DNA of 64,000 nucleotides from an uncultured Chloroflexales bacterium (GTDB lineage Bacteria; Chloroflexota; Chloroflexia; Chloroflexales; Chloroflexaceae), in the NCBI GenBank assembly GCA_937918935.1, contig CAKZSI010000057.1, positions 1-64,000 of the forward strand, written 5' to 3'. Both the position numbers and the translations under genes were made by a program. Positions 1 to 64,000 of the stretch are shown one piece after another. The notes under the pieces were generated by a model, which worked only from the letters and a program-made list of their open reading frames with translations, was not told the origin of the DNA and did no database searches. The first letter of the stretch is position 1; the number at the start of each line of letters is the position of its first letter.

Positions 1-22
1 GCTATCACCTCCAGAAAAAACC

Positions 23-1225
23 ATGACCGCTTACCTTATCCGCCGGTTGTTTCAGATGCTGATCGTGACCGTCCTCTCGGCGATGCTGGGCTACACCCTG
101 TTGTACCTGGCGCCGGGGGGGCCGTTGTTGTTTTTGCAGCAGATGCAGAATACCGGTCAGAACCGCGTGAGCGAAGAGGACATCGCGCGCCTCAAGGCGC
201 GCTACGAGCTTGATCTCTATCTTCCGGTGCGCTTCACCCGCTGGCTGATCGGCTTCCCCGGCGGGCCGGTACGCATCGGCGGGTGGTACCTGCTCCCGCC
301 CGACACGGTGGTGGGCTGCGCCATCCCCGGGCAGGTGCGCCTGCGCTACCCCGACGGCACGGTGGAGATTCGCGAAGAGGGCTGCGCACGGGCGGTCACC
401 CTGGCCGACCTGGAGAACCGCCGCACCAGCCGCGGCATCCTCTTTGGCGATTTTGGTCTCTCCCAGCAGATCGCCCGCGACCGCCCGGTGAGCGACCTGT
501 TGATGAGCCGCCTGCCCTACACCCTGTGGCTGATGGGCGTGTCCACCTTGCTGGCGATCCTGATCGGCGTGCCGGTGGGGATCTATTCGGCGGTGCGCCA
601 GTATTCGCGCTTTGATTATGCGATGACCACTATCACCTTCATCGGTTCGTCGCTGCCGACCCTGTTCATGGGGGTGATGGCCATTCTGATCTTCTCCGTG
701 CTTGCCAAGGACGCCGGGTTGCCCTACCTGCCCTCCGGCGGCGCGGAGGCGGTGCGAGACTATACCGTTCCCTGGATCGGCAGGGTGGAGGCCGGCTCGT
801 TACTGGATCGCTTCCTGCGTTTCATCATGCCGGTCAGCGTGCTGACGTTCTTCAACATCGCCGGCTGGAGCCGCTTCGTGCGCGCCAGCATGCTCGAAGT
901 GCTGCGGCAGGACTACGTGCGCACCGCACGGGCCAAGGGGGTGCGCGAGCAAATGGTGATCACCAGGCACGCTCTGCGCAACGCGCTGATCCCCTTCATC
1001 ACGCTCCTGGCCGGCGTGCTGCCGACACTGGTGGCCGGGGCGGCGATCACCGAGTCGGTCTTCAACTGGCCGGGCATGGGCCGCCTGCTGGTCGACTCCC
1101 TGGGGCGCAGCGATTATACCGTGGCCATGGCCATTCTGTTCATCAGCACCGTACTGGTATTGATCGGCTATTTAATCTCGGATATTCTATATACAATTGT
1201 TGATCCCCGTATCCGGCTCTCGTGA
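23..1225 (+). CDS. ABC peptide/nickel importer permease, DppB/OppB type
   Basis: Inner-membrane permease of a peptide-type ABC importer. The N-terminus (ITAYLIRRL-like, residues 1-30) and the C-terminal half are typical of the DppB family, with the EAA loop visible as SMLEVLRQDYVRTARAKG followed by the last membrane helices and the family ending DPRIRLS. At 400 residues it is longer than the usual 310-340 because of an extracytoplasmic insertion at about residues 85-145 carrying two cysteines that could pair. The next gene starts right after its stop codon, so it heads a four-gene operon with the DppC-, DppD- and DppF-type genes. No binding-protein gene lies between it and the window edge. 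No convincing ribosome-binding site is visible in the 22 bases available. The transported substrate cannot be told from sequence. Confidence 0.93.
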   Translation: MTAYLIRRLFQMLIVTVLSAMLGYTLLYLAPGGPLLFLQQMQNTGQNRVSEEDIARLKARYELDLYLPVRFTRWLIGFPGGPVRIGGWYLLPPDTVVGCAIPGQVRLRYPDGTVEIREEGCARAVTLADLENRRTSRGILFGDFGLSQQIARDRPVSDLLMSRLPYTLWLMGVSTLLAILIGVPVGIYSAVRQYSRFDYAMTTITFIGSSLPTLFMGVMAILIFSVLAKDAGLPYLPSGGAEAVRDYTVPWIGRVEAGSLLDRFLRFIMPVSVLTFFNIAGWSRFVRASMLEVLRQDYVRTARAKGVREQMVITRHALRNALIPFITLLAGVLPTLVAGAAITESVFNWPGMGRLLVDSLGRSDYTVAMAILFISTVLVLIGYLISDILYTIVDPRIRLS

Positions 1226-1238
1226 GGAGCGACGTTCG

Positions 1239-2237
1239 ATGGCCACAACAACCTCGGCAGTTCCCGAAGCTGCCGAACGCGCGCAGCCGCGTTCCGAAGG
1301 TCAGTGGGTGGTGGTCTTCAGGCGCTTTCGGCGCCACCGCCTGGCGATGATCAGCCTGGCCGTCCTGGCGGTGATCTTCGGCGCGTCGCTCCTGGCGCCC
1401 TGGATCGCTCCCTTCCCCCGCGACGACATCGGGCTGAACCGCGTGGCCCTGCCGCCGATGAGCGTTGACCCGGCCAACGGCAAGCTGCACATCCTCGGCA
1501 CCGACCACCTGGGGCGCGATTTCTTCACCCGCGTGATCTACGCCGCGCGCGTCTCGCTCATGGTCGCCATCTCGGTGACCGTGCTGGTGGCGATCATCGG
1601 CACCATCCTGGGCCTGCTGGCCGGCTACTTCGGCGGCTGGACCGATAATCTGATCAGCCGGGTGATGGAGTTCGTCGCTACCATCCCCGATCTGCCGATC
1701 CTGCTGATCCTCAGCGCGATCATGATCCAGAACGCCAGTCTGATTGTCCTGCCGGCATGGATTATCGGGCCGGTGGCCTGGATCATGGCCGTGCCGCTAC
1801 GCGAGGCCACCCAGGTGACCTTGCTGATCCTGGTGCTGGCGTCGCTGGGCTGGGTCGGTGTGGCGCGCCTCATGCGCGGCATGGTGCTCCAGGTGCGCGA
1901 AATGCAGTACATCGAGTCGGCGCGGGCGCTGGGCGGCGCCGATACCTGGATCCTGGGCAAGCACGTCTTTCCTAATGCCTTCCCGCCGCTGATTGTGGCC
2001 TTCACCCTGGGACTCAACGGCGCCCTCGTCAGCGAGGTGGCAATCAGCTTCCTCGGCTTCGGCGTGCAGGACCCCACGCCCACCTGGGGTAATATGATGG
2101 GCTTCGCCACCAGCTACATGTTTAACCATCCCTGGATGCCGCTCATCCCCGGCCTGCCGATCTTTCTCTGTTCGCTGGCCTTTAATTTTGTGGGTGATGG
2201 TTTGCGTGATGCGCTCGACCCGCGCTTGAAGATCTGA
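1239..2237 (+). CDS. ABC peptide/nickel importer permease, DppC/OppC type
   Basis: Second permease of the importer (332 aa). The ATG at 1239 is preferred over an upstream in-frame start because GAGGAG lies at 1224-1229, overlapping the stop of the preceding permease, with a 9-base spacer. Residues near the N-terminus are a cytoplasmic tail, followed by a helix (MISLAVLAVIFGASLLAPW), the family signature GTDHLGRDFFTRVIYAARVSL, the EAA-type loop (REMQYIESARALGG) and the ending GDGLRDALDPRLKI, all characteristic of DppC. It pairs with the DppB-type subunit to form the pore. Confidence 0.94.
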   Translation: MATTTSAVPEAAERAQPRSEGQWVVVFRRFRRHRLAMISLAVLAVIFGASLLAPWIAPFPRDDIGLNRVALPPMSVDPANGKLHILGTDHLGRDFFTRVIYAARVSLMVAISVTVLVAIIGTILGLLAGYFGGWTDNLISRVMEFVATIPDLPILLILSAIMIQNASLIVLPAWIIGPVAWIMAVPLREATQVTLLILVLASLGWVGVARLMRGMVLQVREMQYIESARALGGADTWILGKHVFPNAFPPLIVAFTLGLNGALVSEVAISFLGFGVQDPTPTWGNMMGFATSYMFNHPWMPLIPGLPIFLCSLAFNFVGDGLRDALDPRLKI

Positions 2238-2244
2238 GGCCGGT

Positions 2245-2401
2245 GTGGGGAGGGTCCGGGAGGGGGCAGCCCTCCCAGGAACACCCTGCGGCCGGTGGGC
2301 GGAGGGACTGGGAGGGCTGCGCCCTCCCAGAAAATCTCCTCTCACCTCATCGTTGCACAGCGAAGCCCTATGCAGCCTGATAAGGAAAGAGCAAAAAACC
2401 A
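2245..2401. repeat. Two tandem GC palindromes (family D) inside the operon
   Basis: Two copies of a hairpin built on GGGAGGG...CCCTCCC (about 2250-2283 and 2304-2334) fill the gap between the permease and ATPase genes. The same palindrome recurs at 16030, 34118, 53283, 57103 and 61400. An intra-operonic position suggests an mRNA processing or stability element rather than a terminator, since no T-run follows. An AAGGAAAG at 2382-2389 precedes the next gene. Confidence 0.6.
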
Positions 2402-3433
2402 TTGAGCACAACACCGGTTTCCGCCCCCGCCACCACGCCACGCGCCACGCCGCACCACGGCGATGTGCTGCTCCGGGTGCGCGGCTTGAAAACCCACTTC
2501 TTTACCGAGGCCGGCGTGGTGCGCGCCGTGGACGGCATTGACCTCGTCCTGCGGCGTGGCGAGACGCTGAGCATCGTCGGCGAGAGCGGTTCGGGCAAGA
2601 GCGTCACCTCGCTCTCGATTATGCGCCTGATCCAGTACCCTCCGGGCAAGATCGTCGAGGGCGAGATCATTTTCGACGGCGTGGACGTGCTCGCGCTGAG
2701 CGAGGAGGACATGCGCCGCATCCGCGGTAACCGTATCTCGATGATCTTCCAGCAACCCACCACCTGCCTCAACCCGGTCTTCCGGGTGGGCGACCAGATC
2801 GTCGAGGCGTTGCAGATCCACCAGGGGCTGAAAGGCGAGGAGGCCGAGCGCCGTTGCATCGAGCTGCTGAGCATGGTCGGTCTGCCCGACCCCCGGCGCC
2901 GCATCAGGCAGTACCCCCACGAACTGTCGGGCGGGCAGGCCCAGCGCGTAATGATCGCCATGGCCCTGGCCTGCAACCCCGAACTGCTGATCGCCGATGA
3001 GCCGACCACCGCCCTCGACGTCACCATCCAGGCCCAGATCCTTGACCTGATGCGCGCCCTGCGCGAGAAGATCGAAACCTCGATTATCCTCATCACCCAC
3101 GACATGGGCGTGGTGGCCGAGATGGCCGATACCGTGGCGGTGATGTACGCCGGGCAGATCGTCGAGTACGCCGACGTGCGCAGTCTCTTCGGTGACCCCA
3201 AACATCCCTACACCCAGGGCCTGCTGGAGTCGATCCCCGTGCTGGGCGAAGTGGTGGATCAACTGGCCACCATCCCTGGCACGGTGCCGAACCTGATCAA
3301 CCCGCCCACCGGCTGCCGCTTCGCCGAGCGTTGCTCCCGGCGCTTCGAGCGTTGCGACGAACCGGTGCCAATGTTTGACCTTGAAGGCGGGCGCAAGGTG
3401 CGCTGCTGGCTGTACGAGCGAGGGGAAGCATGA
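2402..3433 (+). CDS. ABC importer ATPase, DppD/OppD type
   Basis: Cytoplasmic ATPase (343 aa) powering the importer. Walker A is GESGSGKS (near residue 60), the signature is LSGGQAQRV, Walker B is [12 protein letters not shown] and the H-loop is ITHDMG. The C-terminal extension has the family's oligopeptide/dipeptide cysteine cluster ([15 protein letters not shown]), which in relatives can hold an Fe-S cluster. The start is TTG at 2402, supported by AAGGAAAG about 11 bases upstream; an Ala/Thr/Pro-rich N-terminal tail of roughly 20 residues precedes the conserved domain. Its stop overlaps the start of the next ATPase gene. Confidence 0.94.
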
Positions 3434-4428
3434 GCGTCTCGGCACCCGCGGGCGATCCCGGCGTCCTGCTGGAAGTCAACAACCTGGTCAAGCACTTTCC
3501 GATCAAGGGCGGGGTATTGCGCCGCACCGTCGGGCACGTCAAAGCCGTGGACGGGGTGAGCTTCTTCATCCGCCGCGGCGAGACCCTGGGCCTGGTCGGC
3601 GAGAGTGGCTGCGGCAAAACTACCACCGGGCGCACGGTGCTGCGTCTGGAGCGGGCCACCGCTGGCGAGGTGCTCTTCGAGGGCAACGACGTGCTCAAGG
3701 CGAACCGGAAGCAGTTGAAGGCCCTGCGGCGCGATATGCAGATTGTCTTCCAGGACCCCTATGCCTCGCTCGACCCGCGCCTGACGATCGGCGAGAGCGT
3801 TGCCGAGGGGCTGGTGATCCATGGCATCGGCACGCCCGCCGAGCGGCGCGAGCGTGTGCGTGAGGTGCTGGCCCGCGTGGGCCTGCACGCCAGCCACATG
3901 AGCCGCTTCCCCCACGAGTTCTCCGGGGGGCAGCGGCAGCGTATCGGCATCGCCCGCGCCCTGATCATGGAACCAAAACTGATTGTCTGCGACGAGCCGG
4001 TCAGCGCGCTGGACGTCTCGATCCAGTCGCAGGTGCTCAACCTGCTCAAGAACCTGCAACGGGAATTCGGGTTGACCTACCTGTTCATCGCCCACAACCT
4101 GGCCGTGGTGGAACACATCAGCGACCGGGTGGGGGTGATGTACCTGGGTAAACTGGTGGAACTGGCCAGCCGCGACGATCTGTTCCGCGGGCCGCTGCAC
4201 CCTTACACGAAGGCGCTGATCTCGGCCATTCCGCATCCTGACCCGACGCGGCGCCGCGAGCGGATCGTGCTACAGGGCGACGTGCCCAGCCCGATCAACC
4301 CTCCCGCGGGCTGCCGCTTCCACCCGCGCTGCTGGATCGCCCGCGACATCTGCAAGGAGCAGGAACCGGCCTTCGAGGAGAAGAGGAAAGGCCACTGGGT
4401 GTCCTGCCACTTCGCCGGGCAGTTTTGA
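3430..4428 (+). CDS. ABC importer ATPase, DppF/OppF type
   Basis: Second ATPase subunit (332 aa) of the same importer, starting with an ATGA overlap with the DppD-type gene, so the two are translationally coupled. Walker [10 protein letters not shown], signature [15 protein letters not shown], Walker [15 protein letters not shown] and H-loop FIAHNLAVV are all present, and the C-terminal cysteine motif ([15 protein letters not shown]) is kept. It could also energise the second permease pair at 60-62 kb, which has no ATPase next to it; that is inference. Confidence 0.94.
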
Positions 4429-4481
4429 TGGCAGGGCAATCCTGCTGTAGGGCAAGCCTCAAGATTGCCCTGGGGATTTAT

Positions 4482-4620
4482 TAGTCTGTAAACAGAGTTT
4501 TTTCGCTAAACCCCCGCCACCTCCCCAACCCTCCCCCGCCGGGGGGGGAGTCCGGCTTCTCCCCTCGGCGGGGGGGGTGGGAGGGGGGTGGAAAGGCAAG
4601 GAACCGTAGTTCACAGACTA
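4482..4620. repeat. Interspersed palindromic element, family A (MITE-like)
   Basis: A 139-bp non-coding element bounded by 12-bp inverted ends, TAGTCTGTAAAC at 4482-4493 and its near-complement ending at 4620 (one mismatch). The interior is a G/C-run palindrome (CCAACCCTCCCCC...GGGGGGTGGGAGG). Relatives lie at 49451-49586 and 62831-62968 with the same CTGTGAAC left end and similar cores. No open reading frame is carried. No target duplication is evident at this copy. Confidence 0.6.
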
Positions 4621-4658
4621 CGTTTGCTTCTCCTATTTTTACCTCAGGAAACTGAGCC

Positions 4659-5438
4659 ATGAGCGAACTGGTACGCATCGAGCGGAACGGCCCGCTGGCC
4701 ACGGTGACCCTGAACCGCCCGGAGGTGCACAACGCCTTCAACGCGCAGTTGATCGCCGAGCTTCACGCCGCCTGCGTCGCGTTGCGGAGCGAGACCGGGC
4801 TGCGCGCAGTGGTGCTGCGGGGCGCCGGGCCGTCGTTCTGCGCCGGGGCCGACCTGCACTGGATGCGCGAGAGCCTCAACTACACCCACGCCGAGAACCT
4901 GGCCGACGCGGCGCGCCTCGACGCGATGTTCGAGGCGCTGAACACGCTGCCCGTGGCGGTGATCGGGCGGGTGCACGGCGCCGCCCTCGGCGGTGGCGTG
5001 GGTCTGGCAGCCTGCTGCGACGTGGTGGTGGCCGCCGAGGAGGCCAGTTTTGGCTTCACCGAGGCGCGCCTGGGGCTGTTGCCGGCGGTGATCGCCCGCT
5101 ATGTGACACCGAAAATCGGCCCCGGACACGCGCGGGCGCTCTTCGTCACCGCGCGCCGCTTCAGCGCCCGGCGCGCCCTGGCCATCGGCCTGGTCCACGA
5201 AGTGACCCTCGCCGAAGAGCTGGACGTGGCGGTCGAGCGGGTGATCGAGGCCGTGCTGGCCTGCGGGCCGGAGGCCGTGGCCGCCTCCAAGGCCCTGGTG
5301 AGCGCTGTGACTACCCTGGCCTCCGCCGAGGCCCGCGAGTATGTGATCGGCGCCATTGCCGCCGCCCGCACCGGCCCCGAGGGCCAGGAGGGACTGCGGG
5401 CGTTCCTGGAGAAGCGCCGACCCGCCTGGACGGGGTAG
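4659..5438 (+). CDS. Enoyl-CoA hydratase/isomerase, methylglutaconyl-CoA hydratase-like
   Basis: Crotonase-fold acyl-CoA hydratase (259 aa, normal length). The oxyanion-hole segments are CAGADLHWM (about residues 62-70) and GAALGGGVGLAACCD (about 108-122), and the region FGFTEARLGLLPAVI supplies the second-glutamate position. The ADLxWM motif is typical of LiuC/AUH-type 3-methylglutaconyl-CoA hydratases of leucine degradation, so that is the best specific guess; no other leucine-degradation gene is adjacent, so the substrate stays uncertain. The gene stands alone between a repeat element and the convergent coaE. Confidence 0.85.
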   Translation: MSELVRIERNGPLATVTLNRPEVHNAFNAQLIAELHAACVALRSETGLRAVVLRGAGPSFCAGADLHWMRESLNYTHAENLADAARLDAMFEALNTLPVAVIGRVHGAALGGGVGLAACCDVVVAAEEASFGFTEARLGLLPAVIARYVTPKIGPGHARALFVTARRFSARRALAIGLVHEVTLAEELDVAVERVIEAVLACGPEAVAASKALVSAVTTLASAEAREYVIGAIAAARTGPEGQEGLRAFLEKRRPAWTG

Positions 5439-5526
5439 GGGTGATTGGAGATGTTTTCTGATCTTTAAAACCCTAGAAATCTTATTAAAAAACCCGTCTC
5501 CACACCTCCACAGCTCCACAAGGCAC

Positions 5527-6165
5527 TCACCCCCGCGTCTCTTTCCGCTGGAGCATGGCCCGCCAGGCTGTCTCGACCTGCGCTCGGGTTGCGTCAGGCG
5601 AGCCGCCATTGTCAATCACCACCGTGGCGTGCGCCAGACGGTCCGCCTGAGGCGCCTGAGCGGCGATGCGTTGCCGCGCCTCGGCCTCGCTCATACCCCG
5701 CGTGGCCATGAGTCGCGCCACCTGCTGCTCCTCGGGGGCCGTCACGACCCACACCTCGTCACACACCTGCACCCAGCCCGACTCGATCAGTTTGACAACG
5801 TCAATCACCACCACCGGGCGCTCGGCGGCTCCGGCGGCGCGGCCCACCGCTTCAATGAATTTGCGCAGTTCGACCCGCACCGCCGGATGCACAATCTGCT
5901 CCAACTGGCGCAGCCGCTGCGGGTCGCTGAAGACAAGCGCTGCCAGCCGGCGCCGGTCGAGCGGGGCGCCGGGTTCCGGTACAGCTTCGGGAAAGGCGGC
6001 GGCGATCTGCTCGTAGACCGGCATGCCCGGGGCCTGCAACTCGTGGGTCACGCGGTCGGCGTCAATGGTGCGTGCACCGAGATCGGCGAGCATCGTTAGC
6101 ACGGTGCTCTTGCCGCAGGCGATGCCGCCGGTCAGGCCGATGAGGTAGACGTCAGGGTGTTTCAT
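5527..6165 (-). CDS. coaE: Dephospho-CoA kinase
   Basis: Last step of coenzyme A synthesis: ATP-dependent phosphorylation of the 3'-hydroxyl of dephospho-CoA. The 212-aa protein begins YLIGLTGGIACGKSTV, the P-loop, followed by the DADRVTHEL segment and the conserved FSDPQRLRQLEQIVHPAVR and DVVKLIESGW stretches of the CoaE family. It is transcribed leftward behind the amidohydrolase-CYTH gene with about 100 bases between them, so co-transcription is possible. Confidence 0.95.
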   Translation of the reverse strand: MKHPDVYLIGLTGGIACGKSTVLTMLADLGARTIDADRVTHELQAPGMPVYEQIAAAFPEAVPEPGAPLDRRRLAALVFSDPQRLRQLEQIVHPAVRVELRKFIEAVGRAAGAAERPVVVIDVVKLIESGWVQVCDEVWVVTAPEEQQVARLMATRGMSEAEARQRIAAQAPQADRLAHATVVIDNGGSPDATRAQVETAWRAMLQRKETRG

Positions 6166-6270
6166 ATGTAATCTACATTACTATGTGCAAGTGCACAACT
6201 GTGGAGGTGTAGAGTTCTACCGGGATGGTTTTACAATTTCACACCTCCACACGTCACACGTCCACACCTC

Positions 6271-8241
6271 TCACACCATCTCCACATACTCCTGCTTCAC
6301 CAGATCGCGCTCGTTCACGCCGGCGATGGCGAGGAGTTCGCCGATCAGCGCGGCGCGTTCGGCGGCGTCGCGGCTGCTCCAGGTGCGGCTCTTGATCTCC
6401 AGATAGGGGCCGGAGTCGCTGCCGCCCAGGAGGGTATCGAGATTGATGGAGAAATCGTGCTCCCGGTACATGATCCGCCAGCGCCGGCGGCGCTTCTCCA
6501 GTTCAACCACTTTGTCGGGCTGAAAATACTCGCGGTAGAAGCGCACGGTATGGTCGGCGGGGGCGGTGTAGCGGGCGCGGGAGAGCACGATGGCGTGGGG
6601 GTACTCCCCGCGGATGGCCTCGGCCATCAGGGTAATGGTGTACTTCGGTTCGGGGCGCGCGCCGGGGTCGGTGCGGTGGTCTTCACGGATGCGAATACGT
6701 TCCCGATTCTTGAATAAAAAATACGTGTCATATTGGGTGCGAACACTGGTCTTGGTGATCGTCACCCGGGGATCTTCGAGAATGCGGCGCACCTTGTTCT
6801 CGCCATCAGGGCCGAGGCGCGCCTTGACCTGGATCTCGAAGATTTCGGCCTGCTGCACCCCGCCGAGGGCCAGGATCTTGGCCATCAGGTTGCGTTCGCG
6901 CGAGGCCAGAAATTCGTCAATGCGCGCCGAGATGGCCTGGGCGCGGGCCAGGATGGCCTCCTCGTCGAGGGTCAGCAGGACACGGTCGCGCACCAGCACC
7001 CGTCCATCAACCAGCACATGGCGCACATCGGCGGCGCGGGCGCCGTAGACCAGGTGCGAGTAGATCGCCTCGGGGCTGTAGAAGTAGCGTGGCGCACTGT
7101 GGAGCTTGCCCAGTTCCACCACGGCGATGTCGGCCCGCTTGTGAGGCTCCAGCGACCCCACCAGGTGCTCCAGATGCACGGCGCGGGCCCCCCAGCAGGT
7201 GGCCAGCGCCAGGGCCTCACGAGCGGGCACCGCGGTCGGGTCGCCGCTGACACCTTTGGGGAGCAGGGCCGCCAACTGGATCTCGGTGAACATGTCCTGA
7301 TCGTCGTTGGAGGCCGGCCCATCGGTGCCCAGACCGGTGCGCACGCCAGCGTCGATCAGGCGCTTGTAGGGGGCGATGCCGCTGGCGAGCTTGAGGTTGC
7401 TGGTGGGGCAGGGCACGGCCCCGGCGCGGGCCTCGCGCAGCAGGCGAATGTCGTCCTCGGTGGCGTGGGTGCAGTGGGCGGCGATGCAGGGCACATCGAA
7501 GGCCCCGACGCGCCGGGCGTAGCGGATGGGCGTCACCTCGCGCTCGCGAATGCTCTCCTCCACCTCGCGGGCGGTCTCCGAGAGATGAGTGATCAGCGGC
7601 ACGCCGTACTTGCGGCACAGCGCCGCCGCTTCCTGGTAGATGCGGTCGGTGCAGGTGTAGGGGGCGTGGGGCGCGACCGTAGGCACGATCCGCTCGTGTC
7701 CGGTCCACTCCTCGATGAAGCGCCGCGCGCGCTCCAGGCCCTCGTCGAACGAGGCGGCGTCGGGCGTGGGCAGGCGCATCACTGTCTGGCCACAGATGGC
7801 GCGCATGCCGGCTTCGTCGGCGGCCCGCGCCACCTGCTCCTCGAAGTAGTACATATCCACGAAGGTCGTCGTGCCGCCGCGCAGCATCTCGGCGCAGGAG
7901 AGCAGCGTGCCGACGTAGGAGAACTCCTCGTCCACGAACTTGCTCTCCACCGGGAACATATAGCCGAAGAGCCAGACATCGAGTTGCTGGTCGGCGGTCA
8001 TGCCGCGCAGCAGGCTCATGGGCACATGGGCGTGGCCGTTGATCAGACCGGGGATCACCGCGCAGCCGGTGCAATCTATCGTCTCGCGGGCGGCGTAGCG
8101 CCGCGCCAGTTCACTCGCCGGCCCCACGGCGACAATTTCCCGCCCACGTACTGCCACGGCCCCCTCGGGGACGACCGTCCAGGCCGGGTTCATCGTCACC
8201 ACGGTTCCGCCGGTAAGCAAGAGATCTACTGGTTCGGACAT
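6271..8241 (-). CDS. Amidohydrolase (SAH/adenosine deaminase-like) fused to a CYTH domain
   Basis: A 656-aa two-domain protein. Residues 1 to about 445 are a cytosine-deaminase-like amidohydrolase of the MtaD/TrzN group: metal ligands H70 and H72 (NGHAHV), H192 (PHAPYT), H219 with E222 (THLSET) and D307 (GTDGPASN). This group deaminates S-adenosylhomocysteine, methylthioadenosine, guanine or triazines; the true substrate is unknown. Residues about 465-650 match a CYTH/triphosphate-tunnel domain: acidic-basic strand EIQVK (469-473), RIRIRE (515-520), ELEKRRRRW and the ending strand YLEIK (613-617). CYTH proteins act on triphosphates (adenylate cyclase, thiamine triphosphatase, RNA triphosphatase). 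Both halves look intact and in one frame. A purine-nucleotide role would link them, but that is inference. An extended -10 lies just upstream at 8293-8301. Confidence 0.88.
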   Translation of the reverse strand: MSEPVDLLLTGGTVVTMNPAWTVVPEGAVAVRGREIVAVGPASELARRYAARETIDCTGCAVIPGLINGHAHVPMSLLRGMTADQQLDVWLFGYMFPVESKFVDEEFSYVGTLLSCAEMLRGGTTTFVDMYYFEEQVARAADEAGMRAICGQTVMRLPTPDAASFDEGLERARRFIEEWTGHERIVPTVAPHAPYTCTDRIYQEAAALCRKYGVPLITHLSETAREVEESIREREVTPIRYARRVGAFDVPCIAAHCTHATEDDIRLLREARAGAVPCPTSNLKLASGIAPYKRLIDAGVRTGLGTDGPASNDDQDMFTEIQLAALLPKGVSGDPTAVPAREALALATCWGARAVHLEHLVGSLEPHKRADIAVVELGKLHSAPRYFYSPEAIYSHLVYGARAADVRHVLVDGRVLVRDRVLLTLDEEAILARAQAISARIDEFLASRERNLMAKILALGGVQQAEIFEIQVKARLGPDGENKVRRILEDPRVTITKTSVRTQYDTYFLFKNRERIRIREDHRTDPGARPEPKYTITLMAEAIRGEYPHAIVLSRARYTAPADHTVRFYREYFQPDKVVELEKRRRRWRIMYREHDFSINLDTLLGGSDSGPYLEIKSRTWSSRDAAERAALIGELLAIAGVNERDLVKQEYVEMV

Positions 8242-8292
8242 TGCCGTGCTCCTTCTTCCTCTCCTGGTACGATGGCGGGAATGTTTTTGGCC

Positions 8293-8301
8293 ATTGTACC
8301 A
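8293..8301 (-). promoter_or_regulatory. Extended -10 for the amidohydrolase-CYTH gene
   Basis: On the minus strand the sequence reads TGGTACAAT, an extended -10, about 52 bases before the ATG at 8241. No good -35 is seen. Confidence 0.45.
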
Positions 8302-8613
8302 GAGGCCCTGATGTGATTGTAGATTGGGTCTGGGGATGGGGATGGCTATCTGGTTTCACCGTCCGGGGATGGGCGGGGGAAGTCTGCCGGTTGTCCCTGT
8401 CTGTCTAGATGGACGGAACGTTGGGGACTGCCAACCCTCGCGACCAGAGGCCGCTTTCAAGGTGTCGCCGAACGCTGTGGCCTGAAGCCCTGGCCGAGTG
8501 CCTCCCGGCCCCGCAGGGGCTTCCAGATGCTGAGCGAGGGCGTTGGCCGGCAGCGGGCGCTGCGGCGGCAGGGAAGAGAGCGGAGCGGTATCCCACACAT
8601 GTCACCTGCCCTG
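8302..8613. other. Intergenic stretch with a family E repeat
   Basis: Non-coding. About 8480-8540 carries the repeat built on GCAGGGGCTTCCAG and GAGCGAGGGC that is also found at 24880-24935, 25265-25400 and 57800-57890. Nothing else recognised. Confidence 0.4.
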
Positions 8614-8622
8614 TGCTATACT
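8614..8622 (+). promoter_or_regulatory. Extended -10 for the 8641 membrane protein gene
   Basis: TGCTATACT 19 bases before the ATG at 8641, followed by AGAGGAGGGG as a strong ribosome-binding site. No -35 match. Confidence 0.5.
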
Positions 8623-8640
8623 CCGCAGAGGAGGGGTTCG

Positions 8641-9072
8641 ATGCGCATTGAGCGGGTCACAGGCGGCTCGACTATCTCATGGCTCGTCGTGAGCGGGCCG
8701 GGGCTGGTGGGGTCCACCGCGATCATTGTCTGGCTGGAGCAGGGCCTGGCGCCGGGTGCGGGCCGGGTCTGGCTGGCGCTGACCATGGCCCTGGGCAGCG
8801 CCGCAGTGGCGTTGCTGCGGCGCGTTCGCGGCCAGGAGCTTTCCTGCACCCTCGGCCCGCGACTGCGACCACTTCAGGTAAGCGGCCTCGCTCTGCAAGC
8901 CCTGGGCGCGTTGCTCTTCCACTACGGGCAGAACGCCGCTTTTCAGACGGCGCTGCCGCCCCTGGCCGCTCCCTGGCTGCCCCTGGCCTGTGTATTGAGC
9001 GGCCTGCTCGTGCTGGGCCTGGTCAGCATCACCGGCGACTGCCGGGACGCCGAGTTGCGCGGGCGGGTGTAG
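8641..9072 (+). CDS. Small integral membrane protein of unknown function
   Basis: Unrecognised 143-aa protein with about four hydrophobic segments (residues near 12-32, 36-55, 75-90 and 108-128) and few charged residues. The ATG at 8641 is chosen because AGAGGAGGGG at 8627-8636 precedes it and an extended -10 lies just upstream; a longer in-frame reading would run into the repeat. The following hisC starts about 100 bases later on the same strand, so the two may be co-transcribed. No function assigned. Confidence 0.65.
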   Translation: MRIERVTGGSTISWLVVSGPGLVGSTAIIVWLEQGLAPGAGRVWLALTMALGSAAVALLRRVRGQELSCTLGPRLRPLQVSGLALQALGALLFHYGQNAAFQTALPPLAAPWLPLACVLSGLLVLGLVSITGDCRDAELRGRV

Positions 9073-9169
9073 GCGCCGGGGTTGTCCCGATGCTCCCTCG
9101 GGAGAAGATCTGGGAGCGTCTCGAACGCGCGCGGAATGCCGCGAACCGTACCAGAGCTAACCTGAATCC

Positions 9170-10261
9170 ATGTTCCCCACCAATCTGATCCGCCCCGAGA
9201 TCGCCGATCTTGAGCCGTACACCCCCATTCTGCCGCTGGAGGTGCTGGCGGCACGTCTGAACCTGCCCATCGAGCGCCTGGTGAAGCTCGACGCCAACGA
9301 GAACCCCTACGGCCCCTCGCCGCGGGCGCTGGAGGCCCTGGCGCGCGAGCCGTTCCTGCACATCTACCCCGACCCCGGCCACACCCGGCTGCGCGCGGCC
9401 CTCAGCGAGTATGCCGGCCAGCCGGTCGAGCGCATCCTCTGCGGGGCCGGCGCCGACGAGTTGATTGACCTGATCCTCCGCCTCTGTCTCACCCCCGGCG
9501 CCGTCGTGATCGACTGCCAGCCGACCTTCGGCATGTACAGCTTCGATACGGGCGTCTGCGGCGGGCGCGTGGTGGATGTGCCCCGCCGCACCGATTTCAG
9601 CCTGGACCTGGAGGGCGTCGAACGGGCGGCCCGCGCCAGCCACGCCCGGGTCCTGTTTCTGACCTCGCCCAACAACCCCACCGGCAATCTGCTCCCGCCC
9701 GAGCATCTGGAGCGCCTGCTGCGCCTGCCGCTGCTGGTGGTGGTGGACGAAGCCTACATCGAGTTCGCGGGAGTGGATCAGGGCTTCGGCGGCTGGGTGG
9801 GGCGCTACGAGAACCTGGCGGTGCTACGCACCTTCAGCAAATGGGCCGGGCTGGCGGGCCTGCGCGTGGGGTACGGCCTGCTGCCCGAGTGGCTGGCCGA
9901 GCAACTCTGGAAAATCAAGCAGCCCTATAACGTCAGCGTAGCGGGGCAAGTCGCTGCGATCGCCTCGCTGGAGGATCGCGCGCACCTGATGAACAATGTG
10001 GCCCGCATTGTGGCCGAGCGCGAGCGGCTGCTGCCGCTGCTGACCGCCGTTCCCTACCTGCGGCCCCTGCCCAGCGCGGCGAACTTCATCCTCTGCCGGG
10101 TGGAGGGCCGCTCGGCCCGGGAGGTGAAACTGGCCCTGGAACAGCAGGGCATCCTGGTGCGCTACTACCACACGCCTTTGCTGCGCGACTACATTCGCGT
10201 CAGCATCGGCACGCCGGAGCAGAGCGCCATCCTGCTGGAGGCTCTGCGCGCCCTGGTGTAG
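9170..10261 (+). CDS. hisC: Histidinol-phosphate aminotransferase
   Basis: PLP-dependent fold-type I transaminase (363 aa) of histidine synthesis, converting imidazole acetol phosphate to histidinol phosphate with glutamate as donor. Diagnostic HisC segments are [12 protein letters not shown] (40-51), [10 protein letters not shown] (164-173), [10 protein letters not shown] (191-200) and the PLP-lysine segment [15 protein letters not shown] with K224. No other his gene is adjacent, so the pathway is scattered here. HisC-type enzymes may also transaminate aromatic amino acids. Confidence 0.92.
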
Positions 10262-10382
10262 TGGCATGGTTCCGCCAACGCGCCGGATGGGACGATCTGG
10301 CAGGCCCGTGCTCTCCCACGGCATGCCCCTGTTCACACCCGGGGCTACTACAACATCCTGGGGCAGGCTCTGGACTCCAGGC

Positions 10383-10425
10383 GTTTCGTTGGTGTGGGCG
10401 GCTTAGTCCCCAACACCAACGAAAC
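10383..10425 (+). terminator. Strong hairpin downstream of hisC
   Basis: Left arm 10383-10398 (GTTTCGTTGGTGTGGG) pairs with 10409-10425 with one bulged base and a 10-base loop. No T-run follows, so intrinsic termination is uncertain. A second hairpin, GTATCGGG/CCCGATAC at 10432-10454, is followed by TTTT. Confidence 0.45.
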
Positions 10426-10437
10426 ATGACCGTATCG

Positions 10438-10663
10438 GGTACTGGCCCCGATACTTTTCCAATAAGCGCGTTACCCCTTCCAACCCTCCCCCAACGGGGG
10501 AGGGCTTCCGGCGCCCCTCTCGGTTGGCGCGGTTTAGAGGCATACCGACGGCTCGCCGGCACGTGACCCGCCGCGCTTCGCCCCGCTCCTCCCCCCGGCG
10601 GGGGGGTGGAGGGGAGCCTTGCCGTAAGCCTTGTCTTATTTGAAAAGTATTGGTACTGGCCCC
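10438..10663. mobile_element. MITE-like element with 16-bp inverted ends and 12-bp target duplication
   Basis: A non-coding element of about 202 bp (10450-10651). Inverted ends are ATACTTTTCCAATAAG (10451-10466) and CTTATTTGAAAAGTAT (10635-10650), complementary at 15 of 16 positions. Immediately outside, GGTACTGGCCCC occurs as a direct repeat at 10438-10449 and 10652-10663, the pattern expected of a target-site duplication. The interior carries GC-run palindromes like those of family A. No transposase is encoded, so it would have been moved in trans. Target duplications of 10-12 bp occur in some IS4-group elements; assignment to that group is a guess. Confidence 0.75.
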
Positions 10664-10740
10664 CCTCACCTCCCGCCAGAGACGTATTTGCATCGGCCCT
10701 GACTTATACCGGTGGCGTGGGGTGTAGCCGCCAGGCTTTC

Positions 10741-10749
10741 TGGTATGAT
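10741..10749 (+). promoter_or_regulatory. Extended -10 for the acyl-CoA ligase gene
   Basis: TGGTATGAT, about 110 bases before the ATG at 10859; the overlapping GATACT at 10747-10752 is an alternative -10. The identical TGGTATGAT precedes the LLM oxidoreductase gene at 43432. Confidence 0.45.
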
Positions 10750-10858
10750 ACTATGTACGCGCCGGGAGGTTCGGAGGGGCGCACGGCTCCTCCGAACCAT
10801 TAGCTTCCCGCGCCGTATCTCCGTAACCCGAGACCAGTGCGTAAGAAAGGAGCGTTCG

Positions 10859-12382
10859 ATGCTGAACCTCGCTCTGCTGCTGGAGCAAAGCGCGCGCCAG
10901 GACCCCGGCAAGCTCGCGGTGATCCTGGACGACTACAAGCTGCGCTACGCGGAGGTGAACGGGGCCGCCAACAAGGTGGCCAGTGCCCTGGTCAAACTGG
11001 GCGTCCAACCGGGCGACAAGGTTGCCCTGATGATGCCGAACACGCCCCATTTCCCGATCTGTTACTACGGCATCCTCAAGGCCGGCGCGACAGTGGTGCC
11101 GCTGAACGTGCTCTTCAAACAGAATGAAGTGCAGTACCACCTCGAGGACAGCGACGCGGTGGCGCTGATCACCTGGGAGGGCTTTTTGCCCGAGGCCGGC
11201 CCGGGCTTCCGCAAAACCGACACCTGCCACCACCTGATCGTTGTGCAGGCCCCCGGCAGCAGCGAGGCCCTGCCCGAAGGGGCGATCAGCTTCAACCAGA
11301 TCATGGCCGAGCACGCGCCGGTCTTCGACACGGTGCAAACCCGCTCTGACGACACCGCGGTGATCCTCTACACCTCAGGCACCACCGGCCGGCCCAAGGG
11401 CGCTGAACTGTCGCACTTCAACATGTTCTTCAACGCCATGATCTGCGCCGAGAAGCTGCTCGGCGTGGTCAAAGAAGATGTGTTTCTGGCAACGCTGCCG
11501 CTCTTCCACTCCTTCGGGCAGACCTGTGTGATGAACGTGAGCCTGTTCCTCGGGGCGACGATGACCATGCTGCCGCGCTTCGAGCCGGTCAAGGCCGCCG
11601 AGATCATCCAGCGCGACAGGGTGACGGTCTTCGCCGGTGTGCCGACGATGTACTTCTACCTGCTGCACCACCCCGAGGCGGCGCAGTTCGATATGTCGTC
11701 GCTGCGGCGCTGCGTGTCGGGCGGGTCGGCGATGCCGGTGGAGGTGCTGCACGCCTTCAATCAGAAGTACAACGTGACCATCCTGGAGGGCTACGGTCTC
11801 TCCGAAACCTCGCCGGTAGCCTCGTTCAACCACCTCGACCGGCCCACCAAACCCGGCAGCATCGGCACGCCGATCTGGGGCGTGCAGATGGCGGTGGTCA
11901 ACCCGGAGGGCCAGCCCGTGGCGACCGGTGAACTGGGCGAGATCGTCATCCGCGGCCACAACGTGATGAAGGGCTACTACAAGCGCCCCGAGGCCACCGC
12001 TGAGTCCATCCGCAACGGCTGGTTCCACACCGGTGACCTGGCGCGCCAGGACGAGGACGGCTACTTCTACATCGTGGATCGGGTTAAGGATATGATCATC
12101 CGCGGCGGCTTCAACGTCTACCCGCGGGAGATCGAAGAGGTGCTCTACGCCCACCCGGCGGTGGCCGAGGCGGCGGTGATCGGCGTGCCCGACCCGGCCC
12201 TGGGCGAGGAGATCAAAGCGGTGGTGGCCTTCAAGCCCGGCCACAGCGCTACCGAGCAGGAGTTGATTGAGTACTGCAAGGAGCGCCTGGCCGCCTACAA
12301 GTACCCGCGCAATGTCGAGATCCGCGAGAGCCTGCCGAAGACGGCCACCGGCAAGATCCTCAAGCGCGAATTGAAGGCGTGA
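10859..12382 (+). CDS. AMP-forming acyl-CoA synthetase (long-chain fatty-acid-CoA ligase type)
   Basis: ANL-superfamily ligase (507 aa) that activates a carboxylic acid with ATP to acyl-AMP and then acyl-CoA. Motif A3 is YTSGTTGRPKGAELSH (about 170-185), A5 is GYGLSETSP, A7 is WFHTGDLARQDEDGYFYIVDR, the hinge is GGFNVYPREIEE and the catalytic C-terminal lysine lies in PKTATGKILKREL. The ATG at 10859 follows AAAGGAG (10846-10852, 6-base spacer). The length and motifs resemble FadD-like enzymes; chain-length preference cannot be read. Single-gene unit with its own promoter. Confidence 0.92.
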   Translation: MLNLALLLEQSARQDPGKLAVILDDYKLRYAEVNGAANKVASALVKLGVQPGDKVALMMPNTPHFPICYYGILKAGATVVPLNVLFKQNEVQYHLEDSDAVALITWEGFLPEAGPGFRKTDTCHHLIVVQAPGSSEALPEGAISFNQIMAEHAPVFDTVQTRSDDTAVILYTSGTTGRPKGAELSHFNMFFNAMICAEKLLGVVKEDVFLATLPLFHSFGQTCVMNVSLFLGATMTMLPRFEPVKAAEIIQRDRVTVFAGVPTMYFYLLHHPEAAQFDMSSLRRCVSGGSAMPVEVLHAFNQKYNVTILEGYGLSETSPVASFNHLDRPTKPGSIGTPIWGVQMAVVNPEGQPVATGELGEIVIRGHNVMKGYYKRPEATAESIRNGWFHTGDLARQDEDGYFYIVDRVKDMIIRGGFNVYPREIEEVLYAHPAVAEAAVIGVPDPALGEEIKAVVAFKPGHSATEQELIEYCKERLAAYKYPRNVEIRESLPKTATGKILKRELKA

Positions 12383-12457
12383 GGTTCTCAGGAGGAGGTC
12401 GGGGGGGCGTGGCCCTTCCCGCTTTCCCTGGCGGGGGTTGCGGGGACACATGCCGCG

Positions 12458-14563
12458 CTACGAACCGATGGTAAGGGTGGTCAATTCGACGGGCGTGCCG
12501 CTTTCCGTGGGGAGCGGCGCGCCCGTCGCGGCGTCGTAGAGTCCCACGAGCAGCCGGTAGGGGCCGGGGGCCAGGGCCGGCAGGGGCATGTCGGCCCGGT
12601 CAATCACCAGTTCACCGGGTTGCCAGCGGCTGGTCGGGTAATCCTCGTAGCGCAGGGGCAGGTCGCGCTGGGCCACCCGCTGCCCGCTGGCGTCGTAGAC
12701 GTGAATGAAGAGGGTGTAATCGCGGTCGAGCGGGGCCAGGGCGCGCCAGTAGAGGTTGATCTGCACCGGGGCGCCCGCGGGCACGGCGCGCGCCGCGGCC
12801 CCCTCCAGCGGCGTGATGCGGCTGCGTGGCTCGCCGGGGGCCAGTTCGTAGCCCAGCAGATCGAGCAGGCCCCCGAAGCGGGCGGGGCGCCGCGTGAAGG
12901 GGATCATCTCGACGTGCTCCCCCAGATCGAGCAGCGCCCCCCCCGGCCCCGGTTGCACGCCCAGCGAACGATCAGGCATCTCCAGGATGGCCGGGGCGCC
13001 CCGCACCAGGCGCTCGTAGGCCGGGCGATCACCCAGGTCGTAGCGTTCGCTGTTCACCAGCAGGTAGCGGTAGCCGCGGGCACGGTACCAGTCGAGGGAA
13101 TAGGCCCCCAGCCAGCGTACCGGCGTCACCGCCGGGTCACCGGCCCACTGCACGGGGTTGGCCTCGACGGCGGCGAGCATGCCCCGCGGCTGGGCGCGCA
13201 GCGCCTCGGCGGCGGCCACCAGGGTGTGGGGTTTGCTCCAGTAGTTCAGCAGCCAGTGGGTTTCGAGCAGGTGCGGGATGAGAAGCAGCCCCCCCAGCGT
13301 AACGGCAATAACCGCGCTGGCCCGCCGGCCTATTCGCTTCCGGTGCGCCTCGGCGGTCGAAGGCGCCCCATCGGAGCGAATGTCAATCACCTGCGGCCCG
13401 CTGACGCCCGCCCCGCGCCCCAGCAACCCGCCCAGGGCCTCGGCCAGGGCGATCGTCGCCGCTGCCGCCAGCAGGAACAGCGGCGGAAACAGCGGCAGGG
13501 TGTTGCGATTGAAATTGACCGCCTGGGTCAGCAGCAAGCCGCCTCCGGCCAGCACAGCCACACCCAGGACGGCCAGTTGCCGCGGCGCGCGATGGGCCAG
13601 CAGCGGCAGGCCGGCGAGGAGCAGCAGGGCCGCGGGCCAGGTCAGCCCGTCGCGCCAGAAGAAGGCCAGGTAGCCATCGAGGCGCCAGCGCCCGATGAAA
13701 TCGCCGTGGCTGCCGCTGGCGTAGTGCTGCGCGTTGATCAGCATGTCGCGCCGGAAGGCGGTGAAGTCGAGGATGGCGAAGGGCGTGGTCAGCAGAAACA
13801 CCAGGAGGGCCAGCGCCCCCGCGGCCAGCAGGCGCCCGCCGTGGACAGCAGCCAGGCGCCAGACATTGCTCCGCTTTCCCTCGCGCCAGGCGGCAAGCAC
13901 ATAGAGCGCGGCAGCCACCCCCGGCGCCAGACCGATCACCCCGGCGTTGTACTTTGTGCCCGCGGCGAGGCCCGTGGCCACCCCCGCCAGCAGGTAGGCG
14001 CGCCAGTGGCCGGTTGTCGCCACGCTCCACGCTCCGAGCAACAGCAGCGTCACCCAGACGCCCGTGGGCACATCGGTGGTGATGAAGTGGCTGTGCTGCA
14101 CGTGGTAGGCGCTCAGCGCCAGGGCCAGCGCCGCGAGCAACCCCACGCGCCAGTCGAACATGCGCCGGCCAAGCAGGTAGAGCAGCGGGACGGTCAGCGC
14201 GCCGAGCACAGCCGTCAGCGCGCGACCCCAGACGTACAACTCCGGCGCGGTGGTGTACAGATAGGTTTTGGCCGGCAGGTCGCCTATGGAGGCATAGAGA
14301 CCTCGGGCGACGCCCCGGGCGGCGTGGGCGCGCACCACCGCCGCGAGCATGTAGTAGTGCAGGGAAGGGTAGAGGAACTTACCCGGATTGGCATCGCCCT
14401 CCTGGACCATACGCACCGCCGTCTCGAGCACTGCCGGTTCGTCGGGGTGCTCGACATAGGGCAGGCCCCACTCCAGCGCCCGGCAGCGCAGCGCCAGCGC
14501 CAGGCCGAACAGCGCGGCGACAGTCAGCGCCATGGCGCGCCGCTGGAGGAGGCGAGCACTCAT
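12458..14563 (-). CDS. GT39-like membrane glycosyltransferase (GT-C fold)
   Basis: A 701-aa polytopic membrane protein with about ten to twelve helices in residues 10-440. The first periplasmic loop holds the acidic pair in VEHPDEP (about residues 37-43), as in dolichyl- or polyprenyl-phosphate-sugar-using PMT/ArnT enzymes, and KFLYPSLHYY follows. The C-terminal 200 residues form a soluble beta-rich domain (INLYWRALAPLDRDYTLFIHVYD) common on Chloroflexota GT39-like proteins. It probably transfers a lipid-linked sugar to a cell-surface acceptor; donor and acceptor are unknown. Its ATG overlaps the stop of the upstream DinB-like gene (ATGA), so the two are co-translated. Confidence 0.82.
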   Translation of the reverse strand: MSARLLQRRAMALTVAALFGLALALRCRALEWGLPYVEHPDEPAVLETAVRMVQEGDANPGKFLYPSLHYYMLAAVVRAHAARGVARGLYASIGDLPAKTYLYTTAPELYVWGRALTAVLGALTVPLLYLLGRRMFDWRVGLLAALALALSAYHVQHSHFITTDVPTGVWVTLLLLGAWSVATTGHWRAYLLAGVATGLAAGTKYNAGVIGLAPGVAAALYVLAAWREGKRSNVWRLAAVHGGRLLAAGALALLVFLLTTPFAILDFTAFRRDMLINAQHYASGSHGDFIGRWRLDGYLAFFWRDGLTWPAALLLLAGLPLLAHRAPRQLAVLGVAVLAGGGLLLTQAVNFNRNTLPLFPPLFLLAAAATIALAEALGGLLGRGAGVSGPQVIDIRSDGAPSTAEAHRKRIGRRASAVIAVTLGGLLLIPHLLETHWLLNYWSKPHTLVAAAEALRAQPRGMLAAVEANPVQWAGDPAVTPVRWLGAYSLDWYRARGYRYLLVNSERYDLGDRPAYERLVRGAPAILEMPDRSLGVQPGPGGALLDLGEHVEMIPFTRRPARFGGLLDLLGYELAPGEPRSRITPLEGAAARAVPAGAPVQINLYWRALAPLDRDYTLFIHVYDASGQRVAQRDLPLRYEDYPTSRWQPGELVIDRADMPLPALAPGPYRLLVGLYDAATGAPLPTESGTPVELTTLTIGS

Positions 14564-15033
14564 CGCCGCGCAGGCTTGATGCGCTTGCCCTCGAGGCTGG
14601 CGTGCAGATCGAGGTAGCGCAGCCAGGCCCGCAGGGTCAGCGGGCCGAACTCGTTGTGAGGGATGATCCAGGCGGGGGGGACGCCACGGGCCTCAAGCTG
14701 CCGTACCAGCACCACCGTCTCGCGGCGGGTGGCGGCGAAGGCCGCCCGCAGGTCGAGGAGGTTCTGGCCGAGGGGGGGCGCGTACTGGTCCATCTCATCC
14801 TGGATCGGCGGTTCGCCGAGGGCTGTGCGCAGGCGGCGCTGGCCCCAGCGTTCCAGACCGACGATATGGCGCAACTGGCGGCGGTTTTCGGCGCTGTCGG
14901 CGGCGGCGGCAAAGCGCGCCTCAAGCTCCTTGCCGCTGGCCTCGAGTCTTCCGGCGAAGTAGGCGTAGTCGCGCTTGCGGGCCGGACGTTCCAGGAACAG
15001 GTTGCGAAGCGTGGGGAGCAAGGGATTAGCCAT
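14560..15033 (-). CDS. DinB/YfiT-like four-helix protein
   Basis: A 157-aa predicted helical bundle. Histidines in RHIVGLERWGQ, in IIPHNEFG and in YLDLHASLEG are spaced like the metal triad of the DinB/YfiT superfamily, which includes mycothiol- and bacillithiol-dependent enzymes, but the match is by pattern only. The ATG at 15033 has a weak TGAGG before it; a GTG at 15066 would add eleven residues. Coupled by overlap to the glycosyltransferase gene. Confidence 0.6.
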   Translation of the reverse strand: MANPLLPTLRNLFLERPARKRDYAYFAGRLEASGKELEARFAAAADSAENRRQLRHIVGLERWGQRRLRTALGEPPIQDEMDQYAPPLGQNLLDLRAAFAATRRETVVLVRQLEARGVPPAWIIPHNEFGPLTLRAWLRYLDLHASLEGKRIKPARR

Positions 15034-15100
15034 AACGGCCTCAGACACGTTTTCAGAAACGGCCACTCCGGGCTACCGGGCGGGTTGCGGTACCCGCACC

Positions 15101-15448
15101 TCAACCCGGGCCTTCACCCGAATCATCATCACTGCCAGGAAGGCGCGGCAGGCGAGCCAGGGCCGCCCGGTAGCGGTCGGCATCGTAGGCTTCTCCCCGC
15201 GCCATCACATCGAAGATCTCGCTCACCACGGCGGTGGCGATCAGATTGATCGCTCCCTCGGGGCTGTACCCCATCCCCACCAGCCGTTCCAACGTCTGGC
15301 GGGTTTCGGGAGGGTTGCCGGTGGTGAGTTGCTTCTCCACAAGCTGAAGCACGGCATCCCGCAGGGCGGGATTCGTCGAAGGTGGTTCGCCATGCCCCTG
15401 TGGTGGAAAGACTGGTCGTCGCCGGGGACGCTGGCGTTTCAGAGCCAT
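15101..15448 (-). CDS. Conserved hypothetical small protein
   Basis: 115 aa, with a basic Arg/Pro-rich N-terminus and then a helical segment (PETRQTLERLVGMGYSPEGAINLIATAVVSEIFDVM, roughly residues 47-82) ending in an acidic tail. The helical segment resembles small uncharacterised proteins found in many Firmicutes and Chloroflexota, but I cannot name the family with confidence. The ATG follows AGGAGAAGG, and TACAAT on the minus strand near 15485 could be its -10. First gene of a leftward unit with the DinB-like and GT39-like genes. Confidence 0.6.
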   Translation of the reverse strand: MALKRQRPRRRPVFPPQGHGEPPSTNPALRDAVLQLVEKQLTTGNPPETRQTLERLVGMGYSPEGAINLIATAVVSEIFDVMARGEAYDADRYRAALARLPRLPGSDDDSGEGPG

Positions 15449-15611
15449 TGGCCTTCTCCTGGTTCTGCTATGCTAATACCATTGTACCCCATGCCTGGCG
15501 CGGCGGCGTCACGCCCATTGACGACAGGAACGTGTGCCCGTATGATGCAGCCCGATCCGCAGCAGAGCAGGTGATCAACAGGCTCGCCAGTTGAGATGAG
15601 AGGGAAGCTCC

Positions 15612-15980
15612 ATGGAGCACCGCGTGGGCTACAAGGTCTACTACGAAGACACGGACAGCCTCGGGGTCGTCTACTACGCCAATTACCTGAAATATCTGGA
15701 GCGGGGCCGGACGGAGTACGTCGGCTCGCGCGGGCGCCCGATCCAGGAGTGGAACCGGGACGGCTACTACTTCGTGGTCTACGAGGTGCAGATGCGCTTC
15801 CGGCGCTCGGCTTCCCTGGGCGACATAGTGGAAGTGGTCTCCACCTTTCAGCGCACCTCGGCCTACCGTGGGCGCTTCTCCCAGCGTATCGAGTGCCGGG
15901 GCGACGTGCTGGTCGAAGCTGAGGTGGATGTAGTCTGCGTGGACCCGCAGCAGCAGTTGCGGGAGTTCCCGCCGCTTTGA
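15612..15980 (+). CDS. Acyl-CoA thioesterase, YbgC/4-hydroxybenzoyl-CoA type
   Basis: Hot-dog-fold thioesterase (122 aa). The signature YYEDTDSLGVVYYANYLKYLERGRTEY (about residues 9-35), with the catalytic aspartate in DTDSLGVVYYANY, is the YbgC/4HBT motif; the rest follows the family through YRGRFSQRIECRG and the C-terminal VCVDP strand. YbgC proteins hydrolyse short-chain or aromatic acyl-CoAs and often sit near tol-pal genes in proteobacteria, which is not the case here. Followed by an SDR gene on the same strand about 135 bases later. Confidence 0.88.
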   Translation: MEHRVGYKVYYEDTDSLGVVYYANYLKYLERGRTEYVGSRGRPIQEWNRDGYYFVVYEVQMRFRRSASLGDIVEVVSTFQRTSAYRGRFSQRIECRGDVLVEAEVDVVCVDPQQQLREFPPL

Positions 15981-15984
15981 GCCA

Positions 15985-16060
15985 TGGGGAGACCCGGTTT
16001 CCCCATGCCCCGCCAGAATTAATTAAGAGAGGGCGCGGGAGGGTGCGGCCCTCCTACGAA
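15985..16060. repeat. Family C and D palindromes
   Basis: GGGGAGACCCGGTTTCCCC (family C) at about 15985-16003, then a GGGAGGGTGCGGCCCTCC hairpin (family D) near 16036-16053, between the thioesterase and SDR genes. Confidence 0.55.
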
Positions 16061-16114
16061 CATCCTGCCCGCTCACGGCCAGACTTTCTGCTCATTCCGA
16101 AGGAAGTACAACCC

Positions 16115-16873
16115 ATGGAAGAACTACGCGACAAAGCCGTCCTGATCACCGGCGGCGGGGGCGGCATCGGGCGCGCCACGGCCCTGGCCTTCGCCCGGGC
16201 CGGCGCCCGCCTGATGCTCGGCGATCTCGACCTGGAGGCGGCGGAGGAGACCGCCCGGCAGGTCGCCACTATCGGAGGCGAGGCCCACGCGGCGCGTTGC
16301 GACGTCTCGCGCCCTGAGGAGGCCGAGGCGCTGGTGCGGGAGGCAGTGGCGTGTCTGGGTCGCCTCGACTGCGCGATCAACAACGCAGGCATCGAAGCCT
16401 CGCAGGAGAGCACCGCGCGCCTGCCGGTCGAGACCTGGGAGCGTACCATCGCCATTAACCTGAGCGGCGTCTTCTACTGCATGCGCGCCGAACTGGCGGC
16501 CATGCGCGCCAGCGGCGGCGCGATCGTCAACATCGCCTCGGTGCTAGGACTGGTCGGTTTCGCCGGCGCCGCCGCCTACGTGGCCGCCAAGCACGGCGTG
16601 ATCGGGTTGACGAAGGTTGCCGCGATCGAGTTCGCCGCCCGTGGCATCCGGGTCAATGCCGTCTGCCCGGGTTTTGTCGAGACGCCCATGCTCGAGCGTG
16701 TCGGTGTAACCAGCGACCCCGACCGGCGCGTACAGATCGAGGGCCTGCACCCGATCAATCGCCTTGGCCGCCCCGAGGAGATCGCCGGAGCGGTGCTCTA
16801 CCTCTGCTCGGATGCCGCGTCATTTGTCACCGGCCATGCCCTGGTGGTGGATGGGGGCTACACGGCGCGGTAA
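16115..16873 (+). CDS. Short-chain dehydrogenase/reductase (classical SDR)
   Basis: NAD(P)-dependent oxidoreductase with a Rossmann fold (252 aa). Cofactor motif TGGGGGIGRA (about 12-21), NNAG (about 88-91), and the catalytic set: Ser in NIASVLG, Tyr and Lys in YVAAKHG. An aspartate at the end of beta-2 (GDLDLEAAE) favours NAD over NADP. The ATG at 16115 is chosen because AAGGAAG (16100-16106) sits 8 bases upstream. The substrate is unknown; relatives include cyclohexanol, glucose and 3-oxoacyl reductases. The 3' end overlaps the convergent MetF-like gene by 16 bases. Confidence 0.88.
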   Translation: MEELRDKAVLITGGGGGIGRATALAFARAGARLMLGDLDLEAAEETARQVATIGGEAHAARCDVSRPEEAEALVREAVACLGRLDCAINNAGIEASQESTARLPVETWERTIAINLSGVFYCMRAELAAMRASGGAIVNIASVLGLVGFAGAAAYVAAKHGVIGLTKVAAIEFAARGIRVNAVCPGFVETPMLERVGVTSDPDRRVQIEGLHPINRLGRPEEIAGAVLYLCSDAASFVTGHALVVDGGYTAR

Positions 16874-17811
16874 CAACTCGCTACCTCGCGCAGCGCGGCG
16901 AGTAACTCGAGCGAGGCCGCCATCTCGTCGGGGTGGTTCGAGACGCTTTCGACGTTGATCCCCAGGGGCAGGCTCTGGGCGATCTCCTGCTCCAGAATGG
17001 CCCGCAGGTGGTCGCAACAGATCTGGATGGAACGCCGGAACGGCGCCGGGTCGGCGAGGATGGCGTGTTCCGTCTCGGGGGTGATCGCCACGCCCAGCCA
17101 GCGCAGGAACTCCGCCGTCTTTGGGCGGCCACAGGGCGCGAAGGTCAACACGATGCGTTTCGGCGGCGCCCCCTCGCGGGCGCATGCGGCGAGATAGTCG
17201 TTCAGCAGCCGGATCGTCGGCTCGCTCTGGTAGACGATCTGCGAGATAAAGTAGTCGCAGCCGGCGGCGGCTTTGTGCAACAGGCGCAGGCTCTCATCAT
17301 AAGCCGGCGAGTGGCGCTCGGCGATCACCACGCCCCCCAGCGGCGGCGCGCCGGGCAAACCCTTCGCCAGGTGCAGCGCCCGGTCAACCGCCAGCGCCCC
17401 GGGCGGGGGCGTGGGCGTCGCCGCCCCCACCAGGGAAAGCGCGGCGACCTGATAGTGTCGTACCGTTTCATCGAGCCAGGCCAGCCAGCCGCCCTCATCA
17501 AAGGCGGTCACACACTTGTAGCTGATGGCGGGGAGACCGGTGAGGGCCTGGAGCCGGCAGGCATGCGCCCGCGGGTCGCCGGCGGGGAAAAAGGGGAACG
17601 GTCTCGGCTCGCTGGTGCGGCCACTTTCGTCCTGGACATCATAGACGACCACCCCGTCGAGGGGCAAATCGGCCAGAGATCGCGCCAGTCGCTCGGCAAG
17701 CTCGGCGCTCCGCTCGGGGGGTGCGCTGGCGCGGGGCGGCGTGGCGCCGTAAAGGGTCAGGAAGCGCCGCGGATCACCCAGCCGGTCGCGGAAAGAAGCG
17801 ATGGTATCCAT
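16858..17811 (-). CDS. Methylenetetrahydrofolate reductase-like (MetF superfamily) protein
   Basis: A 317-aa TIM-barrel protein of the MTHFR superfamily, recognised from the order of segments: VVYDVQDESGRTSEPRPFPF, KCVTAFDEGGW, the LVGAATPTPPPGALAVDRALHL stretch, GGVVIAERHSP, CDYFISQIVYQ and the C-terminal GINVESVS. Identity to true MetF looks low; similar proteins are annotated as 5,10-methylenetetrahydrofolate reductase or as hypothetical. The ATG at 17811 is preferred; upstream in-frame codons are low-complexity. It converges on the SDR gene with a 16-base overlap of coding ends. Confidence 0.7.
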   Translation of the reverse strand: MDTIASFRDRLGDPRRFLTLYGATPPRASAPPERSAELAERLARSLADLPLDGVVVYDVQDESGRTSEPRPFPFFPAGDPRAHACRLQALTGLPAISYKCVTAFDEGGWLAWLDETVRHYQVAALSLVGAATPTPPPGALAVDRALHLAKGLPGAPPLGGVVIAERHSPAYDESLRLLHKAAAGCDYFISQIVYQSEPTIRLLNDYLAACAREGAPPKRIVLTFAPCGRPKTAEFLRWLGVAITPETEHAILADPAPFRRSIQICCDHLRAILEQEIAQSLPLGINVESVSNHPDEMAASLELLAALREVASCYRAV

Positions 17812-18058
17812 GGATGCGCCCCTGGATGGTTCAACATGTTCCGGCGCCGCCGCGCCGGAAGGGAGATCGCGCGGGGCCTGCAGCCCCCCGTCCTCCCAGG
17901 CGAGACGAAGTCTGGTCTTGAGGCGAAATCCTCCCAAGTATACCCGTTTTTATCCAGGTGTTGCACGGAACTGCCGGAAGACGGGGGGGCAGCTCCGCCG
18001 CCCCCCGCCGGAGGCGGACGTTGCAGCAGCCCTGCAGCGCGGCCTGCCAGGAGGGCCG

Positions 18059-18067
18059 TGCTATACT
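18059..18067 (+). promoter_or_regulatory. Extended -10 for the AI-2E-family gene
   Basis: TGCTATACT about 94 bases before the ATG at 18161, identical to the extended -10 at 8614. No matching -35. Confidence 0.45.
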
Positions 18068-18160
18068 ATGCGTGTGCGCCTCCCATCGGGCGGCGCTTCG
18101 CTGTTGCACGGGTCGCCCCTCGCAGCAATGACCTGACGCTCCTACCATCACGAGACGACG

Positions 18161-19264
18161 ATGGGAGAGTTTTCCCGCGAATCAAAGACGATACTCCGGC
18201 CGTTGCTCATGATGGCGGCGGTCGTGCTGCTGCTTGGCGCGATGCGCCTGGCCGCGCCGATCCTCAACCCGGTGCTGCTGGCCCTGGTGATCACCCTCCT
18301 GTGTAACCCGATCTACCTCTGGCTTCAGCGGCGTGGCCTGCCGGCCTGGATCGCCCTGCTGCTCATGATCGGCGGCTTTCTGACCACCGCGGCCATCCTC
18401 GGGTCGCTGATCGGCATCTCCGTCAGCCGGGCCACCGCGCGCCTTTCGGTCTACCAGTCCTTGCTCGCCGAGCAGGAACGCGCCCTGCGGGCCTGGCTCG
18501 CTGGCCACGGCCTGATTGAAGGCGACCTGCAGTTGTTCGGTTTGATCAATAGCGCCAACCTGACCAGTGTGCTGGGCTTCATTCTTACCAGTATCGGCAA
18601 TGTACTTGGGAACGCCCTGCTGGTCGTTGTACTGGTGATCTTCTTCCTGGTCGAACTACCGCTCTTCCGGCGTCGCTTTCAAAACGCCCTGGGCGAAAAT
18701 AGCCAGCTTCTCCAGAGCCTGACGTCCTTTGGCGGCAGCGTGGTGCGCTATTTTATCATTCGCACCTACATCAATCTCGCAGTTGCCTTCGGATCGACGA
18801 TAGGATTGATCTTCCTGGAGGTTCCGTTCGCCATCCTCTGGGGTATTCTCATCTTCGTCTTTGGCTTCATTCCCTACATTGGCATCCCCATCGCTATGGT
18901 GCCCGCCGTGCTCCTGGCCCTCGCCGAGCATGGCTTCCTGCGCGCCGGCCTCGTCATCCTGGTGATCACCCTGGTCAATAGCGCCTTCGAGAACCTGGTG
19001 GCCCCGGCCCTCATCGGCCAGCAGTTGCGCCTCTCGCCATCCGTGGTGTTCGTTTCCTTCTTTTTCTGGACCTGGCTCCTCGGGCCGCCGGGTACGTTTC
19101 TCTCTATGCCCATCACGGTGCTGGTCACGGTGATCCTTGATAACTATGAGGAGACACGCTGGCTGGCGCGCCTGATGGGCGCCGAGTCGCTCGAGGCGCT
19201 TAGCGAGGCGGCCCCCAGGTCCGCAGTTGAGTCATCCGCCTCTCAGCACCTTCCGGAAACGTGA
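18161..19264 (+). CDS. AI-2E family transporter (PerM/YdiK type)
   Basis: Polytopic membrane protein (367 aa) with about eight helices: two N-terminal hairpins (residues 15-90), a soluble loop near 95-135, then six segments ending near 320. The IWGILIFVFGFIPYIGIPIAMVPAVLLAL region is the conserved core of the AI-2E transporter family, and NLVAPALIGQQLRLSPSVVFVSFFFW is its C-terminal signature. Members include AI-2 exporters and Na+/H+ antiporters; the substrate is not determined. Single-gene unit. Confidence 0.88.
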   Translation: MGEFSRESKTILRPLLMMAAVVLLLGAMRLAAPILNPVLLALVITLLCNPIYLWLQRRGLPAWIALLLMIGGFLTTAAILGSLIGISVSRATARLSVYQSLLAEQERALRAWLAGHGLIEGDLQLFGLINSANLTSVLGFILTSIGNVLGNALLVVVLVIFFLVELPLFRRRFQNALGENSQLLQSLTSFGGSVVRYFIIRTYINLAVAFGSTIGLIFLEVPFAILWGILIFVFGFIPYIGIPIAMVPAVLLALAEHGFLRAGLVILVITLVNSAFENLVAPALIGQQLRLSPSVVFVSFFFWTWLLGPPGTFLSMPITVLVTVILDNYEETRWLARLMGAESLEALSEAAPRSAVESSASQHLPET

Positions 19265-19442
19265 TGCGTGTTCCTGCTCCTGGGCAGCATCAGGCGCCGC
19301 TCACGGCTGTTGGAGGAAGACGGGGAAACCCGGTTTCCCCGTGCCCCTGCCGGTGGGGAAGGGACCGGCGCCCCCCAGGCCGGTTAGAAGCACCGGGGGA
19401 ACCCGCGGTTCCCCATGTCCCTCCCGTCGGATTGGCGGCGGG
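19265..19442. repeat. Two family C palindromes between convergent genes
   Basis: GGGGAAACCCGGTTTCCCC at about 19321-19339 and GGGGGAACCCGCGGTTCCCC at about 19398-19417 separate the rightward transporter gene from the leftward pth. They could act as bidirectional transcript ends, but no T-runs are seen. Confidence 0.55.
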
Positions 19443-20009
19443 TTACCCCGGGTTGTAGCGGTTCATCGCGGTGGTCAATCCCTCGCGCAGCACGACTTCC
19501 ACCGCGTCGGCGATGGTGTCGAGCAGTGCCGGCAGGGCCTCCTCCTCCTCCCGCGAGAAGCGTGACAGCACGTAGGCCGCCGGGTCCATCTTCCCCGGCG
19601 GCTGGCCGATGCCCACCCGCAGGCGCGGAAACTCGCCATTCCCCAGTTGCTGCACGATCGAACGCATGCCGTTGTGGGTGCCCGCGCTCCCGCGCTCACG
19701 CAGGCGCAACTTCGCGAAGGGCAGGTCCAGATCGTCGTAGATCACCAGCAGTTCGCGCGCGGGGTCGATTTTGTACCAGTTGCGCAGCGCCGACACCGCC
19801 TGGCCGCTCAGGTTCATAAAGGTCTGTGGCTTGGCCAGGGCCACCCGTTGCCCGGCGATGGTTCCCTCGGCGACCAGGCTATTGGCCCGCTTCCCCCGAA
19901 ACTCCAGTCCGTGCCGCCGGGCAAGGACGTCAAGGGCCTCGAAGCCGATGTTGTGGCGCGTTCGCGCATAGCGTTCGCCCGGGTTGCCCAGGCCGACGAT
20001 GAGCCACAT
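19443..20009 (-). CDS. pth: Peptidyl-tRNA hydrolase
   Basis: Recycles peptidyl-tRNA released from stalled ribosomes by cleaving the ester bond. The 188-aa protein opens with MWLIVGLGNPGERYARTRHNIGFEALD, containing the catalytic histidine (H20) and the substrate-gating asparagine, and continues with KPQTFMNLSGQAV, VIYDDLDLPFAKLRLRERGSAGTHNGMRSI and the C-terminal VGIGQPPG. The ATG at 20009 matches the normal length; in-frame upstream sequence is repeat-derived. Confidence 0.95.
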   Translation of the reverse strand: MWLIVGLGNPGERYARTRHNIGFEALDVLARRHGLEFRGKRANSLVAEGTIAGQRVALAKPQTFMNLSGQAVSALRNWYKIDPARELLVIYDDLDLPFAKLRLRERGSAGTHNGMRSIVQQLGNGEFPRLRVGIGQPPGKMDPAAYVLSRFSREEEEALPALLDTIADAVEVVLREGLTTAMNRYNPG

Positions 20010-20101
20010 ATGCGTTGATCCGATAACCAGGCTGCCCTTCTGGCCAGCACGTAGGAAAGCCAGGGTTTCCTGCCACGTTCTTATGCGCAAGGGGCGTCGT
20101 T

Positions 20102-20190
20102 CCTCACCCTCCCTCACGCCCCCTCCCTCTCCACCGCAGGTGGGAAGAGAGAGGGCGCCGAGCGCAGCGAGGGGAGGAGGCGCCAGACGG
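20102..20190. repeat. Family B GC palindrome upstream of pth
   Basis: CCTCACCCTCCC...CTCCACCGCAGGTGGGAAGAGAGAGGG...GCGAGGGGAGG forms a long imperfect palindrome. Similar units lie near 40020-40130 and 62441-62529. Confidence 0.45.
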
Positions 20191-20212
20191 TACACCTCCA
20201 CCTGAGACCCTA

Positions 20213-21307
20213 TCATACCTCATCTGGATCAACCGCCAGCGCATAGCGCGCATACGCTCCCCGGCACGGCGGGCCGTCGGTAATGAAGAGCGCGCCATCG
20301 TGCAGGTCCATTATCACCGAAACTACGCTCTCGTAGTGCTCCTCGGGCGGTTCGTTCGGGTCAATGTGGAAGCAGACCGAGTAGGGGTATCCCTCGTGGT
20401 CGCGCAGTGCCGCCTGCGCATCCCCCAGGGCCAGGGGCCGGGCGGCGAGCAGGCGCTCCAGACGCGCCTGCCGCCGCCACGAGTGGGGATTGTTCTCCAC
20501 GTTACGCTCGGTGACGCCGATGGCCTCGGCGTGCAGGAAGTGGTTGGCGTGCACCAGGCAGCCATTCGTACAGGCGCTCACGTGGACGCCCCGCGGCCCC
20601 ATTTCCAGGTTGATTACCTGGTCGGGAATCTGGGCCAGCAGGAAGTTGGCCGAACAGGAGCGCTCTTCCCCGGCGACGGCGCGCGCAGCGGCGTCCAGGT
20701 CCCGCGCGCGCAGCGCGTCGTAGCAGCGGACGTGAAAGGGCCGGTGCAGGCGCGTCCAGTCGTCGTCGTGGCTGGTCAGCCCGTTGACCGCCAGCCCCAA
20801 TCCGGCCGAGTTCAGGCCGATCTTGCCGCCGAAGATGCCTGCCTCGGTGAAAGCCAGGCGCCTCGGGATGCCTGGCTCAGCCACGTGGATCAGCGCGCCC
20901 TGCACGCCGGCAATCCAGTCCCAATTCTCGCCCAGCAGCAGATGCCCGTCCAGGGTAGCCTCGGGCAACAGGGCGAAGGCCGTACACCCCTCCGGCAGGG
21001 GCCGTTCGGCAAACGCATCGTAGAACAGTTCGTAGCGCGCGTTCAGCGCCGCGATGGCCGCGAGAGCCACCCCGGCGCCGTCGGCGATGCCGCGCATCCC
21101 GGCGTGGTAGTCCGGGCTTTGCGCGGCAATGGCGGCAAGGTAGCGCCCGGCGCGGTGCAGCGTCTCGGCGCGGGTCAGCTTCAACTCGCGCTCGAAACGC
21201 TGGAAGTAGAGGCGCAGATTGTGCTCGATCCGCCTGCGTAGCGATCTCCCGTGGGTCAGGCCCTGGAGGTAGGGCGCGCCTTCGAGGCGCAGCAGGGGTA
21301 GCGCCAT
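20213..21307 (-). CDS. C45-family (acyl-CoA:6-APA acyltransferase-like) hydrolase/acyltransferase
   Basis: Ntn-hydrolase-like protein (364 aa) of peptidase family C45. The family's self-cleaving Gly-Cys appears as EGCTAFALLPEATLDG at about residue 105, so mature protein would begin with the nucleophilic cysteine, followed by the conserved HLLLGENWDW and the downstream FTEAGIFGGKIGLNSAGLGLAVNGL. Family members acylate or deacylate amides (isopenicillin N acyltransferase and beta-alanyl-dopamine hydrolase types). The natural substrate is unknown. The ATG at 21307 is chosen since GAGGGAAG lies just upstream, rather than a GTG at 21322. Confidence 0.82.
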   Translation of the reverse strand: MALPLLRLEGAPYLQGLTHGRSLRRRIEHNLRLYFQRFERELKLTRAETLHRAGRYLAAIAAQSPDYHAGMRGIADGAGVALAAIAALNARYELFYDAFAERPLPEGCTAFALLPEATLDGHLLLGENWDWIAGVQGALIHVAEPGIPRRLAFTEAGIFGGKIGLNSAGLGLAVNGLTSHDDDWTRLHRPFHVRCYDALRARDLDAAARAVAGEERSCSANFLLAQIPDQVINLEMGPRGVHVSACTNGCLVHANHFLHAEAIGVTERNVENNPHSWRRQARLERLLAARPLALGDAQAALRDHEGYPYSVCFHIDPNEPPEEHYESVVSVIMDLHDGALFITDGPPCRGAYARYALAVDPDEV

Positions 21308-21431
21308 AACAACTTCCCTCACGCGAGCATCCGGGAGGATGAAGCCTTCTCAGGAGCGTCCACGCACCGCCAGTTGGAGGGGGTATGGGGAGACCTGGTT
21401 TCCCTGTACCTCCTCCCGATAGGAGGGGGTA

Positions 21432-22451
21432 CTATTCGTCGGATTGGAGGTGCCTGACAAAACTTACCCAGGCCGGTTGCTTCACGAAGCCGAGCGCCTC
21501 GTTGATGCTGAGCATGGCCCGGTTGTTCGACTCGTTCCAGGTTTTAAGCGTCCGGATTCCCCGGCTGCGGGCGTACTCGATGGCGCGCAGTTTCAGCGCC
21601 AGGGCGATGCCGCGCCGCCGGTACTCGCGATGCACCCCGGTGAGGCCGGTGTAGAGCGTATCGGGTTCCTCGTCGCTCTTCCACAGCGCGCTCAGCCCGA
21701 CGTAGCGCCGTCCGTCCAGGGCCACGAAGAACCCCTCGGGCAACAGATCGCGACTCTCGAAGACATGGCGCTCAAAACTCTCCGCGGAGGGCGCGGTTAA
21801 TGGTTCTGGCGAAGGAACGTCCGTTGCCAGCGTCACGTCCAGTTCGTAGAGCTTGCGGCGATGTTCGGGATCGCCCGCGATCAACTCGCGCAGGGTGACG
21901 ATGCGGATCCCGCTGGCAATCACCCGCTCCACGTGACCGGCGAACGGGGCCGGATCGAACCCCGGCAGATCGAGGCGCGACTCCCAATCGCGCAGATCTT
22001 CCACGAATCCTCGCTCGACGAGAAAGCGCATCGAACGGGTGTAGTCGCTGCGGCAACGGGCGCGAACCCGTAGCGGTTCGAGCGGCGCCAGGGCCGCCAT
22101 GACCGTCGCGTACAGCGCCCGGCCAACGCCCTGGCCCTGCCGCTGCGGAAGCACCGCCGCGAAGAAGCTGAAGAGCCCCGGGTTGTACATCCACTCTGAC
22201 TGGTCGTAACTGGCAAAGCCCACCGTCTCACCCTGGATCTCGGCGAGCCAGCGGCGGCGCTTGAGGTGCGCCGGGTGCCTGGCATCTTCGTCCTTCCAGT
22301 CCTCAACCGATTCGGGGTATTCAGGAAAGGCCGCGTTACACACACCCGCGGCGGCGGCGTAATCCGCCTCGCTGCCGCTAAAATCGCGGATAATCAGCCC
22401 TGGCGGTGCGGCAGGGGGCTGCGTGGCGCTTGCTATAGAGGCCCGTGACAT
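21432..22451 (-). CDS. Tandem GNAT N-acetyltransferase
   Basis: A 339-aa protein with two GNAT folds. The first (about residues 20-160) carries the acetyl-CoA loop VLPQRQGQGVGRALY; the second (about 170-335) carries VHREYRRRGIALALKLRAIEYARSRG and the typical ending NNRAMLSINEALGF. Both cofactor loops keep the Q/RxxGxG/A pattern, so both may be active. Tandem GNATs include mycothiol synthase and aminoglycoside acetyltransferases; neither is clearly indicated. The ATG at 22451 is supported by an AAAAGG upstream. Confidence 0.85.
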   Translation of the reverse strand: MSRASIASATQPPAAPPGLIIRDFSGSEADYAAAAGVCNAAFPEYPESVEDWKDEDARHPAHLKRRRWLAEIQGETVGFASYDQSEWMYNPGLFSFFAAVLPQRQGQGVGRALYATVMAALAPLEPLRVRARCRSDYTRSMRFLVERGFVEDLRDWESRLDLPGFDPAPFAGHVERVIASGIRIVTLRELIAGDPEHRRKLYELDVTLATDVPSPEPLTAPSAESFERHVFESRDLLPEGFFVALDGRRYVGLSALWKSDEEPDTLYTGLTGVHREYRRRGIALALKLRAIEYARSRGIRTLKTWNESNNRAMLSINEALGFVKQPAWVSFVRHLQSDE

Positions 22452-22576
22452 AGGTGTAGCCTTTTCACTCCGGGAATTGGCCGGTTGCTTCGTCGCCGTA
22501 TTGTAGTGGCTTTCGCCGCTGGCCGCCATCGGTCGAAGGACTCGTTCGGGGGCTGCGGATGCCAGTGCCAGCATCC

Positions 22577-22666
22577 GTAGGGCGGGTCTCTGACCCGCCC
22601 GCGCACCGCGGGAGCCTCAAACAGCGCCGCCGCCAGCACGAGTAGGGCGGGTCTCTGACCCGCCCC
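22577..22666. repeat. Two family F palindromes
   Basis: TAGGGCGGGTCTCTGACCC followed by GCCC occurs at about 22577-22600 and 22643-22666; a third copy with one change is at 24991-25012. The unit is a near-perfect hairpin. Confidence 0.6.
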
Positions 22667-22802
22667 CGCCCCCCGCCTGGACCCGGACCGGCGCCGACGC
22701 GGTCAGTGCCAGCGCCATCAGCACGCACACGCGCCAGGCGTGCAGATAGGGGATGAACGGCGCCGGCAGCGGCGCATAGTCCGGGAAGACGGTAGAGTCC
22801 AT
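22617..22802 (-). pseudogene. Possible 5' remnant of a membrane-protein gene cut by repeats
   Basis: An ATG at 22802 opens a reading frame whose first 42 residues look protein-like (YAPLPAPFIPYLHAWRVCVLM, with one hydrophobic segment), after which the frame enters family F repeat sequence and becomes Gly-rich. On the minus strand TATCAT lies close upstream. This looks like the start of a gene whose body was lost, but it may be only a chance frame. Confidence 0.3.
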
Positions 22803-22872
22803 GCGCTCATGATACACCAGAACTCACATGCGCTCATAAGCGCTTGACACCATGAGCGATGCTTGCTACACT
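22801..22872 (+). promoter_or_regulatory. Strong promoter with repeated operator-like motif for the 22948 gene
   Basis: TTGACA at 22844-22849 and TACACT at 22867-22872 are separated by 17 bases, with TGC before the -10. Upstream, ATGCGCTCAT occurs twice, at 22801-22810 and 22828-22837, and CATGAGCGAT at 22851-22860 inside the spacer is nearly their inverted complement. This is the layout of a regulated promoter with several binding sites; no regulator is encoded nearby. Confidence 0.65.
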
Positions 22873-22947
22873 GGACGCGAGTGGCACAGCGAGTTCCTTA
22901 TTATGAGACTACTCGCCGCCACTCACTGCGTTTTTATGGGAGGTTCC

Positions 22948-24768
22948 ATGAAGGCGCTGAGTCTGTTTGGCGTGGTTCCCGTCGCCCATGAAGACGCGGA
23001 ACGAGCGGGCGAGCCGGTGATCCTCGCCGAGTACGGCGTCGTCGTGGCGCCTTCGGCGCTTCTCTTCCTCGATACCATCCGCGCATGGCTCGCACAGCAG
23101 ACCCTGACCGCCGAGCGTCTCAATGACACCTCCTTTTACCGATCGTGGTACACTGCCGCCACGGTTGAGGACCGGCAGCGTCTGGCGGACCAGGCCCTCC
23201 ACTACTACTCGACCTACGGGTTGCGCTCTATCGGGATCGATGACCCCGCCCTCTTCTATCTGCCCGTTGATCCGCACCAGGAGGCGCCGCCGCAGCCGAT
23301 GGCGCTGCGGGTCATTCGCGGCGTGCCGCGCCGCGAGGTGATCCGCGCCTGCCTTGATCTCCTCCGCCGCCCGGTGGCCTTGAAGCAGGAGACCGTTCTG
23401 GACATCATCGAATGTTTAGTCGCAGAATGCGGCTATACCTTCAATGGCGACGAGGAGATCGGCTCCAACGAGGCGCGGGTCATCGTGGCCGAGCGCACCG
23501 GCGTGCTGCCGCGTCGGGGCGACGATCTGCTGCGTTTCCTGGTCTTTCGCGCTACCGGGAAGAGCCTGGTAATCAAGGACCAGGCCACGCTCACCGCCAT
23601 TGCCGAGTCGGGAGTCGCCCTTCCCGCCCTTGACGCCGACCGGTTGGCGGCGTTGGCGGAGTCCTTTCGCCGCCACAAGGCGATCTGGCTGGCGTTCAAG
23701 CACGCACACCCGGCGAACTGTCCGGTAGTAAACCGCCTGGCGAAACTGGCGCAGCGGCTCCATCGCCCGCTCCGCCCCGACGTGCTGGACATGCTGACCG
23801 CGTACGAGCTTGCCATCCCCGACGTCGCCGCCGCTGCCGCCCGTGCGCCCCTGAGCCGGGTCGTGCGCGCCCTCAATGCCGTGCGCCTGTATCGGGCCGA
23901 GGAGCGCACCCGCCTCTATCGCGTGCGCAACGGCAAAGGGTTCGCATGCCCCGACCCGCGTGAGCGCACTGGCATCCCGCTCGCCCGCTACGAGGAGGTG
24001 CTACTGCGCGAGGTGCAGCGGCGCTGTGCCGACCGCGCCGTGCGCACGCCAGAGGGCGTGCGCTACGCCTTCCCGGTGTCCGAAAAAGCGTTTTGCGGCG
24101 ACGTTCCGGCCTACACCAGCCTCGTCCTTCCGCCCCGCTCCAGCGCGCTCCTGGTCGGCGTCTATTGGGAGGATGCACCCTCGCAACGGGTGGACCTCGA
24201 CCTCTCCATGCTTGATACGGAGACCGGGTTGAAAATAGGGTGGAACGCCGACTGGCGCTCCGCCGCCATCCTCTATTCCGGTGACGTGACGGCGGCGCCC
24301 ACCGGCGCGTCAGAATGGATGCTGGTCCGCTCGGTCGACCGCCCCTACCTCCTCCTCCTCAACGCCTACGCCGCGCCCGACCAGCACCCCTTTACGCTGA
24401 TCGTTGGTGACGGCAAGCGGTGCGAGTCGGGGCAGGAACTCCGCAACTATCTCATCAGCCCCGACGAGGTGATCTGGTCGGTCAAGATGGTCTGCACGCA
24501 GAAGCAGATGATCCTCGGTCTCCTGGCGCCCGATCCGCAGGGCATCCGCTTCGTGCTGATCGGTCAGGGCATGGGGGGGCGGATCGTCTCCCGCCAGGGC
24601 CCCCACGAACGCACCGCGATGGCGGCACTGGCTGCCCGCGCCACGACCGTGCTGATGCTCGATGAGGTGCTGCCGCAGCGAGCGGACGGCATCGACCTCT
24701 CCACCCCTGCCCAGGAGCGCTTCCTGGCGCTCCTGGACGCCACACCGCCGCAACCGCCGCAGCCGTGA
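22948..24768 (+). CDS. Large orphan protein with TerD-like C-terminal region
   Basis: A 606-aa cytoplasmic-looking protein with no signal peptide. I do not recognise the N-terminal 400 residues; they hold a helical segment with GSNEARVIVAERTGVLPRRGDDLLRFLVFRATGKSLVIKD (about residues 175-215). The region about 415-545 (LLVGVYWEDAPSQRVDLDLSMLD, then a NADW / ILYSGDVT stretch and EWMLVRS) resembles the TerD/TerZ stress-protein fold, which binds Ca2+ through acidic loops, but the resemblance is by pattern only. The ATG at 22948 is chosen because GGGAGGTT precedes it and the promoter lies at 22844-22872, making the longer frame from 22852 impossible as a translated unit. It stands alone. Confidence 0.7.
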   Translation: MKALSLFGVVPVAHEDAERAGEPVILAEYGVVVAPSALLFLDTIRAWLAQQTLTAERLNDTSFYRSWYTAATVEDRQRLADQALHYYSTYGLRSIGIDDPALFYLPVDPHQEAPPQPMALRVIRGVPRREVIRACLDLLRRPVALKQETVLDIIECLVAECGYTFNGDEEIGSNEARVIVAERTGVLPRRGDDLLRFLVFRATGKSLVIKDQATLTAIAESGVALPALDADRLAALAESFRRHKAIWLAFKHAHPANCPVVNRLAKLAQRLHRPLRPDVLDMLTAYELAIPDVAAAAARAPLSRVVRALNAVRLYRAEERTRLYRVRNGKGFACPDPRERTGIPLARYEEVLLREVQRRCADRAVRTPEGVRYAFPVSEKAFCGDVPAYTSLVLPPRSSALLVGVYWEDAPSQRVDLDLSMLDTETGLKIGWNADWRSAAILYSGDVTAAPTGASEWMLVRSVDRPYLLLLNAYAAPDQHPFTLIVGDGKRCESGQELRNYLISPDEVIWSVKMVCTQKQMILGLLAPDPQGIRFVLIGQGMGGRIVSRQGPHERTAMAALAARATTVLMLDEVLPQRADGIDLSTPAQERFLALLDATPPQPPQP

Positions 24769-25479
24769 CCCCGACCGACCGCCTGGTTGGTGTATCGGCG
24801 TCCAGGAGCGGTCTCCAATGACCAACCAGTGGTGCGCACGCCGGACAAGCTATCCGCGGCCATCGGGCGCGTTCCAAGAGGCGCTGCGGGCTCAAGCCCT
24901 CGCTGAGGACGTGGAAGCCCCGTTGGGGCTGCTCATACCCCGCCCGCCCGCGCCCCGCGGAAGCATCGAAGGGGCCGCGGCCCGCGCCTGGTAGGGCGGG
25001 TCTCCGACCCGACCACGGAACGAAGGGGGCCGCGGCCCGCGGAGTGTCCCGAAGGGGTCCTCGGCCAGCATGCGACACCATGGGGCGATCGTGACGGGTC
25101 AATAGCCTGGTGCAGAGCTGGACGGAGATCATGAAGCTGGGTCTTGACCACACCGCGGCGCCCGGCGAACAGACCACATTTCTGCCCTGAGCCATCGGCG
25201 CACACCGCGCCACCAGACGCCGCGAGTATGAGCAAAGCGCAGGTGGGGCGCTTTGTCGCACTGACAGCGTGCAGCGGGCTTTAGCCCGCTACAGCAGGCG
25301 CAGCGGAGTGTAGAAGCCCGTAGCGTAGCGCGGGCTAAAGCCCGGTCGACAGCAGGCGCGGCGGGGCGCACAGAAGCTCGCAGCTTCAGCCCGCCGCGTT
25401 CGCGGTAGGGGCGGCCCTCGTGGCCGCCCCACGTGGCCGCCTCTACTTTTATGACTGGATCTCGTGACCCGGAATGTGG
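24769..25479. repeat. Repeat-rich non-coding stretch (families E and F)
   Basis: About 700 bases without a credible gene. Family E units (GCGGGCTAAAGCCCG-type palindromes with a GAAGCCCCG...GGGGCT arm) lie at 24880-24935 and 25265-25400, and a family F unit at 24991-25012. The rest shows no recognisable structure. Confidence 0.5.
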
Positions 25480-25497
25480 TACAGTAAACTGTATACT
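25480..25497 (+). promoter_or_regulatory. Palindromic operator overlapping a -10 box
   Basis: TACAGTAAACTGTA at 25480-25493 is a perfect 14-base palindrome. It overlaps TATACT at 25492-25497, a plausible -10 about 200 bases upstream of the lipoprotein gene. The long untranslated leader that would follow contains no recognised riboswitch. Confidence 0.45.
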
Positions 25498-25694
25498 CCT
25501 GTGAGGTGCCGAGACCCGCGATGTGTGCCTCTCTTGAACCTGAGACGCCGTTAACACCTGATCGTCACGAGAGGCGCGAAGGGCGCACATCCCTCCGCAC
25601 CTTCCCCGAATGGCGGGGCAACCGGCCGTGTAGCGAAATCAAGGTTAACATTTATGTAGCACCGGTGCCATGCACCTGGAACGGCAGGAATACG

Positions 25695-26822
25695 ATGCGA
25701 CGTTCACTCCTAGTGCTGATTGCGCTCCTTGGCGCGCTGCTGCTCGCCGCCTGCGGACAACGCCTGCCCACGGCGGAGGAGATAGTTGAGCGCATGGAGG
25801 TGGCCCGCGCCGCCACTAACGACGCCCACGCCACAGTGGCCCTCGATGTCACTACACCCGATCGCGCCGGGCGGATGGTGGTAGAAAGCTGGATGCAGAA
25901 GACCGGCGCGAGCGATCCCGCCGGCAAGCCGATCAATCGCCTGCGCATAGAGGTACGCGAGGCCAGCGAAGCTGATCTGGTTGGTTCGCTCATGGTCAGC
26001 GATGGCGAGACCTTCTGGCTCTACAACCCCGCCGAGAACACCGTGATTACCGGTACGGCCAGCCAGATGCGCGCCACCGCCGCTGGCACGCCCGCCGGCT
26101 CCGCGACGATGCTTCAGGACCTGATCGCCCAGGGGCTTGACGCCGTGCAACTCGAGGTGCTCGGCGCTGAAACAGTGGCCGGCAAGAACACCTGGAAGGT
26201 GAAGGTCACCCCCCAACCGGCCACCCGCCAGCAGTTGGGTCTCGATGCCCTGGTTGAAGGCTTCCTGTGGGTGGATGAGGAACTGGCGCTGCCGCTGAAG
26301 GCCACCTTTGACGCCAGCGACTTCGGGCGCGGCAGTATCGAGGCCCTGAGCCTCGAAACCAACACCGGCCTGAGCACTGACCTCTTCCGCTTCACCCCGC
26401 CCCCCGGCGCCACGGTGGTGCCTGTTGAGGAACTGGCCGCCCGGACAAAGTCCAGCGTCGCCTCCCTCGACGAGGCTCGATCCGTGGTCAGCTTCCCCCT
26501 GCGCGAGCCGGCTTACCTGCCCGCGGGGATGGTGCTGGTCGAGGTGCGAGTTGCCGGCCCCGGCGCGGTGATCCTCAACTACGCCGGCGCTGGCGGCAGT
26601 GTCAGCGTGGTGCAGGGCAGCGAAGCGCCCGGCGGTGACCGCGAGCCGCCCGCCGGCAGCCAGACCCGCGCCGTGACGGTGCGCGGGACCGATGGCCTCC
26701 TCATCACCGGCGCCGCTGGCCAGGGCAGCCTGCTGCGCTGGGAGGAGGGCGGTCTGCGCTACATCATTGCCGGGGCCATTGGCCCCGATGAGGCCCTGAA
26801 GGTCGCCGAGAGCCTGCGGTAG
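25695..26822 (+). CDS. Lipoprotein with LolA-like domain and C-terminal DUF4367-like region
   Basis: A 375-aa secreted lipoprotein. The signal peptide ends with lipobox LLAAC (about residue 20). Residues about 25-240 resemble LolA/RseB-like outer-membrane-lipoprotein sensor proteins (EIVERMEVARAATNDAHATV; MVSDGETFWLYNPAENTV; GFLWVDEELALPLKATF). A second part (about 255-375; LREPAYLPAGMVLVEVRVAG) resembles DUF4367. The ATG at 25695 has AGGA five bases upstream. It is followed by an ABC ATPase of the LolD/MacB class, so the pair may be involved in envelope lipid or lipoprotein handling; that is inference. Confidence 0.78.
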   Translation: MRRSLLVLIALLGALLLAACGQRLPTAEEIVERMEVARAATNDAHATVALDVTTPDRAGRMVVESWMQKTGASDPAGKPINRLRIEVREASEADLVGSLMVSDGETFWLYNPAENTVITGTASQMRATAAGTPAGSATMLQDLIAQGLDAVQLEVLGAETVAGKNTWKVKVTPQPATRQQLGLDALVEGFLWVDEELALPLKATFDASDFGRGSIEALSLETNTGLSTDLFRFTPPPGATVVPVEELAARTKSSVASLDEARSVVSFPLREPAYLPAGMVLVEVRVAGPGAVILNYAGAGGSVSVVQGSEAPGGDREPPAGSQTRAVTVRGTDGLLITGAAGQGSLLRWEEGGLRYIIAGAIGPDEALKVAESLR

Positions 26823-26865
26823 GCCCGCGTCTGAGCACCTATGATGGTCGCCCCTCGCCTGGTAA

Positions 26866-26898
26866 GGCCGAAGTATTGGCTGCGCCAATGCTTCGGCC
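26866..26898. terminator. 15-bp stem-loop between lipoprotein and ATPase genes
   Basis: GGCCGAAGTATTGGC, a three-base loop, then GCCAATGCTTCGGCC (one G-U pair). No T-run follows. The stem shares TAAGGCCGAAG with the hairpin at 55309-55355, so this is a repeated structure rather than a one-off. Confidence 0.5.
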
Positions 26899-26928
26899 TC
26901 ACTAGTAACGGTTACACATCGCCAATCT

Positions 26929-27633
26929 ATGACGACGCCTCTCATTCGCGCCATCGCCCTCGCCCGCCGCTACCAGATGGGCAAAACCTCGGTTGATGCG
27001 CTGCGCGGCGTTGATCTCGAAGTGGCCCCCGGCGAGTTCGTCGCTCTGGTTGGCCCCAGCGGCAGTGGCAAGAGCACCCTGCTCCACCTGATCGGCGGCC
27101 TGGTGCGGCCCACCGGCGGCGAGGTCTGGGTCAACGGCATGGAACTGGGCCGCAGCAGCGATCGTGAACTGGTACGCTACCGCCGCGACATGCTCGGCTT
27201 CGTGTTCCAGAGTTTCAACCTGCTGCCCATCAAGACCGCCTGGGAGAACGTCGCGGTTCCTTTGATGCTCGCCGGCGTGCCCCTTGAGCGCCGCCGGGCG
27301 CGGGCCCTGGCCCTGCTGGAGCAACTCGGTCTCGGCCAGCGTGCCAATCACCGTCCCACCGAGTTGAGCGGCGGAGAGCAACAACGGGTCGCCATCGCCC
27401 GCGCCCTGGCCAACCAGCCGCGCCTGATCCTGGCCGATGAACCCACCGGCAACCTCGACAGCCGCACAGGAGGTGAGATTATGGCCCTGCTGCGGCGCCT
27501 GGTGCGTGACGAGGGCCTGACCCTGCTCCTCGTCACCCACGATATGAGCGTCGCTCGCTATGCCGACCGCATCGTCCATCTGCGTGACGGGGCGGTGCAG
27601 TTCGTGGAGACAATGGAAGCCACAACGTTGTAG
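26929..27633 (+). CDS. ABC transporter ATPase, LolD/MacB class
   Basis: A 234-aa ATPase of the family that works with FtsX-like permeases to extract lipoproteins, export peptides or antibiotics. Walker [11 protein letters not shown]-loop [10 protein letters not shown], signature [15 protein letters not shown], Walker [14 protein letters not shown] and H-loop LVTHD are all intact. No permease gene is adjacent, which is unusual for this class. The start lacks a clear ribosome-binding site. The HAD gene follows after 9 bases. Confidence 0.92.
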
Positions 27634-27642
27634 ATTGCCGAT

Positions 27643-28323
27643 ATGATACGCGCCCTGATTTTCGACTTCGATGGCCTGATCGTTGACACCGAAACCCCGG
27701 CCCTGGAGAGCTGGCGGCACATCTACGCCGAATACGGGTTTGAGCTCGGGTTGGAGGAGTGGTCGGCAGCGCTGGGCACGCGCCGTGGGTTCGACGCCCT
27801 GGAGCACCTGGTGGGCCTGGTGGCGGCAAGCGACCCCGCGCGCGCTGCTGCGTTGCGCGCCGAGGGCGCGGCCATCCGCGTGCGCCGGCAGGCCCTCAAG
27901 GAATCCCTGGGGTCCGCCCAGGGCCTGTTGCCCGGCGTCACCGCTGTGCTCGACGAAGCCGAGGCGCTGGGGTTGCCCTGTGCGGTGGCTTCCAGCAGCG
28001 ACTATCACTGGGTCGGGGGGTGGCTGGAGCGGCTGGGCATCGCCCGGCGTTTCGCATGCATCCGCACTGCCGACGACGTGACGCACACCAGGCCGGACCC
28101 GGAGTTGTTTCTCTCTGCCGCCGCGGGGTTGGGGTTACCGCCAGCAGCCTGCCTGGTACTGGAGGACTCAGCCAACGGCATTCTGGCCGCCCGGGCCGCC
28201 GGCTGTCCGGTAGTGGCCGTACCAGGCCCCCTCACACGCCAACTGCCCCTGCCACCCGCCGATCTGACCCTGCCCTCCCTTGCCGCCATGCCCCTGACGG
28301 AGATCCTGGGGGCCTTTCGCTAG
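27643..28323 (+). CDS. HAD hydrolase, beta-phosphoglucomutase-like
   Basis: A 226-aa haloacid-dehalogenase-type phosphatase or phosphomutase. Motif I is FDFDGLIVDTE (residues 5-15), the helical cap lies between about 17 and 85, motif II is CAVASSSDYHW, motif III lysine-region is RPDPELFLSAA and motif IV is VLEDSANGILAARAAG. The proximity to the ABC ATPase suggests co-transcription. The substrate is likely a sugar phosphate or similar small phosphate ester. Confidence 0.88.
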   Translation: MIRALIFDFDGLIVDTETPALESWRHIYAEYGFELGLEEWSAALGTRRGFDALEHLVGLVAASDPARAAALRAEGAAIRVRRQALKESLGSAQGLLPGVTAVLDEAEALGLPCAVASSSDYHWVGGWLERLGIARRFACIRTADDVTHTRPDPELFLSAAAGLGLPPAACLVLEDSANGILAARAAGCPVVAVPGPLTRQLPLPPADLTLPSLAAMPLTEILGAFR

Positions 28324-28407
28324 CAAAGCTCCTCCTGCGAAGGGCGCGGCAGACCAGGTCCTTCTCTCACTGTCGTCGCGTAGATCTGCCTCCCTCGGGA
28401 AAGGCTA

Positions 28408-28431
28408 CGGGGAGGGTAAAGACCCTCCCCG
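28408..28431. terminator. Perfect hairpin between convergent genes
   Basis: CGGGGAGGGT, a four-base AAAG loop and ACCCTCCCCG form a perfect 10-bp stem between the rightward HAD gene and the leftward respiratory operon. It could end transcripts from both sides although no long T-run is present. Confidence 0.6.
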
Positions 28432-28447
28432 CACCCGTTCGCCCATC

Positions 28448-28825
28448 TCACGGCAGCGGACCAGGGGGCGGGGGCCAGCCCCGCGCGAAATAGTCCGCCA
28501 TCGTAATAATGACCATAATCGCGAAGCCGATGAACGCCGCTGCGGCGTAGATTTGCGTGGCCCGCTCGCTGACCTTCACGTGCATAAAGAAGAGGATGAT
28601 CAGCGTCGTCTTGGCGATGGCAATGGCCATAGCGATCGCCACGCCGAGCAGCCGCGGCAGCGCGATCATCCCCTCGATCCACCAGGCCCCGACCGTGAGC
28701 GCCATCAGCACCATCAGCGCGGCAAACACCTTATAGTACGTCCCGCGGCTGATATGGGCGTGCGCGGCGTGCTCCGTATGCGCGTCGTGGGCGCCGTGAC
28801 TGGCGGTTGTGCTTGTCTTTGCCAT
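28448..28825 (-). CDS. Cytochrome c oxidase subunit IV (prokaryotic type)
   Basis: A 125-aa membrane protein at the end of the oxidase operon. After a His-rich N-terminus (about residues 1-25) come three hydrophobic helices, including LLGVAIAMAIAIAKTTLIILFFMHVKVS, which is the COX4_pro signature (K..LI..FFMH). It stabilises the CuB site in related oxidases. Its ATG overlaps the coxC stop by one base (TGATG), so translation is coupled. Confidence 0.88.
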   Translation of the reverse strand: MAKTSTTASHGAHDAHTEHAAHAHISRGTYYKVFAALMVLMALTVGAWWIEGMIALPRLLGVAIAMAIAIAKTTLIILFFMHVKVSERATQIYAAAAFIGFAIMVIITMADYFARGWPPPPGPLP

Positions 28826-29637
28826 CAGTGCACCAGATAAAACAGCGGGAACAGGAAGACCCAGATAATGTCGATCAAGTGCCAGTAGAGGCCCCCAACC
28901 TCGATGGGCGTGTAATAGGTTGGCGTAATCACCCCGCGCCAGGCGATAAAGGTCAAAATCGAGACGATGGTAAGCCCGATGACCATGTGCACGGCGTGCA
29001 GCCCGGTAGCGACGAAGTAGAGGAAGTAGAACAACTGGTAGGGCGAGCCAGGGCCGACCTGGGGCTGCGCATGGCCCGCCTCGGCCCCGTGGGTGGCGGC
29101 CTCGGCGCCGTGAGCCTGGGGGAAGATGAAGTTTCGCCCGGGCACCAGGCACTCCTTCTCCTCCAGCCGCGCGCCGCCGGTCACCCAGGCGACCGGGTTG
29201 GCCGCCCCGGCGCAGTGGGCGAACTTCTCGCTGTACTCGAAGCCCTTGATCACCAGGAAGGTCGCCCCTAGCAGGAGGGTGATTCCCAGCATCGTCAGCA
29301 GGCGTCGCCGGTTGCCCTCTTCGGCTGCGTTCACTGCCAGGGCCACTGTCAGCGAACTGACCAGCAGCACCACCGTGTTCACCGCGCCGAGCGGGGTGTT
29401 GAGGTGGTGCGCTGCCTCGGCCCACACCTCGGGAAAGGCCCAGCGGTAGACAATGTAGGCCATAAAGATCCCGCCAAACAGCATGATCTCGGTCACCAGG
29501 AAGACCCACATCCCCAGGGTGGCCGTCTCCTTTTGCTGTTGCGCGCTCTCGAAATGGTGCATCAGCTCGCGCCCATGGGCCTCGTGGCCGTGCTCATGGA
29601 CTGGCGCCGGTTTCGCAGTTGGTGTCGTCGTCGCCAA
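28825..29637 (-). CDS. coxC: Cytochrome c oxidase subunit III
   Basis: A 270-aa integral membrane subunit of a heme-copper oxidase. Seven helices are visible; diagnostic segments are WVFLVTEIMLFGGIFMAYIVYR, FYFLYFVATGLHAVHMVIGL and the final YWHLIDIIWVFLFPLFYLV. A loop of about 60 residues (about 130-185) containing two cysteines and several histidines is inserted between helices and would face outward. It lies between coxA and coxD in the leftward operon. Confidence 0.93.
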   Translation of the reverse strand: MATTTPTAKPAPVHEHGHEAHGRELMHHFESAQQQKETATLGMWVFLVTEIMLFGGIFMAYIVYRWAFPEVWAEAAHHLNTPLGAVNTVVLLVSSLTVALAVNAAEEGNRRRLLTMLGITLLLGATFLVIKGFEYSEKFAHCAGAANPVAWVTGGARLEEKECLVPGRNFIFPQAHGAEAATHGAEAGHAQPQVGPGSPYQLFYFLYFVATGLHAVHMVIGLTIVSILTFIAWRGVITPTYYTPIEVGGLYWHLIDIIWVFLFPLFYLVH

Positions 29638-29682
29638 GGTGCGCTCCTCTACCTGCGGCAGTTCACCGCTGTCACCTCTTAT

Positions 29683-31341
29683 TTACAACGGGCTTCCCGG
29701 TCGCCATTCGGCTGCGTCGCGGGCGGCGGCCTCGGGCGGATAGGCGTAGGCTTCGGTGGTTACCACAGGGATGGACTCGAAATTGTGGGTCGGCGGCGGC
29801 GAGGTGGTTTTCCACTCCAGGCCCGTGGCGTCCCACGGATTATCGCCAGCGATCCGTCCGGTTTTCAACGAGAGCATCAGATAAATGATCGGAATGATGA
29901 ACCCCACTGCCAGCACCGTGGCCCCGGCGGAGGACAGCACGTGCAGGATCTGGAACTCCTCGGGGTAGACGTGGTAGCGGCGCGGCATGCCCAGGTAGCC
30001 CAGCACGAACTGGGGGAAGAAAGTCATGTTAAAGCCGACGAAGATGATCAGCGCCGAGATGCCGCCCCAGATCTCATTGTACATCCTGCCGGTCATCTTC
30101 GGCCACCAGAAATGGATGCCGCCCAGGTAGGCCATAATCGTGCCGCCGACCATCACATAGTGGAAGTGGGCCACCACGAAGTAGGTGTCGGTCACGTGAA
30201 TATCAATCGCCACCACGCCAAGGAAGATCCCCGTCAGGCCGCCGATCACGAACAGGCCGATAAAACCCAGGGCGTAGAGCATCGGCGTCCGATAGCTAAT
30301 CGAACCCTTGTAGAGCGTCGCCGTCCAGTTGAACACCTTGATCGCCGACGGAATGGCGATCAGCATGGTGATGAAGGAGAAGACCAGGCTGGAGTACACC
30401 GACTGGCTGCTCACGAACATGTGGTGGCCCCAGACCAGGAAGCCCAGGATGGCGATGGCCATGCTCGAGAAGGCGATAAACTCGTAGCCGAAGATGCGCT
30501 TGCGTGAGAAAGTCGAGATCAGTTCAGAGATCACCCCGAAGGCCGGGAGGATCATAATGTACACCGCCGGGTGGCTGTAGAACCAGAAGAGGTGCTGGAA
30601 GAGCAGCGGGTCGCCGCCCAGGGCCGGGTCGAAGATGCCCACTCCCCACAGGCGCTCGATGGCCACCAGCAGCAGGGCGATGCCCACCACTGGCGTGGCC
30701 AGCACGATCACCAGGCTGGTGGCGTACATCGCCCAGACGAACAGCGGCAGCCGGAACCAGGTCAACCCCGGTGCGCGCATCTTGTGCGTCGTGGCAATGA
30801 AGTTCACTGCTGTGGCAATCGACGAGAAGCCCATAATGAAGGCCCCGGTGATGGTCAGGATGACGTTGGAGTTCGAATAGGTGGAACTGAAGGGCGTGTA
30901 GAACGTCCAGCCGGTATCTACGCCGCCCAGCACCGCCGCGCTGAGGGCGAAGATGCCGCCGAACATGTACAGGTACCAGCTCAACAGGTTCAGCCGGGGA
31001 AAGGCCAGGTCGCGCGCGCCGAGCATCAGCGGCATGAGGAAGTTCCCCAGCACTGCCGGGATGGCCGGGATGAGGAAGAAGAAGATCATGATCACGCCGT
31101 GGAGCGTGAACATGCGGTTGTACACGTCCGACGACATCAAGTCGCCCTGGGGGGTGATCAGTTCGATGCGCACGAAGGTGGCCGCCAGCCCCCCCAGCAG
31201 GAAGAAGAAGTTGATGGCAAGCAAGTAGAGAATGGCGATGCGTTTATGGTCAACCGTAAACAGCCACGACCTGATCCACTCCCCAAGGTCCGGGGTGTCG
31301 TCGTGCAGATAGCCGCGCTGTGGAAGGGCTGTCGTCGCCAT
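29683..31341 (-). CDS. coxA: Cytochrome c oxidase subunit I (A2-type heme-copper oxidase)
   Basis: Catalytic subunit (552 aa) reducing O2 to water at the heme-CuB site and pumping protons. Heme ligand H81 is in FTLHG; CuB ligand H257 and cross-linked Y261 are in FYSHPAVYI; further CuB ligands are the WGHHMF pair (H306, H307); the last heme ligands are in VAHFHYVM. The D-channel glutamate of classical A1 enzymes is missing and replaced by the YS pair Y255-S256, which marks the A2 subfamily (as in Thermus and Rhodothermus caa3). The ATG at 31341 is four bases after the coxB stop. Confidence 0.95.
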
Positions 31342-31345
31342 GGCT

Positions 31346-32734
31346 TCAGTCCCCCAGTGATTTGATGTATTCGACCAGTTGCCGCACCTGGTCATCGCTG
31401 ATCTGGTTGCCATAGACCGGCATCACCGGCTGGTAGCCTTCGACCACTTTCGCTGCCGCGTTGCGGATCGACTCGATCAGATAGGCTTCGTCGGCGGTGA
31501 CGACACTGCCGTCGGCCAGGCGCACCTCGCTATTGTACAACTTCTCTAGCGCTGGACCGATCCCTGCGCCGTCGCTGCGATGGCAGCCGGCACAGCCCAG
31601 GTTGGTAAAGACCTGTTTGCCCTGCGCTGCCAGGGCCGCGTCGAAGGACGGCGTTGCGCCGCCGCCCGTGGCGCCTCCGCTCGTCCCGGACGTCGAAGTG
31701 CCGCTTCCGCTGCTGGCGCCGCCGCTCATCGCGCCGGTTCCGCCATCGGACAGCGACTTGATGTAGGCGATCAACTGGTTAATCTGATCCTCACCGAGTT
31801 GACCGGCGTATGAAGGCATCACATTCTGATAGCCTGCAACGATCTGCGCGCCGGGATTAAGGATCGATGTCCGCAGGTAGTTCTCGTCGGCGGTGATCAC
31901 CGAACCATCGCTCATGCGCTCCTGGGAACCGTACAGCCCCTGGAGGCTGGGGCCAATCCCTGCCCCATCCATACGGTGGCACCCGGCGCAGCCAAGGCTG
32001 GTGAAGAGTTGCTCGCCAACCAGCGCCATCGGGTCGCCCTGGGCAGGAACCAGGACCGGCGGCGCCGCGGCCACCCCACTGCTGCCATCCGGCAGAATCA
32101 CTTCGCCTGGCGTCACCAGCCAGCGCTCGTAGTCGGCCATACTGAGGGCCACTACCCGGCCCACCATCAGCGAATGCTCGGTGCCGCAGTACTCGGCGCA
32201 GAACAGGTGATACTCCCCCGGACGGGTGGCCTCGAACCACATTGACGTGTAACGCCCCGGCAGCACGTCCTGCTTGACCCGAAAGGAGGGAAGGTAGAAG
32301 CTGTGAATCACGTCCTGCGAGGTCATAATCAGCCGCACCGGACGGTTGATCGGCACGTGCAACTCGTTGTTCTCCCGCTTGCCGTTGGGGTGTTGCACGT
32401 GCCACATCCACTGCTTGCCGATGACGTACACCTCAAGCGTTTGTTTCGGGGGGGTGCGGATATGCACGTACAGGAATGCGCCCCAGAAGAATACGCCCAT
32501 CACCAGCAGCAGCGGGATCCCTGACCAGGTCAATTCGAGGGCCAGGTTGGAGTGGACCTGGTTCATGCGGTCTACGGCCTTGTTGCTGCGATGGTAGCGT
32601 ACCATCAGAAAGAGAATGATGAAGGGCAGGACGCCGCCAAAGAGCAGGCTCAGGCCGATCAGCACCGCATAGAGGGTGTCAACCTGACCGGCGAAACTCG
32701 ATGCCTGATCGGGGAACAGAGGAAAGTTGCGCAT
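31346..32734 (-). CDS. coxB: Cytochrome c oxidase subunit II with two fused cytochrome c domains
   Basis: A 462-aa caa3-type subunit II. Two N-terminal helices (residues about 20-45 and 70-92) are followed by the CuA domain with ligands H144, C179, C183, H187 and M190 ([13 protein letters not shown]). Then come two cytochrome c domains: heme site [11 protein letters not shown] at 249-259 with M306 as likely axial ligand, a Gly/Ser/Thr linker (331-360), and heme site [11 protein letters not shown] at 381-391 with M439. The two domains share most residues, so they arose by internal duplication; most caa3 enzymes have one. It would take electrons from the complex III-type proteins encoded upstream. 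Confidence 0.94.
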
Positions 32735-32783
32735 ACAGCATCCTATCCGGGGCGCGCCGCGCCCGCGATCCCGTCAATGGGTC

Positions 32784-33623
32784 TTACCCCGAAGCGGCCA
32801 CCGGGCCAGGCGGCGCGCCAGGGGCGCCCGGGCGGCCCGAGCCGCGGCTCAGCAGGTACAACGACGCCAGCAGAATGATGACCGTAAGAATACCCCCTAC
32901 CCGCACCAGGGTCAGCACCAGGCCCGTATACGTGCCGGTCGCCGGGTCGAACTGGTAGCACAGCAGGAGCAACTGGTCCACCGGCGTGCCGATCTTGTTG
33001 CCCGAAGCCTCGACGATCCCCAGGCGCACATCGCTGGGGTTGAACTCGATACCGTAGAAGTAGCGCGCCAGGCGTCCCTCGGGCGTGAGCACCAGGATGC
33101 CCGCGGCGTGGGCGTACTGGTCGATCCGTTCGTCGTAGAAGTATTTGAAGCCTACCGCCTCAGCCAGGCTGGTAATGCTGTCCTGCGGGCCGGTGAGGAA
33201 GTGCCAGCCGGCCTTGCCTTCGGGCCGGTTATAGCGCGAGACCACCGCCGCACGGGTATTGGCCGCGTTCATCGGCGCCTCGCGGGGGTCAATGCTCACG
33301 TTGACCACCTGGAAGTCGCTCCCCACTGTAAGCCGCACCTCGTTCAGCGCCTCGACCAGACCGTTGCGCACCAGCGAGCAGAGCATCGGGCATTCGTAGT
33401 AGCCCAGGGTGAGCACCACCGGCTGCGCGCCGAAGTAATCGCCCAGGCGCACCGCGCGGCCCTCTTCGTTGACGAAGGGCAGATCCAGGGGGACCTGCGC
33501 GCCCAGCCGTTGTTCGAAGGAGACATTCGCCAGCGGATCTGTCCCGCTCTGCGCGAACGCCTCCCCCGGCGCCGCCAGGAGAACCATCAGCAGAAAACCG
33601 GATAACCAGCGCGTGATTGACAT
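32784..33623 (-). CDS. SCO1/SenC-type copper chaperone
   Basis: A 279-aa membrane-anchored thioredoxin-fold protein that delivers copper to the CuA site of the oxidase. A signal peptide (residues 1-25) leads into the fold; the metal site is YYECPMLCSLV (CxxxC, about residues 92-102) with the distant histidine in DQYAHAAG (about 187). A C-terminal helix (VGGILTVIILLASLYLL) anchors it. The position just before coxB fits this role. Confidence 0.93.
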   Translation of the reverse strand: MSITRWLSGFLLMVLLAAPGEAFAQSGTDPLANVSFEQRLGAQVPLDLPFVNEEGRAVRLGDYFGAQPVVLTLGYYECPMLCSLVRNGLVEALNEVRLTVGSDFQVVNVSIDPREAPMNAANTRAAVVSRYNRPEGKAGWHFLTGPQDSITSLAEAVGFKYFYDERIDQYAHAAGILVLTPEGRLARYFYGIEFNPSDVRLGIVEASGNKIGTPVDQLLLLCYQFDPATGTYTGLVLTLVRVGGILTVIILLASLYLLSRGSGRPGAPGAPPGPVAASG

Positions 33624-33626
33624 CGT

Positions 33627-34031
33627 TTATTCCTCGAAGGGACGCACGCCCTGGTCCAGCAACAGTTGCATAGCCCGCTCGATCGGCACATGGGCGATCC
33701 CCTGGCGCTGGTTGACCCAGCCATACGACTCCAGGCGCTCGGTCGCCTCGCGCACGATCCGCTCGCCATCCACGTTCGGATCGGCCTCGATCCGCGGCCC
33801 TGGTGGGGCCTGCGGCGAATTCACGTCCACTGCCTGGCTCGTGTCGCGCACCTGCGTGCCCGGAATGGTAACCAGGACCACCCCCACCAGGTACGCGAAG
33901 ATGAGCAACCCGAAGATGCCGATGACAAAGATCCAGATCGGGCGCAACGAGGGGATGTCCGCCAGTTCATAGCCTGCCGATACGCTCTCGGCGGCGGCGC
34001 CTGGCACTGGTTCGTGACCGTGATGAGCCAT
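33627..34031 (-). CDS. Small single-pass membrane protein of the oxidase/ACIII operon
   Basis: A 134-aa protein with one helix (IFVIGIFGLLIFAYLVGVVLV, about residues 33-54) and an exposed C-terminal part containing RLESYGWVNQRQGIAHVPIERAMQLLL. The latter motif is common in small proteins encoded next to SCO and oxidase genes in many bacteria; whether it is the ActG subunit of alternative complex III I cannot confirm. It starts 4 bases before the SCO gene in the direction of transcription. Confidence 0.75.
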   Translation of the reverse strand: MAHHGHEPVPGAAAESVSAGYELADIPSLRPIWIFVIGIFGLLIFAYLVGVVLVTIPGTQVRDTSQAVDVNSPQAPPGPRIEADPNVDGERIVREATERLESYGWVNQRQGIAHVPIERAMQLLLDQGVRPFEE

Positions 34032-34275
34032 GCGGTGCGTCCCTCTAGTGAGATTTTAGATTACGGATTTTAGATTTGGAGCCTGTTCGGATAACCTGAT
34101 TGGCTGATCCCTTGTCTGAGAGAGCGCAGCCCTCCCAGCCCCCCCGCGGAGGGACGAGGGGAAACCCGGTTTCCCCTCCTTGTCTGTTCCTTGTATCCGC
34201 ATCAGCGATGACAGACAATGGCAGGGCGAACAGGTCAGACTGACCGGCGCGCCTTGTCTGTTCCTTGTATCCGCA
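34032..34275. repeat. Intra-operon gap with family C/D palindromes and one copy of a 40-bp repeat
   Basis: Between actA and the small membrane gene lie a family D hairpin (about 34118-34138), a family C palindrome (34157-34176) and the first copy (34178-34217) of a 40-bp perfect direct repeat whose second copy (34252-34291) includes the last codons of actA. The repeat period is 74 bases. Confidence 0.7.
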
Positions 34276-34938
34276 TCAGCGATGACAGACATAACAGTTC
34301 GTCAGGCGCCCGTCGGTCGGGATCTGGTACGCTTCTACCAGGCGCACCCGCTCTTCCAGCGGCAGCGAGAGCGGATCGAAGGCCATGTTGAAAACCTCGT
34401 CGCGCGGGCGCACGTTATCTTCGGGGTTGCGGTGGCAGCCCAGGCACCAGCCCATAAAGAGCGGCTGGGCTTTGGCGGCCAGGTGCTGCTGGTCAATACG
34501 CCCGTGGCACGAAGAGCAGCCAATGCCCTTGGCGACATGGACGCTGTGGTTGAAGTAGACAAAACCGGGCAGGTCGTAGATCCGCCGCCAGAGAATGGGA
34601 TCTCCGGTGCGGTAGCTGTCGCGCACCGGCTGCAACAGGGGGCTGTTCGTCCACACCTGTGAGTGGCAGGACATACAGGTGTCCGTTGAGGGATATCCCG
34701 CATGGGCGGCGCGCTCGACCGTCGCGTGGCAGTAGCGGCAATCAATCTTCAACTGGTCCACGTGGTGCTTGTGGCTGAACGGCACCGGCTGGGCTTTGGG
34801 TACCCCCACGTCGGTGTACCAGGGAGAGAGGTACAGCCCGACCATGGCGGCCACAATCCCGCCGATCAGCGCCACCAGGCCAATCGTGCTCACCCAGACG
34901 ATCGCGTTGGCGTTGCGCGGGAAGATCTGTGCAGACAT
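34276..34938 (-). CDS. actA: Alternative complex III pentaheme cytochrome subunit (ActA)
   Basis: A 220-aa membrane-anchored multiheme cytochrome. An N-terminal helix (about residues 10-35) is followed by five CxxCH heme sites: CRYCH, CMSCH, CSSCH, CLGCH and CYVCH, the last just two codons before the stop. Pentaheme composition and this neighbourhood identify ActA, which passes electrons within alternative complex III (quinol:electron acceptor oxidoreductase). The fifth heme motif lies inside a 40-bp sequence that is duplicated directly downstream. Confidence 0.92.
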   Translation of the reverse strand: MSAQIFPRNANAIVWVSTIGLVALIGGIVAAMVGLYLSPWYTDVGVPKAQPVPFSHKHHVDQLKIDCRYCHATVERAAHAGYPSTDTCMSCHSQVWTNSPLLQPVRDSYRTGDPILWRRIYDLPGFVYFNHSVHVAKGIGCSSCHGRIDQQHLAAKAQPLFMGWCLGCHRNPEDNVRPRDEVFNMAFDPLSLPLEERVRLVEAYQIPTDGRLTNCYVCHR

Positions 34939-35024
34939 GGGCTAACTCTCTAGATGGCGGATTTTGGATTGGCGACGGGACGCGACATCGTCAGGATAAA
35001 ACCGGCTGTGTGACCGTTCTGGCT

Positions 35025-35621
35025 TTACTGTGCCCCCAACTGTTGCCGTTCCTCGGCGGTCAGATCGTTTACATCCGCGTACTGGCTCAACTGCAGCGCC
35101 CGCACATAGGCGGCCACGGCCCAGCGATCCTCGGGCGGGATACGCGCGGCGTAGCTGTACATGCGGTTGATACCGTTGGTGATCACGTCGAAAAAGTAGC
35201 CGATTGCCACCGTGCGCAGCCGATCCTGGTGCAGGCTGGGCACCTGCAGGGGCCCGCGGTAGGCGATGACGCCGTTGCCGTCGCCGGTCAGGCCGTGGCA
35301 GGGCGCGCAGTAGGCGTTGTAGCGCGTGCGCCCGTGCTCGAGCAGTTCGGCGGTCAGCTCCATCGGCAGTTCGGTTGCCAGTTCGCCATTCACCTTCCCG
35401 GTCAGCAGCGGCGAGTCGGGGTCGAAGCTGCCCATCGCCACGGTGTTCTCTACCGGGGGACGCATAGCCCGCTGGTCACTGAAGAAGGCGCTGGTCTGGT
35501 TGGGCTTGTAGCGGGGCTGGTCGTACATATCAACGTGGCAGGCGACCAGCAGCAGGCACAGGGGCAACCAGGCCATCCGCGCCACCCGCGAGCCGATCCA
35601 CATGCGAGAAGGTTGTGCCAT
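35025..35621 (-). CDS. actE: Alternative complex III monoheme cytochrome subunit (ActE)
   Basis: A 198-aa lipoprotein cytochrome c. The signal peptide ends in lipobox LLLVAC (about residue 28). The single heme site is YCAPCHGLTGDGNG (about residues 102-115), and a methionine in INRMYSYAARI is a likely axial ligand. This matches ActE, the monoheme subunit of alternative complex III. It lies between actB and actA. Confidence 0.88.
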   Translation of the reverse strand: MAQPSRMWIGSRVARMAWLPLCLLLVACHVDMYDQPRYKPNQTSAFFSDQRAMRPPVENTVAMGSFDPDSPLLTGKVNGELATELPMELTAELLEHGRTRYNAYCAPCHGLTGDGNGVIAYRGPLQVPSLHQDRLRTVAIGYFFDVITNGINRMYSYAARIPPEDRWAVAAYVRALQLSQYADVNDLTAEERQQLGAQ

Positions 35622-35636
35622 GGCTGCACTTTCCAG

Positions 35637-38600
35637 TTACTCTTCGCCGTGCTCGGGTGCCAGGGCCGGGTTAGGGTTCCATACCCGCGCCAGGTAACTC
35701 GTGCGCGGCAACGTGTTGAGCAGGCCGAGCACCGTGTAGTTGTGCGGCTGCGCCTTATATCTGGTGACTTTGCTCTCCGGGTTGTTAATGTCGCCGAAGA
35801 TGATCGCCTGGGTCGGGCAGGCCTGCTGGCATGCAGTGATCACCTCGCCGTCCTCGATCGGGCGATTCCCCTGCACCCTGGCCTTCGTTCGTACCGCAAC
35901 GATCCGCTGGACGCAGTAACTGCACTTCTCCATCACGCCCCGGTTGCGCACCGTCACCTCGGGGTTGCGCATCAGCTTCAGACTCGGCTCCTCCAGATCC
36001 TGGTACTGGAAGAAGTTGAAGCGGCGCACCTTGTAGGGGCAGTTGTTGGAGCAGTACTTGGTGCCCACGCAGCGGTTATAGACCATATTGTTGAGACCCT
36101 CGGCATCGTGGACGGTCGCGACCACGGGGCAGACCAGTTCGCACGGGGCCTGCTCGCAGTGCTGGCAGGTCATGGGCATCATGTAGGTTTCAGGGTTGTC
36201 GAAGTTGGACCCGGCGAAGTAGCGGTCAATGCGGATCCAGTGCATCTCGCGGCCACGGGCGACTTCGCTCTTGCCCACGATAGGGATGTTGTTTTCGGCC
36301 TGACAGGCGACCACGCAGGCATTGCAGCCGATGCAGGCGGTCAGGTCAATGGTCATGCCCCACTGGTTGCCTGCCGAGTAGTCAAAACCGGGCAGATTGC
36401 CGGGGAGCAGGCTGATGTAGCCATCAGCGCCCGGGCCGGGGGTCTCCTTGCCGTACTCCTCCAGGTAGACCTCGCGGGAGATGTATTTGGGATCAGCCCT
36501 GAAACGTTCGAACTCCCCGGCGCGCACAATATCGCGCCCCTCGAGCGTCCAGTGGTCCTGAGTGCTGACCAGTGGATAGGTCCCGCCGGGCACGCTCACC
36601 TCTACCTGGTCGCTGAACCAGGGCGCCTCGCTGCTGCGCAGGGCGTAGGTGTTGAAGCCGGTGTTGGCCGCCACGCGACCGGCCTCTTCGCCGCGGCCAT
36701 AGCCCAGAGTGACAGTGATGGTGTTCTCGGCGTGGCCCGGCACGATCCAGATCGGCAAAGTGAGGGCGCGCCCCTGGTGGCGCAGTTCGATCAGCGTGCC
36801 ATTGGCGCGGCTCAACCGCTCCAGGGCCCACTGGCTGGCCGCGTTGTCGGGCGAGGCCAGGTCCTCGAGGGTGAAGGGCAGGTTGAGCAGGCGGATGGCC
36901 GTGCCGGGGCTGACCAGGGCCGCGTTGTCCCAGGTGAGCTTGGTCATAGGGCGCGGCAGTTCCTGGAGCCAGCCGTTGTTGGCGTAGCGGCCATCCCAGA
37001 TCGCCGGGTCGGGGCGGAAGATCAGTTCCAGGCCCTCGCTGGCGGGCGGCAGGCTGTAGGTGACATCGGCCCGGGGCGTGACCGTCCGGGCGGGCAGGGC
37101 GGTGCCGGGCACGACGCCGTTGTTCAGGCTGCCACGGAAGAAATTGTCGAACTCCGTCCCCTCGAAGCCGCTCTGCTGCTGCCAGTAGGCGCGCACCATG
37201 TCGTAGGAAGTCTGGCCGCTCTGACCGAGCATTACGGCCAGGAGTTCGTGGGCAGTGCGTCCGCCGTAGAGGGGCAGGATCAGCGGCTGGATAATCGTCG
37301 CCGTGCCGTCGTAGGCGCGAATATCGCTCCAACTTTCCAGCGTGTGGCAAAGGGGGATGAACCAGTCGGCCAGTGCGGCGGTTTCGTCGTTGTAGAAGTT
37401 GAGCGCGGCCCTGAAGCGCGCCTTGCTCATGGCGTCGGCGAAGTTCAGGTCCGCCGGGGCGGTAAAGACGGGGTTGGCGTCAATGATCACCAGCACCTCG
37501 ACGGCGCCGGCATTGAGGTCGTTCACCAGGTCGCGCAGGGCGGCGACCTGGTCGCCGGGGCGGGCCGCCACTGCATCGGTGTACTCCACGGTGACACCGA
37601 CGGCGCCGAGGGCCGCGTTGATGGCGTGGGCCAGGGCATGCACCACCGGCGGCTGCCACTCGCCAACCACCACCACCCCTTCGGAACCGGCCGCCCGGAG
37701 GTCGGCGATCAGCGCGTCGAGGAACGGGCGCGCCTCCTCGGGCAGGGTGGCGCGGGGGGCGTTGGGCACGCCCAGGCCCGCAGCGATGTAGGCCGCCGCC
37801 GCGCCAACCTCGCCGGCCTTGAGCCGCAGGCGGTGGTCGGCCACCACGCCGGTGTTGGAGAAGACCGGCTCGATGGCGTAGAGGCGGCTGATCTCGGTCG
37901 TATCCTTAAGCACGCGCCGGCGGCTGATCCAGTCGCGAGCGTAGCGCGCCCGCGCCGCGGGGTCCTGCAACACATCGCTATCGAGGGAGACAATCACCCG
38001 CGCGCGGTCGAGGCGGTAGCGCGTCTCCACCACCTCGCCGAAGGCCAGCCGCGCGCCTTCGTAGGTGTTCGAGCGCCCCACGGGGTCGTACTGCACCCAC
38101 TTCGCGCCGGGGAAGGTGGCGAGCAACTCCTCGAACTGCGCCGTCAGGGTTGGCGAGGTAATCGTCGGGGTCAAGACGCGCAGGCCCTGGCCCTGCAGGC
38201 CCCGCTGTAACTGCATCACCTGGCCGAAGGTGAGGAGGAACTGTTCCCAGGTGCTGATCCGCCCGCTGTTGAGGACCGTCTCGGGCCGGTCGGGGTCGTA
38301 GAGCTGGAGGATCTCGGCCTGGGCGAACAGGTCGGTGGCGCCCAGACTGGCGGGATGGTTGGGATTGCCCTCGATCTTAATCGGGCGCCCATCGTAATTC
38401 TTAACCGCCACGCCGAGGCCAAAGCCCTCGAAGCTGGTGGCCGTCGCGTAGTAGAGGGGAATACCCGGCTCCTGATTATACGGGGCGCGGGCGAAGGGGG
38501 CCACCAGTTCCTGGGGTTGCTTGATGGCGAAGGTGCACCCGGAGAGGCCCGCCAGCGCCAGCGACGCGCCCATCAGCTTGAGAAAGGTGCGGCGGGTTAC

Positions 38601-38780
38601 GGGATCGGCTGACAGTTCCGCGGCCCCGGCGGGGAACTCGCGGCGTAGCAACTCCTGAAACGCGGGCGTATCCGCCAGTTCGTCGAGCGAGCGCCAGAAC
38701 TGTTTGCCGCGGGCGGCTTGCAGGCGAGCGCGGATGGCACGAAGCTCTTGCTCGGTCGCATGAAGGGTGATGTCACTCAT
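35637..38780 (-). CDS. actB: Alternative complex III iron-sulfur/molybdopterin-like subunit (ActB)
   Basis: A 1047-aa protein: an N-terminal extension, a Tat-type signal (RRTFLKLMGASLALAGLSGC, twin Arg at 63-64), a long domain related to molybdopterin oxidoreductases (about 85-780) and a C-terminal ferredoxin-like domain (about 800-1000) with four cysteine clusters: CIGCNACVVAC, CQHCEQAPCELVC, CVGTKYCSNNC and CSYC...CQQAC. The last cluster supports binding of several Fe-S centres. In known ActB the molybdopterin-like domain has no cofactor. It is the first gene of the leftward operon, with an extended -10 about 80 bases upstream. Confidence 0.93.
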   Translation of the reverse strand: MSDITLHATEQELRAIRARLQAARGKQFWRSLDELADTPAFQELLRREFPAGAAELSADPVTRRTFLKLMGASLALAGLSGCTFAIKQPQELVAPFARAPYNQEPGIPLYYATATSFEGFGLGVAVKNYDGRPIKIEGNPNHPASLGATDLFAQAEILQLYDPDRPETVLNSGRISTWEQFLLTFGQVMQLQRGLQGQGLRVLTPTITSPTLTAQFEELLATFPGAKWVQYDPVGRSNTYEGARLAFGEVVETRYRLDRARVIVSLDSDVLQDPAARARYARDWISRRRVLKDTTEISRLYAIEPVFSNTGVVADHRLRLKAGEVGAAAAYIAAGLGVPNAPRATLPEEARPFLDALIADLRAAGSEGVVVVGEWQPPVVHALAHAINAALGAVGVTVEYTDAVAARPGDQVAALRDLVNDLNAGAVEVLVIIDANPVFTAPADLNFADAMSKARFRAALNFYNDETAALADWFIPLCHTLESWSDIRAYDGTATIIQPLILPLYGGRTAHELLAVMLGQSGQTSYDMVRAYWQQQSGFEGTEFDNFFRGSLNNGVVPGTALPARTVTPRADVTYSLPPASEGLELIFRPDPAIWDGRYANNGWLQELPRPMTKLTWDNAALVSPGTAIRLLNLPFTLEDLASPDNAASQWALERLSRANGTLIELRHQGRALTLPIWIVPGHAENTITVTLGYGRGEEAGRVAANTGFNTYALRSSEAPWFSDQVEVSVPGGTYPLVSTQDHWTLEGRDIVRAGEFERFRADPKYISREVYLEEYGKETPGPGADGYISLLPGNLPGFDYSAGNQWGMTIDLTACIGCNACVVACQAENNIPIVGKSEVARGREMHWIRIDRYFAGSNFDNPETYMMPMTCQHCEQAPCELVCPVVATVHDAEGLNNMVYNRCVGTKYCSNNCPYKVRRFNFFQYQDLEEPSLKLMRNPEVTVRNRGVMEKCSYCVQRIVAVRTKARVQGNRPIEDGEVITACQQACPTQAIIFGDINNPESKVTRYKAQPHNYTVLGLLNTLPRTSYLARVWNPNPALAPEHGEE

Positions 38781-38861
38781 CGGCAGCAGCCAGACTAGAC
38801 AGTGTGACGGCGGGCGTCGGCGCGGCAGTTTGTGATTTCTGGAACGAGTTTATTCGCCTGA

Positions 38862-38870
38862 ATTATACCA
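38862..38870 (-). promoter_or_regulatory. Promoter of the act-cox operon
   Basis: On the minus strand TGG followed by TATAAT (perfect -10 at 38867 to 38862), about 82 bases before the actB ATG. No clear -35. Confidence 0.6.
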
Positions 38871-39294
38871 GCCCCGTGACTGCTGGTGACGGCGGAAAAG
38901 ATATCTGTTGAGCCTGATTGATCTGCTGGCGAGGAATAGAAATGCAACAGCAGCGTAGTCGGACAGGGTCGGAACAGGAGGAGCGCGCAGTTGCGTCGGG
39001 ATGCTTTCTTTTGCAGGGCGATTGTAGCACACCAGCGCAGGAGGCTGCAAGTCGGGATCGCTCGGTAACTATTCAGACTTCGGGGAAGGGAATCATCGGA
39101 TGCAGCCGCCCTGGCTGAGGCCGCGGCGCATGCGTTGCAGAGATTGAGTCCGCACGCGCCCGGTCGCCCGGTCCGGTGCTCTCTCTGCCATGACGTATGC
39201 GGGCGAGATGCCCGTGCTCCCGGGGTGTAGCGCGCCCTCGTTCGCCAGATAATGTGCGAACATACACTCGGTCGAAAGTCCGAGCCGCCCGCGG
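38871..39294. other. Intergenic stretch, no feature recognised
   Basis: Non-coding between divergent transcription units; no reading frame with protein-like composition. A partial LexA-like sequence (CGAACATACACTCG) at about 39257-39270 was noted but is weak. Confidence 0.4.
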
Positions 39295-39323
39295 TTGACA
39301 ACCCCCCGGCGGCGTGCTATCCT
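39295..39323 (+). promoter_or_regulatory. Strong sigma-70-type promoter of a candidate ncRNA
   Basis: TTGACA at 39295-39300, 17-base spacer, TATCCT at 39318-39323 with TGC directly before it. Among the best -35/-10 combinations in the window. Confidence 0.75.
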
Positions 39324-39329
39324 TTCCCC

Positions 39330-39627
39330 AGTGAAGTGTACCGGCCACAGGGCCGGAGCGATGTGGAAGCGTGACTTCCGCGAAAGTGCAGGCTAGAGAT
39401 GATCCTCACCATCACCAGAGTCGGCCTCGCCGACGGGAGCCTCCCGGCTCGGGCCAGGATCGCCGCCTGCGCCTGCATCCGGGGAGTACATCTGCCCACA
39501 TCTAACCTGCTCAGGAGCTGACCAGCGCTCCAGATACGTGAGCACAGGGCTGTGGGCGGCTGAACAAGCGCCCACAGCCCCTTCCATTTCCTGGGGGGCC
39601 GTGGCGCGCAGCGACCACGGCCCCTTT
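39330..39627 (+). ncRNA. Candidate structured non-coding RNA ending in two terminator-like hairpins
   Basis: About 300 bases following the promoter contain many short hairpins (for example GGAAGCGTGACTTCC near 39366 and GTCGGCCTCGCCGAC near 39419) and end in two perfect stems: 39547-39558 with 39569-39580 (12 bp) and 39595-39604 with 39615-39624 (10 bp, followed by TTT). I could not match it to RNase P, tmRNA, SRP, 6S RNA or a known riboswitch. Tiny frames within it (12 codons from 39361; 40 codons from 39399) lack good ribosome-binding sites, though a leader peptide with attenuation is an alternative explanation. It lies upstream of a small ORF and rsgA. Confidence 0.5.
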
Positions 39628-39714
39628 GCGTCGCCGGTCACCTCCCCTTCAAGGCGCGGACGGCAGGGTACGCCAGATGACGGAAGCGTCGCTTGATCAC
39701 TAAGGAACGTTGCA

Positions 39715-40008
39715 ATGACACCGCGCGAACCTGAAACCGCACGAACGTCACCGGAATCGATGCCAACCGCTGCTCGCGGCCCGGCCGCGACCCGCAAGGG
39801 GAGAGCAACTGTGATTATTCTCGACCGAGACGGCTCGTTGCGCCACTACGATCCCGGGCATGCCAGGCTCGAGGCGGAGGGCGCCCAGGTGACCCTCAGC
39901 GAGCCTGAGGCCCAAACCGGTCTGCTTGACCGGCTGATACACTTTGCGTTTGACGTGCTCGGCGTCAATAGTCTGGAGATCCGTGTCAATGAGCGCCCGG
40001 AACGTTGA
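39715..40008 (+). CDS. Small hypothetical protein
   Basis: A 97-aa protein. The ATG at 39715 follows AAGGAA (39702-39707) by 7 bases; a GTG in the middle (codon starting VIILDRDGS, after GGGGAGAG) is an alternative start giving about 66 residues. The N-terminal 30 residues are Pro/Ala/Arg-rich; the C-terminal part (GLLDRLIHFAFDVLGVNSLEIRVNE) looks folded. No family recognised. It follows the candidate ncRNA and precedes rsgA on the same strand. Confidence 0.5.
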   Translation: MTPREPETARTSPESMPTAARGPAATRKGRATVIILDRDGSLRHYDPGHARLEAEGAQVTLSEPEAQTGLLDRLIHFAFDVLGVNSLEIRVNERPER

Positions 40009-40019
40009 GGGGAACTGGT

Positions 40020-40135
40020 CCTCATCCACCTCCTCTCTGCCGCCACTGGAGCGGGAGGGGGCGCTGAGCGCAGCAAGGCGGGGGAGGGTGGCCGTGCCCG
40101 CTCCTCCCCCCCCCCCGGCAGATGGAGCGAGGGGT
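40020..40135. repeat. Family B GC palindrome upstream of rsgA
   Basis: Purine/pyrimidine-run inverted repeat (CCTCCTCTCTGCCGCC...GGAGCGGGAGGG) similar to copies at 20102 and 62441; it interrupts the space between the small ORF and rsgA. Confidence 0.45.
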
Positions 40136-40192
40136 AGCACAACCCTCCCGCTTGTCCCGGGCAATCCCGGGTTCTGCGCGCCCCGGCCCGCC

Positions 40193-41239
40193 ATGATGGA
40201 GTGGTCCGGGGCGCCCGGGGTTCCCTGCGCCCCGGACCGCGAGCGCCTTTCGGAGGCGCCAGGTGCGGTTACTGGGGGGGCGGACGTGTTGCCCCAGGAT
40301 GCCAGCGTCCCCGCGGCGCCCGGTCGCCCTGGCCGCCTGATCGGCACCGTGCTCCGCGCCCAGAGCGGCTTCTTCCGCGTGCAAACCGAGATGGGCCTGG
40401 TAGAGTGTACTTTGCGGGGCCGCTTGAAGAAGGAGCGCCAGCATACCGACATCGTGGTGATCGGCGATCAGGTGGAGATCAGCCTGGTTGGTCCGGGACG
40501 GGGCGCCATCGAGGCGGTCCTGCCCCGGCGCACGCGCCTGGCCCGCCGCGCCGCCGGCGCCCGCGGCGCATATAAAGAGGATGTGCTGGTCGCTAATGTG
40601 GGCCAGGTGCTCCTCGTTTTTGCCTGTGATGCCCCGCCCTTTACCCCGCGCATGCTCGACCGCTACCTGGTGATCTGCGAACACAGCGGCCTGGAGGCGC
40701 TCATCGTCGCCACCAAGGTCGATCTGGTGGGCATGGAGCGGGCCCATACGCTGTTTGCCCCCTATGCCCGCATCGGGTATCCGGTCATCTACGTCTCAAC
40801 CGTGAACGGGCTGGGCGTTGACCAGGTGCGGGCCGTCCTCGATGGGAAGATCAGCGTCGTTACCGGCAAGTCGGGGGTGGGCAAGTCGAGCCTGTTGAAC
40901 GCCGTACAGCCCGGTCTGAACCTGGCGACCGCCGCGGTGAGCGCCCAGTTGAACAAGGGGCGCCACACCACCACCGTCGCCGAACTGATCCCCCTCACCA
41001 CCCCTCGCGGCGGCTACGTGGCCGACACGCCGGGCATCCGCGAGATCGGTCTCTGGCAGTTGTCTCCCGAGGATCTGGACTGGTGCTTCCGCGAGATGCG
41101 GCCCTTTCTGGGGCGCTGTTTCTTCGCCGGATGCACCCACGTGCACGAGCCTGACTGCGCGGTGCGCGCCGCTGTCGCCGCGGGCGCCATCAGCCCGGAA
41201 CGCTACGAGAGCTACGTGCGGCTGCGAGAAGAAGGGTAG
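40193..41239 (+). CDS. rsgA: Ribosome small-subunit GTPase RsgA
   Basis: Circularly permuted GTPase that assists late 30S maturation. After an OB-fold domain (GTVLRAQSGFFRVQTEMGLVECTLRGRLKK), the G motifs occur in the permuted order typical of the family: TKVD (G4), GKSGVGKSSLLN (G1) and DTPGIRE (G3). The C-terminal zinc site is CFFAGCTHVHEPDC. The start is unclear: ATG at 40193 lacks a ribosome-binding site, while GTG at 40286 is preceded by a G-run and would remove a non-conserved Pro-rich N-terminus of 31 residues. Confidence 0.92.
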   Translation: MMEWSGAPGVPCAPDRERLSEAPGAVTGGADVLPQDASVPAAPGRPGRLIGTVLRAQSGFFRVQTEMGLVECTLRGRLKKERQHTDIVVIGDQVEISLVGPGRGAIEAVLPRRTRLARRAAGARGAYKEDVLVANVGQVLLVFACDAPPFTPRMLDRYLVICEHSGLEALIVATKVDLVGMERAHTLFAPYARIGYPVIYVSTVNGLGVDQVRAVLDGKISVVTGKSGVGKSSLLNAVQPGLNLATAAVSAQLNKGRHTTTVAELIPLTTPRGGYVADTPGIREIGLWQLSPEDLDWCFREMRPFLGRCFFAGCTHVHEPDCAVRAAVAAGAISPERYESYVRLREEG

Positions 41240-41251
41240 CCCGGTTCGTTG

Positions 41252-42094
41252 CTACACTTCCACAATCTCCCCCTCGCGGGCGGCGTCGAGATCGAGGCGC
41301 TGCCCGCCCGCGGCGAGTTCGCCGCGGCAGCGCGCCACCAGCGCGTCCACGTCGTCGTCGGTGCGGGTCGGCGCGTGGTGATAGAGGTACAACCGCCCGA
41401 CCCTGGCTTCCAGCGCCAGTTCGATGGCGTCTTCTACCCGGCTGTGGCCGTAGTCGCGCACGGCCTCCCCGCGCAGGTAGGGCGCGCTATGGATGAGCAC
41501 CTCGGCGTCGCGCGCGAAGCCGACCGCCTCGCGCCAGATGGCGTCATCGGTGTAGCGCGCGTCGGTGATGTAGACCAGTGCGCGGCCGGCCTCCTCCACC
41601 CGGTAGGCCCAGATCGGTGAGTGGGCGTGCCGCGACAGCGGCATCCCCTGCACCGTCAACTGGCCAACCTGGAACGGCTCCGCCGGGACGGGGTGGAAGC
41701 TGTGGGTGGCGGCGATATGGGCCAGTCCAGACACTGGCGAGTAGACCGGGGCGAGCATGGTGTCATAGATCATTTCCAACGACCCACGGGCACTGTCGGG
41801 GCCGTAGATCCGCAGGTGGTTGCCTGGAACGTGCACGATCCCCGGAAAGGGCAGGCCGAGGAAGTGATCCCAGTAGGTGTGGGTGATCAGCATGGTCAAC
41901 TCACCGCGCCCGTCGCGGAAGTCACCGGCCATGAGCGCGGCGCCCAACTCGCAAAAGCCGGTGCCGCTGTCGAGCACCAGCAACTCGCCGTTGGCGCCGC
42001 GCAACGATACACAGCAGGTATTGCCGCCGTAGCGCAGGAAGGGCGCACCGGGTGTGGGCACGTAGCCACGCACCCCCCAGAATTGCGCCTTCAT
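41252..42094 (-). CDS. Metallo-beta-lactamase-fold protein with altered metal motif
   Basis: A 280-aa MBL-fold hydrolase, paralogous to the upstream gene. The fold is clear (GVRGYVPTPG; YGGNTCCVSL; LDSGTGFCELG), but the usual HxHxDH metal motif reads H72-T-Y74-W-D76-H77, so the second histidine is tyrosine; downstream ligands (SRHAHSP; ITDARYTDD; YLYHH) look present. Relatives include RNase Z-like and cyclic-nucleotide phosphodiesterase-type proteins. Its ATG overlaps the stop of the paralogue by ATGA. Confidence 0.83.
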   Translation of the reverse strand: MKAQFWGVRGYVPTPGAPFLRYGGNTCCVSLRGANGELLVLDSGTGFCELGAALMAGDFRDGRGELTMLITHTYWDHFLGLPFPGIVHVPGNHLRIYGPDSARGSLEMIYDTMLAPVYSPVSGLAHIAATHSFHPVPAEPFQVGQLTVQGMPLSRHAHSPIWAYRVEEAGRALVYITDARYTDDAIWREAVGFARDAEVLIHSAPYLRGEAVRDYGHSRVEDAIELALEARVGRLYLYHHAPTRTDDDVDALVARCRGELAAGGQRLDLDAAREGEIVEV

Positions 42095-43005
42095 TGCGGC
42101 CCCCCTTTCAACAGCAGGCGCCCTTCCGCCGCCGCACTCACCGCCAACCCGGGCCTGGCCGCCGCCCGTTGTGCAGCGACAATCGCGTCGAGTTCCGCGT
42201 CGCTACGGCGCGGATCGTGGTGAAAGAGCAGCAGTTCCCGCACCCTGGCCGCCTCGGCGATCTCGCGGGCCTGGCTGGCGGTGCTGTGACCCCAGTGCGG
42301 AAACCGGGCATACTCCTGATCGGTAAACTGCGCATCGTACAGCAGCCAGTCGGCCCCCTGCGCCAGTTCGATCACCCGCGTGCGCATCTCGGCCAGGGCG
42401 CGAGCCTCGGCGCCATTGCCCGCGCCGGGCGCACCGGTCCACTCGATGTGTTCATCGCCGAACAGCACGGTGTGAAAGGGGCCGGTGTCGGGAATGAACA
42501 CCAGCGTGTCCGCGCCGCTCTCCAGCCGGTAGGCCAGGGCGCGATAGGGATGATTGGCCTGCGCAGTACGCACCCGCACCGGTCCAAGCTCGAACGCACC
42601 GCCTACGTGGATCTCGTAAAAGCGCAACTCGGCGCGCAGATCCTCCAGACCGACCGGAAAGAGCGGATTGCCAAGCGCGTTGGCGATGGTGGCCCGCAGG
42701 CTGGCCTGGGTGCGGCTCAGGCCATAGATGTTCAGATGCCAGCCTGCGGAATAGATGGGGGCGAAGAACGGAAAGCCGATGATGTGATCCCAGTGGGTAT
42801 GGGTGATCAGCAGGTCAAGCTGGCGTGGCGCGCCGGGTTCCCGTATCAGCGCTTCCCCCAGCAGGCGCATCCCCGTCCCGGCGTCAAGAATAATGCAGCG
42901 GTTCTCCGCGCGCACCTCTACGCAGGTGGTATTACCCCCGTAGCGCAACACATCGGCCCGGGCCACCGGATACGAGCCGCGGGTGCCCCAGATTCGCGCG
43001 AACAT
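42091..43005 (-). CDS. Metallo-beta-lactamase-fold hydrolase
   Basis: A 304-aa MBL-fold protein with the intact motif H69-T-H71-W-D73-H74, then ANHPYRALAYRL, IPDTGPFH and a C-terminal LLLFHHDP. The opening GTRGSYPVARADVLRYGGNTTCVEV is the signature of a group often fused to receiver or cyclic-nucleotide domains in Chloroflexota and cyanobacteria. The ATG at 43005 is chosen; upstream in-frame sequence is repeat-derived. It is translationally coupled to its altered paralogue, so the two may form a heteromer; that is inference. Confidence 0.86.
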   Translation of the reverse strand: MFARIWGTRGSYPVARADVLRYGGNTTCVEVRAENRCIILDAGTGMRLLGEALIREPGAPRQLDLLITHTHWDHIIGFPFFAPIYSAGWHLNIYGLSRTQASLRATIANALGNPLFPVGLEDLRAELRFYEIHVGGAFELGPVRVRTAQANHPYRALAYRLESGADTLVFIPDTGPFHTVLFGDEHIEWTGAPGAGNGAEARALAEMRTRVIELAQGADWLLYDAQFTDQEYARFPHWGHSTASQAREIAEAARVRELLLFHHDPRRSDAELDAIVAAQRAAARPGLAVSAAAEGRLLLKGGPQ

Positions 43006-43065
43006 GGTCGGAATGCTCCAGTGAACGCGATACGACCCTGATTGACGATTTGAACAGGCGCGAGC

Positions 43066-43330
43066 ACCCGCTCTCAGGTGCAGAGTTTCGCGCGAGAGGG
43101 GTTTTCTGCATCCGAATGCGCCTACGACCCTCACCCTCCGCACCTTAACCGGTGCATCCGGCAAGTCCTGTTACACGAAAGGGCTGGCAGGCGGGTTTCT
43201 GGGAGGCGTTGCCATCCCAGATCCTCCCGTTCGAGAACTTGCCCCCTCAACCCCTCTCAGGTGTACGGTTTTTCGCGCGAGACGGGGTTTTCTGCATTCT
43301 GATGCGCTTACAATCCTCCTCCTCCCTACC
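43066..43330. repeat. Pair of diverged direct repeats of about 70 bp
   Basis: CTCTCAGGTG...TTTCGCGCGAGA followed by GGGGTTTTCTGCAT and GATGCGC-type sequence occurs at about 43071-43140 and again at about 43255-43325. Non-coding; the copies are about 80 per cent alike by eye. Confidence 0.55.
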
Positions 43331-43431
43331 CGCTTCTCCCTGAGCGGGCGAGAGGGGGCAGTTGAACCTTCCAGTGCCCCGGGACGTAACCCGGGGTGGA
43401 ACGCTCGCCGTTCCTCGCATGCCCATCAAAA

Positions 43432-43440
43432 TGGTATGAT
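43432..43440 (+). promoter_or_regulatory. Extended -10 for the LLM oxidoreductase gene
   Basis: TGGTATGAT 36 bases before the ATG at 43476; identical to the sequence at 10741. Confidence 0.5.
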
Positions 43441-43475
43441 ACCACTGCAAGATGACAGTCTGGAAAGGAACGGGC

Positions 43476-44243
43476 ATGCCGCGCATTCGTATCGGGGTGC
43501 AGTTGCACCCGCAGCATACCACCTGGGAGTCATTCGCCGCCGCCGTGCGCCACGCCGAGGCCCTGGGGGTGGACACCGTCTGGAACTGGGACCACTTCTT
43601 TCCACTCTATGGCGATCCCCAGGGCAGCCACTTTGAAGGTTGGACGCTGCTCACGGCCATGGCGATGATCACCTCGCGGGTCGAGGTCGGCTGTCTGGTG
43701 ACCTGCAACAGCTACCGCAACCCGGCCCTGCTCTCGAACATGGCCAAAACGGTGGACCACATCTCCGGCGGGCGGCTCATCCTGGGGATGGGTGCGGGCT
43801 GGTTCGAGCGCGATTACAAAGAGTACGGCTACCCTTTTGGCGCCGCGGCGGATCGCCTGCGGGCACTGAAAGAGGCCCTGCCGGTCATCAAGCGGCGCTG
43901 GGAGGTGGACGTGCCGCCGCCGACCCGCCCCATCCCCATCCTCATTGGCGGCGGCGGCGAGAAGGTCACCCTGCGGCTGGTCGCCCGCTATGCCCAGATG
44001 TGGCACAGCTTCAGCACCCTGGCCACTATCGGGCACAAGAGCGCCGTGCTGGAGCAGTGGTGCGCCGAGATCGGGCGCGATCCACGCGAGATTGAGCGCA
44101 GCGTCACCCCGCGGCCCGGCGAGAGCCTGGACGCCTATGTGGCCGCCGGGGTGACCCACTTCATCTACGGGATGGGCGAACCCTGGGATTTCGCGCCGGT
44201 TGAAGCGGCGCTCCGCTGGCGCGACGGACGGGGCGCTGGTTAA
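43476..44243 (+). CDS. LLM-class flavin-dependent oxidoreductase (probable F420-type)
   Basis: A 255-aa TIM-barrel oxidoreductase of the luciferase-like superfamily. The segments HAEALGVDTVWNWDHFFPLYG, EVGCLVTCNSYRNPALLSNMAKTVDHISGGRLILGMGAGWFERDYKEYGYPFG and RPIPILIGGGGEKVTLRLVARYAQMWH match F420-dependent members. The short length lacks part of the usual C-terminal region. The ATG at 43476 follows AAAGGAA (43464-43470, 5-base spacer). Substrate unknown. Confidence 0.86.
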   Translation: MPRIRIGVQLHPQHTTWESFAAAVRHAEALGVDTVWNWDHFFPLYGDPQGSHFEGWTLLTAMAMITSRVEVGCLVTCNSYRNPALLSNMAKTVDHISGGRLILGMGAGWFERDYKEYGYPFGAAADRLRALKEALPVIKRRWEVDVPPPTRPIPILIGGGGEKVTLRLVARYAQMWHSFSTLATIGHKSAVLEQWCAEIGRDPREIERSVTPRPGESLDAYVAAGVTHFIYGMGEPWDFAPVEAALRWRDGRGAG

Positions 44244-44290
44244 CGATTATTTTCAGCGTAGCCCTGGACCGTCACGGCAGGCGACAGATC

Positions 44291-45070
44291 GTGGTCTCCA
44301 GCACGGCCTCTCCAACCACAGCATACATCGGTATTGACCTGGCCTGGTCGGATCGCAACCAGAGCGGCGCGGCCTGCCTGGTGGGCGACCCGGCAGGCGC
44401 GAGGCTGGCGGCGCCCCCGGCGCTGCTGGGCGACCTGGAGGCAATTGTGGCCTACGTGGAGCGGCACGCCGCGGCAGGCCCGGCGCTCGTTGCAGTGGAC
44501 GCCCCGCTGCTCGTGCCCAACCTGACCGGGCGACGGCCCGCCGACGCGGCGCTCAGCGCGGCCTTCCGGCGCTACGAGGCCGGGGCGCACCCCGCCAACC
44601 GGCGCCTGCTCGCCCGCGACGGGGTGGTGCGCGGCGAACGGCTGGTAGAGTTGCTGTCAGCCAGGGGATTCCGCCACGTCGAGCGGATTGACGCCGGGGC
44701 CGGCGGCCGGCTGGTCACCGAGGTCTTTCCACATCCGGCGATGGTCGCCATCTTTGGCCTGGAGCGAACCCTCAAGTACAAGGCCCGTCCGGGTCGCTCC
44801 ACCGAAGCGCGCCTGGCCGAATGGCGCCGTTACCATGCTCACCTCGCCGCTCTGAGCCAGGCCGACCCGCCCCTGCGCGGCCACGAGGCGCTTATGCAAA
44901 CCGACGTGGCCGGGTTGAACGGGCGCGCGCTCAAGGCCCACGAGGACCGCGTGGACGCGCTCATGTGCGCCTACATCGCCCTCTATGCCCACCGCTGGGG
45001 GGCGGCCCGCTGCCGCACCTTCGGCGATATGCGCGAGGGCTACATGTTCACTCCCGTGCCGGAGTGGTAG
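44291..45070 (+). CDS. DUF429 family protein (predicted RNase H-like nuclease fold)
   Basis: A 259-aa protein with the DUF429 pattern: YIGIDLAWSD near the N-terminus, VAVDAPLLVPN, TEVFPHPAMVAIF and KAHEDRVDALMCAYIALY near the C-terminus. The conserved acidic residues are arranged as in RNase H-like folds, but no activity is established for the family to my knowledge. The start is GTG at 44291, 47 bases after the LLM gene, so the two may form one unit. Confidence 0.8.
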   Translation: MVSSTASPTTAYIGIDLAWSDRNQSGAACLVGDPAGARLAAPPALLGDLEAIVAYVERHAAAGPALVAVDAPLLVPNLTGRRPADAALSAAFRRYEAGAHPANRRLLARDGVVRGERLVELLSARGFRHVERIDAGAGGRLVTEVFPHPAMVAIFGLERTLKYKARPGRSTEARLAEWRRYHAHLAALSQADPPLRGHEALMQTDVAGLNGRALKAHEDRVDALMCAYIALYAHRWGAARCRTFGDMREGYMFTPVPEW

Positions 45071-45101
45071 CGCCGTGCCACCTGCCCGGCCCGATCCAAC
45101 A

Positions 45102-46379
45102 TCACAGTCCTTCCAGCGCCGCCTTGACCGCCGCCAGGAAGGCGTCAGCGGTTGCGCCATCGGCGACGCGGTGGTCAAAGGTGAGGGAGAGGTAGCACAT
45201 CGGCTTGATCGCGATCGCGTCCACCCCGTGCTGCGTCACCACCACCGGGCGCTTGACAATTGCCCCGACGCCGAGGATGGCCGCCTGGGGCTGATTGATG
45301 ATCGGCGTGGCGAACAGGCTGCCGCTGACGCCGTGGTTGGTGATGGTGAAGGTGCCGCCCTGGGTCTCATCGGGCGCCAGGCGCCGGGTGCGCGCCCGCT
45401 CGGTCAGGTCGTTGACGATGCGCGTCAGGCCGAGCAGGTTCTTCTCATCGGCGTCGCGTATCACTGGCACGAGCAGACCCTCATCGAGGGCCACGGCCAC
45501 TCCGATGTGGATGCGCCGGTTGAGCACGATGCCCGTGTCGGTGAAGCGACCATTCATTACCGGAACCCGTTGCAACCCTGCCACAACCGCCTGAACGAAG
45601 TAGGGCGTAAAGGTCAGCCGCGCGCCCTGGCGCTCGAAGGCCGCCTTGTTGGCCTCGCGGTGGGCCACGACCCGACTCAGATCGGCCTCCATCACCGTGG
45701 TCACGTGGGGCGCCGTTCGCACCGAACGCTCCATGTGCTCGGCAATCGAGCGGCGCATAGGCGTCAGGGGAACCAGTTCGGCGTCTTCGGGCAGGGGCGT
45801 CGCGGCTACGGGCGTGGTGGCGGGCGGCGCCTCGACCACGGGCGGGGCAGGGGCTACGGGCACCGGTGGGGAGGCTGCGGGCGCTTCGGCCTGGCGCCTC
45901 TCCAGGTAGCGGAGCACATCCTGCCTGGTGACGCGCCCGCCCTGGCCCGTTCCGCTGATGCGCGTCAGATCGAGACCGTGTTCAGCCGCCAGGCGCGCCA
46001 CCACCGGCGAGATAAAGCCGCTGCGTGCCGTGCCATCCGCCGCAGGTTGGGCAACCGCAGGCTGAGGCGCCACGGCGGGTTGCGCTGCCACCGGCGCCGG
46101 TTGCTCAAGCGGAGTCGCCGGCTGCGCGATCGTGGCGGCCTCGCCGGGCGCGCCGATGCGCGCAATGACCGTGCCCACGCGCACCGTTTCCCCCTCGGCC
46201 ACCAGGATCTCCAGTATCGTCCCGGCCTCCGGCGCGGGCACCTCGGTGTCAACTTTATCGGTAATAACTTCGAGCAACGGCTCGTATTTCGCCACCGTCT
46301 CGCCTGGTCGCTTCAGCCAGCGGCCGATGGTCCCTTCGGTGACGCTCTCGCCCAGTTGGGGCATCTTGATCTCGAACAC
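45102..46379 (-). CDS. 2-oxoacid dehydrogenase E2 (dihydrolipoamide acyltransferase)
   Basis: Core subunit (425 aa) of a 2-oxoacid dehydrogenase complex. The lipoyl domain (1-80) has the lipoyl lysine K42 in TDKVD; an Ala/Pro linker follows; the E1/E3-binding domain (about 118-155) is ISPVVARLAAEHGLDLTRISGTG; after a second linker the catalytic domain (about 200-425) ends with the active-site HRVADG. The lipoyl N-terminus MPQLGESVTEGTIGRWLK is of the type seen in branched-chain and 2-oxoglutarate E2; the exact substrate is unclear as E1 and E3 genes are not adjacent. Confidence 0.92.
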   Translation of the reverse strand: MFEIKMPQLGESVTEGTIGRWLKRPGETVAKYEPLLEVITDKVDTEVPAPEAGTILEILVAEGETVRVGTVIARIGAPGEAATIAQPATPLEQPAPVAAQPAVAPQPAVAQPAADGTARSGFISPVVARLAAEHGLDLTRISGTGQGGRVTRQDVLRYLERRQAEAPAASPPVPVAPAPPVVEAPPATTPVAATPLPEDAELVPLTPMRRSIAEHMERSVRTAPHVTTVMEADLSRVVAHREANKAAFERQGARLTFTPYFVQAVVAGLQRVPVMNGRFTDTGIVLNRRIHIGVAVALDEGLLVPVIRDADEKNLLGLTRIVNDLTERARTRRLAPDETQGGTFTITNHGVSGSLFATPIINQPQAAILGVGAIVKRPVVVTQHGVDAIAIKPMCYLSLTFDHRVADGATADAFLAAVKAALEGL

Positions 46380-46438
46380 CTGAACACCCCGTATGTTCGC
46401 GGGTCGCGGAAGGCGCCAACCCGCCAGGCGGTCAATCT

Positions 46439-47464
46439 CTACGGTCCATAGAGTAACAAACGCGCGTAGCGTTCCACCACGCCGGGACGCGGCGCCTGAG
46501 CGATGCGGTCGTTGTCCACCCCGAAGCGCACATCGGCCTCGGTGAAAGCGTAATGCTCCACGGTGGCCGGGTCGAGGTCGCGCAGCGCCCAGAGCAGTTC
46601 CAGCATACGCTCGACGGGCATATCGGTCTGCACGTAGCCCACCAGGGCCGCGCTGACCCGCCGGGCCGCGAACCAGGTAGCGAGATCGCCTCGCTCGCGG
46701 AGGCGCTCGGCGATGGCTACCAGCACGGCCTGCTGGCGCAACCCGCGCTCGAAGTCGCTGTCGGGGTGGCGGATGCGAGCGTAGGCCAGCGCCGTCGTGC
46801 CATCCATGCGTTGCCGGCCCGCGGCGAAACGCACGGTTGTAACGCGGTAATCGGCGGTTGGAAAGGCGTGATCCACGAGTGGGCGCGGTACGTCCACGTT
46901 CACGCCGCCAAGGGCGTCGATGATCCCGGCGAACCCGCGAAAGTCCACCACTACCCCATAGTCAATGGGTAGCCCCAGCGCATCGCTGACTGTGGCCCGC
47001 GCCAGGGCCAGCCCGCCGCCGGGCGGCCCGTCGCGTTCGCCCCACAGGTAGGCCGCGTTGAGCCGGTTGTTGCCATGGCCGGGGATGGCCACCCAGAGAT
47101 CGCGAGGGAGCGACAGCAGCGCCACACGCTTGCGCGCCGGGTCGATCCGCGCCACCAGCACCGCGTCGCTGCGCGGGGTGACTTCCTCGCCCGGGCGCCG
47201 GTCAGTACCGAGGAGCAACACGGTGACGGGATCAAGGGCGCCGGGCTGAGTTGGCGCCAGAGTGGGGAGCATCAGCAACGGCGCGCTCCCCGCGCCGGCT
47301 CGTTCCGGCGCTGGCGCCGGGGTGATCTGCAGCGCGGCCAGGTTGCGGCGCACCCCGAGCACCTGCGCCGCTGCTCCAAGGCTGAGGAGCGCCACAACCA
47401 GCAGCGCCCCCAGGCCAACGAGGGGCCAGGAAAAGGACCGGATCGGGCGACCAGGGCGAGCCAA
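46439..47464 (-). CDS. LytR-CpsA-Psr (LCP) family phosphotransferase
   Basis: A 341-aa membrane-anchored enzyme that attaches polyprenyl-phosphate-linked glycopolymers to the cell wall or surface. One helix (about residues 12-35), a Pro/Ala linker, then the LCP core: VLLLGTDRRPGEEVTPRSDAVLVARIDP, LLSLPRDLWVAIPG, RLNAAYLWG and YARIRHPDSDFERGLRQQ with the conserved arginines. Minus-strand TATAAT at 47524 to 47519 gives a promoter 55 bases upstream, divergent from the next gene. Confidence 0.9.
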   Translation of the reverse strand: MARPGRPIRSFSWPLVGLGALLVVALLSLGAAAQVLGVRRNLAALQITPAPAPERAGAGSAPLLMLPTLAPTQPGALDPVTVLLLGTDRRPGEEVTPRSDAVLVARIDPARKRVALLSLPRDLWVAIPGHGNNRLNAAYLWGERDGPPGGGLALARATVSDALGLPIDYGVVVDFRGFAGIIDALGGVNVDVPRPLVDHAFPTADYRVTTVRFAAGRQRMDGTTALAYARIRHPDSDFERGLRQQAVLVAIAERLRERGDLATWFAARRVSAALVGYVQTDMPVERMLELLWALRDLDPATVEHYAFTEADVRFGVDNDRIAQAPRPGVVERYARLLLYGP

Positions 47465-47518
47465 CGCAGGTTCTCCATCGCTCGGCCCGGCGTCAACCGG
47501 GCGCAGTGCAGCCTTCTG

Positions 47519-47601
47519 ATTATACCGCTAGAATCACGCTGGCCCGGCGCACGAACATCGTTGCGGGCAACCTGGTTGCCCTGTAGCCGGCATGCTACAA
47601 T
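47519..47601. promoter_or_regulatory. Divergent promoter region of the LCP gene and the 47674 gene
   Basis: Minus-strand TATAAT at 47519-47524 serves the LCP gene; plus-strand TGCTACAAT at 47593-47601 serves the membrane protein gene. The two are about 70 bases apart. Confidence 0.55.
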
Positions 47602-47673
47602 ACAGTCAAAATGTGCCTGACCCGGACGTGGTTCATACCCCTGGCGGTTGCGATGGCCCTGCGGAGGAACGCT

Positions 47674-48159
47674 ATGCAGCGCAGCGAACGAGGCGGCGGC
47701 GGATGGATCGGCTGGCTCATCTTCTTCTTGCTGATCTTCGGTTTCCGATTTTTGCCCCCGGTCGCCAACTGGCTCACCCAGGTCACCGGTATCTTGATCA
47801 CCGTGCCAATGCTGATCATCGCCTTTACCGTTCTCGCGGTGGTGGTGAGTATCGGCAGCTCGCTCATGCGCGCTGCCGGTCGATCCGGCAATGCGGGACA
47901 GCCCGGCGTCCCATCGTCCCTGCCCGCGCCTCCGCAGCCGCCAGCGCCGCCAAAACCCGCCTCGTCACCCTGGCCCCCCACGACCCCGTCCACGAATCTT
48001 CCCCGCGCCCGCCTGCCCAGCGGGCAGGAACAACTGCCGAAACCGCCCCGTTTCGAGCCGATTATCGATCCGCGCATTTTCGTCGCGGGGATCGCCGGTC
48101 TGGTGATCCTCGGGGCGCTGTTTCTGCTCGTCCTTGTCCTGACCGGCACCCTGCCTTGA
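47674..48159 (+). CDS. Small membrane protein of unknown function
   Basis: A 161-aa protein with a Gly-rich start, hydrophobic segments at about residues 10-30, 32-60 and 138-160, and a Pro-rich connector (about 78-125) between them. The ATG at 47674 has GGAGGAA at 47663-47669. No family recognised; it may be a coil- or linker-tethered membrane factor. It has its own extended -10 promoter. Confidence 0.65.
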   Translation: MQRSERGGGGWIGWLIFFLLIFGFRFLPPVANWLTQVTGILITVPMLIIAFTVLAVVVSIGSSLMRAAGRSGNAGQPGVPSSLPAPPQPPAPPKPASSPWPPTTPSTNLPRARLPSGQEQLPKPPRFEPIIDPRIFVAGIAGLVILGALFLLVLVLTGTLP

Positions 48160-48407
48160 GAGCCTGTCCTGATGCCCGGGGTATCCGCTTACGTTCTGGG
48201 AGGGCCTCTCCTTCCCAGACAGCGCGCACAACGCTCCGGGTTGCGCTCCATCGGCAGGGGGTTGGGGAAAGCAGGTTTCTCCAACCCCCTCCAAACGACC
48301 GAGGAACGGGGATTCGTGAGAGGGACAGACCCTCCCGGACTTCCCGCAGGGAAGTCTCCAGATGTCGGCTCTGCGTCGCCCTGAATAGCCACCATCGGTC
48401 ATCATCT

Positions 48408-49169
48408 ATGAATGCGTATGACGTACTGGCCCGCTACTACGACGCCGATCTCCGCGATCACCATGAGGATCTGCCCTTTCTTCGCGAGATGGCTCGCCGG
48501 GCCGGTGGTCCGTTGCTCGAGTTGATGTGCGGCACGGGGCGCCTGCTGCTGCCCCTGGCCGAGGCGGGCTTCGCCGTTACCGGCGTTGACAACTCGCTGG
48601 CGATGCTGGCAGTGGCCCGCGCCCACGTGGAAGAGGCCGGCCTGGGCGACCGGATCACGCTCGTCCAGGGTGACGTGTGCGATGTCACCCTGCCTGCCGG
48701 GGCCTTCAGCCTGGCCTTTGTCGCCGTCAATTCGTTCATGCACCTCGAAACCGTGCGCGACCAGCTCGCCTGCCTGACCAATGTCCGGGGGGCCTTGCAG
48801 CGGCAGGGCTTGCTGATCCTTGATCTGTTCAACCCCAATCCTGCCGAGATCCTCCGCGAGGATAACCGCCTGGTGCTGGAACGCGAGTATCAGCTCGACG
48901 GGCGGCACGTGCAGAAGTTCGTGGCCATTGACAGCGACGCCGCGGCGCAAATCAGCCGCGTGACCTTTCTCTACGACGAAACCGATGCCGAGGGGTGCGT
49001 CACCCGCCGCACGACGCGCTTCGTCCTGCGCTGGTTCTACCGCTTCGAGGTCGAACATCTCCTCGCCCGCGCCGGGTTTATGACCCGCGCGGTCTACGGT
49101 TCATACGATCTGGCCGAGTACGAGAGCAACAGCCCGCGCATGATCGTGGTGGCCTCGCCTGCCCGCTAA
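48408..49169 (+). CDS. Class I SAM-dependent methyltransferase
   Basis: A 253-aa methyltransferase. Motif I is LLELMCGTGRLLLPLAEAG (about 38-56), then VTGVDNSLAML (motif post I), VQGDVCDVTLPAGAFSLAFVAVNSFMHL (motifs II/III) and a C-terminal half with antiparallel strands FYRFEVEHLLARAGF. It belongs to the Methyltransf_25-like group with a cysteine in the SAM loop. Substrate unknown. No ribosome-binding site is obvious before the ATG at 48408; the preceding 250 bases are repeat palindromes. Confidence 0.85.
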   Translation: MNAYDVLARYYDADLRDHHEDLPFLREMARRAGGPLLELMCGTGRLLLPLAEAGFAVTGVDNSLAMLAVARAHVEEAGLGDRITLVQGDVCDVTLPAGAFSLAFVAVNSFMHLETVRDQLACLTNVRGALQRQGLLILDLFNPNPAEILREDNRLVLEREYQLDGRHVQKFVAIDSDAAAQISRVTFLYDETDAEGCVTRRTTRFVLRWFYRFEVEHLLARAGFMTRAVYGSYDLAEYESNSPRMIVVASPAR

Positions 49170-49254
49170 CGGTTGGAGGGAGGTGGGGAAACACGGGTTT
49201 ACCCACGCCCCTGCCTGAGCAGAAGGTCCGCGAGGGCGCAGCCCTCGCAAAAAG

Positions 49255-49290
49255 CGGCAACGGCTGCTCATAACGAGCAGCCGTGGGGGA
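49255..49290 (+). terminator. Hairpin after the methyltransferase gene
   Basis: CGGCTGCTC, a short ATAAC loop and GAGCAGCCG give a perfect 9-bp stem at about 49261-49283, followed by a G-rich, not T-rich, sequence. It probably ends or stabilises the transcript. Confidence 0.5.
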
Positions 49291-49450
49291 GAAGGGAGGC
49301 GGTGTGAGTTAGTGGAGGATTGGCTGTCCTGGGCGACGACCACCGCAAATCGTGCGTCCCGCAAAAGCCACGAGCAGTATAGGCCATCCAGGTTAGAGCC
49401 TGATTAATCCTCTATTAGATGTTTGTTAATTATGCCACAAGCTGGCTGAG

Positions 49451-49586
49451 CAGTCTGTGAACCGGGTTTCCTTGCATATTTGCCCCCTCCCCAACCCGCC
49501 CCGGGGGAGGGAGTCCGGCGCCTCCCCCAACGGGGGAGGTTGGGAGGGAGGCGGAGTTACCGAAAAACGGAGTTCACCGGCCACTG
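49451..49586. repeat. Interspersed palindromic element, family A
   Basis: CAGTCTGTGAAC left end, GC-run palindromic core and GAGTTCACCGG right end, related to 4482-4620 and 62831-62968. CTGAGCAG occurs on both sides (49446-49453 and 49584-49591), a possible 8-bp target duplication. Confidence 0.55.
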
Positions 49587-49708
49587 AGCAGCGTCCGCCG
49601 GATCTCTGGCGGGGGAATCCTGGTCTCCCCGGTAGGTATGGCCGTCCAGCCTTGCTGAAGGGGAGGGTGTGGGAGGGCTACGTTCTCTCACAAAAACCTT
49701 CTCCCGCC

Positions 49709-49737
49709 TTGACGTTCGATCGGCGCGGTAGTATCAT
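49709..49737 (+). promoter_or_regulatory. Promoter of the T-box/thrS unit
   Basis: TTGACG at 49709-49714 and TATCAT at 49732-49737 with a 17-base spacer, immediately upstream of the T-box leader. Confidence 0.65.
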
Positions 49738-49744
49738 TCAGGCG

Positions 49745-50017
49745 GCACATCACAAGCTGGCATGTAACGCAGTGATGAGGACGAGTAGCCCGGCGACTGC
49801 AGCCAGGGAGGGCGCGTCAGAGACTGGAAGCGCGCCTCTGCACGGCCTGGTGAATACCACCTCGGAGCGGTCCCCTCAACGCCGAACGGCCAGTATGGGG
49901 ATCCGGGCGGCGCCCGTTATAGCGCCCCACGAGGATGCCTTCCGCTATCGCGGAGGGCGTCGAAGATGGGTGGAACCACGAGGCAACCCTTCGTCCCATT
50001 GGGAAGAGGGGTTTTTT
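49745..50017 (+). promoter_or_regulatory. T-box riboswitch, threonine specifier
   Basis: Transcription-attenuating leader sensing uncharged tRNA-Thr. Stem I begins with GATGAGGACGAGTAG (about 49774-49788), the canonical K-turn sequence. The specifier loop GAATACCAC at 49852-49860 presents ACC (49856-49858), a threonine codon, in the usual GAAU-NNN-A context. The T-box sequence TGGGTGGAACCACG lies at 49967-49980 and pairs with the tRNA acceptor end to form the antiterminator. The competing terminator is the stem 49985-50010 followed by six T (50012-50017). Low charging of tRNA-Thr should allow read-through into the next genes, which end with thrS. Confidence 0.92.
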
Positions 50018-50044
50018 GTTGTGAGAGTCGCCGTCCGCGCCGGT

Positions 50045-50090
50045 CGGGAGAACCGGGGAAACCTGGTTTCCCCGCGCCCCTGCCCGGCTC
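50045..50090. repeat. Family C palindrome
   Basis: GGGGAAACCTGGTTTCCCC between the T-box terminator and the next gene. Confidence 0.5.
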
Positions 50091-50124
50091 TCACGGGCGG
50101 CAGATCGTTTGAAGATGCATCCGT

Positions 50125-50718
50125 ATGCGCTCATCGTCCTGGCCTGCACAATCTGCTCGTGACGCCGGCACTCGCCGGGGATGTTTGCGCGGCTGCGCGG
50201 CGCTGCTCTTCGTCGCCGCGCTGCTCTTGCTGGTGTACACCTTTGGACTGCGCCCGATGCTGAGTCGCGCCGTGGCCGACCAGATCGCGCCTCTCCCCGT
50301 GGCCACGGCCGTGGCTGCCAGTGGCGGGCGCCTGGATGGCCTCCTGCCCGGCGCAATCGCCGCCCTGCCGCCGGGCGAAGTGGTGTTGACCGAGGAGCGC
50401 GCCAATGATTTTCTCGCCGCCCGTCCAGACGCTATTGCTCCGCTCGAAGCGGCTCGCCTGAGCTTCGACGACGGTCGCGCCATCGCCACTATCAGCGCCT
50501 ACGGGGTGAGCAGCGCCGCCAGCGTTACACTCGCCGCCGATCAGGGCCGCCTCGTGGTGACCGGCGCGCGCCTTGAACCGCCGCTGGCCTATGTGCTCTC
50601 CGCCGACGAACTGGCGCGCCTGCTGGCCGAACGGCTCAATGCCGAACTGACCGCCCAGGGCCGCCGCATCGACGAGGTGCGCATCGAACAGGGCCGCCTG
50701 ATTCTGATTACCAGTTGA
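50125..50718 (+). CDS. Membrane-anchored hypothetical protein between T-box and thrS
   Basis: A 197-aa protein with a short basic start, one helix (CAALLFVAALLLLVYTFGL, about residues 24-42) and an exposed domain of about 150 residues alternating hydrophobic strands (AARLSFDDGRAIATISAYG; ASVTLAADQGRLVVTGARLEPP; IDEVRIEQGRLILI). The layout resembles DUF2993-like secreted proteins but the match is weak. It follows the T-box and precedes thrS, with family C palindromes on both sides, so it would share threonine-dependent control. The ribosome-binding site is unclear. Confidence 0.7.
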   Translation: MRSSSWPAQSARDAGTRRGCLRGCAALLFVAALLLLVYTFGLRPMLSRAVADQIAPLPVATAVAASGGRLDGLLPGAIAALPPGEVVLTEERANDFLAARPDAIAPLEAARLSFDDGRAIATISAYGVSSAASVTLAADQGRLVVTGARLEPPLAYVLSADELARLLAERLNAELTAQGRRIDEVRIEQGRLILITS

Positions 50719-50724
50719 CCCTGA

Positions 50725-50840
50725 AGGAGAGGGAAACCCCGGTTTCCCCCGGCCCCTGCCCGCGGAGAGGCCACAGGAACCCGCCTTCCACGCTCGATTA
50801 GGAGAAGAGCGGAAAACCTGGTTCTCCACGCCCCTGCCAT
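50725..50840. repeat. Two family C palindromes before thrS
   Basis: GGGAAACCCCGGTTTCCCCC at about 50730-50749 and GGAAAACCTGGTTCTCC at about 50811-50828, followed by the thrS ribosome-binding site AAGGAG (50848-50853). Confidence 0.5.
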
Positions 50841-50860
50841 AGGAAACAAGGAGTCTCATT

Positions 50861-52648
50861 ATGCCCGTCAATCCCCAGGACGATCCCTACTATCGCCTGC
50901 GCCACTCCCTGGCCCACGTGATGGCCCAGGCCGTCCTCGAGTTGTTCCCCGAAGGCAAAATCGCCATCGGCCCACCGGTCGAGGACGGCTTCTACTACGA
51001 TTTCGACCTGCCCCGCCCCCTCACACCCGAGGATCTGGCCGAGATCGAGGCGCGCATGCGCCGGATCATCAGTGGTAACCATCCCTTCATCTACCGCGTT
51101 GTTACACCGGAAGAGGCGCGCGAACTCTTCAAGGATCAGCCCTACAAGCTCGAGTTGATCGAGGGCCTCATTCAGGGCGCCGATGAGTACGGCGAGCGCT
51201 CACAGGGCAACGGCGCCGGCGGTACGGTCATCTCAACCTATCGCCAGGACACCTTCGAGGACCTCTGCCGCGGCCCGCATGTCGAGCATACAGGCCAGAT
51301 CGATCCCGAGGCCTTCAAGCTGATGAGCATCGCCGGCGCCTACTGGCGGGGCAATGAGAAGAACCCCCAGCTCCAGCGCATCTACGGCACGGCCTGGAAC
51401 AATCGCGCCGAACTGGAACAGTACCTCTGGCGCCTCGAAGAGGCCAGGAAGCGCGACCATCGCCGCCTGGGCAAGGAACTCGACCTCTTCAGCATCTCCG
51501 ACGAGGTGGGGCCGGGGCTGATCCTCTGGCATCCCCGAGGGGCCATGATCCGCGTGATCGCCGAAGATTTTTGCCGTCAGGCCCACCTCGATGCCGGCTA
51601 CGAGTGGGTCTTCTCGCCCCATGTGGGCCGCGCCCACCTCTGGGAGACCTCCGGCCACCTGGACTTTTACAAAGAGAATATGTACGCCCCGATGGATATT
51701 GAGGGCGATACGTACTACGTTAAGCCGATGAATTGTCCGTTTCATATTCAGATCTATAAGTCCCATCTGCGCTCGTATCGCGATTTGCCGCAGCGCTACG
51801 CTGAGTATGGCACGGTCTACCGCTTCGAGAAGAGCGGCGTGCTCCACGGGCTGACTCGCGTGCGCGGCTTCACCCAGGACGATGCGCATATCTTCTGCCG
51901 GCCCGATCAGGTGGAGGAAGAGATCAGCCACGCCCTCGATTTTTCGCTCTACGTGCTGCGCTCCTTCGGGTTGAGTGAGTTCACCGCCTATCTCTCGACG
52001 CGCCCCGAGAAGTACGTCGGACGGCTCGAGGATTGGGAACGGGCTACAGCGGCCCTTGAGCGGGCGATCGAGGCCCACGCCCTGCCCTACAAGCGCGACG
52101 AGGGCGGCGGGGCCTTCTATGGCCCCAAGATTGACCTGAAGGTGAACGATGCCCTGGGCCGCGAATGGCAGTTGAGCACCATCCAGTTCGACTTCAATCT
52201 GCCCGAACGTTTCGATCTGGAGTATATCGGCGAGGATGGCCAGCCCCATCGCCCCTACATGGTCCATCGCGCGCTTATGGGGAGCATGGAGCGTTTCCTG
52301 GGGGTGCTGATCGAGCACTTCGCCGGGGCCTTTCCCCTCTGGCTCGCGCCCGTGCAGGCGACCATCATTCCCATTACCGATAAGCAGATGGAGTACGCCT
52401 TGCAGGTGCGCCAGCGCCTGAGCGATGCGGGCCTGCGCGTCGAACTTGATGATAGCCGCGACCGCATGCAGGGCAAGATCCGCCGCGCGCAGTTGCAGAA
52501 GGTGCCGTATATGCTTATAATCGGCGCCAGGGAGCAGGATGCCGAGGCCGTGGCCGTGCGCACCCGCGCGGGCGAGGATCTGGGCGCAATGCCCCTCACG
52601 GCCTTTATTGAGCGCGCGCTCGAGGAGGTCCGCAGTCGGGTTTCGTGA
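50861..52648 (+). CDS. thrS: Threonyl-tRNA synthetase lacking the TGS domain
   Basis: Class II synthetase (595 aa). It starts directly with the editing domain (RHSLAHVMAQAVLELFP, the HxxxH zinc/editing site, and GPHVEHTGQI near residue 140) and continues with the catalytic core: motif 1 GAMIRVIAEDFCRQAHLDAGYEWV, the zinc-binding cysteine in PMNCPFHIQIYKS, motif 2 YGTVYRFEKSGVLHGLTRVRGFTQDDAHIF and motif 3 HRALMGSMERFLGVLIEHFAG; the C-terminal anticodon-binding domain follows. The usual N-terminal TGS domain of about 60 residues is absent; the ATG with AAGGAG at seven bases leaves no room for it. Controlled by the T-box upstream. Confidence 0.96.
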   Translation: MPVNPQDDPYYRLRHSLAHVMAQAVLELFPEGKIAIGPPVEDGFYYDFDLPRPLTPEDLAEIEARMRRIISGNHPFIYRVVTPEEARELFKDQPYKLELIEGLIQGADEYGERSQGNGAGGTVISTYRQDTFEDLCRGPHVEHTGQIDPEAFKLMSIAGAYWRGNEKNPQLQRIYGTAWNNRAELEQYLWRLEEARKRDHRRLGKELDLFSISDEVGPGLILWHPRGAMIRVIAEDFCRQAHLDAGYEWVFSPHVGRAHLWETSGHLDFYKENMYAPMDIEGDTYYVKPMNCPFHIQIYKSHLRSYRDLPQRYAEYGTVYRFEKSGVLHGLTRVRGFTQDDAHIFCRPDQVEEEISHALDFSLYVLRSFGLSEFTAYLSTRPEKYVGRLEDWERATAALERAIEAHALPYKRDEGGGAFYGPKIDLKVNDALGREWQLSTIQFDFNLPERFDLEYIGEDGQPHRPYMVHRALMGSMERFLGVLIEHFAGAFPLWLAPVQATIIPITDKQMEYALQVRQRLSDAGLRVELDDSRDRMQGKIRRAQLQKVPYMLIIGAREQDAEAVAVRTRAGEDLGAMPLTAFIERALEEVRSRVS

Positions 52649-52783
52649 GCGTGTCGAGGCGCTTAACATCTTTTACGGTTCCACACCTCCACAGACCGGT
52701 GATGTTAACGGGTGGAGCAATGATAAGGTGGGATGCCTGGGAGAATCCGCTTTCCCTTCGGTTGACATGCAGGAGCGTCAGGT

Positions 52784-53224
52784 ATGGCACTGGAGTCCGA
52801 CACGCTCGCCGATACCGCCCGTCGTTTTAGTGAGGCCATCCGCGCCGAGCGCCAGAGCACCCTCGAGGCCCTGGCCGCGGAACGTCAGGCGGTTGTGGAG
52901 ATTATCAAGACGCTGCGGCAGGAGACCGCGCGCCGGCGCAAGGCCGCTTCTGGGCGTTTCGTCTTCGGCATGCTGCTCGGCGCGACCGCCGGCGCCCTGA
53001 CGGTCTACTTCGCCAACCAGCGCGCCAGCGAGGAGACGCGCCTTGGTCTTACCGCCCAGGCCCCTGCCCATCGCGCAACGCTTGCCGACCGCTTCAAACA
53101 GGCGCTTGACGCGGGCCGCCAGGCCGCTCAGAGCCGCGAGGAGGAGCTCTGGGAGCGCTACCGCCGTCAGGTCTCCGAGGCGTTGCAGCCTCCGCCCCCC
53201 GAGCCTGAAGAGCCGCTTTTCTAG
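52784..53224 (+). CDS. YtxH-like membrane protein
   Basis: A 146-aa protein with an N-terminal helical, probably coiled, segment rich in Glu/Arg/Ala (about 10-55), a small helix (FVFGMLLGATAGALTVYF, about 59-76) of the YtxH/gas-vesicle-like type and an amphipathic C-terminal tail ending in a Pro/Glu cluster. The ATG at 52784 is preceded by an AGG-containing site. Function unknown; proteins of this kind are often stress- or envelope-related. Confidence 0.65.
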   Translation: MALESDTLADTARRFSEAIRAERQSTLEALAAERQAVVEIIKTLRQETARRRKAASGRFVFGMLLGATAGALTVYFANQRASEETRLGLTAQAPAHRATLADRFKQALDAGRQAAQSREEELWERYRRQVSEALQPPPPEPEEPLF

Positions 53225-53244
53225 CCCGCCCCGGTCGTCTGGAG

Positions 53245-53330
53245 GAAGGCGGGGAACCTCAGGTTCCCCACGCCCCTGCCTGCCGGGAGGGTCAGGGAGG
53301 GCGCAGCCCTCCCTGATTGATGTTGGATAC
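53245..53330. repeat. Family C and D palindromes before cinA
   Basis: GGGGAACCTCAGGTTCCCC at about 53252-53270 and a GGGAGGGCGCAGCCCTCCC hairpin at about 53295-53313, the archetypal paired arrangement of the two families. Confidence 0.6.
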
Positions 53331-53371
53331 CCCTGGTATCCGCAGAGACCACTTAATCCTGAAAGCTCTCA

Positions 53372-54562
53372 ATGATGGACGCCGAGATCATCGCCATCGG
53401 CTCCGAGTTGCTCCTCGGCGCCACGATCGACACCAATAGCGCCTACCTGGCGCGCGAGCTGGCCGCCGCTGGCGTCAATCTCTACCGCAAGACCGTGGTG
53501 GGCGATAATGCCGAGCGTATCGCCCGGTGCGTTCGCGAGGCCCTTGACCGCGCCGATCTGGTGATCTGCTCCGGTGGGCTTGGCCCCACGCCCGACGATG
53601 TGACCCGCGAGGCGGTCGCCCTGGCCCTCGGTCGCCCGCTGGAGTTCCGCCAGGAGTTGCTCGACCAGATCCAGGCCCGCTTTAGCGCCATGGGCCGCAC
53701 CATGAGCGAGAGTAATCGCCGGCAGGCCTATGTACCCGCTGGCGCCCGGCCCATCCCCAACCCGCGTGGCACCGCGCCTGCCTTCATTGTCGAAGACGCA
53801 CGCGGCACGGTGATTGTGCTGCCCGGCGTGCCCTACGAACTGCGCTATCTGTTTGAACACGCCGTGCTGCCCTACCTGCGCGAAGAGCGTGGCGTCACCG
53901 ACGTCATCCTGGTCAAAACGCTCCATGCCGCCAGCCTCGGCGAAAGCGTGATCGGCGAACTGCTGGCCGATCTGATGCAGCAGGCCAACCCCACCCTGGG
54001 CATCTCCGCCAAACAGGCGCGCTACGAACTGCGGATCGGCGCCCGCGCTTCCAGCCGCGCCGAGGCCGAGGCGCTTATCGCCCGGGCCGAGGCGACCATT
54101 CGCGAACGCCTGGGTCCCCACCTCACGGGCGACGAGCCGCTGGCCGAGACGGTGGTGCGCCTCCTGCACGAGCGGAATCTCACCCTCGCGCTGTTTGAGG
54201 GCGCCGTCGAGGCGCCGATCTACCGCGCCCTGGCTCGCGTTCCCGGCGCCCTGGAGCGCCTGCGCGGGCTGATTGTCCATCCGCTGGATCAGCCCGCCGA
54301 TGAGCCTGCCGCCGCTGCCCTGGCCCTCGCCGGCGCCCGTGACGCCGCGGCGCGCCGGGGTACGCCCCTGGCCCTGGGCGCGCAGGCTGCCTCCACCCCC
54401 GATCCCGGCGGCCTCACGCCTGTCTGCGTTGCCCTGGTCACCCCCGAAGGCAGCCGCGAAGTGATCCGTCGCTACGACCTCCGCCAGCCCGAGGGCTGGG
54501 AGTTCGTTGCCACTCTGGCCCTCGACCTCACCCGGCGCTACCTGGTGGGAGAGGCGGCTTGA
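53372..54562 (+). CDS. cinA: CinA-like protein with degenerate C-terminal amidase domain
   Basis: A 396-aa protein. The N-terminal MoCF-like domain (residues 1-165) is typical of CinA: AEIIAIGSELLLGATIDTNSAYLA, VICSGGLGPTPDDVTREA and VIVLPGVPYELRYLFE; this domain has ADP-ribose pyrophosphatase activity in relatives. A linker domain follows. The C-terminal part (about 254-396) aligns in position with the nicotinamide-nucleotide amidase domain but the expected ESCTGG serine motif reads LFEGAVEAP, so the amidase activity is probably lost. It overlaps the next gene by TTGA. Confidence 0.86.
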   Translation: MMDAEIIAIGSELLLGATIDTNSAYLARELAAAGVNLYRKTVVGDNAERIARCVREALDRADLVICSGGLGPTPDDVTREAVALALGRPLEFRQELLDQIQARFSAMGRTMSESNRRQAYVPAGARPIPNPRGTAPAFIVEDARGTVIVLPGVPYELRYLFEHAVLPYLREERGVTDVILVKTLHAASLGESVIGELLADLMQQANPTLGISAKQARYELRIGARASSRAEAEALIARAEATIRERLGPHLTGDEPLAETVVRLLHERNLTLALFEGAVEAPIYRALARVPGALERLRGLIVHPLDQPADEPAAAALALAGARDAAARRGTPLALGAQAASTPDPGGLTPVCVALVTPEGSREVIRRYDLRQPEGWEFVATLALDLTRRYLVGEAA

Positions 54563-55299
54563 GGCCAGCGCCCGCGGTGTCTGGCATTCGCCTCCGCGCG
54601 GCGCTGGCTTTGGTGCATCGCGATCCACGGTGGTGGCTGAAGTGCCTCGGCTACGGGGCCGCCGCCGCCACCGGCCTGGGCCTGCCTCTGGCCGCCGGTT
54701 TCGTGATGGAGAGCCTCGACAACAGCCGCCGCGGCTACCCCACGCCCCTGCCGCCCTGGAGCGCCCCCTCCCTGCGCGCCCTCACCGGTCTCTTCGCCCT
54801 GCTGATCGACGTTGCCTTCTTCGTCCTGCCCCTGCTCATCGGCGGCGTGCTCATGGTCGGCGTGAGCCTCGCCCTTCTCGTCGCCGGACCGCCGGTTGCC
54901 GCAGTTGCGCCCTGGGTGCTGACCGCCATCGCGCTGCTGACTGCCCTGGTCGTGCTGCTGGTGTTCGTTGCCGGGGCAGCCCCGGTGGGCCGCCTGCGCT
55001 TTGCCCGCGAGGGGCGCATCGAAGAGGCGCTTGACCTGGCCACCCTGCGCTACGCCCTGTCACCCCCGCGGCGGGGCCTCTTTCTGCGGGCGCGCCTGGC
55101 CTCCCTGCCGGCCTACCTGCCGGCAATGCTCATCGCCGGCATCACCTGGCGCCTCGCCTCGCTGCGCTTCCCTGGCCAGTCTCTCGTTGTTGCGCCGGGG
55201 GTCTGGCTGACCATGGCGGCCCTCGTGTATGCCCATCTGGTGGTGGTGCAGCTCTATGTGGCTGCGGAGGCGGAGTTGCAGCGCCGGGGCGGCAACTAG
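54559..55299 (+). CDS. DUF4013-family membrane protein
   Basis: A 246-aa polytopic membrane protein. The RDPRWWLKCLGYGAAAATGLGLPLAAGFVMESLDNSRRGYPTPLPPW opening (about residues 20-67) is the DUF4013 signature, followed by about five helices. It starts with TTG overlapping the cinA stop, so translation is coupled. Function unknown; DUF4013 proteins occur in Chloroflexota and archaea as small multi-pass envelope proteins. Confidence 0.8.
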   Translation: MRPAPAVSGIRLRAALALVHRDPRWWLKCLGYGAAAATGLGLPLAAGFVMESLDNSRRGYPTPLPPWSAPSLRALTGLFALLIDVAFFVLPLLIGGVLMVGVSLALLVAGPPVAAVAPWVLTAIALLTALVVLLVFVAGAAPVGRLRFAREGRIEEALDLATLRYALSPPRRGLFLRARLASLPAYLPAMLIAGITWRLASLRFPGQSLVVAPGVWLTMAALVYAHLVVVQLYVAAEAELQRRGGN

Positions 55300-55308
55300 T
55301 TCAGGCTA

Positions 55309-55355
55309 TGTAAGGCCGAAGCAGGTTTGTCGCACCGATGTGCTTCGCCCTTACA
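55309..55355. terminator. 15-bp stem-loop at the convergence of DUF4013 gene and proS
   Basis: TGTAAGGCCGAAGCA at 55309-55323 and TGCTTCGCCCTTACA at 55341-55355 pair at 14 of 15 positions. The right arm contains the proS stop codon (TAA, 55351-55353 on the minus strand). A bidirectional transcript end is likely; the stem is related to that at 26866-26898. Confidence 0.6.
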
Positions 55356-57066
55356 TGCGGTGTGCGCTCAGCGCCTCCAGCGCCGCGCGGATCGCCTCCA
55401 CCGCCCCCGCCCGCGCCACGCGCGCTGGCGCCCCGCGGCGAGGCTTCAGTTCGACCTCGCCCGTGGCGAGGAGCTTTTCGCCCACCACCAGGCGCAGCGG
55501 CAGGCCGATCAGGTCGGCGTCATTGAACTTGACCCCGGCGCTCTCGTCGCGATCGTCGAGCAACGGGCGCAGCCCGGCAGCGGCCAGTTCGTCGTACAGC
55601 CGCGTCGCCTCGAGCCGCGGGGCCTCTCCTTTGCCCAGAGCGATGATGTGCACATCGGCGGGGGCCACGTCGGCCGGCCAGATGATGCCGCGCTCATCGT
55701 GGTGCTGTTCGATCACCATTTGCAGCAGCCGCTCGACGCCGATCGTATACGCTCCCAGGGCCAGCGGGCGCGCCGCGCCCCGCTCGTCGAGATAGGTCGC
55801 CCCCACCGCCTCGGCGTACCCCGTGCCCGCCCTGCGGAGGTGGCCGAGTTCTACGCCCTGCTCCAGTCTCAGCGGCGCGCCGCAGCGAGGACAGGGGTCG
55901 CCTGCCCGCACCGTGGCGATGTCGGCGACCAGAGTGGCCTGCCAATCGCGCCCATGAACCACGTTGCGCAGGTGGTAGCCCGCGCGGTTGGCGCCGGCTA
56001 CCAGTGGCCCCGCCGCAACCACCGAGGGGTCGGCGATGACGAATACTCCATCCAGCCCCACCGGCGAGGCATAGCCGGCTACCGCTCCTGCCGCGGCGAT
56101 CTGCTCAGGCGTGGCGGGACGCAGTTCGCTCACCGCAGCGGCGTTGCGCAACTTGTCCTCGCTCACCTCCAGGTCGCCGCGGATCACCGCGAAGAGCAGG
56201 CCCCGCTCCGGGGTGTCGAAGAACACCGCCTTGGCCGTCGCCGCCTCACTGATGCCCAGGAAGGCCGCCAGGCCGGCGATGGTGGCCGCGCCGGGCGTGG
56301 CTACCTCCTCCACGGGTGGCGCCTCGACGGGTGGCGGCGGCGCTGGTCGTGCGGCCACGGCGATCTCGATGGCGGCCCCGTAGCCGCAGTCCTTGCACAG
56401 GGCAAGCGTATCCTCCCCGGACGGCGAGAGCGCCATATAGGCGCGGGCCTCGCCCGCGCCCGGCGCGCCGCCAGCGGTCTCCACGGCCACGCAGTGCAGC
56501 CCACAGCGGGCAAAGACATGCTCAAAGGCAGCCTCGACCCGCGCGAAGGCCGTGTCGAGGCTGGCCGAGTCAGCATCGAAGGAGCAGGCCGTCAGGAGTG
56601 TGAACTCGCGCAGACCCAGGAGGCCGCCCCGGACGCGCGCCTCGTCTCGGTAGGCCGGCTGGAGGGTGTAGACCAGCGCCGGCAACTGGCGGTAGGAGCC
56701 AATCTCGCGCCGGGCCAGTTCGGCCAGCGCCGCCTCGTGGGTTGGGGCGAGCACCAGGGGCCGCTCGGCTCGATCGTGCAGCCCGAGCATCTGCGAGCCA
56801 TAGGCGGCGTAGCGGCCGCTCTGCTCCCAGAGCGTGGCCGTCTGCACGATCGGAGTGCGCACCTCCTGGGCGCCGATGCGGCGCAACGCCTCGTGCATGA
56901 TCGTCTCGATCCGCCGGGCAGCAGCCATGCCGAGCGGCAGCAGCGCGAAGCTGCCGGGGGCCAGTGCCCGCGCCAGCCCGGCGCGCAGCGCCAGTTGATG
57001 GCCGATCTGCTCGGCCTCGGCTGGCGCCTCACGCAGCGTGCGACCAGGCAGTGTGGTAAGGCGCAT
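55351..57066 (-). CDS. proS: Prolyl-tRNA synthetase (bacterial type with editing domain)
   Basis: Class II synthetase (571 aa). Motif 1 region is [28 protein letters not shown], motif 2 is [34 protein letters not shown] and motif 3 is [19 protein letters not shown]. Between motifs 2 and 3 lies a YbaK-like editing insertion (about residues 230-385). This is the bacterial ProRS architecture, complete. Located directly downstream of fabZ on the minus strand (about 75 bases apart, with a family D palindrome between), so co-transcription is plausible. No T-box was seen upstream. Confidence 0.95.
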
Positions 57067-57102
57067 GGTAGGTCTCCTGATATGAACATGGTCCCCGCGC
57101 GG

Positions 57103-57133
57103 GAGGATCCGGGAGGGCGCAGCCCTCCCGGCA
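57103..57133. repeat. Family D palindrome between fabZ and proS
   Basis: GGGAGGGCGCAGCCCTCCC hairpin at about 57110-57128, inside a probable operon. Confidence 0.55.
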
Positions 57134-57141
57134 ACGGTGCT

Positions 57142-57570
57142 TCACCCCTCGGTGATGGCGAACAGCAGCCCGGCCTCGCAGGCCACGTCCCCCTCGACAG
57201 TGGCGCGGCCCCGGGCCTTGCCCACCCCGCGCCGGAACTTCTCGACGTTCACTTCCAGCCGCAGCACCTCACCGGGGCGCACCACCCGCCGGAAGCGGCA
57301 CTCGTCAATCCCGGCGAAGACCGCCAGCTTCCCCCGGTGTTCGGGCAGGCTCAGGGCGGCGACGGCCCCCGTCTGGGCCAGGGCCTCGACGATCAGTACC
57401 CCGGGCATCATCGGGTTGCCGGGGAAGTGGCCGGCGAAGTGCGGCTCATTGATGCTGATCAGCTTCTCGGCCACCGCCCGCGCCCCTGGCTCAAGCTCCA
57501 GAACGCGGTCAATCAACAAGAAGGGATAGCGATGCGGGATGATCGCCATGATCTCCTGGGTGGATAGCAT
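57142..57570 (-). CDS. fabZ: 3-hydroxyacyl-ACP dehydratase
   Basis: Hot-dog-fold dehydratase of fatty-acid elongation (142 aa). Diagnostic segments are [17 protein letters not shown], the active-site [23 protein letters not shown] with its catalytic histidine and the conserved glutamate, and the C-terminal [15 protein letters not shown]-like strand. The ATG at 57570 is preferred over longer frames. No other fab gene is adjacent. Confidence 0.94.
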
Positions 57571-57651
57571 GGGGAGGTCCTCTTTTACTATTTTGGGTTG
57601 GAAGCGGCAGTGGAATGCTGGAGACAGCAATCCAAAATCGCATCCGGCCAT

Positions 57652-57960
57652 AGGGTACCATAAAAACGCCGGGCAACCCGCTCGCCGCCTCCCTCCCTCC
57701 CGGCAGCCTTAGCCGTACCTGTCTCAGACGTTCCAAAGAGAGCGTGGAGGTTTTACGAAGACTAATCCGGTATACCACAGTGTTCCCTGCAATGACATCG
57801 CCCGCAGCGGGCTAAAGCCCTCGCTCAGCACGAGGAAGCCCCGCAGGGGCTTTCAGGAACTCAGCACGGGCTAAAGCCCGCAGCGCTCGGTGATACCAGA
57901 GTCAATTCGTAAAGATCATCAAACGGCCCATCCTCCACGCCCTCTGCGGTGATCCTTCTA
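57652..57960. repeat. Intergenic stretch with a family E repeat
   Basis: CGCAGCGGGCTAAAGCCC and GGGCTAAAGCCCGCAGC flank a GGAAGCCCCGCAGGGGCTTT hairpin (about 57803-57884). Same unit as 24880 and 25265. No gene seen. Confidence 0.5.
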
Positions 57961-57965
57961 CCCCG

Positions 57966-57995
57966 TTGACGCTTCCGCATCTCTGCTGCTATAAT
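57966..57995 (+). promoter_or_regulatory. Strong promoter upstream of the second ABC importer
   Basis: TTGACG at 57966-57971 and a perfect TATAAT at 57990-57995 with an 18-base spacer and TGC before the -10. The transcript would have a leader of about 290 bases before the binding-protein gene. Within it, AGGAGGTG directly abuts an ATG at 58139 opening an 18-codon frame, a weak candidate leader peptide. Confidence 0.65.
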
Positions 57996-58269
57996 CCCGC
58001 CCATCACCGCCATACAGTCGCTGCGCGCGACCCCGCCCCTCCTGGACGTCGCCGCCGATGACTCCTACGTGGAAGAAGCGCCTTCCACGCACTGCTCGTG
58101 ATCGCTCCCGCACACTCGTGAGCATCCTTGAGGAGGTGATGCCTATCGCCGTTTCCCCATTCCCTGGCGGAGTCTTTCGTTGCGGTTTCGGTTGAGGCGT
58201 CAGCACGACTTCTGGCTCATCTGGCCGGGTTGCATCTGCCCCGCCCTCAATCGGCATCCAGAACCCGCA

Positions 58270-58278
58270 TGCTACAAT
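58270..58278 (+). promoter_or_regulatory. Second extended -10 close to the binding-protein start
   Basis: TGCTACAAT, 16 bases before the ATG at 58295. A transcript from here would have a leader of only about ten bases. Confidence 0.4.
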
Positions 58279-58294
58279 CGCGAAGGTGATGGCT

Positions 58295-60076
58295 ATGCAA
58301 ACAGATACCCCTGTGCGACGACAGGCGCCTGTCGTCGCCATGCTCCTGACCCTGCTCATCCCGCTGATCGCCGCCTGTGGCGGCGCCCCGGCCGTCCAGT
58401 CTCCTACCGAGGCCCCGGCCGCCACAGCGGCGCCCGAGGCCCCAACGACCGCGCCCGCGGCAACCGCCGCGCCCACCGAACCCGCCGGCGAGAACCAGGC
58501 GGTCTACACCACCGAGAATGGCCTGATGGCCGTTGCCGCCGTCGAGTGCGGCGGCAATTACACCGGCCTGCTCAAGGAGATCGCCGCAGTTGACCCGCTG
58601 ACGGTGCGTTTTACCTTCTGCGTGCCCGATCCGGCCTTCCGCGCCAAGGCTGCCTTTACCCCCTTCGCCATCCTGCCCAGCGAGTACCTCGAGTCCGCCG
58701 GCGGGACGGGCGAGCTGATCGAGCGGCCCATCGGCACTGGCCCCTACCAGGTCGAGAGCTGGACCCGCGGCGACAATATCACCCTCAAGCGCTTCGATGG
58801 CTACTGGGGCGAGCCGGCGAAGACCGAGACGCTGATCTTCCGCTGGAGCGCCGAGGCCGCCCAGCGCCTGCTGGAGTTGCAGTCGGGCACGGTGGACGGT
58901 ATTGACAACATCGCCCCCGACGCCTTCGAGGTGGTCGCCGCCGACCCGAACCTGCAACTGATCGAGCGCGAGGCCCTCAACGTCTTCTACGTCGGCATGA
59001 ACAATACCTACCCGCCGTTCGACAACGAGAAGGTGCGCCAGGCCATCGCCATGGGCATTGACCGCCAGCGCATCGTTGACAACTTCTACCCGCCCGGCTC
59101 CGAGGTGGCGAGCCACTTTACGCCCTGCGCCATCCCCAATGCCTGTGTCGGCGAGGAGTGGTACAAGTACGACCCGGAGATGGCCAGGAAACTGCTCGCC
59201 GAGGCCGGCTTCCCCAACGGCTTCGAGACCGTGCTGGAGTACCGCGACGTGGTGCGCGGCTACCTGCCTGAGCCGGGGCGCGTGGCCGAAGACATCCAGG
59301 CCCAGCTTGCCGAGATCGGTGTCAAGGTGACGATCAACGTCATTGAGTCGGGCACCTTCCTCGATAAGGCCGACGCCGGCGAGTTGAAGGGCCTCCACCT
59401 GCTGGGCTGGGGCGCCGATTACCCCGATATGACCAACTTCCTCGATTTCCACTTCGGCGCCGGGGCCTCGAAGCAGTTCGGCAACAAGTTCCCCGACCTG
59501 GTCGAGGCGTTGAAGCAGGGCGCCTCGCGGGCCGACGACGCCGAGCGCGAGCCGTTCTATGTCGAGGCCAACAACCTGATCAAGAAGCACGTGCCCATGG
59601 TGCCCATCGCCCACGGCGGCTCGGGCGTGGCCTACAAGGCCGACGTCAGGGGCGCCTTCGCCAGCCCCCTGGGTAACGAGTACTTCGCTGTGATGGATCC
59701 CGGCGGGCGCAAGACCTTCGTCTGGATGCAGAATGGCGAGCCGGCTGGCATCTACTGCGCCGATGAGACCGACGGCGAGGCGCTGCGCGTCTGTGAGCAG
59801 GTGACCGAGGGCCTGCTGGCCTATGAGATCGGCGGCACCGAAGTCGGCCCCGGCCTGGCCGAGGAGTGCACCGCCAACGCCGACCTGACCGTGTGGACCT
59901 GCAAGCTCCGCTCGGGTGTGAAGTTTCACGATGGCTCCGATCTCGATGCCAACGACGTCGTTATGTCCTGGGCCGTGCAGTGGGACGCCGCCAACCCGCT
60001 CCACAAGGGCCGCGACGGCAGCTTTACCTACTTCTCGTCGCTCTGGGGCGGCTTCCTGAACGCCCCGGCGGAGTAA
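58295..60076 (+). CDS. Family-5 solute-binding lipoprotein with circularly permuted fold
   Basis: Peptide-type ABC substrate-binding lipoprotein (593 aa; numbering below from GTG 58286, subtract 3 for the ATG). The signal peptide ends in LIAAC (C31), then an Ala/Pro/Thr linker. Residues 92-118 (YTGLLKEIAAVDPLTVRFTF) correspond to the middle of a normal family-5 protein, followed in normal order by RPIGTGPYQVESW (147-159), DGYWG, VGMNNTYPPFDNEKVRQAIAMGIDR (236-260) and the lobe II region to about 470. The segments that normally open the mature protein, GEALRVCEQVTEGLLAYE (497-514), PGLAEEC, LTVWTCKLRSGVKFHDGSDLDANDVV (533-559) and FTYFSSLWGGF, come last. Start ATG 58295 fits GAAGG at 58282-58286; GTG 58286 is an alternative. 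Ligand unknown. Confidence 0.9.
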   Translation: MQTDTPVRRQAPVVAMLLTLLIPLIAACGGAPAVQSPTEAPAATAAPEAPTTAPAATAAPTEPAGENQAVYTTENGLMAVAAVECGGNYTGLLKEIAAVDPLTVRFTFCVPDPAFRAKAAFTPFAILPSEYLESAGGTGELIERPIGTGPYQVESWTRGDNITLKRFDGYWGEPAKTETLIFRWSAEAAQRLLELQSGTVDGIDNIAPDAFEVVAADPNLQLIEREALNVFYVGMNNTYPPFDNEKVRQAIAMGIDRQRIVDNFYPPGSEVASHFTPCAIPNACVGEEWYKYDPEMARKLLAEAGFPNGFETVLEYRDVVRGYLPEPGRVAEDIQAQLAEIGVKVTINVIESGTFLDKADAGELKGLHLLGWGADYPDMTNFLDFHFGAGASKQFGNKFPDLVEALKQGASRADDAEREPFYVEANNLIKKHVPMVPIAHGGSGVAYKADVRGAFASPLGNEYFAVMDPGGRKTFVWMQNGEPAGIYCADETDGEALRVCEQVTEGLLAYEIGGTEVGPGLAEECTANADLTVWTCKLRSGVKFHDGSDLDANDVVMSWAVQWDAANPLHKGRDGSFTYFSSLWGGFLNAPAE

Positions 60077-60318
60077 GGAGGTCGGGGAAACCATGTTTCC
60101 CCGGGCCCCTTCTTGCCAGGTGCAAGGGCACGGCCCCCTCCCGGCCTCCTCCCGTTGGAGCGAGGCGCCGGACTCCCTCCCCCGGCGGGGGAGGGTCGGG
60201 GAGGGGGCCGAACGCCACGAATGGCGCAAAAACGCAAAGCGTTACAATCAGCGCCACCAGTTCCCTGTGCCTTTGCGTCAGGCGCTGCGACAAACGCGCT
60301 AACCTCGAAATTAGGACC
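60077..60318. repeat. Repeat-filled gap inside the importer operon
   Basis: A family C palindrome (about 60082-60100) and a GC-run core (about 60160-60212) separate the binding-protein gene from the permease. The following bases to 60318 are unstructured. Confidence 0.5.
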
Positions 60319-61395
60319 ATGCTGCGCTACACCCTTCGCCGTCTGATCGTGGCCGTGCCTGTGCTCTTCGGCGTGCTGCTGGTCACCTTTGTGCTGGTGC
60401 GCCTGATCCCCGGCGACCCCTGCACGGCCCAGCTCGGCGAGAAGGCCACCGAAGCCATCTGCGCCCGCTTCAATGCCGAGAAGGGTCTCGACAAGCCCAT
60501 TCCGGTGCAGTTCGGCATCTACATCCGCGATGTGTTGCAGGGCGACCTGGGAACCTCCATCCGCTTCAACCGCCCCGTCACCCAACTGATCGCCGAGCGT
60601 CTGCCGGTCACCCTGGAGCTGGGCTTCTTCGCCCTGCTGCTGGCCTGCATCGTGGGGGTGCCGCTGGGCATCATCGCCGCGCTGCGCCGCAACTCGGCAA
60701 TCGACGTGGCGACCATGGTCATCTCCAACGTCGGCGTCTCGATGCCCGTGTTCTGGCTCGGGCTGATGCTGGCCTACATGTTCGCCCTGCTGCTCAAGGA
60801 CACCCCCTTCCAGTTGCCGCCCTCGGGGCGCCTGACCGCGGGTGTCACCAGCGTGCCCTTCTATGTCGTCTGGGGGTGGGAGGTTGATCTCAAATCGGGC
60901 TTCGGGCAGGTGTTGCAGTTCTTCGCCAACATGTACCTCTTCAACAGCCTGATCACCTTCCAGTGGGAGGTCTTCCGCGACGCTCTGCGCCACCTCATCC
61001 TGCCGGCGATGGCCCTTGGCACCATCCCCATGGCTATCATCGCCCGCATGACCCGCTCCTCAATGCTCGAGGTCCTCGGGCGCGACTACGTGCGCACCGC
61101 TCGCGCCAAGGGCCTGGCCGACGTGGTGGTTACCATCCGCCACGCCCTGCGCAACGCCCTCCTGCCCGTGGTGACGATCATCGGCCTGCAACTGGGCACG
61201 ATCTTCAGCGGCGCCGTGCTGACCGAGACGATCTTCAATCTTGCCGGGGTGGGCCGCATTCTCTACGATGCCATCTCCACCCGCGATTACCCGATTATTC
61301 AGGGCTTTACGTTGGCGATTGCGTTTAGCTATGTGATGATTAATTTGCTGGTGGATCTTTCATATGGGTTTCTCGATCCGCGGATCAGATACTAG
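60319..61395 (+). CDS. ABC importer permease, DppB/OppB type (second locus)
   Basis: A 358-aa permease. The N-terminus YTLRRLIVAVPVLFGVLLVTFVLVRLIPGDPC and ending DPRIRY are family hallmarks, and the EAA loop is SMLEVLGRDYVRTARAKGL. A loop at about residues 165-215 facing outward is longer than usual. It follows the permuted binding protein. The ATG at 60319 has AGGA only two bases away, so initiation may be weak. Confidence 0.93.
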   Translation: MLRYTLRRLIVAVPVLFGVLLVTFVLVRLIPGDPCTAQLGEKATEAICARFNAEKGLDKPIPVQFGIYIRDVLQGDLGTSIRFNRPVTQLIAERLPVTLELGFFALLLACIVGVPLGIIAALRRNSAIDVATMVISNVGVSMPVFWLGLMLAYMFALLLKDTPFQLPPSGRLTAGVTSVPFYVVWGWEVDLKSGFGQVLQFFANMYLFNSLITFQWEVFRDALRHLILPAMALGTIPMAIIARMTRSSMLEVLGRDYVRTARAKGLADVVVTIRHALRNALLPVVTIIGLQLGTIFSGAVLTETIFNLAGVGRILYDAISTRDYPIIQGFTLAIAFSYVMINLLVDLSYGFLDPRIRY

Positions 61396-61399
61396 CAGA

Positions 61400-61430
61400 G
61401 AGTCCGGGGGAGCGCAGCCCTCCCGGAAAT
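61400..61430. repeat. Family D palindrome between the two permease genes
   Basis: GAGTCCGGGGGAGCGCAGCCCTCCC-type hairpin with one imperfection, again inside a likely operon. Confidence 0.45.
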
Positions 61431-61492
61431 GATCCTTTCGATAGTCCCCGGGGCCAGTGCGCAACCCCTTGTGTCCCCGCCCCCTACAGCCT

Positions 61493-62437
61493 ATGAGCAG
61501 CACGTCAACCACCACCACGGCAGTGACCCTGGTCACCCCCATGCGCCCTGCCGAAGGCCCCTGGCGCCGTGCATGGCGCCAGTTCATTCACCAGCGTTCG
61601 GCGATCATCGGCATGGCCATCATCGGCGTGCTCGTCTTCACTGCCATCTTCGCCCCCTGGATCGCCCCCTTCGACCCCACCGAGGTCCTGCTGGGCAAGG
61701 AAGAGGGCATTCAGAAACGCTCCGGGCCATGCCTCCACCTCTTCGGCTGCCCGCCCGACCGGCCCCAGCACATTATGGGAGTGGACGGGAACTTCCGTGA
61801 CCTCTTCAGCCGCGTGATCTACGGCGCGCGGCTGTCGCTGTTCATCGGCTTCGTCACCGTGTCAATCTCGGTGGCCATTGGCGTGCTTCTGGGGGCGGTG
61901 GCGGGCTTCGTCGGCGGCTGGGTGGACAATGTGATCATGCGCGTCCTCGACGTGGTGCTGGCCTTTCCCTTCTTGCTCCTGGCCATCGCCATCGTGAGCG
62001 TGCTCGGTCCCGGCCTGCTCAACGCCATGCTGGGCATCGCCATTGTCTCCATCCCTGCCTACGCGCGGGTGATCCGTGCCAGCGTGCTCTCGGCGCGCGA
62101 AGAGGAGTACGTGCTGGCGGCGCGTACCATCGGCCTGGGGCCGCTGGCCATCCTCTTCGGCCACATTCTGCCCAATGCCATCTCGCCGCTGATCGTGCAG
62201 GCCACCCTGGGCATCGGCACGGCGATCATCGAGGTCGCGGCACTCTCCTTCCTCGGCCTTGGCGCGCAGCCCCCCACCCCCGAGTGGGGTTCCATGCTCA
62301 GCGCCGAGCGCAACCAGGTCTTCACCGCCCCGCACCTGGTCTTCTTCCCCGGCCTGGCGATCATGCTCACCGTCCTCGGCTTCAACCTCCTCGGCGACGG
62401 CCTCCGCGACGCCCTTGACCCGCGGTTAAAGGTCTAG
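61493..62437 (+). CDS. ABC importer permease, DppC/OppC type (second locus)
   Basis: A 314-aa permease: N-terminal Thr/Ser tail, first helix, an outward loop enlarged by a Cys-containing insertion (KRSGPCLHLFGCPPDRPQH, about residues 78-96), then the family segment IMGVDGNFRDLFSRVIYGARLSL, the EAA-type loop (REEEYVLAARTIGLG) and the ending GDGLRDALDPRLKV. No ATPase genes follow; ATPases from another locus, such as 2402-4428, would be needed. Confidence 0.93.
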   Translation: MSSTSTTTTAVTLVTPMRPAEGPWRRAWRQFIHQRSAIIGMAIIGVLVFTAIFAPWIAPFDPTEVLLGKEEGIQKRSGPCLHLFGCPPDRPQHIMGVDGNFRDLFSRVIYGARLSLFIGFVTVSISVAIGVLLGAVAGFVGGWVDNVIMRVLDVVLAFPFLLLAIAIVSVLGPGLLNAMLGIAIVSIPAYARVIRASVLSAREEEYVLAARTIGLGPLAILFGHILPNAISPLIVQATLGIGTAIIEVAALSFLGLGAQPPTPEWGSMLSAERNQVFTAPHLVFFPGLAIMLTVLGFNLLGDGLRDALDPRLKV

Positions 62438-62440
62438 GGG

Positions 62441-62529
62441 TCCTCACCCACCCCCGCCGCGCGCAGCGCGGCGCCCCCTCCCTCTCCAGCGCAGGTGGAG
62501 AGGGAGGGGGCCGGGGGGAGGGTGAGGAC
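62441..62529. repeat. Family B long palindrome
   Basis: TCCTCACC at the left and GGTGAGGA at the right bound a symmetric CTCCCTCTCCAGCGCAGG / TGGAGAGGGAGGG core. It lies just after the permease gene and could form a very stable transcript end. Confidence 0.55.
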
Positions 62530-62537
62530 CAGCCCCA

Positions 62538-62843
62538 ATGCCCTGCTTGCGAACGGCGGAGAGGGGCAGCGGTTGGCGCCCCTACCCCTGGGGCGAGGCC
62601 GAGCCAACGCCGGAGTTGGCGATCTATAAGGCAAGCGACCCGGGCCGGCCCGCGCTGGTGGGTTGCTGCCCGGCGGGCGCGGCGGCCAGCGGGGCGCTGG
62701 ACCTGGCCGGCAACGTGTGGGAGTGGACGGCGAGCAGCTATGCCGGCTACCCGGCGCGGAGCGGGACGCCGGTGAAAGACTTTACACCTGCTGAGGGGGA
62801 CGTGCCGCTGCGAGGCGGGTCGCAGTGGATTAGTGGTCTGTGA
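62538..62843 (+). pseudogene. Fragment of a formylglycine-generating-enzyme (SUMF1) domain
   Basis: A 3'-truncated and 5'-truncated piece of an FGE-sulfatase domain. The segments RPYPWGEAEPTPELAIYKA, VGCCPAGAAASGALDLAGNVWEWTASSYAGYP and VPLRGGSQW are hallmark FGE motifs in the correct order, but the N-terminal half of the domain is missing and the reading stops right after RGGSQW, where a family A repeat begins. Such domains otherwise modify sulfatases or act in other roles. No catalytic remainder is present. Confidence 0.75.
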
Positions 62844-62968
62844 ACGAAGGTTTCTTGCATGTCCTCCCTCCTCCCAACCTCCCCCCAACGGGGGGAGGCG
62901 CCGGACTCCCGCCCCCAGCGGGGGAGGGTTGGGGAGGGGACGGAGGTACCGCAAAACAGTTAGCCCAT
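62831..62968. repeat. Interspersed palindromic element, family A, next to the FGE fragment
   Basis: GTGGTCTGTGAACGAAGG left end, C-run/G-run palindromic core (about 62866-62940) and a right end with ACCGCAAAACAG, matching copies at 4482 and 49451. Confidence 0.55.
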
Positions 62969-62986
62969 TCAGGCGCCGAACTCCTT

Positions 62987-63604
62987 CTACCCCGCCGCGA
63001 ACACCGCGTCCACGCTCACGCTGAAGCCGGCGAGGAGCCGCGATGTCGCCTGCGCGCCCCGGCGGAAGACGCCGTGCTCTACGTAGCTCCCCTCCTCCAG
63101 GACCAGCACCGTTACCGTCTCATCCAGCGGGTTGACGATCCAGTATTCAGGGATGCCCGCCTCGGCGTAGTCGGCGACCTTCTCCACCGTGTCCCGCTCG
63201 GGGTCATCGGCGCTGGCGATCTCCACCACCAGATCCGCCCCGAGCCAGTAGCGGTTCTGCGCCCGCGGATCGTTCGCCCGTCGCAGCACCAGCAGATCGG
63301 GTTCCCGAAACTTCTCGGGACGGATCTGGAGACGCAGGGCCGCGAACAGCACGATGCCCCCGAGCGGCTGGAGAAAAGCGAAGAAGGCGCGATACAGAAA
63401 CCCGAGGATAAGCTGGTGCTGCCGGGTTGGCAATGGCAGAACCTCAATGCGGCCATCGGTGAACTCCACCAGGTGCCGGGTGTGATCGGTCAACCGCAGG
63501 TACTGTTCGGCCGTCCAGTACCCTTGCAGCGGCGTCAGAGAAATCGAGACCCCATCGCTCTCGCGCACGAGGTGCATAGGCGCGTCTCGCAGATTGGTTG
63601 GCAT
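62987..63604 (-). CDS. Uma2 family (DUF820) putative restriction-endonuclease-like protein
   Basis: A 205-aa protein. The PD-(D/E)xK-like fold is recognised from VEFTDGRIEVLPLPTRQHQLILGFLYRAFFAFL, FREPDLLVLRR and ADLVVEIASADDPERDTVEKVADYAEAGIPEYWIVNPLDETVTVL, all hallmarks of the Uma2 family common in cyanobacteria and Chloroflexota. The acidic and lysine residues needed for metal binding (E..PD, VEI, K) are in place. The ATG at 63604 has GGAGGAAC upstream, so the longer frame is rejected. Biological role unknown. Confidence 0.9.
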   Translation of the reverse strand: MPTNLRDAPMHLVRESDGVSISLTPLQGYWTAEQYLRLTDHTRHLVEFTDGRIEVLPLPTRQHQLILGFLYRAFFAFLQPLGGIVLFAALRLQIRPEKFREPDLLVLRRANDPRAQNRYWLGADLVVEIASADDPERDTVEKVADYAEAGIPEYWIVNPLDETVTVLVLEEGSYVEHGVFRRGAQATSRLLAGFSVSVDAVFAAG

Positions 63605-64000
63605 GCCTGTTCCTCCGGTCCGGTGCGATTGCGGATTGTTGATCTGGCGCAGCGCAAATCCAAAATGAGGCAAACAGGTTGCCTGAAAATGTGCCAGGCA
63701 GCCTTCCTGCGTGTCAGTATACCTGCATCGAAACATTCGTTGCAACAACGTGGATAGACACGAACGCATGTGTGTGGTAACTGGTTTGCCCGGCGTCCGC
63801 GCGCACGTGCCCCTGCCGGTGACCGTTTCACCCCCCGCCGCCCATAACCGCATGGCCGCCCCGTGGGGGCCGGCGGGGCGCCGCCCGGGGGGCCATCGCC
63901 GCCCGGAACCGCGTACCCGTCCCGTGGACGGCGTAGAGACAGCCTGCCTGGTCGTCTCTACGTTTCGCCCCGGGGCCATAGGGGGGCGTATCGCCGCCCG
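63605..64000. other. Intergenic stretch, GC-run repeats at the window edge
   Basis: After about 63780 the sequence holds repeated GGGGG(C/G)..ATCGCCGCCCG-type units (near 63888 and 63980), which suggest the start of another repeat cluster continuing outside the window. No gene seen. Confidence 0.4.

Follow-up and report, generated by a model that had tools for sequence, protein, structure and literature searches.

A deaminase-type amidohydrolase joined to a CYTH domain with an altered active site in Chloroflexota

The fusion gene and its surroundings

The window, a stretch of 64,000 nucleotides of contig CAKZSI010000057.1 of an uncultured Chloroflexales bacterium, contains an open reading frame of 656 codons on its minus strand (positions 6271-8241). 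It runs from an ATG start to a TGA stop without interruption, and an AGGAG-like sequence directly 5' of the ATG provides a plausible ribosome-binding site. The predicted protein of 656 amino acids combines a deaminase-type amidohydrolase with a CYTH/TTM domain. According to Pfam, residues 62-415 match Amidohydro_1 (E 1.2e-68) and residues 469-630 match CYTH (29 bits, above the cut-off of 23.2; E 1.2e-6), and the AlphaFold model of the whole protein reached a pLDDT of 92 and a pTM of 0.83. The reading frame, the Pfam matches and the model thus confirm the amidohydrolase-CYTH fusion in one uninterrupted frame that had been claimed in a preliminary description of this DNA.

The amidohydrolase half covers residues 1-440 (6922-8241, minus strand) and is joined to the CYTH half, residues 458-656 (6271-6870, minus strand), by a helical linker at residues 441-457 approximately (6871-6921, minus strand). 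The linker region of the model consists of the helices 427-450 and 452-459, and its residues R448, E449 and K455 are invariant across the fused relatives.

The next gene downstream, outside the fusion, is coaE encoding a dephospho-CoA kinase (5527-6165, minus strand), which lies on the same strand at a distance of 105 bp. coaE directly follows the fusion in 29 related loci, often after a very short gap, all of which belong to the Chloroflexia, and was not found in this position in the Anaerolineae loci. Genes for an FHA regulator, VKOR/DsbA, MoeA, RNase III and a pyrimidine-nucleoside phosphorylase neighbour the fusion in only six or seven Anaerolineae loci each. Since no partner gene conserved across both classes at a fixed position was found in the surveyed loci, the gene context is not decisive and names no pathway.

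Two further observations concern the neighbourhood. The pyrimidine-nucleoside phosphorylase gene (Glycos_transf_3 and PYNP_C) lies beside the fusion, usually on the opposite strand, in six Anaerolineae loci (e.g. L113:505-1899) and possibly represents a salvage context. An operon for an ABC transporter of the dipeptide/oligopeptide type with two permeases and two ATPases is located near the fusion in the window (23-4428, plus strand), and similar transporter genes occur near it in several Chloroflexaceae loci.

The solved proteins nearest to the amidohydrolase half are the MTA/SAH/adenosine deaminases 4f0r, 4dyk, 4gbd and 4dzh, with 37-38% identity along the entire half and a closely matching fold (TM 0.96-0.97). 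In NCBIfam the best match was PRK09045 with 441.7 bits, below its cut-off of 540, and the half stayed below every equivalog cut-off among those listed. By analogy with the 37-38% identical solved relatives, a 6-aminopurine nucleoside is well supported as substrate class, but no particular substrate is.

Invariance was assessed in 101 distinct fused relatives and the window protein (102 sequences, median identity 53%). H70, H72, H219, D307, E222 and H256 as well as the pocket residues W90, E99 and H192 are invariant in 102/102. As in other ADA-like amidohydrolases, H70, H72, H219 and D307 are the metal ligands and E222 and H256 the catalytic acid and shuttle, and H192 is the substrate-pocket histidine of strand 4 and no metal ligand. 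E99 and W90 have the ribose-pocket roles of their counterparts in TM0936. The preliminary description had named H70, H72, H192, H219 and D307 as metal ligands; all five are invariant, and H192 is the only one to be reassigned.

The genome of the window also encodes SahH, MTAP and an unfused MTA/SAH-deaminase-like paralogue with approximately 38% identity (L227; G000:C28:800-2300). The fusion therefore does not simply fill a gap in SAH or MTA recycling, and the metabolic need for the fused deaminase is not obvious.

Distribution and history of the fusion

The CYTH half is present in 36 of the 41 genomes of the window's family and is fused wherever the contig permits a check. In a scan of GTDB contigs all 77 relatives with a gene long enough to be judged were fusions, which span the range from Chloroflexia to Anaerolineae with identities down to approximately 45%. 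The profile of the CYTH subfamily matched 89 of 400 sampled Chloroflexota genomes, again Chloroflexia and Anaerolineae, at 90 places where the reading frames are all at least 657 amino acids long except for two ended by contig edges. No stand-alone copy of this subfamily was seen in the 400 genomes; the apparent stand-alone CYTH genes in genomes G174 and G405 proved to be short frames ended by contig edges. The two-domain architecture, which the preliminary description had suggested searching for across genomes, thus recurs in 89 of the 400, and the opposing case, separate genes with a fusion unique to this sequence, fails as the fusion is widespread in the phylum and no unfused copy of the CYTH subfamily was seen in the sample. 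The best 80 of 146 relatives in the genome scan were all from Chloroflexota, and none were found among viral contigs and plasmids.

In the same sample of 400 genomes the profile of the amidohydrolase half scored full-length fused proteins with at least 686 bits, compared with 421 for the best unfused relative. In a tree of deaminase halves from 35 fused and 20 unfused Chloroflexota sequences the fused ones form one side of a single branch (support 100/99), which was recovered in all bootstrap trees. Together with the lack of a stand-alone CYTH copy, this single fused clade suggests one ancient fusion without any fission seen as the simplest history. The spread across the phylum, the profile scores and the single clade in the tree rule out a unique or recent fusion.

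Nei-Gojobori dN/dS values against relatives of 71-99% identity lie at about 0.03-0.12 for the deaminase half and about 0.05-0.12 for the CYTH half, which shows strong purifying selection on both. A chance event or an assembly artefact is ruled out by these low values and the conservation of the fusion in 89 genomes. A joint function of the two halves is likely, given that much of the phylum has conserved the fusion and that both active sites are strongly constrained.

In one genome outside the window's class (G326, Chloroflexota) the fusion is present twice, as the diverged full-length copies L179 and L180, both of which bear the ExQxK and ExK motifs described below.

Fold and active site of the CYTH half

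Modelled alone, the CYTH half forms an eight-stranded TTM barrel (pLDDT 90.6). Its top fold match is the archaeal CYTH protein PH1819 (2een; Z 17.1, 164 residues, 2.4 A), and further matches include other archaeal CYTH proteins, class IV cyclases and SaTTM. Pfam CYTH scores in the fused proteins range from 29 to 33 bits compared with a gathering score of 23.2. With this score and its fold the half falls into the CYTH superfamily (PF01928), although a PDB profile search returned no CYTH match but only weak MutS noise. The hhalign alignment of the fused subfamily with canonical CYTH proteins was end-to-end but statistically weak (probability 2.3%, E 0.02); the motif spacing, the fold and the Pfam match all point the same way.

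An alignment with 30 canonical CYTH sequences from the window's family shows that the fused subfamily keeps E469, K473, R517, R519, D602 and E615. It differs by two replacements found in 102/102 fused sequences: the ExExK motif is altered to ExQxK by a glutamine in place of the second glutamate (E469-I-Q471-V-K473; 6823-6837, minus strand), and ExE is altered to ExK by a lysine in place of the second glutamate (E615-I-K617; 6391-6399, minus strand). Furthermore, the canonical TLK lysine is lost, its position being variable and mostly occupied by M, T, I, V or L. The tunnel arginines R517-I-R519 (6685-6693, minus strand) are retained, and E469, Q471, K473, R517, R519, K583, R585, R587, D602, E615 and K617 are invariant in all 102 sequences. 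The fused proteins are also marked by a near-invariant helix (residues 566-573 in the model) with the motif R567-F-Y-R-E-Y-F573 (6523-6543, minus strand). Canonical stand-alone CYTH proteins of the window's family retain ExExK, TLKG and ExE. Every genus of the family has a CYTH match, and nearly all of these are separate canonical CYTH genes. As almost all genomes of the family possess such a separate gene, the family provides its own control.

TTM proteins bind two metals, one positioning the triphosphate (site 1) and one activating the attacking water (site 2; Martinez et al. 2015, PMC4641920). The ligand of site 1 is Glu160 in ygiF and Glu169 in AtTTM3, those of site 2 are Glu4, Glu6 and Glu162 of ygiF; the exchange Glu6Ala impairs ygiF, and mutation of a site-2 glutamate impairs the activity of ygiF and AtTTM3 (PMC4641920). 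For nucleotide binding Vtc4p uses site 1 alone (PMC4641920). The motifs of working TTM proteins are ExExK, RxR and ExE, the second glutamate of the latter being needed for metal 2 (2021 SaTTM paper, PMC8233210). In the fused protein E615 corresponds to site 1, and E469, Q471 and K617 occupy the site-2 positions of ygiF. Hence, of the motifs of TTM triphosphatases, RxR and the site-1 glutamate are present and both ExExK and ExE are absent in 102/102.

By analogy with these enzymes the CYTH half would retain the substrate-binding metal site 1 and the two tunnel arginines but lack two of the three site-2 ligands. As the same replacements recur in 102/102 sequences at 53% median identity, they do not reflect decay but a different, fixed active site with a lysine at the position of a catalytic-metal ligand. 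The CYTH domain had been described as complete, which applies to its fold but not to its catalytic set, EIQVK being ExQxK and YLEIK being ExK.

Proposed function and comparison with known systems

In our best explanation, to which we assign a probability of about 0.5, the protein is a two-domain enzyme of single origin, a deaminase with a conserved, probably non-hydrolytic phosphate-binding TTM module that is most likely regulatory. The N-terminal half is predicted to be a working metal-dependent deaminase of the adenosine, 5'-methylthioadenosine, SAH or 5'-deoxyadenosine class. The CYTH half would have kept the substrate-binding side of the barrel, comprising Glu615 at metal site 1 and the basic residues K473, R517, R519, K583, R585 and R587, while Gln471 and Lys617 would have replaced the catalytic metal site 2. 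With site 1 and the basic tunnel kept and site 2 replaced, the half would most likely use a single metal to bind a ligand with a phosphate chain, such as NTP, PPPi, polyphosphate or a related compound, and would not cut it by the two-metal mechanism of TTM proteins. Binding without hydrolysis is most likely in the light of the published TTM mechanism, and regulation of the deaminase, to which the constant fusion points, is likewise the most likely role; the ligand-sensing module would then tune the deaminase via the helical linker.

More specifically, and more tentatively, the fusion may be a phylum-wide purine-nucleoside deaminase under the control of a "pseudo-TTM", a triphosphate tunnel converted from a catalyst to a dedicated sensor, with NTP, tripolyphosphate or polyphosphate as its ligand and a lysine occupying the catalytic metal site. 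If so, salvage of adenosine and of the SAM cycle would be linked to the energy or phosphate state. We know of no earlier regulatory, non-catalytic CYTH domain in bacteria, and such a pseudo-TTM would be the first.

Coupling of deamination with triphosphate hydrolysis, one of two functions put forward in the preliminary description, is disfavoured by the replacement of two of the three site-2 ligands and of the TLK lysine in all relatives. The loss of essential CYTH residues, which the same description had regarded as refuting, therefore applies to hydrolysis, whereas its other proposal, the sensing of a nucleotide or phosphate, survives and is favoured.

The alternative that fares best, though unlikely, is a bifunctional enzyme in which the purine-nucleoside deaminase is accompanied by a CYTH half that still hydrolyses a triphosphate or pyrophosphate through a changed mechanism. 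It would account for the invariance of the basic tunnel residues, the site-1 glutamate and the catalytic arginine (R517, equivalent to Arg52 of AtTTM3), and it has a precedent in plant TTM1/2, which lack ExExK and ExE and still show pyrophosphatase activity (PMC8233210), so that the lost motifs are no proof of a total loss of hydrolysis. However, one of the two site-2 ligands missing in 102/102 is replaced by a lysine, site-2 glutamate mutations impair ygiF and AtTTM3 (PMC4641920), and the CYTH matches in the genera of the family are nearly all separate canonical genes.

Slightly less probable still is a docking function, in which the tunnel grips the phosphate tail of the substrate itself and the enzyme deaminates a phosphorylated adenine compound (an adenine nucleotide, a dinucleotide or an AThTP-like compound) instead of a free nucleoside. 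The presence of a tunnel capable of holding a phosphate chain and a 6-aminopurine deaminase in one polypeptide is consistent with this proposal, as is the pTM of the whole model, which suggests some fixed domain arrangement. Yet the closest solved relatives (4f0r, 4gbd) act on nucleosides with small 5' groups, and the pocket residues E99 and W90 are those of this class of enzymes.

A purely structural or oligomerising role of the CYTH half, with a polar core conserved for folding, is in our view similarly improbable. The Mediator subunit Med18, which uses a TTM-type fold without catalysis, is among the fold matches of the half, and a conserved helical linker tethers it to the deaminase, but the invariance of K473, R517, R519, K583, R585, R587, D602, E615 and K617 in 102/102 exceeds the needs of folding.

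Synthesis of polyphosphate from NTP by a VTC-like polymerase is very improbable: although Vtc4p likewise has site 1, lacks site 2 and has its acidic patch replaced by basic residues (PMC4641920), no Pfam VTC match was obtained for the fusion, the Vtc4p structure reached a Z of only 8.8 versus 17.1 for CYTH proteins, and K649, which aligns with the C-terminal canonical lysine, is not invariant.

CYTH domains are regarded as enzymes, with ExExK and ExE as their defining motifs. In the clade described here, which comprises more than 100 distinct proteins from two Chloroflexota classes, the same two replacements are fixed throughout and a complete deaminase is the constant partner. This offers a clean natural test of binding versus cutting residues in TTM proteins and makes the CYTH half a candidate for a phosphate-sensing allosteric module. 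The labels "TRZ/ATZ hydrolase" and "adenylate cyclase" annotate the fused proteins incompletely. Provided that the sensing function is true, nucleoside salvage would be coupled to the phosphate or energy status of the cell in a phylum of ecological importance.

No publication combining CYTH and amidohydrolase was found in the literature searched, which was short of most subscription journals and of the founding paper of 2002, and the architecture is therefore likely undescribed, in line with the preliminary description. PMC8233210 names HD, exopolyphosphatase, nucleotidyl kinase and CHAD as known fusion partners of CYTH domains, an amidohydrolase being absent from them.

The closest known amidohydrolases are the MTA/SAH/adenosine deaminases of Chromobacterium (4f0r/4f0s), P. 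aeruginosa (4dyk/4gbd) and Xanthomonas (4dzh) as well as TM0936. Like these, the fused half has the full metal and catalytic set, the ribose-pocket residue E99 and W90; unlike the solved proteins it bears a C-terminal CYTH domain, and the fused deaminases form their own clade apart from the tested unfused Chloroflexota relatives.

With the CYTH/TTM enzymes compared (ygiF, AtTTM3, SaTTM, ThTPase and CyaB) the fusion shares RxR, the site-1 glutamate, the first glutamate and the lysine of ExExK and the aspartate of the lDxx strand. It differs from them by ExQxK for ExExK, ExK for ExE, the lack of the TLK lysine and the extra RFYREYF helix. Assignment to the class IV adenylyl cyclases, which are characterised by HF before ExExK, replacement of the first arginine of RxR and ExA, was rejected since the window protein has QQ at the HF position, R517 is invariant and ExK is found rather than ExA. 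Thiamine triphosphatase was rejected as well, W/YxRxR being absent with R at position 515 in 91/102 sequences and H, I, Q or L in the others. A VTC polyphosphate polymerase was rejected by sequence, none of 44 members matching VTC at E up to 1.

Vtc4p and the fusion have in common the presence of metal site 1, the absence of site 2 and a basic residue replacing an acidic-patch glutamate; unlike Vtc4p, the fusion retains E469, its position for the C-terminal catalytic lysine is not invariant and there is no sequence match between the two. In plant TTM1/TTM2 (7z67; fold match to the CYTH half with a Z of 14.4) a TTM barrel that has lost ExExK and ExE lies C-terminal to another enzyme domain, as in the fusion. 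The partner domain in TTM1/TTM2, which are found in plants and Amoebozoa, is a P-loop kinase, and these proteins keep W/YxRxR, whereas most of the fused Chloroflexota proteins have RxRxR.
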